A program made the position numbers and the translations under genes. Shown here one piece after another: positions 1 through 50,416 of a stretch of 50,416 nt of DNA. The notes under the pieces are model-generated. The model worked only from the letters and a program-made list of their open reading frames with translations. It did no database searches and was not told the origin of the DNA. Source of the DNA: Bacteroides sp. (GTDB taxonomy: Bacteria > Bacillota > Clostridia > Lachnospirales > Lachnospiraceae); assembly GCA_023666705.1 (NCBI GenBank), contig JAMPBO010000021.1, positions 1 to 50,416 of the forward strand, read 5' to 3'. Numbering within the stretch: the stretch's first letter is position 1; every line of letters starts with the position of its first letter.

Positions 1-64
1 TTTGCGACAGCTATTAGATAATAGCATAGTGATTTTTGAATGTCAACACCTTTTTTGTATTTTT

Positions 65-865
65 TTAGGAGATATTTACATATGATTTTATTTCTTTTCT
101 AATGATGTCAAAACAAGCCCTTGTTTTCTCATTCTCCGACTCAAAACTCATCAGCTTTTGCAAATATCCCTGCTCATATGCGATTGCCCTGCTGCCTGTA
201 AATACAAGCTCATATACAAGTGAAATATGCCCCACAAGCTGGTCCACAACTGTTCTCCTGATACTCCTGAGTGTTGCATGGTGCTCCAAAAAGCTTTCCA
301 TAACCTTGTCAGATACATCTGCCTTGTTTAATTCCTCATGGGTTGTATTATAGATATCTTCCATAGGGGTTTCTGCACACACACGGAATATATCTATCTT
401 ATCGGCATCCCTCAGTATGTTGCAAAATGTTTGTGTACGCCTGTCTAAATCACTACTTATCCGATATACATTATGTTGTCTTATGGCAGTTTCAATCAAA
501 TCATCCTCAGAGTTATCCTCAACATAATCCCTGATTTCAAGCCTCGCCCCATCTGCCGCATCTTTATCTATGCAATTTCCAAATAGTATATCCGCCCCAA
601 GCACGGCATGGTCCACCGAGTCGGCATCCATAAATGTGTTGTATCTTCTTAACTGCTCGAACCGTCCTATATCGTGAAGCATTCCGAGCAGCCATGCAAG
701 CTCCTGCTCCTCATTACTCATATTTTCAGACTGTGCAATTTTTCTGCACAGACCTGCAACACGGTATGTATGGTCTATTTTAAGCTTTACTTTTATGTTG
801 CTGCTGTCATAGGCATCCGTGTAATTCTTAAATTTATCCAAAACTTTATTTTTATCTATCTTCAT
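65..865 (-). CDS. HD-domain phosphohydrolase (266 aa)
   Basis: Probable metal-dependent phosphohydrolase of the HD superfamily, cytosolic, substrate unknown. The sequence shows an early conserved His (HTYRVAGLC, about residue 32), the HD doublet in LLGMLHDIGRFEQ (about residues 64-65), further His residues (VDHAVLG, IRQHNVYR) and a late Asp in LRDADKIDIFR; together these form the usual HD metal site. There is no signal peptide or membrane segment. The start codon overlaps a purine-rich AGAAAGGCATAGG ribosome binding site. It is the last gene before the window edge, separated by 62 nt from the upstream nitroreductase gene on the same strand. The family is known to hydrolyse phosphomonoesters, phosphodiesters or nucleotides; nothing here fixes which. 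Confidence 0.85.
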   Translation of the reverse strand: MKIDKNKVLDKFKNYTDAYDSSNIKVKLKIDHTYRVAGLCRKIAQSENMSNEEQELAWLLGMLHDIGRFEQLRRYNTFMDADSVDHAVLGADILFGNCIDKDAADGARLEIRDYVEDNSEDDLIETAIRQHNVYRISSDLDRRTQTFCNILRDADKIDIFRVCAETPMEDIYNTTHEELNKADVSDKVMESFLEHHATLRSIRRTVVDQLVGHISLVYELVFTGSRAIAYEQGYLQKLMSFESENEKTRACFDIIRKEIKSYVNIS

Positions 866-927
866 CCTATGCCTTTCTGTTTTTTCATATATTAAAATAA
901 GAATTAAACACTGACCTAAATTTTTCT

Positions 928-1458
928 TTAGCTATCTGGGAACGCATTAAACCATGCCCGTTCCCCAAATTCCCGTTTTTTAGGTATATCTGGTTCTGTT
1001 TCGGCAATACCAACAAGCAAAAAACACACCAACTCAAAATTGTCAGGAACATTTAAGATTTGTGCCATTTGATAGCCAATTTTATCTTCATCTGTAATGT
1101 GACCTTCATACCAACAGCTTTGATATCCGAGCTCAACTATTGCCAGCAACATATTTTCGATTGCAGCTGAATAATCCTGTACTGCAAAACATTTATTCCT
1201 ATATGCATTTACTCTCTGAGTTAAAACACATATCATGGCAGGAGCCGTTTCTCCAGCTGGTGGATTTATAACTTCATGTAGTTTCTTCAATACATCTTTA
1301 TCATCTACTGCTATTAGACTTGTTGTTTGCTTATTGCAGCCTGATGGACCGTTCAGACCCGCTTTCATTATTGTTATTAAATCTTCTCTGGGAACAGCAT
1401 CAGATTTATATTTACCTCTGTAACTATGCCTTTTGTTAATTGTATCTATAATACTCAA
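928..1458 (-). CDS. Nitroreductase-family flavoprotein (176 aa)
   Basis: Member of the FMN-dependent nitroreductase fold, expected to move electrons from NAD(P)H to an unknown acceptor. The N-terminus has the family hallmark R-x-S-Y-R pattern (NKRHSYRGKY, about residues 8-17), followed by a substrate/FMN segment GLNGPSGCNKQT and a C-terminal AWFNAFPDS tail. At 176 aa it is a short one-domain form. It lies 33 nt downstream of the radA stop in the transcription direction, so it may be co-transcribed with radA. A second, different nitroreductase family gene is at 15204-15749. Substrate cannot be inferred. Confidence 0.85.
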   Translation of the reverse strand: MSIIDTINKRHSYRGKYKSDAVPREDLITIMKAGLNGPSGCNKQTTSLIAVDDKDVLKKLHEVINPPAGETAPAMICVLTQRVNAYRNKCFAVQDYSAAIENMLLAIVELGYQSCWYEGHITDEDKIGYQMAQILNVPDNFELVCFLLVGIAETEPDIPKKREFGERAWFNAFPDS

Positions 1459-1491
1459 TTATAATACCTCCGCAAATTCCTGCTTTATCCA

Positions 1492-2850
1492 CTACATGCC
1501 TTCAATCGCCTGTGCAAGATTTGAAACGCAGCAAATCTCTATGCCCAGCTTCTCCATTTCCTTATCGTAATTTGATTTTGGCATAATGCATTTCCGAAAG
1601 CCCAGCTTGTCGGCTTCCTTTACTCTCTGCATGATATTTGTAACACCACGTATCTCTCCTGCAAGCCCAATTTCTCCGATAATCATTACATCATCACCTA
1701 CAGGCTTGTTGTTCATGCTTGAGGCAATTGCAAATGCAATGCCCAAATCGATTGCAGGGTCATTGATTTTCATACCGCCTGCTATACTGACATATGCATC
1801 AAATCCCCAAAGGTTCATGCCAACCCTTTTTTCCATGACAGCGGTGATAAGGTTTACCCTGTTATAGTCAACACCCACGGAGGTTCTTCTTGGCATGTTA
1901 AAATTTGTCTGGCACACAAGTGCCTGCAGCTCTACCAGTATACTTCTTGTTCCCTCTATGGAAGATACCACAACCGAGCCCGGAACCCCCTCAGGTCTTC
2001 CGTTCAGCATAAGCTGTGACGGATTTTGTACCTCGCAAAGTCCCTTGTCTGTCATTGTAAATACACCGATTTCATTTGTGGAACCAAATCTGTTTTTCAC
2101 ACCCCGCAGCACACGGAAGCCGTTATTTCTGTCCCCCTCAAAATAAAGAACAGAATCAACCATATGCTCCAAGGTTCTTGGTCCTGCAACCGTCCCCTCC
2201 TTGGTTACATGTCCGACAATAAAAATTGCTATATTGTTTTGTTTTGCAAGCTGCATCAGCCTTGCCGTAACCTCCCTTACCTGGGTTACGGTTCCCGGTG
2301 CCGAGCCTATCTCCGATGCAAGCACGGTCTGAATGGAATCAATAATGACAACACTTGCCTTACTTTTTTGTATTGCGGCTGAAATGTTATCCATATCATT
2401 GTCACAGAGCAGCTTCATATCCTTTGTAAAGCTGCCGATTCTCTCAGCCCGCATTTTGATTTGGGCCAATGACTCCTCCCCCGATACATACAAAACCTCC
2501 GTACCTGAACCCTGAACGAGATTGCGGCACATTTGCAGCAATATTGTAGACTTTCCTATGCCAGGGTCTCCACCCACCAAAACAAGGGAGCCTTCCACGA
2601 TGCCCCCGCCTAATACTCTGTCTAATTCTGAAATTCCTGTTTTTATGCGGCTTTCATTGGCAGTCGTAACTTCTAAAATGCTTGTAGGTGCAACGGCATC
2701 CTTTTTTACGTTCGCATGCCTGCCTGCACCTACTGATATTGTTTCTTCTACAAATGTATTCCACGCCCTGCAGCCCGGACATTGTCCGACCCATTTTGCC
2801 GATTCATAGCCGCACTCCTTACAGAAAAAAACCTGTTTTTCCTTTGCCAC
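1492..2850 (-). CDS. radA: DNA repair protein RadA/Sms (452 aa)
   Basis: RadA is a RecA-like ATPase that drives branch migration of recombination intermediates. All expected parts are visible: an N-terminal C4 zinc finger (Cys10, 13, 24 and 27), Walker A GDPGIGKS at residues 94-101, the RadA-specific KNRFG motif at 252-256, and a C-terminal Lon-protease-like domain. The length matches the family. The start codon abuts the stop of the upstream 137-aa gene (position 2850 is shared), which indicates translational coupling. In many Firmicutes radA is close to clpC, as it is here. Confidence 0.97.
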   Translation of the reverse strand: MAKEKQVFFCKECGYESAKWVGQCPGCRAWNTFVEETISVGAGRHANVKKDAVAPTSILEVTTANESRIKTGISELDRVLGGGIVEGSLVLVGGDPGIGKSTILLQMCRNLVQGSGTEVLYVSGEESLAQIKMRAERIGSFTKDMKLLCDNDMDNISAAIQKSKASVVIIDSIQTVLASEIGSAPGTVTQVREVTARLMQLAKQNNIAIFIVGHVTKEGTVAGPRTLEHMVDSVLYFEGDRNNGFRVLRGVKNRFGSTNEIGVFTMTDKGLCEVQNPSQLMLNGRPEGVPGSVVVSSIEGTRSILVELQALVCQTNFNMPRRTSVGVDYNRVNLITAVMEKRVGMNLWGFDAYVSIAGGMKINDPAIDLGIAFAIASSMNNKPVGDDVMIIGEIGLAGEIRGVTNIMQRVKEADKLGFRKCIMPKSNYDKEMEKLGIEICCVSNLAQAIEGM

Positions 2851-3263
2851 TACATCTTCTCCACTAAAATGTCTACCTGCTTGCCCGGCTCAAGCTCAAC
2901 GCTCATATTAAGCTTTCCGCCCAAGTTTGTCTTAAGCTTTCCTACATAAATCTTGTCAATATGAATTTTGTATTCCTTTTCCGCCTCAAGCTCGAGTGTA
3001 ACCTGAGCATCCTCTTTTCCTTCCACAACAAGGCTGACGCTCTTGTCCGTTGCCTGAAAGCCGTGTACCGTGGTTCCCGGAACCGACTCATACACAAACA
3101 TGCCGTTTTTCTCTAATTTCGTAATTTCCTGAAAGGTCTTTATTTTATAAATATCGCCGTTGTACTGAAAACCATCCTTCTTAGTCTTTGTGCTAAGCTC
3201 ATAATTACCGAAACTGAGAGTACCTGCTGCTTCTTCACAAATCAAATCATCAATAACCGCCAT
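2850..3263 (-). CDS. Conserved hypothetical protein (137 aa)
   Basis: Small soluble protein without signal peptide or membrane segment, directly coupled to radA. It begins MAVIDDLICEEAAGTLSFGNYELSTKTKK and is rich in beta-prone stretches and Glu/Lys. I associate this sequence type with Lachnospiraceae, where it is sometimes labelled endosialidase, a label for which I see no support (no sialidase Asp-box or catalytic pattern). The ribosome binding site is a good GGAGGAATGAGAT. It follows a 248-nt gap with hairpins and a possible promoter. Function unknown. Confidence 0.8.
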   Translation of the reverse strand: MAVIDDLICEEAAGTLSFGNYELSTKTKKDGFQYNGDIYKIKTFQEITKLEKNGMFVYESVPGTTVHGFQATDKSVSLVVEGKEDAQVTLELEAEKEYKIHIDKIYVGKLKTNLGGKLNMSVELEPGKQVDILVEKM

Positions 3264-3511
3264 ATCTCATTCCTCCATAGTATCTAAATAGACCGCTGTT
3301 CCAATCACTACAAGCTCCAAAGGAGCCTGTCGGCAGGAAATGCCATTTCCTGATAGAACATCAATACATCTTATGCACATTATATAATATATATTGTTTT
3401 TTTTCTACATATTTCTACATATATTTTTTGCCAATTTTAACTTTTTTACCTCTAAATAAACGCCTTCATTTTGGCTTAATCCACGAGACACACTAGGCTT
3501 TCATGGAAGAT
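3264..3511 (-). other. Leader region with small competing hairpins
   Basis: This 248-nt gap lies between the clpC stop and the 137-aa gene. Visible palindromes are GCTCC-AAA-GGAGC (3314-3326), CCTG-TCGG-CAGG (3326-3337) and CAGGAAATG/CATTTCCTG (3334-3352). The second and third share bases and cannot both form. An AT-rich stretch with TATAAT on the minus strand (3379-3384) could be a -10 element, but its -35 is weak. The hairpins would lie in the 5' leader of the 137-aa gene and radA. Their function is unproven. Confidence 0.4.
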
Positions 3512-5962
3512 TTAAGATGCTTTATTCTTAAACACAACCTTACCCTCAGACGCTGAAATACTGACCTTGTCACCCTTGGAAATATTTCCGCTTAATATTT
3601 CTTCTGCAAGCTTATCCTCAATTTCATTTTGGATTGCACGCTTTAACGGTCTCGCACCATATTTCTTGTCGTAGCCCTTGTCAAATATGAAGCTTTTCAA
3701 TGTATCACCGTATGTTATGCTGATATCCATCTGCTTCTTTACCCTGTCCTTCAGCTCCTTCAGCATAAGTGCAGAAATATTCTTCACATCCTCCTTCGTG
3801 AGTGTGCGGAACACGATAATATCGTCAATCCGGTTAATGAATTCAGGCTTAAACATATGCTTCACCTCATCCATAACATTTTTCTTCATGTCCTCGTGAT
3901 CCCTGTCCTCATTCCTTGCATTGGAAAAGCCTAAATGCTTCGGGTCAATAATCCGCTGTGCACCTGCGTTGCTTGTCATTATAATGATTGTATTCTTGAA
4001 ATCTGTCTTGCGTCCGTGGGAATCCGTAATATGTCCGTCATCCAAAACCTGAAGCAAAATGTTAAATACATCAGGATGTGCCTTTTCTATCTCATCAAAC
4101 AAGATAACGGAATATGGATTTTTTCTTACCTTTTCACTTAGCTGTCCGCCCTCATCAAAGCCTACATAGCCCGGTGGCGAGCCTATCATTTTGGATACGC
4201 TGTGCTTTTCCATATATTCTGACATATCCACACGGATTAATGCCTTTTCATCACCAAAAACAGCCTCAGCCAGTGCCTTTGACAGCTCCGTTTTACCTAC
4301 GCCCGTAGGTCCGAGGAACAAAAATGAACCGATTGGTCTCTTAGGGTCCTTCAGTCCCACACGTCCCCTTCTGATTGCCTTTGCCGCCGCACTTACCGCC
4401 TCATCCTGTCCGATTACTCTCTTGTGCAGAGTTTTTTCGAGGGAAAGCAGCCTGTCCTGCTCAGACTGGGTCAGCCTTGTAACCGGCACCTTCGTCCAGA
4501 CCGATACAACATCTGCAACTGCCTCTGCATCAACCGGAAGCATACTTGCCTCCGAATCCTTAAGCTTATTTTTCGCTTTTTCTATTTTTGCTCCAAGCTT
4601 TACAATCGCTGCCTTTTTGTCGGACGCCAATCCAAAATCTCCGTCTGTAATGGCATTTTCCATTTCAAACTCAAGCTGCTTGTATTCGCTTTCCATGTTG
4701 ACAAGCTTTTTATTTCCTGAAAACAGTCCCAGCTTTTTTCTTGATGCTGCCTCATCTATCAGGTCAATTGCCTTGTCAGGCAAAAATCTGTCGTTAATGT
4801 ATCTCGTTGAATACTCAACCGCTGCCGAAATTGCTTCATCGGATATTTCAACATTATGATGCTGCTCATACTTTTCCCTGAGTCCCTTAAGAATTTCAAC
4901 CGTTTCATCATAGGTTGGCTCCTCGACATAAACAGGCTGGAACCGCCGTTCAAGGGCGGCATCCTTCTCGACGTACTTTCGGTACTCCGTTCTTGTCGTT
5001 GCACCTATCATCTGAATTTCCCCACGGGAAAGAGCGGGCTTCAAAATATTAGATGCATCGATGGCACCCTCTGCTCCGCCTGCACCGATAATTGTGTGAA
5101 GCTCATCAACAAATAAAATGATATTGCCTGAATTTCTCACCTCGGCAATCACCTTTTTGATTCTCTCCTCAAATTCGCCTCTGTACTTGGAGCCTGCAAC
5201 CATGCCTGACAGGTCAAGGCTTAAAATTCTTTTTCCTGCAAGCAGCTCAGGAACATTTCCAGACACAATAAGCTGTGCGAGTCCTTCCACAACTGCCGTT
5301 TTTCCCACACCCGGCTCACCTACGAGACATGGGTTATTCTTCATTCTTCTGCAAAGAATCTGCATCACCCGCTCCATCTCGCTTCTTCTGCCCACAACAG
5401 GGTCAACCGTACCCTCAAGTGCTGCCTTTGTCAAATCCCTGCTGTACTGGTCAAGTGCAGGGGTAGGCGACTTTTTCTTTGATGATGCATTTTTAGACGC
5501 CGCATATTCCTTCTTTGCAGCGTTGCTGTCAACACCACAGGAAACAAGCAGTTCCGTGTATATCTTCTGTAAATTCACGGACATGGAGCCTAAAATCTTT
5601 ACCGCCAAAATGTCCTCCTGCTTCAGCATGGCAATTAAAAGGTGTTCGGTTCCCACCTTTTCACTTCTTAGGCGTGCTGCCTCCTTGTGTGCCGCATCAA
5701 TTACACGCTTTAGCTTTATTGAATAAGCATCCTTATTTTTTATTTTGTTTTTCTTTGTCTGAAGGTTCTTCTTTAAATAATCCTTGATGGGCTTTGCATT
5801 TACCCCGTTTTTGGTCAGAATTTTCCAAGCTGTTCCATTGTTGCTCTCTATCATCGCAAACAGTAAATGCTCTGTTCCCACATAGGTGTGCTTCATTGCC
5901 TTCGCTGTCTCCATGGCAATGTCAAGCACCTCCCGTGCTGCTTCCGTATATTCGAGTTTCAT
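3512..5962 (-). CDS. clpC: ATP-dependent Clp protease ATPase subunit ClpC (816 aa)
   Basis: AAA+ unfoldase that feeds proteins to ClpP. Two Clp_N repeats occupy about residues 1-145. NBD1 has Walker A GEPGVGKT at 215-222, a UVR-like coiled middle segment lies around residues 420-470, and NBD2 has Walker A GPTGVGKT at 551-558. A LGF tripeptide at 677-679 fits the ClpP-binding loop. The length is typical for ClpC. The start overlaps the gntR stop as ATGA behind a strong GGAGGTAAGCT ribosome binding site. Unlike the Bacillus arrangement there is no ctsR-mcsA-mcsB upstream. Instead clpC is the last gene of a pur operon behind a small GntR regulator, which suggests different control. Confidence 0.96.
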   Translation of the reverse strand: MKLEYTEAAREVLDIAMETAKAMKHTYVGTEHLLFAMIESNNGTAWKILTKNGVNAKPIKDYLKKNLQTKKNKIKNKDAYSIKLKRVIDAAHKEAARLRSEKVGTEHLLIAMLKQEDILAVKILGSMSVNLQKIYTELLVSCGVDSNAAKKEYAASKNASSKKKSPTPALDQYSRDLTKAALEGTVDPVVGRRSEMERVMQILCRRMKNNPCLVGEPGVGKTAVVEGLAQLIVSGNVPELLAGKRILSLDLSGMVAGSKYRGEFEERIKKVIAEVRNSGNIILFVDELHTIIGAGGAEGAIDASNILKPALSRGEIQMIGATTRTEYRKYVEKDAALERRFQPVYVEEPTYDETVEILKGLREKYEQHHNVEISDEAISAAVEYSTRYINDRFLPDKAIDLIDEAASRKKLGLFSGNKKLVNMESEYKQLEFEMENAITDGDFGLASDKKAAIVKLGAKIEKAKNKLKDSEASMLPVDAEAVADVVSVWTKVPVTRLTQSEQDRLLSLEKTLHKRVIGQDEAVSAAAKAIRRGRVGLKDPKRPIGSFLFLGPTGVGKTELSKALAEAVFGDEKALIRVDMSEYMEKHSVSKMIGSPPGYVGFDEGGQLSEKVRKNPYSVILFDEIEKAHPDVFNILLQVLDDGHITDSHGRKTDFKNTIIIMTSNAGAQRIIDPKHLGFSNARNEDRDHEDMKKNVMDEVKHMFKPEFINRIDDIIVFRTLTKEDVKNISALMLKELKDRVKKQMDISITYGDTLKSFIFDKGYDKKYGARPLKRAIQNEIEDKLAEEILSGNISKGDKVSISASEGKVVFKNKAS

Positions 5963-6360
5963 AGCTTACCTCCGTTTTCACCAAATTCCTTATACATATC
6001 CGTTATAATCTGGTGCATTTCTGCAAGGCTGATATCCTTGCATATCGCCTCGGCAACCATCATTCTCATTTCAAGATTCATGGTTTCAAGATGCCGTGGT
6101 TTTGTATCCACCGAAACGCAGACAACTGCACCCTTTCTCCTGTCAAGAGTCAGATAACCGTCATTTCTAAGCAGGGCATATGCCTTGTTGACCGTATGCA
6201 TATTGACGCCCAGCTCATCCGCAAGCTGTCTTACAGATGGCAGGGAATCTCCATTTCTAATCTGCTCCTGTGCAATTCCCAGTATAATTTGGTTCCGAAG
6301 CTGCATATAGATAGCCTCATCACTATTAAAATCTATAGAAATTATTATTTTACTGTTCAT
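5959..6360 (-). CDS. GntR-family transcriptional regulator, YtrA type (133 aa)
   Basis: Short GntR regulator with an N-terminal winged helix: PIY-like IYMQLRNQIILGI, then DSLPSVRQLADELGVN and HTVNKAYALLRNDGYL. Only about 50 residues follow, with no sugar-, fatty-acid- or aminotransferase-like effector domain, which is the YtrA layout. YtrA regulators usually sit beside an ABC transporter operon; here the gene is wedged between purD and clpC with overlaps at both ends (11 nt with purD, 4 nt with clpC). It may regulate this operon or clpC, but that is inference. Ribosome binding site AAAGG, 6 nt before ATG. Confidence 0.9.
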   Translation of the reverse strand: MNSKIIISIDFNSDEAIYMQLRNQIILGIAQEQIRNGDSLPSVRQLADELGVNMHTVNKAYALLRNDGYLTLDRRKGAVVCVSVDTKPRHLETMNLEMRMMVAEAICKDISLAEMHQIITDMYKEFGENGGKL

Positions 6361-7621
6361 CTATAGCCTTTCCGATATCGTGTCGCATGTACTTATTTTC
6401 AAAGTGAATCCATTCGGTTGCCTTGTATGCATTTGCTCTTGCATCCACCAGCGTATTCCCTTTGGCAGTCACACCAAGTACACGTCCTCCATTTGTTACT
6501 ACTTTTCCATCAACCAGCTTTGTTCCTGCATGGAACACATAATAATCATCCTTATCCGCAAATGAATCAAGTCCTTCAATCGGAAAGCCCTTCTCGTAAT
6601 GCTCAGGGTATCCGTCCGAAGCAAGAACAACACAAACGGCTGCCTTATCCTCAAACACAAGCTCTATCTCATTAAGTCTTCCCTCAATACAGGCTTCCAT
6701 AACATCAATAATATCATTTTTCATACGTGGAAGGACAACCTGTGCCTCAGGATCTCCAAATCTGGCATTGTACTCAAGCACCTTTGGACCGTCCTTGGTA
6801 AGCATAAGTCCGCAGAACAAAATTCCGACAAAGTCCCTGCCCTCAGCCTTCATGGCATCCATTGTCGGCTGATAAATATGCTCCTTACAGAACTTATCCA
6901 CGTCCTCCGTATAAAACGGACTTGGTGAAAATGTTCCCATTCCGCCTGTATTTAATCCCTTGTCTCCATCATGTGCCCGCTTGTGGTCCTGTGCGGATGC
7001 CATCGGCTTAATGTTCGTTCCATCACAATAGCAGAGAACAGATACCTCCCTGCCTGTCATAAATTCTTCGATTACAATCTTATCACCTGCCGGGCCAAAC
7101 TGCTTATCAAGCATAAGTGTTTTGACTCCCGCTTTTGCTTCCTCAATGTCACTGCATATGAGAACACCCTTGCCAAGTGCAAGTCCATCTGCCTTAAGAA
7201 CAATCGGCATCTTTGCATGTTCCAGATATGCAATTGCGTCATCAGCACTGTCAAATGTTTCATATGCCGCTGACGGTATGCCGTATTTTTTCATCAAATC
7301 CTTTGAAAATGCCTTTGAGCCCTCGATAATGGCAGCTTTCTTTTCCGGTCCGAACACCTTAATACCTGCATTCTTAAAGCAATCTGCAACACCTGCCACA
7401 AGCGGATCATCCGGTCCCACGATTGCCAAATCTATTTCTTTTTCCTTTGCAAACGCCACAAGAGCCTCACCATCCATAACAGAAATGTCAACGCACTCGG
7501 CAAGCTGGGCGATACCTGCATTTCCTGGTGCCGCGTAAAGCTTTGTTACCCTTTTGCTCTCACTGCATTTTACCGCTATGGCGTGTTCTCTTCCGCCTCC
7601 TCCTACAATCAGTACCTTCAT
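6350..7621 (-). CDS. purD: Phosphoribosylamine-glycine ligase PurD
   Basis: Second step of de novo purine synthesis: ATP, glycine and phosphoribosylamine give GAR. The ATP-grasp protein starts MKVLIVGGGGREHAI and contains GLALGKGVLI and the GGMGTFSPSPF segment of the family. I chose the ATG at 7621, which has a GGGAG ribosome binding site at normal spacing. An in-frame ATG 36 nt upstream would add 12 residues that do not belong to the family and lies inside the end of purN. About 423 aa, normal length. Part of purM-purN-purD. Confidence 0.97.
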   Translation of the reverse strand: MKVLIVGGGGREHAIAVKCSESKRVTKLYAAPGNAGIAQLAECVDISVMDGEALVAFAKEKEIDLAIVGPDDPLVAGVADCFKNAGIKVFGPEKKAAIIEGSKAFSKDLMKKYGIPSAAYETFDSADDAIAYLEHAKMPIVLKADGLALGKGVLICSDIEEAKAGVKTLMLDKQFGPAGDKIVIEEFMTGREVSVLCYCDGTNIKPMASAQDHKRAHDGDKGLNTGGMGTFSPSPFYTEDVDKFCKEHIYQPTMDAMKAEGRDFVGILFCGLMLTKDGPKVLEYNARFGDPEAQVVLPRMKNDIIDVMEACIEGRLNEIELVFEDKAAVCVVLASDGYPEHYEKGFPIEGLDSFADKDDYYVFHAGTKLVDGKVVTNGGRVLGVTAKGNTLVDARANAYKATEWIHFENKYMRHDIGKAIDEQ

Positions 7622-7637
7622 GGTTTTGCTCCCTTCT

Positions 7638-8237
7638 TTATTTTGATTCTTTCTCATCTGCTATTTTGCTTATGGCGGCAGGAAGCAGCTTCCACTCTGC
7701 TTCTTCCATTACTCGGTGCTGAAGAATTTCAGGGGTATCCCCCTCCTTTACCTCAACTGCCTTCTGCAAAATAATCGGTCCCGTATCCGTTCCCTTGTCC
7801 ACATAATGTACGGTTGCACCTGTCAGCTTAACGCCCCTCGCAAGTGCTGCCTCGTGAACCTTAAGTCCGTAATATCCCGTTCCACAAAAGGACGGAATCA
7901 ACGACGGATGAATATTTATAATACGGTTTTCATACGCTTCTATCATTTTTTCAGGAATCACGACAAGAAAGCCTGCAAGCACAATCAAGTCAGGCTCATA
8001 GCTGTTTACCTTGTCAAGCAGTGCGTCATTAAATGCTGCACGGTCCGAAAAATCCTTGGGGCAGACCACGGCGGACGCTATCCCTGCTTTTTCCGCCCGT
8101 TCAAGGGCATACACACCGTAATTGTTGCTGATAACTCCAACAATGTCTGCATTTTTTATTTCACCTGCTGCGATACTGTCAATAATTGCCTGTAAATTTG
8201 TACCGCCGCCGGAAACCATGACAACAACTCTTAACAT
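7638..8237 (-). CDS. purN: Phosphoribosylglycinamide formyltransferase PurN (199 aa)
   Basis: Formyltransferase converting GAR to FGAR with 10-formyl-THF. Key parts: start [20 protein letters not shown] (phosphate-binding loop), the [10 protein letters not shown] active-site segment with catalytic Asn and His, and [15 protein letters not shown] with the catalytic Asp. Length is typical. The start overlaps the purM stop by 7 nt, so translation is coupled. The dependence on formyl-THF links it to the folate genes farther along in the window. Confidence 0.97.
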
Positions 8238-9256
8238 AGTTCTACTCCCTTTTCGCCTGCTTTTGTTTCACCGATAACGAACGCTGTTTCACCTGCCGCA
8301 TTGATTGCAGCAATTGTACCTTCTGCATCTGTTCCGTCAACTGCAAGCACCATGCCAATTCCCATATTGTAAGTATTGTACATCATTTTTTCCTCTATAT
8401 TGCCCTTTGCCTGCAACAGCTTAAATATGGCAGGAACCTCATAGGAGGATTTGTCTACAACCGCCCTTATTCCATCTGGAAGCATACGTGGAATATTTTC
8501 GTAGAAGCCGCCGCCTGTAATATGACTGCAGCCCTTTATTTTGATGCCTGCGTCCTTAATCTGCTTCAATGCCTTTACATAGATAATGGTAGGCTCAAGC
8601 AGTGCCTCGCCAAGTGTCGTTCCAAGCTCGTCGTAATATGTGTTGAGTGACTCACTTGTCATGTCAAATACCTTTCTGACAAGAGAAAATCCATTGCTGT
8701 GAACGCCGCTTGAAGCAATGCCAATTAATGTATCCCCTGCAACGATATCTTTCCCTGTGATAAGCTCCTTTTCGTCCACAACTCCAACTGCAAAACCTGC
8801 CAGGTCATACTCGTCCTCAGGCATAAGACCAGGATGCTCTGCGGTCTCCCCGCCAATCAGTGCCGCTCCCGCCCGTGCACAGCCTTCGGCAACCCCCTTG
8901 ACGATGGATGCTATTTTTTCAGGGTAATTTTTTCCACATGCTATATAATCAAGGAAGAAAAGCGGTTCTCCTCCTGCACATGCTATGTCATTTACACACA
9001 TAGCAACGCAGTCACTACCGATTGTGTCATGCTTATCCATAATAAATGCAAGCTTAATTTTAGTTCCCACACCATCTGTTCCTGAGACAAGCGTCGGCTT
9101 TTCCATGGACTTAATTTTGTCCAGTGAAAATGCACCTGAAAATCCACCAATGTTGGTTAAAACCTCCGGTCTCATCGTCTTTTTTATGTGTTCCTTCATA
9201 AGCTCGACTGACTGATATCCTGCCTCAATGTCAACACCTGCATTTTTGTAATCCAT
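8231..9256 (-). CDS. purM: Phosphoribosylformylglycinamidine cyclo-ligase PurM (341 aa)
   Basis: AIR synthetase, converting FGAM to AIR with ATP. Recognised by [16 protein letters not shown] at the N-terminus, [26 protein letters not shown] and [18 protein letters not shown]. Full length. The start has an excellent AGGAGG ribosome binding site, and it is the first gene of the operon, behind a consensus promoter at 9301-9329. Other purine genes are not in the window. Confidence 0.97.
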
Positions 9257-9300
9257 TGCTTGTTCCTCCTGAAATATGTAAATGTTTTTTCATTCAACCT

Positions 9301-9329
9301 ATTATAGTTTAAATAGAACAGTTTGTAAA
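9301..9329 (-). promoter_or_regulatory. SigA-type promoter of the purM operon
   Basis: On the minus strand: -35 TTTACA, 17-nt spacer, -10 TATAAT. The start of transcription would be about 50 nt before the purM ATG. No purine riboswitch or obvious PurR box is seen between the promoter and purM. Confidence 0.8.
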
Positions 9330-9370
9330 GGATACATACCAAAAAACTATGAAACAACCTGCACATTTTA

Positions 9371-9399
9371 TTGATTAGAAATGGTAAATATGCTAAAAT
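9371..9399 (+). promoter_or_regulatory. SigA-type promoter with extended -10 for the GGDEF gene
   Basis: On the plus strand: -35 TTGATT, 17-nt spacer ending in TGC, -10 TAAAAT. This gives an extended TGnTAAAAT. It is divergent from the purM promoter; the two -10 elements are about 90 bp apart. Confidence 0.75.
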
Positions 9400-9462
9400 A
9401 TTTATTAATTTATAAGCTTATGGTTATGGGTTATGTTTGAATATTTTTTTGGGGGTGTACAT

Positions 9463-11790
9463 ATGAGTAAAGGTAAAAAAAGATTAAACATTGGATTTTT
9501 CACATGTCATCTTGACAATGATTATGCATATGAGGTCTGCAAAGGTGTAGATTATGCCGCAAAGGAGCTGGATGTAAATCTTATCGTTTTTCCCGGCATG
9601 TACATGAACGCATCCTACAACGACCCGAAAAACGCACGATTTGATTATCAGTACAATTCCATATTCTATTATGCTTCCAAGCATACATTGGATGCCCTTA
9701 TTGTTTCCATCGGCTCCATCGGAAGCTTCCTGTCTGAAAATGACATGCTCGCATTTCTTAAGAACTTTGACATTCCTATTTTAACCATTGAGATTGAAGT
9801 TCCGGGATACCCTTGCCTTTACACAGAGGGACGGACAGGCATGCGTGAGGCAGTGGAACACCTAATTAAGGTTCACGGCAAAACCAAAATCGGTATGGTG
9901 AGCGGACGCAAGGAAAATGCAGATGCACGGGACCGTCTTGACACCTACTGCAAGGTGCTTGAGGAAAATGGTATTCCCGTGGACCAAAACAGAATCGTGT
10001 ATGGTAACTTCTCCGAATTTACGGAGGACATTGTAAATGACCTACTCGACCGGAACAGGGATTTGGAAGCAATTGTATTTGCCAACGACCAAATGGCAAT
10101 AGGCGGATACAATGCCATCAAAGCACGGGGACTTGAAATCGGCAAGGACATTCTTATAACGGGTTATGATGACTCACCGGTTTCTACTGTGTTAAATCCA
10201 CTGCTTACCACGGTTCATAACGGCATTATGGATATGGGCTATCATGCTGTCCATGAGGCGATTAATCTTGTACAGACGGGAAATACCAACATCAGCATAT
10301 TAAATTCCAGTCTGATTGTCCGTTCCTCCTGCGGATGTGGGGACTTTGCACTACAAAACCTGTTAGAGCAGGGACTTACCTTGAGCAAATCTAATGACTA
10401 TGAAAAGACAAGAAAAGTCATAACCGACTTTTTGTTTGGCAACTACAAGGCAGCCTTTTATTACAATAGGCTGTTAGAGACAATCGAGCCATTTTTAAAT
10501 CATATTCTTATGCCAATTTTTGAGACAGGTGATTTTGAATTTGATATTGAAACGATTAAGCTTGAGCTTGAGGAGCTGCTGGAAACACAAATCATCAGCA
10601 GTTATTTCAGCACGGACAAATTCCAATATACACTCCGTGAATTAAAAAATCTCCTGCTCTCGCTCTCTGCCGATGATACAAAGCAAAACAAGATAGCCAA
10701 GTTGTTTAATGATATATTTGAGAAATTCTTATTCCACACGTCCAACAAGCTGTACAATACAATCAGGGAGCAAAAGGCGAACATCTGGTCCTCCATGTAT
10801 ATTACCCGTGACACACTCACATACAGCACGGACGAGGAATCCTGCTTCCGCCTTATTTTGGAAAAGTTCTGGGATGCTAATTTTACAAGCTCATTTATCT
10901 ATATTTATGATGAGCCTGTCATGCTGCTTCCGAACGGTTCATGGAGAATACCAAACACGCTTTATCTTCAGGCATGCCACGACCACGAAAATATAACATA
11001 TCTTTCAGGTGACAGCAGGCTGATTTCATCCAACAAAATATTCTGCAATGACTACACCAATCAGGAACGGCGGAAAACCATGGTGGTCACACCACTGTTT
11101 ACAAACAGTATACAGTACGGTTTATTTGTCGGAGAAATAGACATAGAGCACTTTGGAAATGTTTACCCACAAAGTCTCCAGCTAAGCATTTCCCTCAACT
11201 TTATTTCACTTATGAAGCAACAGCTTTCCATCCAAAAGAAGCTTGCCGTATCTGCATCGGAGCTGAACAGCAAAAACGAGCTGTTAAACAAACTGTCCAT
11301 AACGGATGCGTTGACGGGCATAAACAACCGCCGTGGCTTCCTTGACAGTGTACAATCACTTGTAAACTCCCAGTTTAATGAAGGCAAACTGGCGATGGTA
11401 GTATTTGCGGATATGGATAATTTGAAACAGGTTAATGATAACTTTGGACACAAGAACGGCGACTTTGCAATCAAGAGCATTGCAACAATACTGCAAAACA
11501 GCTTTGATGAGGAGGATATTATCGGACGAATTGGCGGTGACGAGTTCGTTGCATTTTCATTTTTGGACGACGCTGGAAGACCAACCCAAATCAGAAACAA
11601 AATTGCCTCCCTGTCCAAGGAGCTTAACGACACCTGTGACAAGCCGTACTACATTGACATCAGTGTCGGTATCACAACCTTTACATGTGCACCAACACTC
11701 AACATAGAGGAGGTACTCCACAATGCCGATGAGGCACTCTATGAAAACAAAAAGAATAAACGTAAGAGTGTAATAAAACCAACGATATAA
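9463..11790 (+). CDS. Soluble sugar-binding-like sensor with GGDEF domain (775 aa)
   Basis: Putative diguanylate cyclase controlled by a LacI-type ligand-binding domain. Residues 1 to about 290 look like a Peripla_BP_3/LacI effector domain (RLNIGFFTCHLD, GMREAVEHL, VFANDQMAIGGYNA, ILITGYDDSPVST), ending in the SSCGCG motif. There is no helix-turn-helix, signal peptide or membrane segment, so sensing is cytosolic. A middle region leads to GGDEF, with NNRRGFLDSV, DMDNLKQVNDNFGH and an intact GGDEF starting near residue 691. No RxxD inhibitory site precedes it. I chose the ATG at 9463 because GGGGGTG lies 7 nt upstream; an ATG at 9433 has no such site. The ligand is unknown. Confidence 0.9.
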   Translation: MSKGKKRLNIGFFTCHLDNDYAYEVCKGVDYAAKELDVNLIVFPGMYMNASYNDPKNARFDYQYNSIFYYASKHTLDALIVSIGSIGSFLSENDMLAFLKNFDIPILTIEIEVPGYPCLYTEGRTGMREAVEHLIKVHGKTKIGMVSGRKENADARDRLDTYCKVLEENGIPVDQNRIVYGNFSEFTEDIVNDLLDRNRDLEAIVFANDQMAIGGYNAIKARGLEIGKDILITGYDDSPVSTVLNPLLTTVHNGIMDMGYHAVHEAINLVQTGNTNISILNSSLIVRSSCGCGDFALQNLLEQGLTLSKSNDYEKTRKVITDFLFGNYKAAFYYNRLLETIEPFLNHILMPIFETGDFEFDIETIKLELEELLETQIISSYFSTDKFQYTLRELKNLLLSLSADDTKQNKIAKLFNDIFEKFLFHTSNKLYNTIREQKANIWSSMYITRDTLTYSTDEESCFRLILEKFWDANFTSSFIYIYDEPVMLLPNGSWRIPNTLYLQACHDHENITYLSGDSRLISSNKIFCNDYTNQERRKTMVVTPLFTNSIQYGLFVGEIDIEHFGNVYPQSLQLSISLNFISLMKQQLSIQKKLAVSASELNSKNELLNKLSITDALTGINNRRGFLDSVQSLVNSQFNEGKLAMVVFADMDNLKQVNDNFGHKNGDFAIKSIATILQNSFDEEDIIGRIGGDEFVAFSFLDDAGRPTQIRNKIASLSKELNDTCDKPYYIDISVGITTFTCAPTLNIEEVLHNADEALYENKKNKRKSVIKPTI

Positions 11791-11800
11791 TTATAAAACA

Positions 11801-11869
11801 AGGGGCTGTCGCAGTAAGGATTTAAGGCACACGGTTATTTACCTTAATTTCTTACTGCAACAGCCCCTT
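11801..11869. terminator. Bidirectional terminator hairpin
   Basis: An 18-bp stem (11801-11818 with 11851-11868) beginning AGGGGCTGTCGCAGTAAG lies between the convergent GGDEF and DUF3990-partner genes. The single mismatch is A.C on the plus strand but G.U on the minus strand, and the T-rich tail (TGTTTTATAA) follows on the minus strand, so it fits the minus-strand operon best while serving both. Confidence 0.75.
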
Positions 11870-11889
11870 ATATCTAAATTATTAATAAC

Positions 11890-12333
11890 TCAAGCACAAA
11901 CCTTTCCCTCTTTATAGCATTCGTATATATATTCCCGCGACTGGTAATAAAAATCTGTATTGTAATTTGATATGGCATTGTCAATCCACGAGGAATACAC
12001 CTCTATAATCCACTCAGCCATATTTTTTTCTGAATTTTCAGATATATCCTCAATCAACCGCTCATATACTTCTCCTATTGTCCAATAATCAGGAACCTCA
12101 TACTTACATTTTACAATGTTATCAAAAGAAGCCTCAGGGATATTGCAGTTATTGATAAATTCATCCGCTACCTTTTCTATTGGTTCACAATGAAAAACAT
12201 CAGCATATTTATAAATTCTTTTTATGGCATCATTTCCCAAAAGCCTTACTACTGCTGACCTTTTTTGCTTTTGCTTTCTTCCGATAAATTCAATCAGACT
12301 ACACGTAAAAAATAAAGCACTATCATTCTTCAT
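11890..12333 (-). CDS. Conserved partner of DUF3990 protein (147 aa)
   Basis: Small soluble alpha-helical protein (ALFFTCSLIEFIGRKQKQKRS at the start, then IYKYADVFHCEPIEKVADEFI). From memory this sequence type usually sits beside DUF3990 genes, and a DUF3791-like relation is possible. Its start overlaps the DUF3990 stop by 11 nt, so the two proteins are made together. By analogy to two-gene cassettes it might be an antitoxin or immunity factor; this is inference. It is AT-rich compared with neighbouring housekeeping genes, and it ends before a strong terminator. Confidence 0.75.
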   Translation of the reverse strand: MKNDSALFFTCSLIEFIGRKQKQKRSAVVRLLGNDAIKRIYKYADVFHCEPIEKVADEFINNCNIPEASFDNIVKCKYEVPDYWTIGEVYERLIEDISENSEKNMAEWIIEVYSSWIDNAISNYNTDFYYQSREYIYECYKEGKVCA

Positions 12334-12799
12334 CCCTTACTTCACTCCCTTTCAAAAACTCCAACGTTGCTAAAGCATTTTCTGTATGAAAGCTAATCTG
12401 ATGTGTTGGATTCTTAAACTTTACCAGACTCCAAAATGCCTCTCTGCTAATTTTCCCATCAACAAAATTCTGCACATAATTAAAAATGGTATCATCAGCC
12501 ATAGGTCCTTCTACAATGTCATAATTGTGTGACTTCCCCATTCTGCAGGCAACAATAAAATCCAGCCACTCCTCCGTCATTTCTGAAAAAATCTTTACAT
12601 TAAGTTTATTATTCGGTATATATTGATATTCATTCAAATAACCAATGCCATCAAATCTGGTTGCCCACCTTTTAGCCTGCTCTGAATACACGGTACAATA
12701 AAAACCAAAATAAAAATCCTTATTATATTTTTGTACTCTTATCTCAGGCGTCGCAACTATCTCTTTACTCCCATGGTATAAAATCTTTTTTTTAGACAT
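12323..12799 (-). CDS. DUF3990 protein, ADP-ribosyltransferase-like fold (158 aa)
   Basis: Matches the DUF3990 pattern: ILYHGSKEIV at the N-terminus, FYFGFYCTVYSEQAKRWA, EEWLDFIVACR, YDIVEGPMADD and a C-terminal QISFHTENALATLEFL. The HGS and FGFYCT-EQAxxWA layout resembles ADP-ribosyltransferase toxins, in which an H/R, an S/Y and a late E/Q bind NAD; assignment of catalytic residues here is tentative. Ribosome binding site AGGAGAAGATTAAT. It is followed directly by an overlapping partner gene. The cassette interrupts otherwise metabolic genes and may be acquired. Possible roles are a toxin of a toxin-antitoxin pair or a phage defence effector. Confidence 0.8.
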   Translation of the reverse strand: MSKKKILYHGSKEIVATPEIRVQKYNKDFYFGFYCTVYSEQAKRWATRFDGIGYLNEYQYIPNNKLNVKIFSEMTEEWLDFIVACRMGKSHNYDIVEGPMADDTIFNYVQNFVDGKISREAFWSLVKFKNPTHQISFHTENALATLEFLKGSEVRDEE

Positions 12800-12862
12800 A
12801 TTAATCTTCTCCTAATTTTGCAAATGAGAACCTCACAACTTAAAGTTCTTTTCATGAAGATT

Positions 12863-13720
12863 TTATAATGATACCGCCTCATGTATCGCCATTGTCACAT
12901 CCGCCTTATTCATGGTGTACAGGTGTATTCCGTCAACTCCGTTTTTCTTTAAATCTTCTATTTGACCAACAGCATAGTCTATGCCCGCCTTTTTCATATC
13001 ATCAGGATCTCCGCCATACTTTGCTATTATGGAGCTTAGCTCGTTCGGAACCGATGAGCCTGAAAGCTGCACGCTTGTTCCAAGCTGCTTGGCAGTCGTC
13101 ACAGGCATAATACCTGCAAGCACAGGCACCTGGATTCCCGCTGCCCTGATGTCCTCCAAAAATTTGTAGAATACATGATTGTCAAAAAACATCTGGGATA
13201 TCAGGCAGTTCACTCCCTGCTCCACCTTGTATTTCAGATGTTCAATATCCTCCTTGCGGTCCGCTGACTCCGGATGAATTTCAGGATAGCATGCCGCTGC
13301 AATAAACATATCATTTTCCTGCTTTTTGATATCCTGTATCAAATCAGAGGCATATTGGTATGTTCTGTTTTCAAACTCCTCCTCTGACATGGTCTTTGGC
13401 TTATCACCCCGCAAAGCCAAAACATTGTTTATCCCTTTCTTTTTCAGTTCAAACAAAATAGCCTTCAGGGTTGCCTCATCCATTCCCACTGCCGTCATAT
13501 GGGCGATAGCCTCAACCTCACATATATTTTGAATGTATGCAGCTATTGTAGCTGTCTTCTTGCTGTTACTTCCACCTGCCCCATATGTGACACTTATAAA
13601 ATCGGGCTTCAAAAGCTTAAGCTCGTCCAAGGTTTTATAAATTTCGTATATATCATCATTTCGTTTTGGTGGGAATACCTCGCATGAAAATCCCATTTCA
13701 TTTTTTTTAATGTTAAGCAT
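12863..13720 (-). CDS. metF: Methylenetetrahydrofolate reductase MetF (285 aa)
   Basis: FAD-dependent reduction of 5,10-methylene-THF to 5-methyl-THF, feeding methionine synthesis. Typical segments are GFSCEVFPPKRND (with the catalytic Glu region), FISVTYGAGGS, NNVLALRGDKPK and ISQMFFDNHVFYKF. Normal length. The start overlaps the thioesterase stop by 8 nt, so it is part of the 15177-12863 gene group. Uses the folate pool also served by the fol genes in this window. Confidence 0.96.
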   Translation of the reverse strand: MLNIKKNEMGFSCEVFPPKRNDDIYEIYKTLDELKLLKPDFISVTYGAGGSNSKKTATIAAYIQNICEVEAIAHMTAVGMDEATLKAILFELKKKGINNVLALRGDKPKTMSEEEFENRTYQYASDLIQDIKKQENDMFIAAACYPEIHPESADRKEDIEHLKYKVEQGVNCLISQMFFDNHVFYKFLEDIRAAGIQVPVLAGIMPVTTAKQLGTSVQLSGSSVPNELSSIIAKYGGDPDDMKKAGIDYAVGQIEDLKKNGVDGIHLYTMNKADVTMAIHEAVSL

Positions 13721-14138
13721 ACTGTCCTCCCTGTGCCTCCAAAAGCTTTTCGTATAGCTCAGGCTCCCGTTTTTTCATACTGACCAAATTAAAATCCTTG
13801 TCCAAAAAGCAATGGGATGTTTCCGCCAAATGCTTTACGTTTGTCATTGTCTCGTCATAAATTATGTATGAAACATAAAATCTTGCCGCCGTCACCTGCT
13901 CAAGCTTCGGTACTATAATCAAGGTTTCTCCAAATCTTGCGGGCTCCTTAAATGTACATTTTAAATCCAAAACAGGTATCATGTAGCCCATTTCCTCAAG
14001 CATATCGTATGGCATACCATACTGCTTCAGCATCTCAATTCTACATTCCTCAAGATACCTTGCATAATTTGAATGGTGAACCACACCCATTTTATCTGTC
14101 TCGTAATAATTCACCTGTCTTTTATACCTAAATTCCAT
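13713..14138 (-). CDS. Acyl-CoA thioesterase, YbgC/FadM hotdog family (141 aa)
   Basis: Single hotdog domain. The YbgC-type motif is seen at the N-terminus: VNYYETDKMGVVHHSNYARYLEE includes Tyr, Asp and His positions of the active site (Asp15-type). Acts on an unknown acyl-CoA in the cytosol. The start overlaps the stop of the coiled-coil gene by 11 nt and its own stop overlaps metF, so the three are a translationally coupled set without an obvious shared pathway. Confidence 0.88.
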   Translation of the reverse strand: MEFRYKRQVNYYETDKMGVVHHSNYARYLEECRIEMLKQYGMPYDMLEEMGYMIPVLDLKCTFKEPARFGETLIIVPKLEQVTAARFYVSYIIYDETMTNVKHLAETSHCFLDKDFNLVSMKKREPELYEKLLEAQGGQYA

Positions 14139-15177
14139 ATATCTTTCCTGCCTTTTTTTGTTCAGCAGCCTTCTTCATAAACGCAAGCTCTGCCTCAGAT
14201 AATGGTATATCAGGCTCTTCCTGCTTCTTGGATGCCTCCTCTTTTTTGTCAGCCTCCTCTGCATCTGCTTTTTCCGCCTGTGTACCCTGTACATTTATAT
14301 TTTCGGGTACATCCGGTCTGACATCCGCCTTATGGGATGTTGACCGCTTACCCGCTGCCTCTTGTGCTGGTGGCTGCTTACCCGCTACTCCTTGTACCGA
14401 TGGTTGCTTGCCTGCTATTCCTTGTACTGGTGGACGTTTGGCTGCTGTTTTTTCAGTCGTTACCTTTTGGGCTGCTGCTTTTTCGGTATGCTCCCGTGCC
14501 GCCTTTATCTCTCCGGCAAGCCTTGCAGCCTCCTCCTTTTTCCTGTCATATGTCTCCATTTCCTTCAGCTTTTGCCGTTCACTGTAAAGCTCATTTGACA
14601 AAAGCTGGGCAAGCTCAAGTATCTGCTCATATCGTTCTTCTTTACTCAGCTCCTTTAAATTTACCATCAGCTCAGCCTTGTTGTCAGCTATTATTTTTGC
14701 CTTTTCCTCAAGATCCAGTATCATTCTGCCATACTGATTATTTACATAATCATATGCCTGGGCAAGCAAATCATTTACCTCCGTCAGCATTTCGTCAGTG
14801 TAAATGAGGGACGCCGCATAGATATCGGTAGCTGTACGAAGTGCCATTCGGTCTTCATTGTCAAGCTTATCCGCACGGAAGGTTCCTCCCAACGAGGAAA
14901 CTCTTTTTGTAACCCTGATTCTGCTTGCGGTCTGTTCCGCCTCGTATATAATTTCCTCCGCCTCTTTTTTTGCTTCTGTTATAATTTTTCCCTTACGGTC
15001 ATTTACCTCCCTGTAAGTACGAAGCTCACCATTGACAATGCTTTCAAGCTCCCTGAGCATCAGTGCAGTTTCGTCCTTATTGACCATGACCTTACCTGCC
15101 GAAAGCGGAACACTTTGTCCATTTTCCACACTGTCTATCAATTTATCTATTATCTGATTCACTCTACTTTTTTCCAT
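14128..15177 (-). CDS. Coiled-coil protein with Pro/Gln/Gly-Lys repeat linker (349 aa)
   Basis: Unrecognised function. The first about 230 residues are highly charged and helical (ELESIVNGELRTYREVNDR, KKEAEEIIYEAEQTASRI), similar to DivIVA-like or ATPase subunit H/E-like coiled coils. A low-complexity linker with three 10-residue repeats and an acidic stretch follow, then a C-terminal conserved-looking SEAELAFMKKAAEQKK. I prefer the ATG at 15177 (AAGGTG with 6-nt spacing); a GTG at 15186 would add three residues. No membrane segment. It could be a cytoskeletal or division scaffold, but nothing proves that. Confidence 0.75.
   Translation of the reverse strand: MEKSRVNQIIDKLIDSVENGQSVPLSAGKVMVNKDETALMLRELESIVNGELRTYREVNDRKGKIITEAKKEAEEIIYEAEQTASRIRVTKRVSSLGGTFRADKLDNEDRMALRTATDIYAASLIYTDEMLTEVNDLLAQAYDYVNNQYGRMILDLEEKAKIIADNKAELMVNLKELSKEERYEQILELAQLLSNELYSERQKLKEMETYDRKKEEAARLAGEIKAAREHTEKAAAQKVTTEKTAAKRPPVQGIAGKQPSVQGVAGKQPPAQEAAGKRSTSHKADVRPDVPENINVQGTQAEKADAEEADKKEEASKKQEEPDIPLSEAELAFMKKAAEQKKAGKIYGI
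14344..14433 (-). repeat. Three tandem 30-bp coding repeats
   Basis: The three units encode PPVQGIAGKQ, PSVQGVAGKQ and PPAQEAAGKR (about residues 249-278 from the chosen start) in the linker of the coiled-coil protein. They have diverged at third and some first positions. This kind of in-frame repeat can change copy number. Confidence 0.85.
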
Positions 15178-15203
15178 ATCCGTCACCTTACATCATATCA
15201 CCA

Positions 15204-15749
15204 TCAGCCTATATATGTTACCAGCTCTCCTACTTCCTTACGCGGTGTTGGGTCAGGAATGAATTTCGGAACTCCGATTGATATCAATGCACATACCGTC
15301 TGTCCCTTCGGAAGTGCGATTGCCTCTGCAACCTTCTTATCATCAAATATTCCCATAATGCATGTGCCATATCCCTTTTCATGTGCGGCAAGGCAAAATG
15401 TCTGTGCGGCAATCCCTGCATCAAACATCTCCCAGCCTGCTCCCTTTGATGTGGTAAAGCTGCCATCTTTCTCATATCCACACCTTCCATTTACCTGTGC
15501 AAGCACCACAAGGGTATTGCAGCTCGTCAGGGTTTTTCCGTTGCCTTCATGTCCGAGTATACACTCATCCTTTATCTTATCTATCATCGCCCTGTCCGAA
15601 ACGACAACATACCTGAGCGTCTGCGAATTTTTCCATGTAGGTGCCATTTTTGCCATATCAATGATTGCATCAAAGGCTTCCTTTGAAATTTTTTCCTCCG
15701 TGTATCTTCTTACGCTTCTTCTTGTTTTCATACACTCAATTGCATCCAT
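15204..15749 (-). CDS. Nitroreductase-family oxidoreductase (about 181 aa)
   Basis: FMN-binding nitroreductase fold. Shows MKTRRSVRRYTEEK near the N-terminus (the R-R-S-x-R signature), MAPTWKNSQTLRYVVV (substrate/FMN segment), a central GWEMFDAGIAAQTFCLAAHEKGYGTC segment split here as GAGWEMFDAGIAAQ and GYGTCIMGIFDD, and a C-terminal IGVPKFIPDPTPRK. I chose ATG 15749, which has AAGGAG 8 nt upstream; ATG 15755 would leave only 2 nt. Divergent from rnpB. Distinct in sequence from the nitroreductase at 928. Confidence 0.88.
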   Translation of the reverse strand: MDAIECMKTRRSVRRYTEEKISKEAFDAIIDMAKMAPTWKNSQTLRYVVVSDRAMIDKIKDECILGHEGNGKTLTSCNTLVVLAQVNGRCGYEKDGSFTTSKGAGWEMFDAGIAAQTFCLAAHEKGYGTCIMGIFDDKKVAEAIALPKGQTVCALISIGVPKFIPDPTPRKEVGELVTYIG

Positions 15750-15860
15750 ATTCATATCTCCTTTTCTTGTTAAAATATATTTATAAAACCTATAATGCTC
15801 ATGATACCATAATTACAAAAACATATCCCTATCCTGTCCATCATATATTTATTTTATAGC

Positions 15861-15889
15861 TTGAAACAGACTTTCAAATATGATACTCT
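15861..15889 (+). promoter_or_regulatory. Promoter of rnpB
   Basis: -35 TTGAAA, 17-nt spacer, -10 TACTCT with an upstream TG (extended TGATACTCT). Transcription would start about 7 nt downstream, at the GATGCAAG that begins helix P1 of the RNA. Confidence 0.75.
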
Positions 15890-15892
15890 AAA

Positions 15893-16241
15893 GCCGATGC
15901 AAGCCGGATAAGTGATTGCGGCTGCCATACGGCAGGTGAGGAAAGTCCGGGCTTCATAGGGCAGGATGCCGGATAACGTCCGGTGGAGGTGACTCCCAGG
16001 CTAGTGCAACAGAAATATACCGCTATATTTCATATAGTAAGGGTGGAAAGGCGAGGTAAGAGCTCACCGCTGCGTTGGTAACAAGGCAGGCTCTGTAAAC
16101 CCCATCCGAAGCAAGACCAAACATAAGACGATGCAGTTGCCCGCTGGGTCTTTAGGTAGGTCGCTTGAGCACTATGGTAACATAGTGCCTAGATAGATAA
16201 TCACTCTCGACATAACCCGGCTTATAGTCCGACTTGCATCT
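15893..16241 (+). ncRNA. rnpB: RNase P RNA (bacterial type)
   Basis: Catalytic RNA that removes tRNA 5' leaders. The universal P4 segment GAGGAAAGTCCGGGCTTC is at 15938-15955, followed by CAGGATGCCGG. Toward the 3' end are GTAAACCCCATC, the CCCGCTGGGTCTTTAGGTAGG segment (16140 onward) and CATAACCCGGCTTATAG. The ends pair to form helix P1: GATGCAAG near 15896 with CTTGCATC at 16233-16240. Length about 350 nt. The 3' end reaches the stop codon of the convergent kinase gene and no T-tract terminator is visible, so 3' processing or antisense termination is implied. Confidence 0.97.
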
Positions 16242-17895
16242 ATAAATCAAAGCATCCGCCGCCTACAAACTCTCTCAATATGGAATTTGTAGGAACATTC
16301 GTCACATCAAGTCCAAGGAAGTAATCCAAAAACTTGAGCAGTCTCTTTGCCTCATAGTATTCAGGGCAGTCTCTCGGCACGGAAAACAAAAGCGGCTCCG
16401 CAAATTGTTTTATCACGCTAAGCTCATATATCAGGGCAGAATTAAACATAACGTCCGCCTGCTCCTGAAATGGGAAAATGTATTTTTCTTCTCCACGTCT
16501 TACGGAGTTCCACATTCCTATCGTATCCCTTGCATTGTTTCCTCTTGTCCTTGCATCTCTTACAATCCGTCTGATAAGCCTTCCGTCCGTCGTCGGTATT
16601 CTGTTATGCTCATCAATATTTAACTGGGTCAGTGCACTGATATACACCTTAAATTTGCTGTCATCTGGAAGCTGTGCCGTCATAAGCGGATTTAAGGCAT
16701 GGATACCCTCAGCCACAAGCACATCCCCGTCATTGAGCTTCAATCTCTTCCCCTTGTATTCCTTCTTTCCAATTGTAAAATTGAAGGATGGTATGTCAAT
16801 TTCTTCCCCTGCAAGCAACCGTTTCATATCAGAGTTAAACAATGCCAAATCCATCGCTTCAATACACTCAAAATCATAATTTCCATTTTCATCCTTCGGT
16901 GTAAGCTCCCGCTCAAGGAAATAATTGTCCAGTGCAAGCGGATATGGCCGAAGTCCATGTGCCCGGAGCTGTACACTAAGTCTATGTGAAAATGTAGTCT
17001 TACCCGATGAGCTTGGACCCGCAATCAAAACGATTTTCTTTTCGCCTTCCTTTATCATATCAGCGATGGAAGCAATCTGCTTTTCCTGCAATGCCTCCTG
17101 AACAAGCATAAGCTCACGGATATCGCCGTTCGTAATCACATCATTTAAATCGCCCACATTATCAACGTCCAGCATCTTACTCCACTCGTCAGAGATTTTA
17201 AGAACATGAAACAGCTTTTCCTGCGGCTTATATTCAGGAATAACACCCGGTTCGTTCTTTGCCGGAGCCATAAGAACAACGCCCTCGTCATATGGCAGAA
17301 GGTCAAAATACTTCAGATATCCGGTTGATGCAACCATGTAGCCATAAAAATAATCCTCATAGCCCTCTAAGTTGTATATATTAACCTTGGATACACGCCT
17401 GAACGAAAACAGCTTTTCCTTATCTGCCATTCCCTGCTGCCGAAACCGCTTGATTGCTTCATCAGTTCCCACAGTTTCCTTGACAAATGATATATCCTGA
17501 GCCACTAACTCCTGCATACGGGACTTTACCTTTGCAATTATGTCCTCCGTTATCTTGAAGCTGCTGTCTATCGGCTTGCAGTATATGCCCTTTCCAACGG
17601 AATACATAACATTGATTCTGTTTTCCCTGCCAATCACATCTGCGAATGATTTAAGCATAAGAAATTTCAGGCTTCTCTTATATGTATCATTTCCAATAAC
17701 ACTTGCAGCAGTAATCAGCTCAAGCTCACACTCCTTATCAAGCACGGTTCCAAGCTCGCACAGCTTCTTATTCCGGAATGCAAGCACATACTTGTATTTT
17801 TCCTCAGGCATAAACTGCCAGATAAATTCCTTAACCGTAGAAAGTTTGTCTACCCTATATGTCTTACCATCCATTACAATATCAATCTGTTCCAT
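16240..17895 (-). CDS. TGS-domain uridine kinase-like nucleoside kinase (551 aa)
   Basis: Fusion of an N-terminal TGS/threonyl-tRNA synthetase-like region (about residues 1-250, starting MEQIDIVMDGKTYRVDKL) with a C-terminal P-loop uridine kinase/phosphoribulokinase domain. Walker A is AGPSSSGKTT near residue 290, then YPLALDNYFLER, LLAGEEIDIPSFNF and VLVAEGIHALN as in uridine kinases. Substrate is unproven. Start has GGAGGTACGTT. It is the last gene of the dgt-dnaG-rpoD-trmK-nif3 group, 12 nt after nif3, and its TAG stop (16240-16242) meets the 3' end of rnpB head-on. Confidence 0.9.
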   Translation of the reverse strand: MEQIDIVMDGKTYRVDKLSTVKEFIWQFMPEEKYKYVLAFRNKKLCELGTVLDKECELELITAASVIGNDTYKRSLKFLMLKSFADVIGRENRINVMYSVGKGIYCKPIDSSFKITEDIIAKVKSRMQELVAQDISFVKETVGTDEAIKRFRQQGMADKEKLFSFRRVSKVNIYNLEGYEDYFYGYMVASTGYLKYFDLLPYDEGVVLMAPAKNEPGVIPEYKPQEKLFHVLKISDEWSKMLDVDNVGDLNDVITNGDIRELMLVQEALQEKQIASIADMIKEGEKKIVLIAGPSSSGKTTFSHRLSVQLRAHGLRPYPLALDNYFLERELTPKDENGNYDFECIEAMDLALFNSDMKRLLAGEEIDIPSFNFTIGKKEYKGKRLKLNDGDVLVAEGIHALNPLMTAQLPDDSKFKVYISALTQLNIDEHNRIPTTDGRLIRRIVRDARTRGNNARDTIGMWNSVRRGEEKYIFPFQEQADVMFNSALIYELSVIKQFAEPLLFSVPRDCPEYYEAKRLLKFLDYFLGLDVTNVPTNSILREFVGGGCFDL

Positions 17896-17907
17896 AACGT
17901 ACCTCCT

Positions 17908-18681
17908 CTATATTATATAAAATGGGGTTCCCACATCGACAATTTCGATTTCAACTCCATCGCAAAAATCAACCAGATAATGATACATAAACCTCAAAAA
18001 CAACTTCTCAACTCCGTAATGGGAAGCATCTATAATGGAAAGTCCTGCCTCCATGGCATCTAACCCGTCGTGATGTCCGATGTCCCCTGTAATAAGGCAG
18101 TCCGCCTTTTTTTGTATTGCAACATCAATTACGCTTTTCCCGGAGCCGGGGCAAACTGCAATTTTTTCGATTATTTTATTGCCGTCGCCAAAGACCATGA
18201 CATGCTCAACATCAAATACTTCCTTTACCTTTTTTGCACATTCCCCAAGGGTAGCTGCAGTCTTCAATATTCCAATCTGACCGATTCCCTCTCCGTTGCA
18301 GGTTTCCTCCAACACCTCCGTATTTTTGAGGGCAAGCATTTTTGCCGCCTCCTTTGCCATTCCTCCCTTTGTGTCAAAGTTGGTATGCATGGCATAACAG
18401 ACAATGCCTGCCTCAATCAGGGAAAGGATTTTGTTTCCCAGCACTGTATCATCATTTACACGCCTGATTTTCGAAAATATCATCGGATGATGGGTAATAA
18501 TCATATCCGCACCCTTATCGATAGCCAATTGGCACACATCAGCGGTAGCATCAACAGCAAGCATTATCTTCTTTATCTCTTTATTTTTTCTTCCTACAAG
18601 CAGACCCACATTATCCCACTCCATGGCATATTCCGTCGGAGACTGGGACTCAAGAATCCGTATTATATCACTACAAAGCAT
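17908..18681 (-). CDS. Nif3-like dinuclear metal centre hexameric protein (257 aa)
   Basis: NIF3/DUF34 family. The metal ligands are visible: ITHHPMIF, AMHTNFDTKGG, and C-terminal GDIGHHDGLDAMEAG plus DASHYGVEK. This is the compact form without the central PII-like insertion. The biochemical role is uncertain (GTP cyclohydrolase I-type and other hydrolase roles have been proposed). The pair trmK-nif3 is common in Firmicutes; they are 18 nt apart here. Confidence 0.92.
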   Translation of the reverse strand: MLCSDIIRILESQSPTEYAMEWDNVGLLVGRKNKEIKKIMLAVDATADVCQLAIDKGADMIITHHPMIFSKIRRVNDDTVLGNKILSLIEAGIVCYAMHTNFDTKGGMAKEAAKMLALKNTEVLEETCNGEGIGQIGILKTAATLGECAKKVKEVFDVEHVMVFGDGNKIIEKIAVCPGSGKSVIDVAIQKKADCLITGDIGHHDGLDAMEAGLSIIDASHYGVEKLFLRFMYHYLVDFCDGVEIEIVDVGTPFYII

Positions 18682-18699
18682 GTCTTACCTCCATGTGAT

Positions 18700-19467
18700 T
18701 CAAAAAAATGCAAGTGCCTCCTCTATGGCTGCAAGCTCCTCATTTATCTCTTTTAATCTATGAATGGCAGTCCCGGTATATACTTCTCCAAGACTGTTTT
18801 TTAAAATCAAAAGCTTCTCCTTTTGGTCACGAAGATATGTCCGGAGCACGGGATTTTGCTCCGCAAGCAGCAACTTCCCATATCGTATATCAAGGGAAGA
18901 ATATGCTTCCGCATATCCACTACTGCCAGCTTCCTTGTTAAAGTTATCCTTTTCGGTCTTTCGGTTTTTTTCGCCGAAACATTCCTCATGGTTTGGCACT
19001 GCTTTTATCACATTGTAAAACTTGCCATCCTCAATCAGCATCCGTTCGGCACATATACGATATCCGTTTTGTAAAATAAATTGTCTCACCTTATGTACTT
19101 CTGACTGTGGCTGTAAAATCAGATGTATCCCCTGTACAAGCTTATCCGCTCCCCTGCTTAAAATTTGGGTGATAAGTGCCCCTCCCATGCCTGCAAGAAT
19201 GGCACATTCCACCTCGCCTGCATTAAGTGCATCCATTCCATCTGACAACCTTACGGATATAATATTCTCCATATTGTTCGCTTTGATATTGGCTTTTGCA
19301 ATATCAAGGGGACCCTGCTTCACATCCATGGCAATCACCCTGCCAACCCCGTTTTCTGCAAGCCACATTGCCACACGGGCATGGTCACAGCCGATATCAG
19401 CGACGCTCTTTTCATTCACCAAGTCTACCAAAGCCTGCATCCGTTTTGAAAGCTTTATATATGACAT
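18700..19467 (-). CDS. trmK: tRNA (adenine-22-N1)-methyltransferase TrmK (255 aa)
   Basis: SAM-dependent methyltransferase for m1A22 in tRNA. The Rossmann motif VADIGCDHARVAMWLAE, followed by AMDVKQGPLDIAKANI and AILAGMGGALITQIL, is diagnostic of the family. A C-terminal coiled-coil (LKEINEELAAIEEAL) is as expected. It is 8 nt downstream of rpoD on the same strand. Confidence 0.93.
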   Translation of the reverse strand: MSYIKLSKRMQALVDLVNEKSVADIGCDHARVAMWLAENGVGRVIAMDVKQGPLDIAKANIKANNMENIISVRLSDGMDALNAGEVECAILAGMGGALITQILSRGADKLVQGIHLILQPQSEVHKVRQFILQNGYRICAERMLIEDGKFYNVIKAVPNHEECFGEKNRKTEKDNFNKEAGSSGYAEAYSSLDIRYGKLLLAEQNPVLRTYLRDQKEKLLILKNSLGEVYTGTAIHRLKEINEELAAIEEALAFF

Positions 19468-19475
19468 ATTATATT

Positions 19476-20630
19476 TTACCTGTTTTCCTCTAAGTAATCC
19501 CGCAGTTTTCTGCTTCTGCTTGGATGTCTTAATTTTCGCAGTGCCTTTGCCTCTATCTGCCTGATTCGCTCTCTGGTAACCTTAAATTCTTTACCGACTT
19601 CCTCAAGAGTTCTTGCCCTGCCATCATCAAGACCAAACCGAAGCCGTAATACCTTCTGCTCCCGCTCGGTAAGCGTTCCCAAAACCTCAACCAGCTGCTC
19701 CTTCAGCAAGGTAAATGCAGCCGCTTCAGCAGGTACAGGAACATTTTCATCCTGAATGAAATCTCCAAGGTGGCTGTCCTCCTCCTCACCGATTGGTGTT
19801 TCAAGGGAAACCGGTTCCTGTGATATTTTGAGAATTTCTCTTACCCTCTCCACAGGAATATCCATAACCTCCGCAATTTCCTCAGGCATAGGCTCTCTGC
19901 CCAGCTCCTGAAGAAGCTGTCTGGATACGCGAATCAGCTTATTGATTGTCTCAACCATATGGACAGGAATACGGATGGTTCTTGCCTGGTCTGCAATTGC
20001 CCTTGTGATTGCCTGACGAATCCACCATGTCGCATAGGTTGAAAATTTGTAGCCCTTACGGTAATCAAATTTTTCAACTGCCTTAATCAGTCCAAGGTTG
20101 CCCTCCTGAATCAAATCAAGAAACAGCATACCACGTCCGACATATCGCTTTGCGATACTGACAACAAGCCTTAAGTTTGCCTCTGCAAGCTTCTTCTTTG
20201 CTTCCTCGTCGCCTTCCTCCATTCTTTTTGCAAGCTCAATTTCCTCCTCTGCACTTAAAAGAGGAACCTTTCCAATCTCCTTTAAATACATTCGGACAGG
20301 GTCCTCTATGCTCACACCATCAGGAACGGACAAATCGATGTGCTCCACGTCCACATCCTCATCCTCGACAGAAAGCAGGACATCATCCGGCTCCTCATCA
20401 TCCGCATCGTCAGTAATTGTCAGAACATCCACACTATTTTCCTCAAGGAATTCAAAAATAGCAATCATTCGGTCTGTTGTAAGCTCTATATCCTTACAAT
20501 CGTTAAAATGATTGATGATTTCCGTGTCCTCTATAACACTTTTCTTTTTTCTGGCAATTTCAAGAAGCTCCTTGAGCTTAGCCTGAAACTTTTCCTCCAA
20601 CTCCTGATCCTTTGTTACATTTTCGTCCAT
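19476..20630 (-). CDS. rpoD: RNA polymerase primary sigma factor SigA/RpoD (384 aa)
   Basis: Housekeeping sigma factor. An acidic N-terminal region 1.1 (many Asp/Glu, [10 protein letters not shown]) is followed by region 1.2 ([17 protein letters not shown]), region 2 ([35 protein letters not shown]), region 3, and region 4 ([20 protein letters not shown]). Length normal for Firmicutes SigA. Lies 31 nt downstream of dnaG. Confidence 0.98.
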
Positions 20631-20661
20631 TATTTTTCCATCCTTCCATAGTGTTTATATT

Positions 20662-22434
20662 CTATCCACTTTTCAATGAAATATGCAATTTAGAAAGCTT
20701 TGCTTTCATTGTAATTAATTCCTGAAACCTTGCCATATCATTTCCACATGTGCTTAATTCACTGTCTATTCTGGCAATTTTTGTTTTTTTGACCACATCA
20801 TTGATTGCCCGTTCCCGCTCCTCCAAGGTCGTATCAAAGGCAAGCTCGGTCTGGAGCATGGACGCAACCAGTCTCTGCTTTTCAATGTCATCAAAAATAT
20901 TTACGATGGCGGCAGGATTGACCTGCCCGTTTTTATCGTACTGTTCAAACAATACATGTGCTACAGCCCTATAATCATCACCTGCAAAATCCTCCTCGGT
21001 GATAATTCCCGAAAGAACCTCAAACAGGCTCGTATCGTTGACCATCAGCGTAAGCAAAAGCTTCTGCGGCTTATGATCCTCCGCCTGCCTTGCTGCCTGC
21101 TCCCTGACAGGTGCCATATCTCTGCCTGTCGTTTCCTTCATTCCCAAGGCTCCGTACTTGGATACCATGCCCTTAAAACCGTCTGCATCCAGATTATATT
21201 TATCTGCAACCGCCTCAATGTAGCTGTGTCTTGCAACAACCTCCTCGATTGCAGAAATGCGTTTTGCCGCATCCTTGGTAAACTTTATCTTATCCTCCGG
21301 GTCCTTTAGGTTGTAACCCTTTGCAATCGTGTCAATCTCAAATACGATACCTGTGGTCGCATTTAACACACGCTCCTCATAGGCATCCCTGCCCATGTTT
21401 TTGATAAATTCATCCGGGTCCTTGTAAGGTTCCATGCTGATAACCCGCGTGGTAAGCCCTACCTCCCTCAAAATTCCGATTGCCTTTAAGGTGGCATTGG
21501 TGCCTGCCCCGTCGCTGTCATATGCCAGATATACCTCCTCAACGTACCGCTTTATTATATTTGCCTGCCCCATTGTAAATGCCGTTCCAAGCGATGCAAC
21601 CGCATTGTCAAAGCCAGCCTGATGCATGGCTATCACATCCATGTAGCCTTCGCATATTATAATGCCGCGTCGTCTGGAGCGTCTCGCAATATTCATGGCA
21701 AACAAATTCCTGCTCTTGTCAAATACTTCCGTTTCCTTCGTATTGACGTATTTGGGCTTGCCATCACCAAGCACCCTTCCGCCAAAGGCAATTACCTTAC
21801 CATTTATGTCAAGGATGGGAACCATGACCCTGTTCCAAAACTTGTCACTGGCTCCCCTATCCTCATATATGTCAACCAGCCCTGCATCTACCATCTGCTT
21901 GTCTGTGTATCCCTTTTCCTTCAGGTATTTGTAAAGGTCGTCATTGTAAATATCCGCATAACCCATACCAAAGGAGTTTATGGTATCATCCGATAATCCT
22001 CTTTCATGGAGATAATCCAACGCCTTTTTACCGTGCTCCGTCTTCGTCAGAAGATAATGAAAATATGCCGCAGCAGCTTTATTTAATTCCTTTAGCTGCA
22101 GCTTATAATTTTCCTTCGCACGCATTTCAGGCGTGCTCTCGTTTTCGGGAAGGGTCATGCCGCTCCTGTCTGCAAGCATTTTGATGGCTTCAGGAAAACT
22201 ATAATTTTCATATTCCATGATAAAGGTAAATACATTTCCACCCACACCACAGCCAAAGCAATGGTACATCTGCTTTTCCCTGCTCACATGAAAGGATGGT
22301 GTTTTTTCATGGTGGAACGGACAACATGCAGAGTATGAATTTCCTTTTTTCTTGAGGCTCACATAACCGCCTATGACATCGACAATGTCATTCCGGCTCC
22401 GGACCTCCTCAACAATATCTTCCTGATAATACAC
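20662..22434 (-). CDS. dnaG: DNA primase DnaG (590 aa)
   Basis: Primase for replication. The N-terminal CHC2 zinc domain shows CPFHHEKTPSFHVS and YHCFGCG, the central catalytic part has FGGRVLGDGKPKYVN, and the Toprim core IICEGYMDVIAMHQAGFDN with AYDSDGAGTNA supplies the acidic residues. The C-terminal helicase-binding region is present. Between dgt (9 nt) and rpoD. Confidence 0.98.
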   Translation of the reverse strand: MYYQEDIVEEVRSRNDIVDVIGGYVSLKKKGNSYSACCPFHHEKTPSFHVSREKQMYHCFGCGVGGNVFTFIMEYENYSFPEAIKMLADRSGMTLPENESTPEMRAKENYKLQLKELNKAAAAYFHYLLTKTEHGKKALDYLHERGLSDDTINSFGMGYADIYNDDLYKYLKEKGYTDKQMVDAGLVDIYEDRGASDKFWNRVMVPILDINGKVIAFGGRVLGDGKPKYVNTKETEVFDKSRNLFAMNIARRSRRRGIIICEGYMDVIAMHQAGFDNAVASLGTAFTMGQANIIKRYVEEVYLAYDSDGAGTNATLKAIGILREVGLTTRVISMEPYKDPDEFIKNMGRDAYEERVLNATTGIVFEIDTIAKGYNLKDPEDKIKFTKDAAKRISAIEEVVARHSYIEAVADKYNLDADGFKGMVSKYGALGMKETTGRDMAPVREQAARQAEDHKPQKLLLTLMVNDTSLFEVLSGIITEEDFAGDDYRAVAHVLFEQYDKNGQVNPAAIVNIFDDIEKQRLVASMLQTELAFDTTLEERERAINDVVKKTKIARIDSELSTCGNDMARFQELITMKAKLSKLHISLKSG

Positions 22435-22443
22435 ATTTTCCTC

Positions 22444-23442
22444 CTACCATGGTCGTGGTATAAATAATCCTTTTGCAGTCTCAACGGCATAATTATCCGT
22501 CATGCCTGCTATGTAGTCACATATGACGACTTCCTGTTCCTCGCCGTCGTTAATATACTTCACATACTCCTCAGGCAGCCTGGATATATCCTTTGAATAT
22601 TCTGCAAACAACATTTCTACAACATGCTCCGCCTTGCCTTCCTCGCTTTTCGCCACGGGATTTGTGTACAAATCCGCAAACATAAATGTCCTCAAGTCCT
22701 TTAATGCCTGTTCATACTCATTTGGCATAACAATTTTATCAAGTTCAAGGCTGCTTTGCACAATTGCATGTATCAGACTGTTTATCCTGTCTCTTGTACT
22801 GTGTCCCAAAATATCCGTGCACTCCCTTGGGAGAGACTGTTCGCTTAGTATTCCTGCCCTGATTCCGTCATCAATATCATGGTTTACATATGCTATCTTG
22901 TCTGAAATCCTGACAATATCTCCCTCAAGTGTGGCAGGCTTTCCCGATGTTTTATGGTTCAATATGCCATCCCTGACCTCCCATGTAAGGTTGAGACCCT
23001 TGCCGTTTTTTTCCAGCCGTTCCACAACCCTTACACTTTGCTCATTGTGGTGAAACGGTCTTTGGCAGCATCTTGACAATGCCCGTTCTCCTGCATGTCC
23101 AAATGGCGTATGCCCCAGGTCATGTCCTAAGGCAATTGCCTCCGTCAAATCTTCATTTAACCGCAAGGCCCTTGCGATTGTCCTTGCAATCTGGGCTACC
23201 TCAAGCGTATGCGTTAGTCTTGTCCTGTAATGGTCTCCCCCGGGAGCCAAAAAAACCTGTGTTTTGTGTTTCATTCTGCGAAAAGACTTCGAATGAATAA
23301 TGCGGTCCCTGTCTCTCTGGTAATCGGTTCTGATATCGCACTTTTCTTCCTCCATATCCCTGCCCCTTGAGGTATCACTAAAGGCAGCACACGGACGAAA
23401 CATTTCATGCTCCCGCTGTTCAAAATATTCTCTCAGTGCCAA
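22444..23442 (-). CDS. dgt: dGTPase-like HD phosphohydrolase (332 aa)
   Basis: Deoxyguanosinetriphosphate triphosphohydrolase-like protein. N-terminal LREYFEQREHEMFRP, RDRDRIIHSKSFRRMKHKTQVF and the HD core TRLTHTLEVAQIARTI / EAIALGHDLGHTPFGHAGE are all present. The start is probably TTG at 23442: GGGGGGAG lies 6 nt upstream and the protein then aligns with the family N-terminus. An ATG 8 nt upstream is out of frame. Its position ahead of dnaG-rpoD is typical for Clostridia. Confidence 0.93.
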   Translation of the reverse strand: MALREYFEQREHEMFRPCAAFSDTSRGRDMEEEKCDIRTDYQRDRDRIIHSKSFRRMKHKTQVFLAPGGDHYRTRLTHTLEVAQIARTIARALRLNEDLTEAIALGHDLGHTPFGHAGERALSRCCQRPFHHNEQSVRVVERLEKNGKGLNLTWEVRDGILNHKTSGKPATLEGDIVRISDKIAYVNHDIDDGIRAGILSEQSLPRECTDILGHSTRDRINSLIHAIVQSSLELDKIVMPNEYEQALKDLRTFMFADLYTNPVAKSEEGKAEHVVEMLFAEYSKDISRLPEEYVKYINDGEEQEVVICDYIAGMTDNYAVETAKGLFIPRPW

Positions 23443-23564
23443 ACCATACTCCCCCCCTATTTTTCCTTATAAAAAGCCAGCTAATTTTATTATTCTACAT
23501 ATTTATAAAAAATCCTTTTTATTTTTTGTATCTTAATGCACTTTTTAACTTTGCAACAAAAAAA

Positions 23565-23594
23565 GACTGTCCCACTAAGAACTGTGGGACAGCC
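23565..23594 (-). terminator. Terminator of the PrsA-like lipoprotein gene
   Basis: An 11-bp stem (23565-23575 with 23584-23594; GACTGTCCCAC / GTGGGACAGCC) is followed on the minus strand by seven T residues. The one mismatch is A.C on plus and U.G on minus, so it is suited to the minus strand. The GGGGCTGT core also occurs in the terminator at 11801-11869. Confidence 0.85.
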
Positions 23595-23606
23595 CCAATT
23601 GTAGAT

Positions 23607-24680
23607 TTACTTTGCTTTTTCGATGCTTAGCAGGATGTCTTTTAAGGAAAGATCCGTCCAGACCGTTCCTTCCATATCCTTTTCCACATCTATTGCTATG
23701 GTAGAAAGCCACTTCGTTCTCAGGCTGCTGTATTCATCATTTAATACTTCCTGAACGGCTGCTGCGATATAGCTTGACTTTAAGCTTGTATCATCAGAGA
23801 CAAGCATTGTGCATAGTGCGTAACCAAGTGTGTCCTCTATCGGTTCTGTACATTCATTCTCCTTTAAGGCTGACATGATATCATTTAAGTCATCCGTATA
23901 TGCCCCCTGATAACCGCTCCTCTCCATAGAATAGCCGTCTACACCGTATTCCTTGGCAACCTCCTTGCAGTCTGTTCCTGCATTTATTTTTTCTGCTGCT
24001 TCCTTTGCCTGTTCCAGCACCTTTACCTTTTCTTCATCCGAAACATATACATAATTGCCATCGTCATCCGTCTTAGGCTCATCATTTTCATTAATTTCTA
24101 CTGTTGGAAATACCATGTAATAGTACGTATGAAAAACTGTATCCTGATATGCTTTATCCATATCATCATTTATGGTTTGTCCCATGTCATTTTTGATATC
24201 ATTCTCAAATTTTGCCATGACTGCCTGTTCCTGAAAGACGCGTTCTATAACCTCATCTGATACACCATATTGATCCAGCACTGACTGGGGTATTACATTT
24301 TTAAAATTAGAGATAGAAATCTTTACGACCTCCATATCCCTGTCGTTAAGCTCTACATCATTGTGAATTGCCACATCATATATTATTTTCGACTCCCTGA
24401 TCTGTGATAAAATATAATCCTTGTAGCTTTGCTCAATCTCATCATCCCAATTATCAGAAGTGGCACCTTGTGCTACCATCGTCTGGAAAATATACAGCAT
24501 CATTTCGTCCATATAGATATCGTAATCACCAATTACCATAACCTTTATTTTTTCTGCATCCCCTGCACTATGGGAATTTGAATTTGCATCCTCCTTTTTG
24601 CCACAGCAGGTTAAGCCCAAAGACAGGATAATTATAACTCCAAGTGCTATTACTTTGTTTGTTAATTTATTTTTCTTCAT
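23607..24680 (-). CDS. PrsA/SurA-like foldase lipoprotein with degenerate parvulin domain
   Basis: Exported lipoprotein. The N-terminal signal peptide ends in a lipobox (LGLTCCG, with the Cys acylated). A SurA_N-like helical region (about residues 55-200) is followed by a segment aligned with the parvulin PPIase domain (EEKVKVLEQAKEAAEKI, CKEVAKEYGV, EPIEDTLGYALC). The usual active-site His residues (SHIL and GYH) are replaced by TYYYM and GYALC, so prolyl isomerase activity is doubtful and a chaperone role is more likely. ATG 24680 is preferred over 24704. Own promoter and terminator, so a single-gene unit. Confidence 0.8.
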   Translation of the reverse strand: MKKNKLTNKVIALGVIIILSLGLTCCGKKEDANSNSHSAGDAEKIKVMVIGDYDIYMDEMMLYIFQTMVAQGATSDNWDDEIEQSYKDYILSQIRESKIIYDVAIHNDVELNDRDMEVVKISISNFKNVIPQSVLDQYGVSDEVIERVFQEQAVMAKFENDIKNDMGQTINDDMDKAYQDTVFHTYYYMVFPTVEINENDEPKTDDDGNYVYVSDEEKVKVLEQAKEAAEKINAGTDCKEVAKEYGVDGYSMERSGYQGAYTDDLNDIMSALKENECTEPIEDTLGYALCTMLVSDDTSLKSSYIAAAVQEVLNDEYSSLRTKWLSTIAIDVEKDMEGTVWTDLSLKDILLSIEKAK

Positions 24681-24729
24681 TGTAACCTTTTTTCTTCCTT
24701 TCATCGGTCATCTTTATACAACGAATTAT

Positions 24730-24758
24730 ATTTTAGTGTAGTTGCCCGATGTAGTCAA
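24730..24758 (-). promoter_or_regulatory. Promoter of the PrsA-like lipoprotein gene
   Basis: Minus strand -35 TTGACT, 17-nt spacer, -10 TAAAAT, about 40 nt upstream of the start codon. Confidence 0.8.
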
Positions 24759-24794
24759 CCTTTTTCACATTTTTTTCATTCCTTATAAAATCAA

Positions 24795-24821
24795 AAAACG
24801 GTGCCATAAAGACACCGTTTT
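24795..24821 (-). terminator. Terminator of the sugar ABC importer operon
   Basis: A 9-bp stem AAAACGGTG/CACCGTTTT with a 9-nt loop is followed on the minus strand by T6. It lies 57 nt after the second permease gene. Confidence 0.85.
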
Positions 24822-24878
24822 TATTAAAAGGAAATTACATAATATTGACACGCTTCTTATGAAGCCTGTGCATCCATA

Positions 24879-25760
24879 TTACTCCTTTACACCACCAAGT
24901 GCAACACCTGCGATGATATACTTTGAAAGTGCAAAGTATACAACCAAAATAGGTAACACTGTCATGGTAAGACCAACGTATACCATACCATAATCAGTTC
25001 TGATAACGTCAGATCTAAGTCCCTGTACAAACATTGGAAGTGTATACTTCTTAACAGAAGAAATCATCATTGTAGGAGTATACAGGTTGTTCCATGAAGC
25101 GATGAATGCAAATATCGCCTGAGTAGCCATAGCCGGCTTCATAAGTGGAAGTGCTATTCTGTTAAATGTAGCAAATTCTCCCGAACCGTCTATTCTTGCT
25201 GCCTCTATAATTTCTACAGAGAGTGCTCCCTGCATGTACTGCTTCATAAAGTATACCGTTGTCGGTGCAGCCATTGCAGGCAAAATAAGTGGTATATAAG
25301 TACCATAAAGTCCTATATCCGTCATGAACTTCATGAAACCGATAATAGATACCTGTGCAGGAATCATCATGATTGCCATGATGAATGACCATGCAAAATT
25401 CTTTAACTTAAATTGATATACCGTAAGACCATATGCTGTAAGAGTTGCAAAATAAACCTGTAATAAAGTTGCAGGAGCAGCAATGAGTACACTATGCCAC
25501 ATTGCACCCCACAAGCTTGTACCTACACCTGCCGTTCTATTTAACATACCCTTAAAGTTGCTGATAAGCCTTCCACCCGGTATCAGGTGCAAACCTCTTG
25601 ATACATCGTCTGAAGGCAATGTAGCATTTACAATCATGGTATAAAACGGAAATACACTAACTATACAAAGAAGTATGCAAATAACTGTTCTAATTATCTT
25701 TTTAGTCCTAATCTTAGCTGCATATCCTTCATCTAATCCAACTTCTGGTGCCTTAGCCAT
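24879..25760 (-). CDS. Carbohydrate ABC transporter permease, MalG type (293 aa)
   Basis: Inner-membrane permease with six predicted hydrophobic segments. The ATPase-docking EAA loop is EAARIDGSGEFATFNRIALP, typical for the CUT1 sugar family. It starts 15 nt after the MalF-type gene stop. No ATPase gene is next to it, which is common in Firmicutes where a shared MsmK-type ATPase serves several importers. The substrate cannot be inferred. Confidence 0.93.
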   Translation of the reverse strand: MAKAPEVGLDEGYAAKIRTKKIIRTVICILLCIVSVFPFYTMIVNATLPSDDVSRGLHLIPGGRLISNFKGMLNRTAGVGTSLWGAMWHSVLIAAPATLLQVYFATLTAYGLTVYQFKLKNFAWSFIMAIMMIPAQVSIIGFMKFMTDIGLYGTYIPLILPAMAAPTTVYFMKQYMQGALSVEIIEAARIDGSGEFATFNRIALPLMKPAMATQAIFAFIASWNNLYTPTMMISSVKKYTLPMFVQGLRSDVIRTDYGMVYVGLTMTVLPILVVYFALSKYIIAGVALGGVKE

Positions 25761-25775
25761 TATTCACACACCCCC

Positions 25776-26741
25776 TTATCTTATAACTGCATGCTTCTGC
25801 TTTGGCTCTCTTTCCTTAGTCAAAGTGAAGAACAGTAAACTGATTATTAAAGTTACAATAAAGAGGATAACCGATATAGCCGCTGCCTTACCATAATCCG
25901 GATGCTGCGAGAATGCAACCTCCTTAATCATCATGGTGACCGTGTGGGAAGCACGTCCCGGTTGTCCGATACCATTATTAACGTTAAACAGCGCCGGTAT
26001 ATCGTACATCTGCAGACCACCAATAGCTGATGTAACTAATGTGAACTGCAGGATAGGCTTAAGCAATGGTAATGTAATCTTGAAGAACTGCTGGCTTCCG
26101 CTTGCACCGTCAACCATGGCTGCCTCGTAAAGAGACGGGTTGATACCAAGGATACCTGCAATCAAGACTATCATTGTATTACCATACCACATCCAGAACT
26201 GCATAAATGCAATCAGTCCCATTGTTGCATGTTTGTTTTGTAAGAAGAAATCATTCTGCTTTATAATTCCAAGCTTTGTGCACATCTGGGTAACAGGACC
26301 TGATGTACCAAACAGGTTGTAGAAAAGAATTGCAATTGATGAAGCAGTAATGATATTAGGCATGAACATCATAACCTTGAATGCACCCTGTCCCTTAAGC
26401 TTAACTACCGTATCCGTAAACCATGCAGACAAAAGCAGAGCTAACAGAACCTGCGGAATGAAGTTCCAAATCCACATAATCATTGTATTCTTGATTGTAT
26501 TCATAGGAATGGTGTTAATCCACTTATATCCACCATTCAGGAAATCCTGTTCCCTTAAAACTCCTAAGAAATTGTCAAAACCGACAAACTTAGGTTCACC
26601 TGCCATAACTGATTTGTGTTCCACAAAGCTCAGAAAGAAGGTGTAGAGAAGTGGGTAAAGCTGAAATACCAAGAATACTAAGAAGAATGGAGCGATGAAT
26701 ATGTATCCATACTTTCCATACTCAACAGTCTTTTTTTTCAT
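25776..26741 (-). CDS. Carbohydrate ABC transporter permease, MalF type (321 aa)
   Basis: Partner permease with an N-terminal hydrophobic helix (YIFIAPFFLVFLVFQLYPLL) and EAA loop EAAMVDGASGSQQFFKITLP. Placed between the binding protein and the MalG-type permease. The intervening gap to the binding protein gene (221 nt) contains two hairpin systems that could lower permease expression relative to the binding protein. Confidence 0.93.
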   Translation of the reverse strand: MKKKTVEYGKYGYIFIAPFFLVFLVFQLYPLLYTFFLSFVEHKSVMAGEPKFVGFDNFLGVLREQDFLNGGYKWINTIPMNTIKNTMIMWIWNFIPQVLLALLLSAWFTDTVVKLKGQGAFKVMMFMPNIITASSIAILFYNLFGTSGPVTQMCTKLGIIKQNDFFLQNKHATMGLIAFMQFWMWYGNTMIVLIAGILGINPSLYEAAMVDGASGSQQFFKITLPLLKPILQFTLVTSAIGGLQMYDIPALFNVNNGIGQPGRASHTVTMMIKEVAFSQHPDYGKAAAISVILFIVTLIISLLFFTLTKEREPKQKHAVIR

Positions 26742-26794
26742 ATTTTCACGTCCCCAATTTTATTTTTTGTATTTAACCTCACGTACCACCGTCA

Positions 26795-26879
26795 GACATT
26801 TTATAAGAAGCACTTCTAAGAACTGATAAATATATGTAATTAAGATATGCTGCTCCTGAAATACATCTTATAAAATGTC
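26795..26879 (-). repeat. 14-bp inverted repeat between importer genes
   Basis: GACATTTTATAAGA (26795-26808) is the exact reverse complement of 26866-26879; the loop is 57 nt and contains a smaller AGAAG/CTTCT hairpin. It could fold as a long-range stem in the mRNA upstream of the MalF-type gene. Confidence 0.8.
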
Positions 26880-26902
26880 CAACAGGATAGTCTTTTTTAA
26901 AA

Positions 26903-26930
26903 TTATGCACCGGAAAAATCCGGTGCATAA
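26903..26930 (-). terminator. Attenuator-like hairpin after the binding-protein gene
   Basis: A perfect 12-bp stem TTATGCACCGGA/TCCGGTGCATAA with an AAAA loop is followed on the minus strand by TTTTAAAAAAG. It lies 32 nt past the binding-protein stop and could cause partial termination, giving more binding protein than permease. Confidence 0.8.
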
Positions 26931-26962
26931 CATAATATTGCATGAACTATAATGGTTTATAA

Positions 26963-28381
26963 CTACTCTACTGTGATATCAGTAATTGTAGCAGAAACCT
27001 GAGCCTTAAGGTCAGCTACAGCAGCCTCTACAGAAGCAATCTCGCCTGAGTTGTACTTACCAGAAACATCGCTCATGATGTTGTTGATCTGTGAGTCATA
27101 TGAAGTAGCAATCTTAATCTCAACCTTCTTAGCTGTTGCATCATAAGCCTCAAGTGGGTTCTGTCCACCAAGCTTATCAAGAGCACCAACACCGTCATCC
27201 ATAAGCTTCTTTACAGCAGCCTGGTTGTTAGGGTAATCAGTATCCTTAGCGAAGAGGTCATACATAGCTTCCTCATCACAGCAAAGTGTGTAAATAACAA
27301 GTGCTGCAAGATCCTTGTTTTCGCACTTATCAGTTACAGTAAGGTAAGAACCACCCCAGTGGTATCCAACAGGTCCTGAAACAACGCGGTACTTACCGAA
27401 TGCATCAGTATCCTCGATAGTAAGTGACCATGGAATAAACCAAGTACATCCAAAGTAACCGAATGTAGTCTTGTTAGTCATGTTAGCTGTCCAGTCAGTT
27501 GACCACTGTGCAGCATTCATAGTATATCCTTCAGTGTAAAGAGTCTTTGAAAGCTCGAAGAACTCCTCTACTGCTGGGTCTACATTAAGCTTTCCGTCGA
27601 TAACCCATGCAGACTTTCTCTGGTCAAGCATAGGATACTTAACTTCGTCAGCTCCTGATACCATAGCGTATCCTTTTTCCTTCATCTTAGCAGCTACATC
27701 AAGGAATCCATCCCAGTTTGAAATCATTGACTGTACTTCATCTGGATCTGAAGTTCCAAGAACTTCCTCAGCAATCTCAGTGTTGTATGCGAATACACCA
27801 CCTGCTGCCTGCCAAGTCATAGCCATAAGATCGCCATTAGCATTTGTTGCGTAATCAACAGTAAACTGATATGCATTTGAGTACATATCAAGCGTAAGAC
27901 CAAGGTCAGTTACAGGTATAGCCCAATCCTTCTCCATGAAAGAAAGTGCTACAGAGTCATCTGCTGCTACGATTCCAGGAGTGCCATCACCGCCCTCATC
28001 ATAAGCTGCCTTAATCTTAGCTGGATACTCATCAGTAGTACCCTCGATGTTAAGGTTGTTGTAAACAACAAGGCTCTCAACCTCTGGATATCTGCTTCTG
28101 AAATGAGTATCAATTCTGTTTCCTAACTCATCATTCCATGAGTAAACATTAATCTTTGAACCATTAGCAAGTGCGCCCTCTACCCAAGCATCAACGCCTG
28201 ATGCAGCCTCTTCACCGCCTTCTGTTTCCTCTGAGTCAGCTGGAGCTTCAGAATCTGGAGTCTCACTTGATGCAGGTGCCTCAGTAGTTGTACCATCGTC
28301 TTTCTTGTCTCCACAAGCTACAAGTGAAAGTCCCATAGCAAGTGCTAAAGAAAGAGCCATCGCTTTTTTGATTTTTTTCAC
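26963..28381 (-). CDS. Sugar ABC transporter extracellular solute-binding lipoprotein (472 aa)
   Basis: Family 1 solute-binding protein that delivers a carbohydrate to the two permeases encoded downstream. Signal peptide MKKIKKAMALSLALAMG with lipobox LSLVACG, then a low-complexity Glu/Ser/Thr/Ala linker (TTTEAPASSETPDS region) before the binding domain. The start is the GTG at 28381, with AGGAGGG 6 nt upstream; a longer ATG reading 20 codons upstream lacks a ribosome binding site and would spoil the signal peptide. Codon use appears biased to frequent codons, as for a highly expressed protein. Confidence 0.93.
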   Translation of the reverse strand: MKKIKKAMALSLALAMGLSLVACGDKKDDGTTTEAPASSETPDSEAPADSEETEGGEEAASGVDAWVEGALANGSKINVYSWNDELGNRIDTHFRSRYPEVESLVVYNNLNIEGTTDEYPAKIKAAYDEGGDGTPGIVAADDSVALSFMEKDWAIPVTDLGLTLDMYSNAYQFTVDYATNANGDLMAMTWQAAGGVFAYNTEIAEEVLGTSDPDEVQSMISNWDGFLDVAAKMKEKGYAMVSGADEVKYPMLDQRKSAWVIDGKLNVDPAVEEFFELSKTLYTEGYTMNAAQWSTDWTANMTNKTTFGYFGCTWFIPWSLTIEDTDAFGKYRVVSGPVGYHWGGSYLTVTDKCENKDLAALVIYTLCCDEEAMYDLFAKDTDYPNNQAAVKKLMDDGVGALDKLGGQNPLEAYDATAKKVEIKIATSYDSQINNIMSDVSGKYNSGEIASVEAAVADLKAQVSATITDITVE

Positions 28382-28604
28382 AAAAAACCCTCCTTTTATA
28401 ATATGTGTGTTTGTCCCATACGCTTCCACTTCCCCAGACATCCTGCCTGCCCGAAAAGCTCCATCAAGTAAAAGCTCTCTGTGCAGGGTTTCAATCTGCT
28501 TCTATGTACCCACGTCCGGACTACTTCTTTGAACCTATATTAATTCAGTCTATGACTGTTGGTTCCATAAGTATAGCCTTGACTGTTCTGTCAAAACTAA
28601 GGTA
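28382..28604 (-). promoter_or_regulatory. Long 5' leader of the sugar importer operon
   Basis: About 215 nt separate the predicted transcription start from the GTG start. A near-palindrome TTGACAGAACAGTCAA (minus strand, 28579-28594) is just downstream of the start site, where a repressor would block transcription. Further down, CCTGC/GCAGG can pair around an AGAGCTTTT segment. I recognise no known riboswitch, and I see no clear catabolite-response element. Confidence 0.45.
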
Positions 28605-28633
28605 ATTATAGGACATATTAAACAATTTTGCAA
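28605..28633 (-). promoter_or_regulatory. Promoter of the sugar importer operon
   Basis: Minus strand -35 TTGCAA, 17-nt spacer, -10 TATAAT (perfect). Confidence 0.8.
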
Positions 28634-28705
28634 GCCTTTTTTTTTATTTTCATTGTGCAATTGTACACTTTTCACATTTTTATAGGTTCTGTAACTGTTT
28701 TGTAA

Positions 28706-29755
28706 CTATTTCTTAATTATAAAATCATTTATTTTTTCAGCAATGGTTTTCGGACAATATGTGTACATCCGGGAATATCCACTCACTTCCTCAATAACCA
28801 CATTTTGGTAATCCTTAAAATAATTTTTAAAGGTCTGATTATACGCACCGATGTAATCCGTCTCACTGTCCTTTGCCATTGCATCGTTGTATGATTTCTG
28901 TATATCCTCATCCGTGCTTAAGTATGGCTCCAGCATGGGATTTGAGTACAGAAGGTACATATCCGCCTCAGGAATACCCATTGCCGTAACCTTTGCCGCA
29001 TTATCAATCATTTTAAGCTGTTCATCATATATATCCTCATTATAGTTTCCTTTTCCAATCAGTGCATTCCGTGTATTCATTTGTCTTTCATCATAAATTC
29101 CGTACTGATTTGCCGGGAACACACTCTTAACCAGTCTATGCCCGCCTATGGCACAAAATTTCATATAAAGATAATCAAAAAATCCACAATACTCGTCCGT
29201 AGTCGTGTTTGCAAACTGTTCCGGATATATCATATCAATACCGATAATCGAGGCAACCTCCTCCGGATAGGTCTTTTCCCAGTAAAACGCTTCCACTCCT
29301 GCAGTTCCTATGGCAACAAGCACATATGGTCCGTTTACCTGTGCAGCTTTCAGTGCCGTTCTTGTTTCCTCCACCTGATTTTCTATGCTTCTTTCTGTAT
29401 TTGACATTTCGCTAAAGCCGTATCCGCTTCTGTCCACATACGCATATTTACAGTTTTTCAGTTCTTCCATAAGGGGCTGCAATGCTATACTGTCATCCAC
29501 CACGCACACGCTGTGCAAAAATACCAGAACCTGTTTGGAATCTTCATCGCCGCCAACCATGACATGCTGCTTGTGGTCCCCCACATCCACCATGGTTCCC
29601 GGTGCATTCAGATGTGCCTTTTCCTTTTTCAGCTTACTCTTATGATTTATGTTTATCACTGCAAACAATACTATATTAATCAGTGCCGTTACCAGCATAA
29701 ATACGATAAATATTTTAAAAAATGTATGCAGAAAACGTTTTGTCTTTGATTTCAT
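28706..29755 (-). CDS. Membrane-anchored alpha/beta hydrolase-like protein, catalytic residues missing
   Basis: An N-terminal membrane helix (about residues 9-36) anchors a domain facing outward. The fold is clear from VLVFLHSVCVVDDS, YAYVDRSGYGFSE, PYVLVAIGTAGVEAFYW and YPEEVASIIGIDMIYPE. In the nucleophile elbow, where active homologues have GHSxGG, this protein has AIGTAG, so the Ser is Gly150. The position of the catalytic His near the C-terminus (SGH in homologues) reads SGY, Tyr327. ATG 29755 has AAGGATGG 8 nt upstream; upstream in-frame ATGs lack a good site. Likely a pseudoenzyme; function unknown. Confidence 0.8.
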   Translation of the reverse strand: MKSKTKRFLHTFFKIFIVFMLVTALINIVLFAVININHKSKLKKEKAHLNAPGTMVDVGDHKQHVMVGGDEDSKQVLVFLHSVCVVDDSIALQPLMEELKNCKYAYVDRSGYGFSEMSNTERSIENQVEETRTALKAAQVNGPYVLVAIGTAGVEAFYWEKTYPEEVASIIGIDMIYPEQFANTTTDEYCGFFDYLYMKFCAIGGHRLVKSVFPANQYGIYDERQMNTRNALIGKGNYNEDIYDEQLKMIDNAAKVTAMGIPEADMYLLYSNPMLEPYLSTDEDIQKSYNDAMAKDSETDYIGAYNQTFKNYFKDYQNVVIEEVSGYSRMYTYCPKTIAEKINDFIIKK

Positions 29756-29800
29756 GTTCAATACCATCCTTACCTTTTTACGTCGCAAAACACTTTTACT

Positions 29801-29829
29801 ATAATAGTTGAGTTTTCATAAGTTGTAAA
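29801..29829 (-). promoter_or_regulatory. Promoter of the alpha/beta hydrolase-like gene
   Basis: Minus strand -35 TTTACA, 17-nt spacer, -10 TATTAT, about 45 nt upstream of the start codon. Confidence 0.75.
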
Positions 29830-30043
29830 TGCTTTTTTGAAAAAAGTCGTAAGTTCACAGTTTTTTCATGTTAACATTGGAAATGTATGGTATACTAACG
29901 TATGATTTAAAACATGTGCAAAATTTAAATTTCATAGTCGCCCATTGTACGATACGGACAACTGCTACATTTAGAAAGATAATATTTTGTGCATTTTTAC
30001 ACATTGTAATATATAAATGAAATAACAAGACAGGAGAATAAGA

Positions 30044-30937
30044 ATGGCTGACAAGAACGAAACTGTTACACCTGATGCAGACAAAACGAATACTGCTGAT
30101 ATCGATACCATACAAGAAACAGAAAAACCGATACCTGCCCAACCCAAAACCGTGGCAGGACAAATTACGGCTTCGGCGTCCACAGAAGCGGATTCCGAAA
30201 AAACCACGGAGGATAATCTTGAGCTTAGAAGCATGAGCCGCAGGGACAGGCTGGCTGCTAAGCGGGAACGCTACCGCAAAAATGTGGAAGGCATGTCAAA
30301 AAAGGAACGGCGGAGCTATTTCCTTTACTATTATAAGTTTGCCATTATGGGTGCCATTCTTTTTCTGGCACTTGCCATATATATTCCTGTTACTATTTAT
30401 AAAAACACACGTCCCGTTGCACTGTCATATGCAGTTTTAAACACAGGGGCAAATCAAATTGATAAATCCTTTGAAGATGACTATTGCCGTCTGTTCGGTT
30501 TAGAAAAGGGATATCAGGTTTTGTCAAACACCTCCGTTTCCTTAAGCCTTGCAGACTATGCCGAAAACGGGGGAAGCTCTTACAGCTCGGACTACATGCA
30601 GTTTCCCACCCTTTGCTATGACAATTATTACGATATCATAATATCAGACAAGGCAGGCATCGAATACTGCGGCAGCTCCGGCATGGCAAGACCTGTAGAA
30701 AGCAGCTTGTCTGCGGAATTTTTGGCTACACTCCAAAATGATTATCACTGCAGCCTGCTAAGCGTCAAGGATGAGGACGACAATATGGTTGCTTTTGCCG
30801 TGGATATCAGTGATACCGACTTTGCCAAAAACCTAAACACGGGATACAGTGATGTATTTTTGAGTGTTGCAGGAACCTCCGATCAAAACAAATCAAATGC
30901 CGAAAAAATGCTGCGGTTTATCTACTCAATAAACTAA
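30044..30937 (+). CDS. Single-pass membrane protein of unknown function (297 aa)
   Basis: One of few plus-strand genes. A charged, disordered cytosolic N-terminus (about 90 residues, Thr/Ala/Asp/Glu rich) is followed by a basic stretch (RRDRLAAKRERYRKN), one membrane helix (FAIMGAILFLALAIYIPVTI, about residues 104-123) and an external domain of about 170 residues with YDIIISDKAGIEYCG. No lipobox and no recognised motif. The ribosome binding site AGGAGAATAAGA is good. It converges on trpS with a shared terminator. A TGGTATACT extended -10-like sequence lies upstream near 29885 but its -35 is unclear. Confidence 0.8.
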   Translation: MADKNETVTPDADKTNTADIDTIQETEKPIPAQPKTVAGQITASASTEADSEKTTEDNLELRSMSRRDRLAAKRERYRKNVEGMSKKERRSYFLYYYKFAIMGAILFLALAIYIPVTIYKNTRPVALSYAVLNTGANQIDKSFEDDYCRLFGLEKGYQVLSNTSVSLSLADYAENGGSSYSSDYMQFPTLCYDNYYDIIISDKAGIEYCGSSGMARPVESSLSAEFLATLQNDYHCSLLSVKDEDDNMVAFAVDISDTDFAKNLNTGYSDVFLSVAGTSDQNKSNAEKMLRFIYSIN

Positions 30938-30961
30938 CAAAGGGCTGCTACAGCCCTTTGT
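30937..30961. terminator. Shared bidirectional terminator
   Basis: A perfect 11-bp stem (ACAAAGGGCTG / CAGCCCTTTGT) with a 3-nt loop sits exactly between the stop codons of the convergent membrane protein and trpS genes. Confidence 0.85.
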
Positions 30962-30962
30962 T

Positions 30963-31973
30963 CTATCTCGGTAATTCAGTGAATCCTACCTTTTTCATAA
31001 CCTTACGCAAGGTTTTGTTTGCATAGTAGGATGCCTGTTCGGCATTTTCCTTTATTATTTTGTCGATATATTCCTTGTTCTTCGAGAGTGCCTCGAACCG
31101 TTCCTGAAGGGGAACAAGCTCAGCAGCAACTGCCTCGCCAACCATTTCTTTCAGCTGTCCGTAACCCATTCCTTCTGATTCCTTCAGTGCCTCATCAACG
31201 CTCTTGGAGGTTACGGCACAGTAAATGTCTAACAGATTTTTGATACCTGGTTTATCATCGCTATATGCAATAAAGCCGTCTGAGTCCGTGACCGCCTTCT
31301 TAAACTTTCTCATAATCGTATCCTTGTCATCCAAAAGTGAGATTGTCGCATTTGGATTTTCATCCGACTTTGACATTTTCTTTGATGGATCCTGCAGACT
31401 CATGATTCTGGCTCCGCTTTTTCCGATATACGCCTCAGGTATTGTAAACACGTCACCATATATTCCATTAAAACGTGTGGCAATATCCCTTGTAATTTCA
31501 AGATGCTGCATCTGGTCCTTGCCCACAGGGACATAATCCGCCTGATAAAGAAGGATATCTGCTGCCATAAGCACAGGATAAGTGAACAGACCCGTATTTA
31601 TGTTATCCGCATGTTTTGCAGCCTTATCCTTGAACTGGGTCATCCGGTTCATTTCCCCCATATACGTGTAGCAATTCAGTATCCATGCAAGCTGCGGATG
31701 TGCAGGGACATGGGACTGGAAGAAGATGCAGTTTTTTTCAGGGTCAAGCCCTGCAGCAATATAAAGAAGAAGCAGTGTCCTTGCACTTTTTCTTAAATTT
31801 GCCGGCTCCTGTCTGACCGTTATGGAATGTAAGTCCATAATGCCATAAAAGCATTTTATGTCTTCTTCCTCATTTAAGCTGACCCAATTTTTTAAGGCCC
31901 CCAAATAATTTCCAAGTGTTATGATTCCTGTTGACTGCATACCTGACAGCATCGTTTTCTTTCCGTCTATCAT
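30963..31973 (-). CDS. trpS: Tryptophanyl-tRNA synthetase TrpS (336 aa)
   Basis: Class I synthetase charging tRNA-Trp. The HIGH-type motif is TLGNYLGAL, KMSKS is present in PSKKMSKSDENPN, and the GKDQMQHLEITRDIA segment binds substrate. ATG 31973 is chosen because it has GGAGGTAACT directly upstream and matches the family N-terminus; an earlier in-frame ATG adds 19 unrelated residues. No T-box leader is visible. Instead the structured element at 32034-32169 lies upstream. Confidence 0.96.
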   Translation of the reverse strand: MIDGKKTMLSGMQSTGIITLGNYLGALKNWVSLNEEEDIKCFYGIMDLHSITVRQEPANLRKSARTLLLLYIAAGLDPEKNCIFFQSHVPAHPQLAWILNCYTYMGEMNRMTQFKDKAAKHADNINTGLFTYPVLMAADILLYQADYVPVGKDQMQHLEITRDIATRFNGIYGDVFTIPEAYIGKSGARIMSLQDPSKKMSKSDENPNATISLLDDKDTIMRKFKKAVTDSDGFIAYSDDKPGIKNLLDIYCAVTSKSVDEALKESEGMGYGQLKEMVGEAVAAELVPLQERFEALSKNKEYIDKIIKENAEQASYYANKTLRKVMKKVGFTELPR

Positions 31974-32006
31974 AGTTACCTCCGTTTTATATCTTATCAG
32001 CCATGA

Positions 32007-32169
32007 GCAAAACTCTGTTTTCGCAAACACTCGTTGTACAATATAGACAAATCACCGCAAGGCACGCTTTCGCTGCTTGTCGCTCATAACGGTGCTAAGT
32101 TCGAAAAAACCTCACTAAGCACCGATGGCTCCAAAGCACCTTGCTTATGATATTATCTATATTGCACAA
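32007..32169 (-). repeat. Structured palindromic element, copy 1 (136-bp core 32034-32169)
   Basis: The core starts TTGTACAATATAGACAA and ends with its near reverse complement. Within the core: outer stem (core 1-17 with 120-136), second stem (24-32 with 103-111), a GAAA-capped mini-hairpin (33-40, minus strand) and a hairpin (57-63 with 85-91). Four A.C mismatches on plus are G.U on minus. A conserved 27-nt tail reaches to 32007. It is upstream of trpS (minus strand) and 50 nt after the ABC-F stop. The second copy is at 50153-50316. Confidence 0.85.
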
Positions 32170-32218
32170 CTTAGTTTTAGAAATAATGCGTTTTGCTCAT
32201 TTCTATATCTTATGTCAA

Positions 32219-33850
32219 CTAATTTTCGTCATCGTTTACCATGTTCATAATCTGACGTTTTCTTGCCAGCTCATCACTTGCAAGATATTCGTCGTAGGTG
32301 GTCTGCTTATCTATCAGACCTGTGCTTGTGAGTTCCATAATTCTGTTTGCCGTTGTCTGTACAAACTGGTGATCCTGAGACGCAAACAGCACCACACCCG
32401 AAAACTTCATAAGTCCGTTGTTCAAGGCGGTGATTGACTCCATATCAAGATGGTTTGTCGGTTCGTCCAAAATCAATACGTTGGAGCCCATAATCATCAG
32501 CTTGGAAAGGAGACATCTTACCTTTTCTCCTCCCGAAAGCACCTTTACCTTCTTTACGCCGTCCTCACCTGCAAAAAGCATACGTCCGAGGAAGCCTCTC
32601 ACATATGTGGCATCCTTGTCATCCGAATACTGTGCAAGCCAGTCAGCTATCACCAAATCATTATCAAATTCCTTTGTATTATCCTTTGGAAAATATCCCT
32701 GCGACGTCGTAACGCCCCATTTGTAAGAGCCGCTGTCCGGTTCCTCCTCACCTGCTAAAATTTTAAACAGGGTCGTTGTCGCTATCGTATTCGGACCTAC
32801 AAACGCAACCTTATCATCATGTCCAATTGTAAAGGAAATGTTATCTAACACCTTAACACCGTCAACCGTCTTTGTTATATTTGATACTGTAAGCACTTCA
32901 TTTCCGATTTCTCTCTTTGGTCTGAAATCAATATATGGATATTTTCTGCTGGATGGCTTTATCTCGTCCAGTTCAATCTTCTCCAAGGCTCTCTTACGGG
33001 AAGTTGCCTGCTTTGATTTGGAAGCATTTGCGGAGAATCTCTGGATAAATTCCTGCAGCTCCTTTATTTTCTCCTCTTTCTTTTTGTTTGCTTCCTTCAT
33101 TTGCTTAATCATCAGCTGGCTTGACTCATACCAGAAATCATAATTTCCTGCGTACAGCTGTATTTTCGCATAATCAATATCTGCAATATGCGTACATACT
33201 TTATTTAAAAAATATCTGTCATGCGACACTACGATAACAGTATTGTCAAAATTGATTAGAAATTCCTCCAGCCATGCAATGGCATCAAGGTCCAGATGGT
33301 TTGTCGGCTCATCCAAAAGCAGCACATCAGGATTTCCAAAAAGTGCCTGTGCAAGAAGAACCTTAACCTTTTGGTTTCCGTCAAGCTCACTCATAGTTTT
33401 GTAATGAGTATCCGTATCTATGCCAAGTCCGTTTAAAAGTGTTGCCGCATCTGCCTCCGCATTCCAGCCATCCATATCCGCAAATTCCGCCTCAAGCTCA
33501 GAGGCACGCACACCATCCTCATCTGAAAAATCTTCCTTTGCATATATGGCATCCTTTTCCTTCATGATTTCATAAAGACGCTCATTTCCCATAATTACGG
33601 TATCCATTACTACGTATTCATCATATTTGTAATGGTCCTGCTGAAGCACGGAAAGCCGTTCCCCCGCATTCATAATTACCTCGCCGTTTGTAGGCTCCAA
33701 AGCCCCTGACAGTATTTTCAAAAATGTGGACTTACCTGCACCGTTTGCCCCAATTAATCCGTAACAATTTCCCTCGGTAAATTTAATATTCACATCCTCA
33801 AACAAAGCTTTTTTTCCAAGCCGTAAGGTTACATTATTTGCACTAATCAT
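32219..33850 (-). CDS. ABC-F ATPase with degenerate second Walker A (543 aa)
   Basis: Soluble protein with two ABC domains and no membrane part, as in ribosome-associated ABC-F translation factors or antibiotic resistance proteins. NBD1: Walker A GANGAGKST at 34-42, ELDGNQKVKVLLAQ in the signature position, LLLDEPTNHLD. A coiled linker rich in Lys/Glu follows. NBD2: the Walker A reads GPNTIATTT from residue 352, so the essential Lys is Thr358; signature LSGGEKVRCL and ILDEPTNHLD remain. ABC-F proteins often have divergent signatures, but loss of the Lys is notable. Behind a consensus promoter and hairpin-rich leader. Confidence 0.93.
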   Translation of the reverse strand: MISANNVTLRLGKKALFEDVNIKFTEGNCYGLIGANGAGKSTFLKILSGALEPTNGEVIMNAGERLSVLQQDHYKYDEYVVMDTVIMGNERLYEIMKEKDAIYAKEDFSDEDGVRASELEAEFADMDGWNAEADAATLLNGLGIDTDTHYKTMSELDGNQKVKVLLAQALFGNPDVLLLDEPTNHLDLDAIAWLEEFLINFDNTVIVVSHDRYFLNKVCTHIADIDYAKIQLYAGNYDFWYESSQLMIKQMKEANKKKEEKIKELQEFIQRFSANASKSKQATSRKRALEKIELDEIKPSSRKYPYIDFRPKREIGNEVLTVSNITKTVDGVKVLDNISFTIGHDDKVAFVGPNTIATTTLFKILAGEEEPDSGSYKWGVTTSQGYFPKDNTKEFDNDLVIADWLAQYSDDKDATYVRGFLGRMLFAGEDGVKKVKVLSGGEKVRCLLSKLMIMGSNVLILDEPTNHLDMESITALNNGLMKFSGVVLFASQDHQFVQTTANRIMELTSTGLIDKQTTYDEYLASDELARKRQIMNMVNDDEN

Positions 33851-33974
33851 AATTTTTTCCTTTCCTTATCTCAGAACAAAGCGTCTTTGACGCTGTAGTT
33901 CGAATCCTAGCAGGATTTTTAATCCTGCCTTATAAGAAAGTTCAAAGAACTTTCTTATAAAATAAAACAAACTA
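33851..33974 (-). promoter_or_regulatory. Hairpin-rich leader of the ABC-F gene
   Basis: About 124 nt of untranslated leader with three perfect hairpins, each with a 3-nt loop of A or T: TTATAAGAAAGTTC stem (33930-33943/33947-33960, 14 bp), GCAGGATT stem (33910-33917/33921-33928, 8 bp) and AGCGTC stem (33880-33885/33889-33894, 6 bp). An alternative stem AATCCT/AGGATT (33903-33908/33912-33917) competes with the middle one. The layout resembles an attenuator, but there is no T-tract after the stems. Confidence 0.65.
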
Positions 33975-33980
33975 TTGTTG

Positions 33981-34009
33981 AGTATAACAACACACTTTTT
34001 TTGTGTCAA
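33981..34009 (-). promoter_or_regulatory. Promoter of the ABC-F gene
   Basis: Minus strand -35 TTGACA (consensus), 17-nt spacer, -10 TATACT. Confidence 0.85.
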
Positions 34010-34020
34010 GGCTTCGCAAA

Positions 34021-34049
34021 TAAAAAAGCACCGCTTTTTTAGCGGTGCT
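34021..34049 (-). terminator. Terminator of the small Cys-rich gene
   Basis: Stem AGCACCGCT/AGCGGTGCT (34027-34035 with 34041-34049) followed on the minus strand by T6. It separates the small gene from the ABC-F promoter. Confidence 0.88.
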
Positions 34050-34061
34050 CCAATCAGACAA

Positions 34062-34247
34062 TTAAATATTCTTAACAATTGGATCATAAAGGTCAAGCCT
34101 GCAATGCTCATCGTCTGCAAAATGTCTGCAATTGAGACAGCTCTTTGTCCCTTCTGCTACGTTGCAAAAGCAATCTCTTCTTTCTTTTTTGTCATAAGCA
34201 TGACATCGTTCTGCGACCTCTTCGTATACCTCTATAGAACTACGCAT
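34062..34247 (-). CDS. Small Cys-rich protein (61 aa)
   Basis: Begins MRSSIEVYEEVAERCHAY and contains DCFCN, SCLNCRHF and DEHCRLD, giving six Cys in its second half plus one earlier. This suggests a zinc-binding knuckle. Start at 34247 is supported by AAGGGGG 6 nt upstream; an earlier in-frame ATG adds seven residues without a site. It has its own terminator. I do not recognise a function; a small regulatory or metal-site protein is possible. Confidence 0.75.
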   Translation of the reverse strand: MRSSIEVYEEVAERCHAYDKKERRDCFCNVAEGTKSCLNCRHFADDEHCRLDLYDPIVKNI

Positions 34248-34345
34248 ACAAATCCCCCTTCCATTCACATCAGCTCATTCCAAGTTTCCAAACATATGAG
34301 TATTCCTGAATGTGAGATTAGTATGCACTTTTTATATTATTTTAT

Positions 34346-34936
34346 TCATGCCGCTGCACCGACTGCAGCAGCTTCATTTCCCGCTGCCACAATGGAAAGC
34401 AGTGATGCCATAACGCTGATACATGCCAGCACGGAATACCGGCAGTCAATATCCACGTTACCTGACAGCTTCATATACTGTCCATGCTTTTCCCTGATAT
34501 ATCCTTCTATCTCCGCCACATCTGACAGCACACATTTCTTTTCCCTGCATTCTGCAACATTTAATTCATCCACATACCTGTACATGCGGTGCTTTAATTT
34601 TTCTTCATATATACAGTGCTCCTTTAAGCTCCCTGTATAATGCGTATTGTGGGGAAATGTAAAATAATCGGCAATATAATGAAGCACTACGCCCATTCTC
34701 CACGTTGAAAGAGAGTTCATATCCTTTTTGGGATTAAATTTTGTTATAAATTTGTTCATTCGCTTCGTAAGTATTTCAAACGTATCATCAATACAATGTC
34801 TCCTGGTGATAAAAGACGGAATACAGTCCGGCCATATACTTCCGACATAGAATGCAAATCTATGGTTGATGCGGTCACTGATATCAAGTCCGTTTATAAC
34901 TCCCTTTGCAAGTGAAATATGCGATTTTTTTCTCAT
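34346..34936 (-). CDS. Zinc-dependent phospholipase C-like protein (196 aa)
   Basis: Matches the Zn_dep_PLPC pattern: an N-terminal SHISLAKGVINGL, FYVGSIWPDCIPSF, HCIDDTFEIL and MGVVLHYIADYFTFPHNTHY, supplying the His and Asp zinc ligands. No signal peptide, so it is probably intracellular in spite of the family name. The C-terminus is Ala-rich and hydrophobic (ACISVMASLLSIVAAG). Own promoter at 34980-35008. The substrate is not known. Confidence 0.85.
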   Translation of the reverse strand: MRKKSHISLAKGVINGLDISDRINHRFAFYVGSIWPDCIPSFITRRHCIDDTFEILTKRMNKFITKFNPKKDMNSLSTWRMGVVLHYIADYFTFPHNTHYTGSLKEHCIYEEKLKHRMYRYVDELNVAECREKKCVLSDVAEIEGYIREKHGQYMKLSGNVDIDCRYSVLACISVMASLLSIVAAGNEAAAVGAAA

Positions 34937-34979
34937 CCTTTTGGTTTTCCCCTTTCAGCACCAATCAGGTACAAATACT

Positions 34980-35008
34980 ATTTTAGGGTTTAACCGCAAA
35001 ATAGTCAA
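34980..35008 (-). promoter_or_regulatory. Promoter of the zinc phospholipase-like gene
   Basis: Minus strand -35 TTGACT, 17-nt spacer, -10 TAAAAT; about 40 nt upstream of the start codon. Confidence 0.8.
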
Positions 35009-35076
35009 TCTTTATTTTTTTCATTTATTTACCAATTTTTTCCATTATTAATGTTGTCATAAATGCAAGCTATATC

Positions 35077-36993
35077 CTACGTTGCAACCTTATTTCCCGT
35101 GTACAGCTGATAGTATCTGCCCTGCTTGTTTATGAGGTCATCATGCGGTCCCCGCTCAATCACCCTGCCCTTTTCAAGGACAATAATACAGTCACTGTTT
35201 TTGACCGTGGAAAGTCTGTGTGCAATTACAAATGTTGTCCTTCCCTTCATAAGCATATCCATACCCTCCTGAACAATTTTTTCCGTTCGGGTATCGATGG
35301 AGCTCGTTGCCTCGTCAAGGATAAGCACAGGAGGATCCGCTATGGCAGCCCTCGCTATGGCAAGCAGCTGTCTCTGTCCCTGACTTAAATTGGCACCATC
35401 ACCTGTGAGCATGGTATTGTAACCATCAGGAAGCCTTCTGATAAAACCGTCTGCATTGGCAAGCTTTGCCGCCTTGATTACCTCCTCGTCGGTTGCATCC
35501 AGTCTTCCGTACCTTATATTTTCCATAACCGTTTCCGTAAACAAATGGGTATCCTGAAGTACCATTCCAAGGGAACGCCTCAAGTCATCCTTTTTAATTT
35601 TATTTACATTAATACCATCATACCTTATTTTGCCGTCCTGAATATCATAAAACCGGTTAATCAGATTTGTTATTGTCGTTTTTCCTGCACCTGTAGAGCC
35701 GACAAATGCTATCTTCTGTCCCGGTGTCGCAAACAGGTCAACATTATAGAGCACCTGCTTTTCCTCATTGTAGCCAAAGTCCACATCGTCAAATACAACG
35801 TCACCCGTAAGCTTTACATAGGTTACGGAGCCGTCCGCCTGATGGGTATGCTTCCATGCCCAAAGTCCTGTTCTTGTTTCACTTTCTGTTAATACCCCAT
35901 CTTTTTCTACGGCATTCACCAAAGTGACATAGCCCTCATCGGTTTCAGGCTTTTCATCAAGCGTGTTAAAAATTCTTTCCGCACCTGCAAGTGCCATAAT
36001 GACGGAATTGAGCTGCTGGCTGACCTGATTGATTGGCATACTGAAATTCTTGTTAAAGGTCAAAAAGCTTGCAAGTCCACCCAGTGTAAATCCACCAATG
36101 TTGTTTAAGGCAAGTGCACCGCCTGCAATTGCACATATGACATAGCTGATGTTTCCAAGCTGTGCATTAATCGGTCCAAGGAGATTGGCGTATTTGTTTG
36201 CGTTATTCGCACTGTCAAAGAGCTGTTCGTTCAGTGCATTAAAGCCTTCCTTGCTCTCCTCCTCATGGCAAAATACCTTGATAACCTTCTGCCCCTCAAT
36301 CATTTCCTCGATATAACCATTTAAAGCACCGATATCCCGCTGCTGTGCGGCAAAGTAACGTCCGCTGTTTCCTGCAACCTTTCCAGTCACCTTAAGCATG
36401 ACAAAAACCATGGCAAGGGTAAGCAGTGTCAACGGCACATTTAAAATAATCATACTCACTAAAACCGAAACTACCGTTATGACACTGGATATCGTCTGCG
36501 GTATGCTCTGGCTAATCATCTGCCTCAACGTATCAACATCATTTGTGTAAAGAGACATAATATCTCCGTGTGCATGCGTATCAAAATACTTAACCGGCAG
36601 GCTTTCCATATGGTTAAACAGGTCTATTCTAATGCTTTTTAAGGTTCCCTGTGCAACATACATAAGCAGTCTCGCCTGTATAAATGCTGCAAGGATACCT
36701 GCCAGATAAAAGCCCGCTACTCTTGTAATTGCATGTAACAGCTCTGAATAATCAGGATTTCCTGCCCCAATCAGCGGTCTGATATAATCGTCAATCAATG
36801 TCCTCATAAACAAGGTTCCCTGGACATTGGCAAGAGCGGATACAATAATGCAAATGACAACCAAAACACAATGTGCCTTATATTTTTTTCCCACATATCC
36901 CATAATTCTCGCAAAAAGCTTTCCGGGATTTTCTACCTTTTTGCCGCCGTCCATGCCGCGTCTCATAGGTCCTCTTGGTCCGTGCTGTGCCAT
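35077..36993 (-). CDS. ABC exporter half-transporter, catalytic-site partner (638 aa)
   Basis: Six-helix membrane domain followed by an ATPase domain. Walker A is GSTGAGKTT, the signature NLSQGQRQLLAIARA and Walker B LILDEATSSID with the catalytic Glu intact. The N-terminus is rich in Arg/Gly/Lys (GPRGPMRRGMDGGKK). Start and the stop of the upstream half-transporter gene share position 36993, so the two subunits are made in equal amounts. Heterodimeric multidrug or lipid exporters of this layout are common in Firmicutes. Substrate unknown. Confidence 0.93.
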   Translation of the reverse strand: MAQHGPRGPMRRGMDGGKKVENPGKLFARIMGYVGKKYKAHCVLVVICIIVSALANVQGTLFMRTLIDDYIRPLIGAGNPDYSELLHAITRVAGFYLAGILAAFIQARLLMYVAQGTLKSIRIDLFNHMESLPVKYFDTHAHGDIMSLYTNDVDTLRQMISQSIPQTISSVITVVSVLVSMIILNVPLTLLTLAMVFVMLKVTGKVAGNSGRYFAAQQRDIGALNGYIEEMIEGQKVIKVFCHEEESKEGFNALNEQLFDSANNANKYANLLGPINAQLGNISYVICAIAGGALALNNIGGFTLGGLASFLTFNKNFSMPINQVSQQLNSVIMALAGAERIFNTLDEKPETDEGYVTLVNAVEKDGVLTESETRTGLWAWKHTHQADGSVTYVKLTGDVVFDDVDFGYNEEKQVLYNVDLFATPGQKIAFVGSTGAGKTTITNLINRFYDIQDGKIRYDGINVNKIKKDDLRRSLGMVLQDTHLFTETVMENIRYGRLDATDEEVIKAAKLANADGFIRRLPDGYNTMLTGDGANLSQGQRQLLAIARAAIADPPVLILDEATSSIDTRTEKIVQEGMDMLMKGRTTFVIAHRLSTVKNSDCIIVLEKGRVIERGPHDDLINKQGRYYQLYTGNKVAT

Positions 36994-38753
36994 TACGCAT
37001 CACCTCCCTCGTCAAAGTCGCCGCTTCCGCCTGTCTGTGACTCGTAAACATCCTTGTATATTTCATTTGTGGCAATCAGCTCATCGTGCGTTCCCACGCC
37101 ATGAATCCGTCCGTCATCCATGACGATAATGCGATCCGCATGGCTGACACTGTTGATTCTCTGGGCAATGATTATTTTTGTCGTGTTTGGAATTTCCTCG
37201 GCAAATGCCTTTCTGATTTTTGCGTCCGTTGCCGTATCCACTGCACTTGTACTGTCATCGAGTATGAGGATTTTCGGCTTCTTTAAAAGTGCCCTTGCAA
37301 TACAGAGTCTCTGCCTCTGACCACCTGAAACGTTGGTACCTCCCTGCTCAATACGTGTATTGTAGCCGTCAGGAAATGCATTGATAAATTCGTCGGCACA
37401 GGCAAGCTTACATGCCCTTTCACACTCCTCATCCGTGGCATTCTTATCGCCCCATCTTAAATTTTCATAAATTGTACCGCTGAACAGTACATTTTTTTGA
37501 AGGACAACAGACACTTCATTCCGAAGTGACTCAATGTCATATTTTCTGACGTCAATTCCTCCTACAAGCAGTTCTCCCTTTGTCACGTCATAGAGCCTGC
37601 TGATCAGATTGACCAGACTGGATTTCGAGCTTCCCGTTCCGCCTATAATACCAATCGTTTCGCCCGCCTTAATATGGACATTGATATCCGCCAGAACATA
37701 CCGTTCCTCGCCATTATCCTTTCCCTTTGCATATTTAAAATACACGTCGTTGAAATCTATGCTTCCGTCCGCTATCTCCATAACAGGATTTTCAGGATTT
37801 ACAATGTCAGCCTTCTCCTCAATGACCTCCGCAATACGTTTTGCACTTGCCACACTCATGGACATCATTACAAATATCATGGAGAGCATCATAAGGCTCA
37901 TCAGTATGTTCATGCAGTACGTGAGCAGGCTCATCAGCTGACCTGTTTTCAAGGTATTTGACACTATCATATGGGCACCAATCCAGCTGATTCCGATAAT
38001 ACATGTATACACGGTAAACATCATGACAGGTGAGTTAAAGGATAATACTTTCTCCGCCTTCAAAAACATGCTGTAAACCATTTCACTTGCATTTGCAAAT
38101 TTTTTCTTTTCAAAGTCCTCCCTGACAAATGCTTTTACAACCCGGATTGCAGAAACATTTTCCTGTACACTGGCATTTAAATCATCGTACTTTTTAAATA
38201 CCTGTGTGAAATATTTCATGGCAAACCGAATAATAATCATAAGGACAACACTGAGTGCCAAAACCGCCACAAGGTAAATGCTTGCAAGCCTTGGGCTTAT
38301 CATAAACGCCATAACCATTGCAAATATCATGCTTGCAGGTGCACGCATACACATTCTAAGCAGCATCTGATATGCCATCTGCAGGTTGTTCACGTCAGTT
38401 GTAAGCCTTGTCACAAGACCTGCTGTTGAAAATTTATCAATATTTGAAAATGAAAAGGTCTGTATATTGTCATACATTGCCCCTCTCAAATTCTTGGCAA
38501 AGCCTGTTGATGCCTTGGAGCCGTACACACCTCCGAGTACACCCGATACAAGTCCTCCTGCTGCGAGAAGAACCATAAGACCTCCCATAAGTACAATGTG
38601 ATTCATGTCACCCTTGTCTACTCCATCATCCACCAGTGATTGAAGCAAAAACGGTATCAGAGTCTCAAAAATAACCTCAAATATCATACAAACCGGGGTA
38701 AGTATGGAAGCAGTCTTGTATTCCTTAATCTGAGCTGCCAACGTCTTTAACAT
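36993..38753 (-). CDS. ABC exporter half-transporter, degenerate-site partner (586 aa)
   Basis: Membrane domain plus ATPase. Walker A GGTGSSKSS, signature NVSGGQRQRLCIARA, and Walker B LILDDSTSAVD in which the catalytic Glu is Asp. That is the usual sign of the non-hydrolytic subunit in heterodimeric exporters such as TM287/288 and BmrCD. ATG 38753 (MLKTLAAQIKEYK) has AAGGA upstream; an in-frame ATG 48 nt earlier adds unrelated residues. First gene of the exporter operon, with its own promoter. Confidence 0.93.
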   Translation of the reverse strand: MLKTLAAQIKEYKTASILTPVCMIFEVIFETLIPFLLQSLVDDGVDKGDMNHIVLMGGLMVLLAAGGLVSGVLGGVYGSKASTGFAKNLRGAMYDNIQTFSFSNIDKFSTAGLVTRLTTDVNNLQMAYQMLLRMCMRAPASMIFAMVMAFMISPRLASIYLVAVLALSVVLMIIIRFAMKYFTQVFKKYDDLNASVQENVSAIRVVKAFVREDFEKKKFANASEMVYSMFLKAEKVLSFNSPVMMFTVYTCIIGISWIGAHMIVSNTLKTGQLMSLLTYCMNILMSLMMLSMIFVMMSMSVASAKRIAEVIEEKADIVNPENPVMEIADGSIDFNDVYFKYAKGKDNGEERYVLADINVHIKAGETIGIIGGTGSSKSSLVNLISRLYDVTKGELLVGGIDVRKYDIESLRNEVSVVLQKNVLFSGTIYENLRWGDKNATDEECERACKLACADEFINAFPDGYNTRIEQGGTNVSGGQRQRLCIARALLKKPKILILDDSTSAVDTATDAKIRKAFAEEIPNTTKIIIAQRINSVSHADRIIVMDDGRIHGVGTHDELIATNEIYKDVYESQTGGSGDFDEGGDA

Positions 38754-38821
38754 TTTGTCGCTTTCCTTCTTTCCTGTAATCCTACATTTTATTTTTTCCA
38801 CATTTTAACTCTACCTTATAT

Positions 38822-38850
38822 CTATTACATCAATATAAATTTCCAGTCAA
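38822..38850 (-). promoter_or_regulatory. Promoter of the ABC exporter operon
   Basis: Minus strand -35 TTGACT, 17-nt spacer, -10 TAATAG; about 60 nt before the start codon. Confidence 0.65.
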
Positions 38851-38885
38851 GCAAAAATGTGTGAAAAAAAGGTGAACAACAGCCG

Positions 38886-41006
38886 TTATTTTTCAGATGT
38901 TCTCGGAATAAAAACCCTGGAAACAGCCTGACTTCCTTCTTCCTTCGTGCTGTTCATTGCCCGCTTGCAGAAATATGCCTGTGCCTCTAGCTTATCCCGT
39001 CCCCTCAAATCCTGCTTTTCATAGGAGCCGTCCGGCTTTAATATATATGCCTTTAATGTATCCGCAAGCTGTATATTTAATATTTCAATTACATCCCGCT
39101 TTAAGTCCTCATCCTCCACCGGGAATGTAATCTCTACTCTCTTGTCAAGGTTTCTCGGCATCCAGTCGGCACTGCCCATATAAACATCCTCAAATCCGCC
39201 GTTGTAGAAATAGAATATTCTTGAGTGCTCAAGAAAATTACCGACAATGGACCTTACCGTTATATTTTCACTGAGCTGGTGTATACCTGTTTTAAGACAA
39301 CATATACCCCTGACAATCAGGTCAATTTTTACACCTGCATTTGAAGCCTCGTACAGTGCACTTATGATAACAGGGTCGCAAAGCGAATTCATTTTAGCGA
39401 TAATACGTGCCTCCTTGCCCATTCTGGCATTTTCTGCTTCACGCCTTATCAGGCTGACAAACTTATTTTTCATCCAGATAGGGGCAACCAGAAGCTTATT
39501 CCATGCAAGTGGTTCTGAGTAGCCTGACAGCATGTTAAACACAGCCGTTGCGTCCTCTCCGATTGCATCGGATGCCGTAAGCATGCCCATATCCGTGTAA
39601 AGCTTTGCCGTTATGTCATTGTAGTTTCCCGTTCCGAGATGGACATACCGTTTGATGCCCTCCTCCTCACGTCTCACGACAAGTGCTATCTTCGAGTGGG
39701 TCTTTAATCCCACCAGTCCGTATATAACATGACAGCCTGCCTTCTCAAGCATCTTTGCCCAGTTAATGTTGTTTTCCTCGTCAAAGCGTGCCTTAAGCTC
39801 CACGAGAACCGTTACCTGCTTTCCATTCTCCGCTGCCTGTGCAAGTGCTGCCACAATCGGCGAATTTCCGCTTACACGGTAAAGGGTCTGCTTGATGGCA
39901 AGCACGTTCGGGTCAACTGCTGCCTGCTTAATAAACTGTATGACAGGCGTAAATTCATCATACGGATGATGCAGTAAAATATCCTTGCGTTTTATCTGGT
40001 CAAATATATTTTCATCATGATTGATTGCCTTTACCGGCTGCGGAATATATTTCTTATTGCACAGATGCTCAAATCCGTCCAAATCGCTGACCTTCATAAG
40101 GAATGTAAGGTCCAGCGGTCCATTTATGGCGTAAACAGCCTCGCTTGAAACCTGTAGCTGTTTTTTCAGCTCCTTTAGCAGCCGTCTATCCATATCCGTC
40201 TCAACCTCAAGCTTAATTACCTCGCCCCATGCCCGTTTTTTTATCTGCTTTTCAATTTCCTTGAGCAAATCAGCGGCATCATCCTCATCTATGGCAAGAT
40301 CCGCATTTCTCATAATACGGTATGGATGGGCACATACAATCTCATAATTAAGAAACAGCTTTCCGAGATTTTTTTCGATAATCTCTTCAAGCAGAATAAT
40401 TTCACGTGTCTCTCCCTCAGCGGGCAGCTCCACGATTCTCGGCAGAACCGATGGCACCTGAACAGTTGCAATGTCTATGACATCCTTTTTCTTGTCACGT
40501 ATCAATGCTCCGATATTCAGGGTTTTATTACTTATCAACGGAAACGGTCTTGACGAGTCCACCGCCATAGGCGTAAGTACGGGATAGACATCCTTGTGGA
40601 AATATTTATCCACATACCGTTCCTGCTTTTCCGTCAAATCCTCGTAATGCTTTACAAGCTTTAACCCCTTATCCTCCATTGCAGGAAGCAGCGAACGGTT
40701 CAAGGTCATGTACTGTGACGACATCATATTTTTTGTTTCAGGTATAATTTTTTCAAGCTGCTCCTCCGGTGTCAGTCCCGCAATATCTTTCTTTTTAACT
40801 CCCGCATGCACAAGGTCAATCAGCGACGCCACCCTTATCATAAAGAACTCGTCTAAATTTGATGCGGTAATGCCAAGAAATTTAAGCCTCTCAAAAAGCG
40901 GAAGGGTTTTGTCCTTTGCCTCTCCGAGGATTCTATAGTTAAATTGAAGCCAGCTCAGCTCCCTGTTTGAATAATTTTCGTACTTTTCCAGTTGTTTCTT
41001 ATCCAT
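38886..41006 (-). CDS. ppk1: Polyphosphate kinase Ppk1 (706 aa)
   Basis: Makes polyphosphate from ATP, reversibly. N-terminal NRELSWLQFNYRILGEA, LLHHPYDEFTPVIQFIKQAA, LKTHSKIALVVRRE containing the autophosphorylated His at residue 437, and HLGTGNYNDITAKLYTD are all family hallmarks, as is the late second PLD-like half (GICCLKTGIHQ). Length normal. Two nt after the Ppx/GppA gene, so both are one operon, combining synthesis and breakdown of polyphosphate. Confidence 0.97.
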   Translation of the reverse strand: MDKKQLEKYENYSNRELSWLQFNYRILGEAKDKTLPLFERLKFLGITASNLDEFFMIRVASLIDLVHAGVKKKDIAGLTPEEQLEKIIPETKNMMSSQYMTLNRSLLPAMEDKGLKLVKHYEDLTEKQERYVDKYFHKDVYPVLTPMAVDSSRPFPLISNKTLNIGALIRDKKKDVIDIATVQVPSVLPRIVELPAEGETREIILLEEIIEKNLGKLFLNYEIVCAHPYRIMRNADLAIDEDDAADLLKEIEKQIKKRAWGEVIKLEVETDMDRRLLKELKKQLQVSSEAVYAINGPLDLTFLMKVSDLDGFEHLCNKKYIPQPVKAINHDENIFDQIKRKDILLHHPYDEFTPVIQFIKQAAVDPNVLAIKQTLYRVSGNSPIVAALAQAAENGKQVTVLVELKARFDEENNINWAKMLEKAGCHVIYGLVGLKTHSKIALVVRREEEGIKRYVHLGTGNYNDITAKLYTDMGMLTASDAIGEDATAVFNMLSGYSEPLAWNKLLVAPIWMKNKFVSLIRREAENARMGKEARIIAKMNSLCDPVIISALYEASNAGVKIDLIVRGICCLKTGIHQLSENITVRSIVGNFLEHSRIFYFYNGGFEDVYMGSADWMPRNLDKRVEITFPVEDEDLKRDVIEILNIQLADTLKAYILKPDGSYEKQDLRGRDKLEAQAYFCKRAMNSTKEEGSQAVSRVFIPRTSEK

Positions 41007-41008
41007 AA

Positions 41009-42544
41009 CTACACACTCCTTTTTAATCTGAGTACCGGTCTGATTCCATATACTTTTTCGAAGAAATCTCCCTTTGCCAGAAACAATCCCGACTCAAGGG
41101 AAATATCCTCATATGTCTTTGCTGATATGATTACCTGTTCATCCTTAACCGTTACAGACACATCCTCAAGCTTCTGCTTATGGCTCTTGTCCATAACATT
41201 TGCAATCCTCATAATTGCCGCAAGCTTGGCAATTGTCATATAATCGCAGTCACCCAGCTCATTTTCCATTTTATCTCTCGATGGAAGATACAGGATGTTG
41301 TATTTTACGATATTGGCAACCTCCATACGCTCCTTATGCGAAAGTCCGATTATCTCCGTATTTGCAACGATATGGTATGAATTGCTTGCACCGTCATGCA
41401 TGTTAATGTAATTTCCACATTCATGTAAAATCGCTGCTATCTGGAGCTGAAGCCGTTCCCGTTTCCCCATTCCATACACTTTTTTTATGCCGTCAAATAT
41501 TTTTAAGGCATAATCGGAAACCCGCTCCGCATGGGTTCTGCTGCACCTGTATCTCCTTGCAAGATAATATGCTGATGCAATGATGTCCTCATCAAAATTG
41601 TGGTCAAACACGATTTTTGCACCTTCATCCATGTAGGATGCTGTGATTCCTTCACAAAAGTCCACATTTGGCACATACATTTCCTCTGCCTTACAGTTAT
41701 TTAAGAAGGACTGGTAAATGATTATGTTAGGAAGCATAAGCGTAGCACGCTCATAAGGGATTCCGTATTTTTCCGAAAGCTCCTGCGGCGTCATGCTTAC
41801 GATTCTTTTGTACATTGCATAAAACTGTGCACGGTTTACCTTCTCGCTGATATCAAGCTCAGGGGCTATTTTTTTCAGTGCATTGACAACCTCTCCAACA
41901 GCAATTAAATTTTTGATTTCCTTATCGTTTAAGTAAATATTTCGGAAAGCCACGATATCACTTTCAACGTACTCCTCCAAAAGCCGGTCCAGTCGTCCGC
42001 TCCTCGTTCCGATAATGGAAAGATAATCCCTGATCCGGACCGCTCCGATTGGAATATTTTCCGTTACAACAAGACTGTTTTTGTCAAACAGTGAAATTTG
42101 CACACTGCCTGCTCCGATATCAACAAAGGCAGTATTTTTGCTCACAACCTGATGAAAATTATCATACTTTGCAACAAGTCCCTTAAAGTTTGTGTACCGC
42201 TGCTCCGAATTGCTCAGTACCTTAACATCAAAGCCCGTTCTTCGTTTGATTGTATCCAGTACAATATCCCGGTTTTCCGCCTCGCGGACAGCACTTGTTG
42301 CGTATGCCCTGTAATCAGATACCTGATATTCCTTCATTTTGATTTTAAAGCTTGAAAGAATGTCACATATCTGACGTATGGACTCGGTTGAGAGAAATCC
42401 GTTGCTGTAGGTATCCTTGGCAAGCTCGACAATATTATTCACTGCATCAAGCTGCTTGAAGCTTTTCCTCCCACTGATTTCATAGATTTTCATTGCAATT
42501 TCACTTGACCCCACATATATGGCTGCAAATGTTTTGTACGACAT
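41009..42544 (-). CDS. Ppx/GppA-type exopolyphosphatase/pppGpp phosphatase (511 aa)
   Basis: ASKHA-fold phosphatase (FAAIYVGSSEIAMKIYEI, VRAYATSAVREAENR, TAFVDIGAGSVQISLF, GAVRIRDYL) followed by a C-terminal HD-like domain (RTHAERVSDYALKIF, AAILHECGNYINMHDG). Removes terminal phosphate from polyphosphate or pppGpp; the sequence does not separate the two. Domain layout is that of the long Ppx form. Start behind GGGGGTGTAGAC. Directly upstream of ppk1. Confidence 0.93.
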   Translation of the reverse strand: MSYKTFAAIYVGSSEIAMKIYEISGRKSFKQLDAVNNIVELAKDTYSNGFLSTESIRQICDILSSFKIKMKEYQVSDYRAYATSAVREAENRDIVLDTIKRRTGFDVKVLSNSEQRYTNFKGLVAKYDNFHQVVSKNTAFVDIGAGSVQISLFDKNSLVVTENIPIGAVRIRDYLSIIGTRSGRLDRLLEEYVESDIVAFRNIYLNDKEIKNLIAVGEVVNALKKIAPELDISEKVNRAQFYAMYKRIVSMTPQELSEKYGIPYERATLMLPNIIIYQSFLNNCKAEEMYVPNVDFCEGITASYMDEGAKIVFDHNFDEDIIASAYYLARRYRCSRTHAERVSDYALKIFDGIKKVYGMGKRERLQLQIAAILHECGNYINMHDGASNSYHIVANTEIIGLSHKERMEVANIVKYNILYLPSRDKMENELGDCDYMTIAKLAAIMRIANVMDKSHKQKLEDVSVTVKDEQVIISAKTYEDISLESGLFLAKGDFFEKVYGIRPVLRLKRSV

Positions 42545-42571
42545 GTCTACACCCCCTATTTATTTTGAACA

Positions 42572-43408
42572 TTATTTGCCTGTCGTCTCCTCATTTTGAT
42601 GCAATATATCTAAAAGCTCTATTATTGTCCTGTTATAACCGGGATGATATGCAAACGGCGCTATCTCGCAAAGCGGCTCCAACACAAATTGCCGTTTTGC
42701 CATCTCGGCATGGGGAATTTTTAAATTTTCCTCCATAATAATTTCCCTGTCATATAAAAGGATATCGATATCCAGTGTCCTCGGTCCCCAATGAATCAGT
42801 CTTTTTCGCCCTGCACCCTGCTCAATATCACCGATAATCGCCAGAAGCTCCTGCGGGGAATACAGGGTTTCTATCTCCAGACAGCCATTCAAAAAATCGT
42901 CCTGCTCCACATCCCCATACGGTTTTGTATTGATATACGTCGACACCTTATTTACCTTTATGTACTCATCCTTATTCAACTGATCAACTGCATAATCAAG
43001 GTAGCTCTCCCTGTCGCCCAGATTGGAGCCAAGCCCCAGATATACCGTATGTCTCCCTCTTGTAATATCCACGCATACGGTATCAAAGGTCATTTCAATC
43101 GGTGCCTCAGGCTTACTTAAAATGACATGCACCATACTCACCTTTTCATATTCAAGCAAAATGGTATCTGCAACCGTTTCGGCAGCCGCCTCAATCAGGT
43201 CGTATTTTTCTTCTGTCATAACCCTGGAAATCGTATTACATACCATTGCATAATTTACAGTCTCGGACAGGTCATCCTCCGTTCCCGCACCATGCAAGTC
43301 CAAAAACAGCTCCACCGTGACAATGAAGGTCTGCCCCTCCCTTTTTTCCTGCGGCAAAACGCCGTGATATGCAAATAGTTCCAAGTCCTTTATGACAATC
43401 TTATCCAT
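42572..43408 (-). CDS. folBK: Bifunctional dihydroneopterin aldolase / HPPK (FolB-FolK)
   Basis: Fusion of two folate enzymes. FolB (about residues 1-115): MDKIVIKDLELFAYHGVLPQE, with the NYAMVCNTI and LIEAAAETVADTI segments. FolK (about 120 to the end): YLGLGSNLGDRESYLDYAV, RKRLIHWGPRTLDIDILLYD with catalytic Asp pair. ATG 43408 has AAGGAGAT upstream; its start overlaps the folP stop by 8 nt. The fused form is common in Firmicutes. Confidence 0.95.
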   Translation of the reverse strand: MDKIVIKDLELFAYHGVLPQEKREGQTFIVTVELFLDLHGAGTEDDLSETVNYAMVCNTISRVMTEEKYDLIEAAAETVADTILLEYEKVSMVHVILSKPEAPIEMTFDTVCVDITRGRHTVYLGLGSNLGDRESYLDYAVDQLNKDEYIKVNKVSTYINTKPYGDVEQDDFLNGCLEIETLYSPQELLAIIGDIEQGAGRKRLIHWGPRTLDIDILLYDREIIMEENLKIPHAEMAKRQFVLEPLCEIAPFAYHPGYNRTIIELLDILHQNEETTGK

Positions 43409-44216
43409 ATATCTCCTTCCTGATTGCATCCGCCATTTTCAGTGCCCTGTAATTTTCCAAAACATCATGTACCCGAAAAAAGGTACAGCCACTCATAAGC
43501 CCTATGACAGAGGTAGCAACCGTTCCCTCCACTCTCTCATCCACAGGCAAACCAAGTACGTTACCGATAACCGATTTTCTCGACGTTCCAAGCAAAACAG
43601 GGTATCCCATGTCAACTACCGTCTTAAGGTGGTTCAATATGCTAAGATTTTGCTTCGTATCCTTTGCAAAGCCCACCCCAGGGTCAAGCATCACCTTGTC
43701 GGCACGAATCCCTGCCGCCAAAGCCATATCCACGCTCTCCTGTAAACCGGACACAACCTCACGTAAAAAATCCCTATACGCTGCTTCATGTCTGTTATGC
43801 ATCAGGCAGCAGGCAACCCCAAAACGTGCAATCGTCTCCGCCATGGCATCATCCCATTTCAATCCCCATATGTCATTTATCATATCCGCACCTGCAAGAA
43901 TTCCTGCCTGTGCAACCTTCGGCTTGTAGGTGTCAAGGGAAACGGGAATATTAAAATTTTCTTTGATTGCTTCTATAATAAAGCAGGTTCTCTCTATTTC
44001 CTCCTGCTCCGATATTTTAACGTACCCCGGTCTTGTTGACTCACCGCCCACATCGATGATATCAGCACCTTCATCAATCATTTGCTTTGTCCGTTTCAGT
44101 GCCTTGTCAACATTTGTGTAATTTCCCCCATCCGAAAATGAATCAGGGGTAACATTTAAAATCCCCATGATATACGGACGTCTGCCTATTTCAAAATTTG
44201 TGTTGCCAATCTGCAT
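43401..44216 (-). CDS. folP: Dihydropteroate synthase FolP (271 aa)
   Basis: Joins 6-hydroxymethyl-dihydropterin pyrophosphate with p-aminobenzoate; sulfonamide target. Motifs: MGILNVTPDSFSDGG, DVGGESTRPGY, LDPGVGFAKDTKQN, GTSRKSVIG and FRVHDV. Overlaps folBK at its end. Normal length. Confidence 0.97.
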   Translation of the reverse strand: MQIGNTNFEIGRRPYIMGILNVTPDSFSDGGNYTNVDKALKRTKQMIDEGADIIDVGGESTRPGYVKISEQEEIERTCFIIEAIKENFNIPVSLDTYKPKVAQAGILAGADMINDIWGLKWDDAMAETIARFGVACCLMHNRHEAAYRDFLREVVSGLQESVDMALAAGIRADKVMLDPGVGFAKDTKQNLSILNHLKTVVDMGYPVLLGTSRKSVIGNVLGLPVDERVEGTVATSVIGLMSGCTFFRVHDVLENYRALKMADAIRKEIYG

Positions 44217-44318
44217 TTCTGCTTCCCTGCTCCTTTTTTTGCATCACACAAGGTGAAATTTATTTTCCCCAAAATGTATACCACATGCCGAACCTTCACT
44301 GTAATTCCATCTCAAAAA

Positions 44319-44795
44319 TTAATATATGATAGACTTGTTTTTCATTTCATCATCCCAATAGCAGCTGTCATATGCCCCACAGTCAAAGCATTTTCTTGAA
44401 AGCTTATCTGCCTTATATAACAGTTCTGCAATTCCATCACCTGTTTGTTCATTTTTGTGACAGGCAATCGCCCTGCAAATCCTGTTTCGGTCAGACTCCG
44501 AAAAGCCTGCCTCATCCAGTATATCCCCTGCAATGTCAACGCCTGCCTGATGGTGGGGACTTCCATCCTTATATTCTTCCGCCCGCCCTATATCGTGCAA
44601 AAGTGCCATGGCATAAATAAGCTCCTTGTCTATCCCCATATTATGCTCCAGGCTTATAATATAAGCGATTCTCGCAACATCAAGACTGTGTTCCATTCCG
44701 TGCAGACAATAATTCCTGTCCGTCTCCATCGTTTCTATATAGTTTACATAATATTGATATCTTTCATTATTTAGTATCTTCTTTATCTTGTCCAT
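44319..44795 (-). CDS. HD-domain protein of the folate cluster (158 aa)
   Basis: Small HD hydrolase: HGMEHSLDVARIAYI (first His), MALLHDIGRAEEY (HD), SPHHQAG and ACHKNEQTGDG, then DKLSRKCFDCGAYDSCYW with three Cys in the C-terminal tail. HD proteins of this sort lie in many Firmicutes fol operons. Because the phosphatase acting on dihydroneopterin phosphate is missing or variable in many bacteria, it is a candidate for that step; this is inference. Confidence 0.85.
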   Translation of the reverse strand: MDKIKKILNNERYQYYVNYIETMETDRNYCLHGMEHSLDVARIAYIISLEHNMGIDKELIYAMALLHDIGRAEEYKDGSPHHQAGVDIAGDILDEAGFSESDRNRICRAIACHKNEQTGDGIAELLYKADKLSRKCFDCGAYDSCYWDDEMKNKSIIY

Positions 44796-44866
44796 TTCTT
44801 TATCTCTTTATTTAATAGGAAGTTTTGTTCCCACCGACATATACCCCTTCTTACGAATGCTGTCCT

Positions 44867-46123
44867 TTAGATATCACGCATGTAATCCCCGATAAAGGAA
44901 AGAGAGCCGCACACAACAATCACGTCATCCTGACAGGCAATTTCAAGTGCATACTGCATCGCCGTTTCCGTATTTTTTGCTGTCACGGTATTGACTCCCC
45001 TTTTTGCAATCAGCTCTGCAAGCACTGTATTTTCAAGCCCTCTGTCATTATTTGGGGTAACCACTATGGCATATTGCATCGTGCCGGACAATATATCCAC
45101 CAGCTTCCCATACTCTTTATCCCTTAATACTCCTATTATATATATAATCTTCTTATTTGTAAAATATTTATGCAGGGATTTTTTTAATGCATACCATGCC
45201 TGCTCGTTATGGGCACCGTCAACTACCACATAAGGGGCTTCCCGCACCAAGGTAAATCTTCCCAGCCACCTTGTTTTCCTTATGGCATTTTTTATTGTAT
45301 CAATGGTAACATTTTCAATATGGGTTGCCGCTTCAATGGCTGTCGCAGCATTTACAACCTGATATTCTCCCAACGCAGAAATAAAATATTCCTCATCCTT
45401 ATAGGTAAATGTGGTTCCCTTGATATCCATATCCAGAATCTTGATATTCTTATCCTCAACCGGGAAAAATGCCGTGCTTTTCTCTTTGCAGGTTTTTGCA
45501 AGCACATCAAATACTCTTTTCTCCTGCGGTGCGGATACACACAGACTTTTCTCTTTTATGATGCCCGCCTTCTGAACGGCAATTTCTTCTACCGTGTCTC
45601 CCAAAAACTGCATATGGTCCCTTGAAATCTGCGTCATAACTGACAGATACGGCCTCTTCAAAACATTGGTTCCATCCAGCAAGCCTCCCATCCCACACTC
45701 AATCAGTGCAAAATCCACCCTTTGCTCATAAAACAGTAAAAATGCAACCGCCGTTTCTATCTCAAATGCAGTAGGCGAAAGAAATCCGTCTCTTTGCATG
45801 TCTTCCGCCTTACATGCTACTGTTGTCAGCACATTGGAAAAGGTATCACCATCAATGTATGTACCATTTAACTGAAACCGTTCCAGATATGTAAATATGG
45901 TCGGAGACACATACCTGCCCACACGATATCCTGCTGTTATCAAAATATCCTGCATAAAAGCAAAAACAGAGCCCTTACCATTGGTCCCGGCAATATGCAG
46001 GCATTTCACCTGTTCCTGCGGATTGCCTAACCTACGTAAAAGCTCCTTTATACTATCTAAGCCCGGTCGCTGACCGAGCTTATTTTTATTTTCAATATAT
46101 CTTACAGCCTCCGTAAAATCCAT
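44867..46123 (-). CDS. folC: Folylpolyglutamate synthase/dihydrofolate synthase FolC
   Basis: Mur-ligase-type enzyme adding Glu to (dihydro)folate/dihydropteroate. CLHIAGTNGKGSVFAFM (P-loop), ALIECGMGGLLDGTNV, VVDGAHNEQAW and IGVLRDKEY are present. ATG 46123 (MDFTEAVRYI) is preferred, with GAGGAAA upstream; an in-frame ATG six codons earlier overlaps the ribosome binding site. It is 18 nt behind the polysaccharide deacetylase gene. Confidence 0.95.
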   Translation of the reverse strand: MDFTEAVRYIENKNKLGQRPGLDSIKELLRRLGNPQEQVKCLHIAGTNGKGSVFAFMQDILITAGYRVGRYVSPTIFTYLERFQLNGTYIDGDTFSNVLTTVACKAEDMQRDGFLSPTAFEIETAVAFLLFYEQRVDFALIECGMGGLLDGTNVLKRPYLSVMTQISRDHMQFLGDTVEEIAVQKAGIIKEKSLCVSAPQEKRVFDVLAKTCKEKSTAFFPVEDKNIKILDMDIKGTTFTYKDEEYFISALGEYQVVNAATAIEAATHIENVTIDTIKNAIRKTRWLGRFTLVREAPYVVVDGAHNEQAWYALKKSLHKYFTNKKIIYIIGVLRDKEYGKLVDILSGTMQYAIVVTPNNDRGLENTVLAELIAKRGVNTVTAKNTETAMQYALEIACQDDVIVVCGSLSFIGDYMRDI

Positions 46124-46141
46124 GCTGTCATTTCCTCGCAA

Positions 46142-47203
46142 TTATTCTTCATAATCAGGTGTATAGCTTACATGCTGTACCGGTGTGGTGTAATCATCAA
46201 TCGGACAAATCTCATATCCCTCTGCCCTAAGGGTATCAATCAAATCTCCCAACGCTTCTATGGTTGTCTCACTCGTCTCAAGATCATGCATCAGCACCAT
46301 GGAATCGCCCTCGTTTGCCCTTACATAATTCATAACCGTCTCGTTCAACTCGTCCGGATCCATGTTGGCTGTCATGGCGTCCCCGCTTAATGCGTTCCAG
46401 TCATAGTATCTGATATCTTCCTTGTACAAATATTCCATAAGCTCCTGTATGTCAACGTCTGAAACCGTATTGGAGCTTCCGCCAGGAAATCTGTAATATC
46501 TGCAGTTGACTCCTGTCTGCTCATACAGGAAAGTATGTAACTCACTGACATCCTTGATAAATGCTTCCTTTGATGCATATATCTCACTGTACACATGGGT
46601 GTAAGAATGCATGCCAAGTGTATGTCCATCTGCAACGATCCTTCTATACTCATCCCAAAGTGACTCGTCCGGATTATGTACCACAAAGAAAGTTGCTTTC
46701 ACATTCTTATCTTTTAATACATCCAAAAGCTCTCCGGTATGACTGCTTGGTCCATCATCAAAGGTAAGATAAACCTTTTTGCCGTTCATAACAGGTTCCG
46801 TTGCTTCCACAGAAGCCTGTGTCTCCTCCGACACATCTGCCTGTTCTTCCGAAGAATATGAATTTGCAAGTATCTGGCTGTCCTCAACTCTTGTTTTGTC
46901 AATATTGTCCGAGGCGTAATCATCAAGTTCGGATCCCAGTGCCATTTGGATTTCGCCCCACTCGGTTGTAAGGGATTTCTCAACACTGACCTTCGTATCA
47001 CCCAGCGTATTAATCAAGTCATCCATTCTTCTCTCAAGACTGTTTAACCTCATCATAAGATATAGCGATACCATCATCGGAAGCACGAACATAAACAATG
47101 CTGCAAGCACAATCAGCCGCTTTATGCTATCGACATTTCTTCTGTTAAAGGACTCGTCGGACTCATTATTTTTTTTCGTTTCTAAATTTTTTTCATTTTT
47201 CAT
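46142..47203 (-). CDS. Membrane-anchored polysaccharide deacetylase (353 aa)
   Basis: An N-terminal membrane helix (LIVLAALFMFVLPMMVSLYL, about residues 30-50) and a Ser/Glu-rich stalk precede a NodB-type CE4 domain. All five motifs are seen: YLTFDDGPSSHT, LGMHSYTHVYS (HxxxH), RFPGGSSNT, YDWNALSGDA and VLMHD. Likely removes acetyl groups from peptidoglycan or another surface polymer. It is the first gene before folC with unclear functional link. Start ATG behind AAGGGGTTATT. Confidence 0.93.
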   Translation of the reverse strand: MKNEKNLETKKNNESDESFNRRNVDSIKRLIVLAALFMFVLPMMVSLYLMMRLNSLERRMDDLINTLGDTKVSVEKSLTTEWGEIQMALGSELDDYASDNIDKTRVEDSQILANSYSSEEQADVSEETQASVEATEPVMNGKKVYLTFDDGPSSHTGELLDVLKDKNVKATFFVVHNPDESLWDEYRRIVADGHTLGMHSYTHVYSEIYASKEAFIKDVSELHTFLYEQTGVNCRYYRFPGGSSNTVSDVDIQELMEYLYKEDIRYYDWNALSGDAMTANMDPDELNETVMNYVRANEGDSMVLMHDLETSETTIEALGDLIDTLRAEGYEICPIDDYTTPVQHVSYTPDYEE

Positions 47204-47223
47204 AATAACCCCTTTACAAATCC

Positions 47224-47260
47224 ATATATTGTGTTATAATATCATTTAGATACAATATAT
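47224..47260. repeat. Short inverted repeat ATATATTGT/ACAATATAT
   Basis: Nine-bp arms at 47224-47232 and 47252-47260 flank an AT-rich centre upstream of the deacetylase gene. The sequence TCCATATATTGT here is the reverse complement of ACAATATATGGA near 48203, on the other side of the 47397 gene. It may be an operator or only AT-rich chance. Confidence 0.45.
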
Positions 47261-47396
47261 TTGGGCAACCTTTTCAGATTTTTCCCAAAAAAGGTTGCAA
47301 TTTTTATTGTAAACCAAATTCCATATTATGTCAAGCAAAATTCTAAAAAAACCGCTATTTTTCTACCCTTTTTTCCAGATGTTATGTTAATCCAAA

Positions 47397-48176
47397 TTAT
47401 GATTTAACACTTTTATAGTATAATTGTCTCCATTTTTTTCCCTCCTCCTGAATGTCTTTTGTAAGCTTCACTAACTCATCATATTGTGCCCGATACCTTT
47501 TTTCCATATCCTCCGCCCGCTTTTTCAGATTTTCCTCAAACTCCTCACGGAGCCCGGCACTTACACGGTCAAATTCCTCCTGCTTTATCTTGCATTTTCC
47601 CTTTAACTCATCTATATATTCCGCCTTACACATAATCTGCTCTTCTGCAGTAAGCTCTCCTGAAGCACCTGCCTTTAACACAAATGTCTTTAATGCAGGC
47701 TCATTTCTGTATTTGCACCGCAAAATATAATGCTCCCCATTGTAATACAGGATATAGTCCTCGATAATCTGCTCGCCTGAGACAAGCAGCCTGCTTTTTC
47801 GTTCCGACTCCGGGAACGAATAGATTAGTTCCTGCCTGTTACTTGCGGGATTATCAGTCTGATAAATCAAAAGTGCCCTGTCATTCATTTTTTCAAGCTT
47901 AATGTTTCTTATATTTTTTACATTTCCTATATCCGAAAGGAGTATGATTCTGTTTTCTCCTCCTACCACATCCCAGATTAAATCATTTGCGGTATTGAGA
48001 TAAGCAAGGCAAATATCATCCCCCGACATGCAGGTACAAAGCTCCGACCCATAATCCCGCCGCAGCACACTCCATTGAATATTTCGCTGGTTTGAAAACA
48101 AAATGATATTGATATTATTACCCTCATCGCAGACTACTACCCGCCTGCCATTTTGTAACCGAAAGATTTTTTCCAT
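47397..48176 (-). CDS. Coiled-coil protein of unknown function (259 aa)
   Basis: N-terminal about 160 residues are beta-rich (MEKIFRLQNGRRVVVCDEG, ILFSNQRNIQWSVLRRDYG), suggesting a propeller- or sandwich-like domain that includes repeated short strand pairs. The C-terminal about 90 residues form a charged coiled coil (EEFDRVSAGLREEFEENLKK). No signal or membrane segment. Start 48176 is preferred, with GGAG 6-7 nt upstream; an in-frame ATG four codons earlier has no site. Divergent from the Cys-rich gene at 48280, so they may share control. I do not recognise it. Confidence 0.75.
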   Translation of the reverse strand: MEKIFRLQNGRRVVVCDEGNNINIILFSNQRNIQWSVLRRDYGSELCTCMSGDDICLAYLNTANDLIWDVVGGENRIILLSDIGNVKNIRNIKLEKMNDRALLIYQTDNPASNRQELIYSFPESERKSRLLVSGEQIIEDYILYYNGEHYILRCKYRNEPALKTFVLKAGASGELTAEEQIMCKAEYIDELKGKCKIKQEEFDRVSAGLREEFEENLKKRAEDMEKRYRAQYDELVKLTKDIQEEGKKWRQLYYKSVKS

Positions 48177-48279
48177 AATCCGCTCCATTATTTCTTTAAA
48201 TACAATATATGGAAGTTATAGAACAAAAATTACAAATGCGAATATATTATTGTAAGCATAATTTGAAAGGAATAAAACT

Positions 48280-49158
48280 ATGTCTAAATCCTGTGGCTGT
48301 AACAAAAGAGTAATCAGTAACACAATCCGTAATTCAAACGGCTGCGATTCCTGTCACGATGTATGTGTTGAACCTCAATGCGGTACACCTGAATATTTAA
48401 CGGTTCTGGCTCCTGTCGTATATGATGAAATAGGAATAAATGTGTGTCGTTCCATTACTTTGCCTGCAGATTTGCTGACCGGTTTTCCAACGGCGGCATA
48501 CGCAAGTGCAGAGGTTATAGATATCACAGTTCCTACTGACCCTGTTGCAATCAGCCCAATCAACTCCAGACCGAACTGCTACGAGGTTACCCTCACAAAT
48601 CTGACAGTTTCTTTTGCAGTAAGACTTTATGACTGCTGCAAGAGGCTTCTGACAACTGCAACGGTTGGCGGTGTTGTTTATCTTCCTACCAGCACGGAAG
48701 ATGCGGGCTACAATGCAGACACCAATCCGTCATCCGTTACACTTGAGCTTTTTGCTCCTTATGGTGTCTCCTATACGGACGGTGCAATCGCCTCTCCGGA
48801 ACTGAACTATATTGGATTTGCGTCAACTAACAACACGATAAACCAAGGGCTTAACTTGATGTCGATACCGAAAGTGTTAGATTTTGATATAGCAGACGGT
48901 ACAATCACAGTTGGGCTTACGCTGATTGTTAAGACAATTTATTTTACGCAGTATCAGCTTCCGCATAACGGCAGACCGGTAATATCCAAGGGTACTTTAG
49001 CACCTGAGGACGAGTCCTTGTGTATGACATTTGTAAGCGGCAGTCTGCTCGACCGGAATATCAAACCACTGGAACCATGCAACCCGCTTGATAATAAGGA
49101 AGCTTGTAATTCCTGCACAGACCCGACAGATTGTGCCTGTATTACTCCTGACAACTAA
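48280..49158 (+). CDS. Cys-rich protein, possible surface or spore-coat protein (292 aa)
   Basis: No signal peptide. Cys cluster at the N-terminus (SKSCGCNKR, GCDSCHDVCVEPQCG; Cys 5, 7, 22, 25, 29, 34), a central beta-rich Thr/Val/Ile/Asn part (LTNLTVSFAVRLYDCCKRL), and a second Cys cluster at the C-terminus (ACNSCTDPTDCACI). The pattern is that of cross-linked structural proteins, and spore coat or exosporium is one possibility; I find no family match. Ribosome binding site GAAAGGAATAAAACT. Ends at a strong terminator. Confidence 0.75.
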   Translation: MSKSCGCNKRVISNTIRNSNGCDSCHDVCVEPQCGTPEYLTVLAPVVYDEIGINVCRSITLPADLLTGFPTAAYASAEVIDITVPTDPVAISPINSRPNCYEVTLTNLTVSFAVRLYDCCKRLLTTATVGGVVYLPTSTEDAGYNADTNPSSVTLELFAPYGVSYTDGAIASPELNYIGFASTNNTINQGLNLMSIPKVLDFDIADGTITVGLTLIVKTIYFTQYQLPHNGRPVISKGTLAPEDESLCMTFVSGSLLDRNIKPLEPCNPLDNKEACNSCTDPTDCACITPDN

Positions 49159-49175
49159 TTAAAGCCCTTACTATG

Positions 49176-49225
49176 ATATGCTGCAGGGAATTCATTTAAA
49201 AATGAATTCTCTTGTGGCATATTTT
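49176..49225 (+). terminator. Terminator of the Cys-rich gene
   Basis: An inner stem GAATTCATT/AATGAATTC (49188-49196 with 49201-49209) is continued by an outer ATATGC/GCATAT pair, followed by TTTTTATTTTTT on the plus strand. Confidence 0.85.
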
Positions 49226-49320
49226 TATTTTTTAAATTACTTTTTGATTACATAAATATTTTATCCAATAAAGGTAATACTATTGATACATTATTTTCTA
49301 TATAGAAGGAGTGAATATTT

Positions 49321-49668
49321 ATGAAAAGAATAAAATCTACATTAGCACTTGCTGCTACTCTTTTGACATTGACATTTGCACTTACTGCATGTGGCTCTAA
49401 TGACGAGGCAAACAATGGGAGTTCTGGTTCAAGTGCAACCAATCAGACCAACACAACCCAAAACAGTAACAATGACAACAACAATTCAGGCTCTACCAGC
49501 AATGGTGCTGCAAACGACATTAAGGATGCAGCTGATGATGTAACAAATGGTGCCAAGGATGCAGTTGACGGCGTAATTGATGGTGCCGAGGATATGTTAG
49601 AGGGCGAGGACAGCAACACGAACAGCAATAATAACAAAAAGAACACAACTTCATCCAGTAAAAGATAA
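49321..49668 (+). CDS. Small low-complexity lipoprotein (115 aa)
   Basis: Signal peptide (MKRIKSTLALAATLLTL) with lipobox LTACG, then Asn/Ser/Thr/Gly-rich linkers flanking an amphipathic region with repeated Asp/Ala/Gly patterns (IKDAADDVTNGAKDAVDGVI). The tail is Asn/Lys/Ser/Thr. Ribosome binding site AGAAGGAGTGAATATTT. Extracellular, membrane-anchored; unknown function. The helical repeat resembles DUF-type small stress lipoproteins (YtxH/CsbD-like), but similarity is weak. Confidence 0.8.
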   Translation: MKRIKSTLALAATLLTLTFALTACGSNDEANNGSSGSSATNQTNTTQNSNNDNNNSGSTSNGAANDIKDAADDVTNGAKDAVDGVIDGAEDMLEGEDSNTNSNNNKKNTTSSSKR

Positions 49669-49725
49669 GCTGTCCTGCTTTAATATTACGGACCCAGAAA
49701 AAATATTGCACTTAGTTTTTGTGTT

Positions 49726-49753
49726 AGCCGTTGCTATTCCGGTAGCAACGGCT
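49726..49753 (+). terminator. Terminator of the small lipoprotein gene
   Basis: A perfect 10-bp stem AGCCGTTGCT/AGCAACGGCT with an 8-nt loop, followed by ATTTTC on plus. Confidence 0.75.
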
Positions 49754-49766
49754 ATTTTCATTCATC

Positions 49767-50114
49767 CTACATATGGAATGACGATTCTATTTTATTCATC
49801 ATGGCATCGTATTGCACATACATTCTCTGTACACTATTTTCCAGCAGATAATAGTGCATGATATAAGGAACAAGCAAAATAAGGATTGCGGCAGAAAGTG
49901 CCAGTATCGCAAGGCTGCCCGTAAAATGTACATATAGGATACAAATAATTTCCGCAATTGCAAACAATGCCATGACAATCAGGTGAACCTGACGCTCGTG
50001 GGCAAAAAAAGCAATCTGCACCAGATGCTTCTTTGCTTCCTGTTCCCAATTTCCGTTATCCTGTTCGATTAAATTATCTATGTAATTTAAGTATGCCAGT
50101 ATTCTTTTTTTCAT
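49767..50114 (-). CDS. Small membrane protein with two helices (115 aa)
   Basis: Begins MKKRILAYLNYIDNLIEQD with a charged N-terminus, followed by two hydrophobic segments (LIVMALFAIAEIICILYV and LAILALSAAILILLVPYIM) separated by a short turn. No recognised motif. ATG 50114 has AAAGGAGAG upstream; a longer reading by 14 codons does not. It lies downstream of copy 2 of the structured element in the same orientation as trpS lies downstream of copy 1. Confidence 0.75.
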   Translation of the reverse strand: MKKRILAYLNYIDNLIEQDNGNWEQEAKKHLVQIAFFAHERQVHLIVMALFAIAEIICILYVHFTGSLAILALSAAILILLVPYIMHYYLLENSVQRMYVQYDAMMNKIESSFHM

Positions 50115-50152
50115 GTTTGCTCTCCTTTTTTTCTTTAATAATCTAGGCAATT

Positions 50153-50316
50153 GCAAAACTCTGTCTTTTGAAAACGTTCGTTGTACAATATAGACAAATC
50201 ACCACAAGGCACACTTTCGTTATGTGTCGCACGTAACGGTACTAAGCTCGAAGAGACCTCGCTAAGTACCGACGGCTCCACAATGCCTTGCTTGCGATAT
50301 TGTCTATATTGTACAA
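50153..50316 (-). repeat. Structured palindromic element, copy 2 (136-bp core 50181-50316)
   Basis: Same length and orientation as copy 1, with 113 of 136 core bases identical and no gap. The outer 17-bp stem is perfect here. The hairpin at core 57-63/85-91 has A-T where copy 1 has G-C, and the GAAA mini-hairpin has A-U where copy 1 has G-C on the minus strand. A shared tail GCAAAACTCTGT is at 50153-50164. It lies upstream of the small membrane protein gene. Confidence 0.85.
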
Positions 50317-50416
50317 CTACTTATCGATAATATGACATTTCGCAATCACCTATTTAATAATCAACACATCCCTCATTGTACCGGAACCAGAACCAGAGTT
50401 TCATAATCAATTGCAT
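50317..50416. other. Window end: no supported gene
   Basis: The last 100 nt hold no complete gene. On the minus strand a reading frame running in from beyond the window could end near 50375 (ending LVLVPVQ) or 50354, but too little is present to choose a frame. Confidence 0.3.

Follow-up and report, generated by a model that had tools for sequence, protein, structure and literature searches.

The two related stretches at the centre of this analysis, copy 1 and copy 2, are inserted copies of a small mobile DNA element whose RNA-like fold has been kept by selection. Both lie in the window, meaning the whole 50,416-nucleotide stretch of DNA that was analysed. Our preferred reading, to which we assign a probability of roughly 45% from sequence comparison, is that they represent a lineage-restricted family of MITE-borne structured RNA elements that would act in cis in RNA processing or stability. 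The structured core of copy 1 occupies positions 32034-32169 and that of copy 2 positions 50181-50316. Both cores have their RNA strand on the minus strand, scoring 148.9 bits there against 26.5 bits on the plus strand for copy 1 and 152.1 against 37 bits for copy 2. The two 136-bp cores align without gaps and differ by 23 substitutions, just as the earlier note had described them. In copy 1, the outermost stem P1 pairs 32034-32050 with 32153-32169 and is followed inwards by P2, a three-way junction, P3, P4 and P5 and a GNRA hairpin. The latter has two base pairs and a GAAA loop (32066-32073, minus strand, from direct reading and loop classes); in copy 2, it is found at 50213-50220 on the minus strand with both sides of its stem different from copy 1. 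The two-sided pair changes previously pointed out at core positions 33/40 and 61/87 (G-C to A-T, read on the plus strand) are present, and all six non-Watson-Crick pairs are indeed A.C on the plus strand and G.U on the minus strand. Folding of the minus strand gave energies of -61.9 kcal/mol (z -8.3) for copy 1, folded as 32033-32168 and thus one base off the core, and -67.4 kcal/mol (z -9.1) for copy 2. The corresponding plus-strand values were -41.0 kcal/mol (z -5.0) and -52.4 kcal/mol (z -6.8), and none of 200 shuffles folded as well as the real sequence in any of the four folds (two copies, both strands).

The consensus structure comprises 51 pairs distributed over P1, P2, the arms P3-P4-P5 around the three-way junction and the two-base-pair hairpin, and the evidence from aligned sequences for compensatory base changes beyond chance in this core is very strong. 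An alignment that was not fitted to any model was assembled from 95 cores found by script, 68 of which had the standard length; removal of near-duplicates left 57 and removal of one deletion variant 56. In these 56 sequences, 97.8% of cells pair and two-sided changes occur in 24 of the 51 pairs, compared with a shuffle mean of 9.4 and with 0 of 500 shuffles reaching 24. Running covariance model R1 on 98 chosen loci yielded 110 diverse matches, 108 of them distinct. In the resulting alignment, which is fitted to the model, two-sided changes are found in 50 of 51 pairs (1527 such cells versus 392.5 when shuffled) and the covariation score is 0.718 versus 0.198 when shuffled. The proposal that a minus-strand fold is under selection has thus held up, as further copies were found and their changes keep the stems in the covariation tests.

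Wobble pairs in P1 lean in the same direction, with 27 G.U and 9 A.C cells in the unfitted alignment, although these cells are not independent and reduce to 8 and 4 position-and-type classes, respectively. Two fitted alignments gave 100 G.U versus 24 A.C and 91 versus 28, fitting itself favouring G.U, and the 12 copies from the window's own genome alone gave 17 versus 2 in those helices that were counted. As 24 of the 27 unfitted G.U cells arose by A-to-G and 3 by C-to-T changes, deamination of cytosines in an exposed strand does not account for the bias. Single-stranded DNA likewise favours G.T over A.C, so the wobble bias alone cannot decide between RNA and DNA. The loop of the junction hairpin is GNRA in 160 of 166 rows (56 + 110) and ANRA in the other 6; its second position can be any base, its third is a purine in all 166 rows and its fourth is always A. 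A purine at the third loop position is the rule for RNA GNRA loops, whereas stable DNA GNNA hairpins accept non-purines there. By inspection, a tandem G.A step is seen beside P4 in most rows of the unfitted alignment. The surroundings of the core take unusual forms at a few loci: at L310 and L315, the stem around the core resembles an intrinsic terminator by eye, with an A-run before and a T-run after it, and at L253, two cores of opposite orientation share one stem, the inner P1 being the apical stem of the outer copy, so that a dumbbell results (by eye).

The complete inserted elements, delimited by terminal inverted repeats and by direct repeats directly outside them, extend well beyond the cores, from 31998 to 32205 for copy 1 (208 bp) and from 50144 to 50352 for copy 2 (209 bp), both with the minus strand as RNA strand. 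Pattern searches placed the inverted repeats of copy 1 at 31998-32014 (ATGAGCAAAAC type, 2 mismatches) and 32189-32205 (same type, 0 mismatches), flanked by the target-site duplication TATCTTAT at 31990-31997 on the left and 32206-32213 on the right. The inverted repeats of copy 2 are located at 50144-50159 (CAATTGCGAAAT type, 2 mismatches) and 50337-50352 (same type, 1 mismatch), with the duplication TTTAATAATC at 50134-50143 and 50353-50362. Both target duplications are perfect, 8 bp long in copy 1 and 10 bp in copy 2. Two related types of inverted repeat, TAGNNATGAGCAAAAC and TAGGYAATTGCGAAAT, form the ends of the elements; TAGGYAATTGCGAAA and TAGNNATGAGCAAAAC are among the end motifs of the family. 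Having terminal inverted repeats, target duplications, a length of 208-209 bp that is too short for a transposase gene, and many copies, the window copies are MITEs by the criteria used for bacteria. A palindromic mobile element carrying the fold, one of two possibilities raised in the earlier note, is therefore present in both places. The conserved tail toward the gene noted at the same time is real as to its conservation, but it is the outer arm of the longer inserted element. Copy 1 is situated between two minus-strand genes: one for a two-domain, ABC-F-like ABC ATPase (32219-33850; Pfam PF00005 twice and PF12848), which ends about 14 nt from it, and one for a class I tRNA synthetase of the Trp/Tyr type (30963-31973; Pfam PF00579, E 2e-73), whose start was picked by eye and lies about 25 nt away. 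Downstream of copy 2 there is a short frame on the minus strand, for which Pfam gave no match at E<=0.001.

With copy 1 as BLAST query, the window's genome gave 65 matches, a total in which fragments and each of the two arms are separate entries. A covariance-model search for more copies, suggested earlier as a check, found 33 loci there with R1 at E<=2e-10, so the match between the two copies exceeds chance. A target duplication score of at least 8 was obtained for 22 of 54 elements with both ends recognisable, the duplications measuring 8-13 bp, while a control with shuffled right flanks averaged 0.56 and never exceeded 6 (lengths of 7-14 allowed). Where terminal repeats were not recognised, there was no sign of target duplication, with 1 of 106 copies in each of two tests and control means of 0.30 and 0.35. 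These 106 are the elements, out of 126 others, that fail a simple end-motif test, and in genome G178, the core is associated with another end type (by eye). Since the core is also found without the ends seen in the window, the family as a whole is broader than a MITE with these ends. Mini-elements of about 40-80 bp that consist of terminal repeats only and have no core are present as well. The centre of some of them is a single TTGTACAA, the 8 bases with which the core both begins and ends; this would fit either core insertion or core deletion between short repeats.

No obvious transposase was seen among the frames of 13 of 14 fetched regions of the own genome, and PF01609, the only transposase family searched in the window's draft genome, had 0 matches there. 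The gene beside terminal-repeat-only element L346, which we take to encode an Rpn-like nuclease, was considered as a partner and dropped because there was no recurrent link. An apparent empty site in genome G391, the counterpart of a site in G397 (C63), was likewise discarded, as the G391 version proved to be an internal deletion. Other repeats were encountered in and around the elements. A second small palindrome of about 45-60 bp, TGTCCTGAGGTG...AGTCCTGAGGACA or close variants thereof, is nested within a number of cores, either in their apical hairpin or close to P3 (L007, L018, L019, L021, L023 and L024 in the own genome; also L061, L111 and L143). An unrelated repeat of about 220 bp is located at L395:3160-3390 in G391, is missing at the orthologous G397 site and has more matches in both genomes, and a repeat of about 157 bp at L490:350-507 is matched, in part or in full, more than 20 times in G391.

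Closing stems differ between copies in a manner of their own. In G391, G357 and G282, the own P1 arms of a copy pair at 94-95% of positions and swapped arms at 45-50%, the figures for G391 being column-based and used for this comparison only; copies within G178 and within G370 have P1 in common to some extent, and swapped arms there pair at 66% and 75% of positions, respectively. Column-based P1 identities (alignment A3) were discarded because P1 columns slip by indels, as illustrated by L486 and L476, which score 0.21 yet share P1 by eye, and local alignment was used instead. Among copy pairs with a core similarity of at least 0.85, this test found arm similarity not to exceed the between-genome level in 4 of 4 pairs in G357, 5 of 6 in G282, 7 of 23 in G180, 17 of 85 in G178 and 11 of 54 in G370, while none of the pairs among the 11 copies of G391 that passed the duplicate filter reached the core cut-off. 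The clearest case comes from G282, where the cores of L289 and L295 are 98% alike and their arms unrelated. Point-by-point compensation cannot produce this combination; judging from the two sequences, P1 was swapped wholesale or the cores were homogenised by gene conversion. At 1501-1800, L295 also has a tandemly duplicated segment that spans the 3' half of the core, the right P1 arm and the roughly 30 nt that follow.

In several genomes, cores with 85-98% similarity are thus found on unrelated, self-complementary P1 stems of about 20 bp. One tentative interpretation of these sequences, which we hold to be possible and no better than a one-in-three prospect, is that the core is a core-only mobile or homogenised RNA module that gains a new, well-matched closing stem at each site. 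Such private stems could have come about by an inverted target copy made at insertion, by entry of the core into existing palindromes or by core-only gene conversion. One site hints at the inverted target copy: G397 lacks a copy that G391 has there, and by eye some 12-16 bp of the adjoining target recur in the left P1 arm of the G391 copy. As a general signal, no such repeat was seen over the 106 copies without recognised terminal repeats. A search of the literature with narrow terms returned no description of hairpins being built around a conserved core in bacterial genomes.

Constraint after insertion can be gauged from G391 and G397, which are sister genomes with eight copies alignable at six loci. 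Seven orthologous copies differ at 34 of 929 sites (3.7%) when a half-deleted copy is excluded, and the elements differ at 71 of 1021 sites (7.0%) when it is included. Their immediate flanks differ at 186 of 1342 sites (13.9%), or at 138 of 1252 (11.0%) without one misaligned flank to the left of L399, which runs over an indel and gives 48 of the 186 mismatches; flanks between paired copies are partly double-counted in this comparison. At a distance of 300-800 bp, in DNA that is presumably coding for the most part, 510 of 8011 sites differ (6.4%), a value close to the 7.0% of the elements with the half-deleted copy. Two-sided changes between the species are seen in two stem pairs of the L297 locus, of which one belongs to P4 and the other to P5. 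Copies are also lost, one being missing and others partly deleted in one of the two sister genomes. Because the flanks outside P1 are less conserved, they give no sign of a dedicated promoter or terminator.

According to crude gene calls, the elements are mostly intergenic, 18 of 181 lying inside a called frame. For the 144 elements with both neighbours called in this way, both run along the RNA strand in 39 cases and against it in 54, with the remaining 51 mixed. Individual genomes lean in opposite directions, G370 with 17 against the RNA strand and 3 with it, and G180 with 9 of its 14 single copies with the RNA strand, 1 against and 4 mixed (read by hand). Among 20 neighbouring pairs less than 400 bp apart in the aligned loci, 18 are divergent, none is convergent and 2 are on the same strand; 2 of the 18 repeat a locus or its ortholog, which leaves 16 independent divergent pairs. 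Beyond the counted pairs, there is a same-strand pair in G370 (C38) and a divergent one in the own genome (C25).

The family is confined to a narrow lineage in the genomes surveyed. R1 was positive at E<=1e-3 in 147 of 397 genomes of the window's family, the window's genome included and at most 8 candidates being scored per genome. R2, a covariance model built from the 110 diverse matches, was positive at E<=1e-5 in 11 of 391 class-wide genomes, and all 11 belong to the window's family, which contributes at least 16 genomes among those listed for this draw, 360 matchless genomes standing outside the list. Copy numbers at E<=1e-5 vary widely, with 39 in G370, 28 in G178, 16 in G391, 10 in G357, 8 in G282 and 1 in G232 by R1, and 42 in G180 and 18 in G397 by R2. 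A DNA pattern scan of named genomes found at least 110 stretches, those listed coming mostly from Lachnospiraceae or Clostridium records, and the carrier family is apparently Lachnospiraceae. Several true copies in a MAG titled Bacteroidales probably reflect a mislabelled record, and a lone Alteromonas match is probably a chance 18-mer. At gathering cut-offs, the Rfam search of the window returned RNase P only and no riboswitch or T-box; this bacterial class A RNase P RNA is located at window positions 15900-16240. At E<=10, copy 1 had one chance-level sRNA match (15.3 bits against a cut-off of 55), and across 18 divergent loci searched at cut-off, the element was unmatched and only an unrelated lysine riboswitch was found nearby. 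Copy 1 had no match in plasmid and phage records searched in distant mode, and one exact core pattern, a weak test, gave 0 matches in viral contigs. Narrow term searches of titles and the beginnings of abstracts in the open-access literature returned no description of the element family.

We hypothesize that copies with terminal repeats were moved by a transposase supplied in trans, as suggested by their ends and target duplications. Transcripts of neighbouring genes would read through the inserted element, which would fold co-transcriptionally on its RNA strand and then act in cis on the host transcript as a processing, stability or insulating structure. P1 may serve as the double-stranded part that is processed or protects, and the GNRA-capped junction may be a specific landing or tertiary-folding domain. 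A role of this kind in cis would explain why the element is tolerated at many intergenic sites and retained afterwards. The mixed orientation relative to genes, with the opposite leanings of G370 and G180, is awkward for a cis RNA function and is the main objection to it. It also weighs on the proposal, made in the earlier note, of a cis-acting 5' leader that regulates the downstream gene. In the window, each copy is indeed followed at a short distance by a minus-strand frame in sense orientation, and this part stands; across the family, however, neighbours that are both antisense outnumber those that are both sense, so leader function is not general, and neither the window at Rfam cut-offs nor copy 1 at E<=10 contains a riboswitch or T-box. 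We consider such a leader very improbable, and only slightly more credit goes to multi-copy genes for trans-acting small RNAs with a promoter for each copy. Genes of that sort would be strand-specific, highly structured and conserved at several fixed sites, as observed here, but with less conserved sequence outside P1 and a P1 that often differs between copies, no common promoter or seed is visible.

A serious alternative, and the main rival to a cis-acting RNA, is that the fold works as single-stranded DNA, that is, as an overgrown REP-, BIME- or attC-like site whose strand, extruded on the lagging strand or during transfer, is bound by a nuclease or recombinase. REP elements often occur as inverted pairs, and DNA hairpins, too, tolerate G.T pairs, GNRA-like loops and tandem G.A pairs. 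The general lack of orientation bias toward genes favours such a site, the close pairs, divergent in 18 of 20 cases and never convergent, resemble inverted REP pairs, and the nested dumbbell at L253 and several internal deletions are in keeping with palindromic DNA. Against it speaks the invariable purine at the third loop position, as in RNA GNRA loops, and the frequent difference of P1 between copies, on which basis a tag at the foot of P1 is not apparent. On balance, we would give a DNA site somewhat over one chance in four. An ordinary MITE, in which the palindromic fold of a non-autonomous transposon is needed for transposition only and has no function after insertion, would account for the terminal repeats, the target duplications, the mini-elements without a core and the loss or decay of some copies between the sister genomes. 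It is nevertheless improbable, at little over one chance in ten, given that divergence in the seven orthologous copies is about a third of that in their flanks and that two stem pairs at one site have changed on both sides. Moreover, the other end type in G178 (by eye) and the 106 of 126 elements without recognised ends in the simple motif test indicate that the core is not simply the inside of one transposon.

Structured RNA on mobile DNA is also known from the HEARO/IS605-associated RNAs and other transposon RNAs in Rfam; at its cut-off, no Rfam family matched the element, either in the window or in the 18 divergent loci. REP/BIME sequences are similarly palindromic, intergenic and arranged in inverted pairs (18 of 20 divergent here), but REP elements are described as 20-40 bp long (PMC3733652), a palindrome size exceeded by the 136-nt core, and the main text of that article mentions neither 'Clostrid' nor 'Firmicutes'. 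In the Bacillus cereus group, bcr1-bcr3 are reported to be MITE-like and often located in UTRs or operon gaps, and bcr10 and bcr18 to have conserved secondary structure (PMC3446304); bcr1 is about 150 bp long (PMC2267715). As described there, these are likewise lineage-limited intergenic repeats with structure; they belong to another lineage, and the family reported here is set apart from that description by a core common to many genera with different ends and by a P1 private to copies in several genomes. Correia/NEMIS, ERIC/IRU/RU-1 and YPAL/RU-2 are small mobile repeats, about 100-200 bp in size, that give rise to long stem-loops when transcribed, and repeats of the NEMIS, ERIC and YPAL type have been proposed to affect mRNA processing or stability, with in vivo support for ERIC (PMC2229807). 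In contrast to the long stem-loops described there, the present elements have a branched core, a GNRA hairpin at the junction and family-wide covariation. By analogy, the family appears to behave like bacterial MITE-type repeats with structured transcripts such as bcr, NEMIS and ERIC.

Carried by over a third of the sampled genomes of the family, with tens of copies in some and no Rfam match, the element is a sizeable unannotated feature of these genomes. The private P1 stems pose the question of how, at each new site, the cell comes by another complementary stem to enclose the conserved core. If the element works as RNA, transcripts from dozens of loci in a genome may be shaped by it; an element working as DNA would be a new type of folded mobile site.
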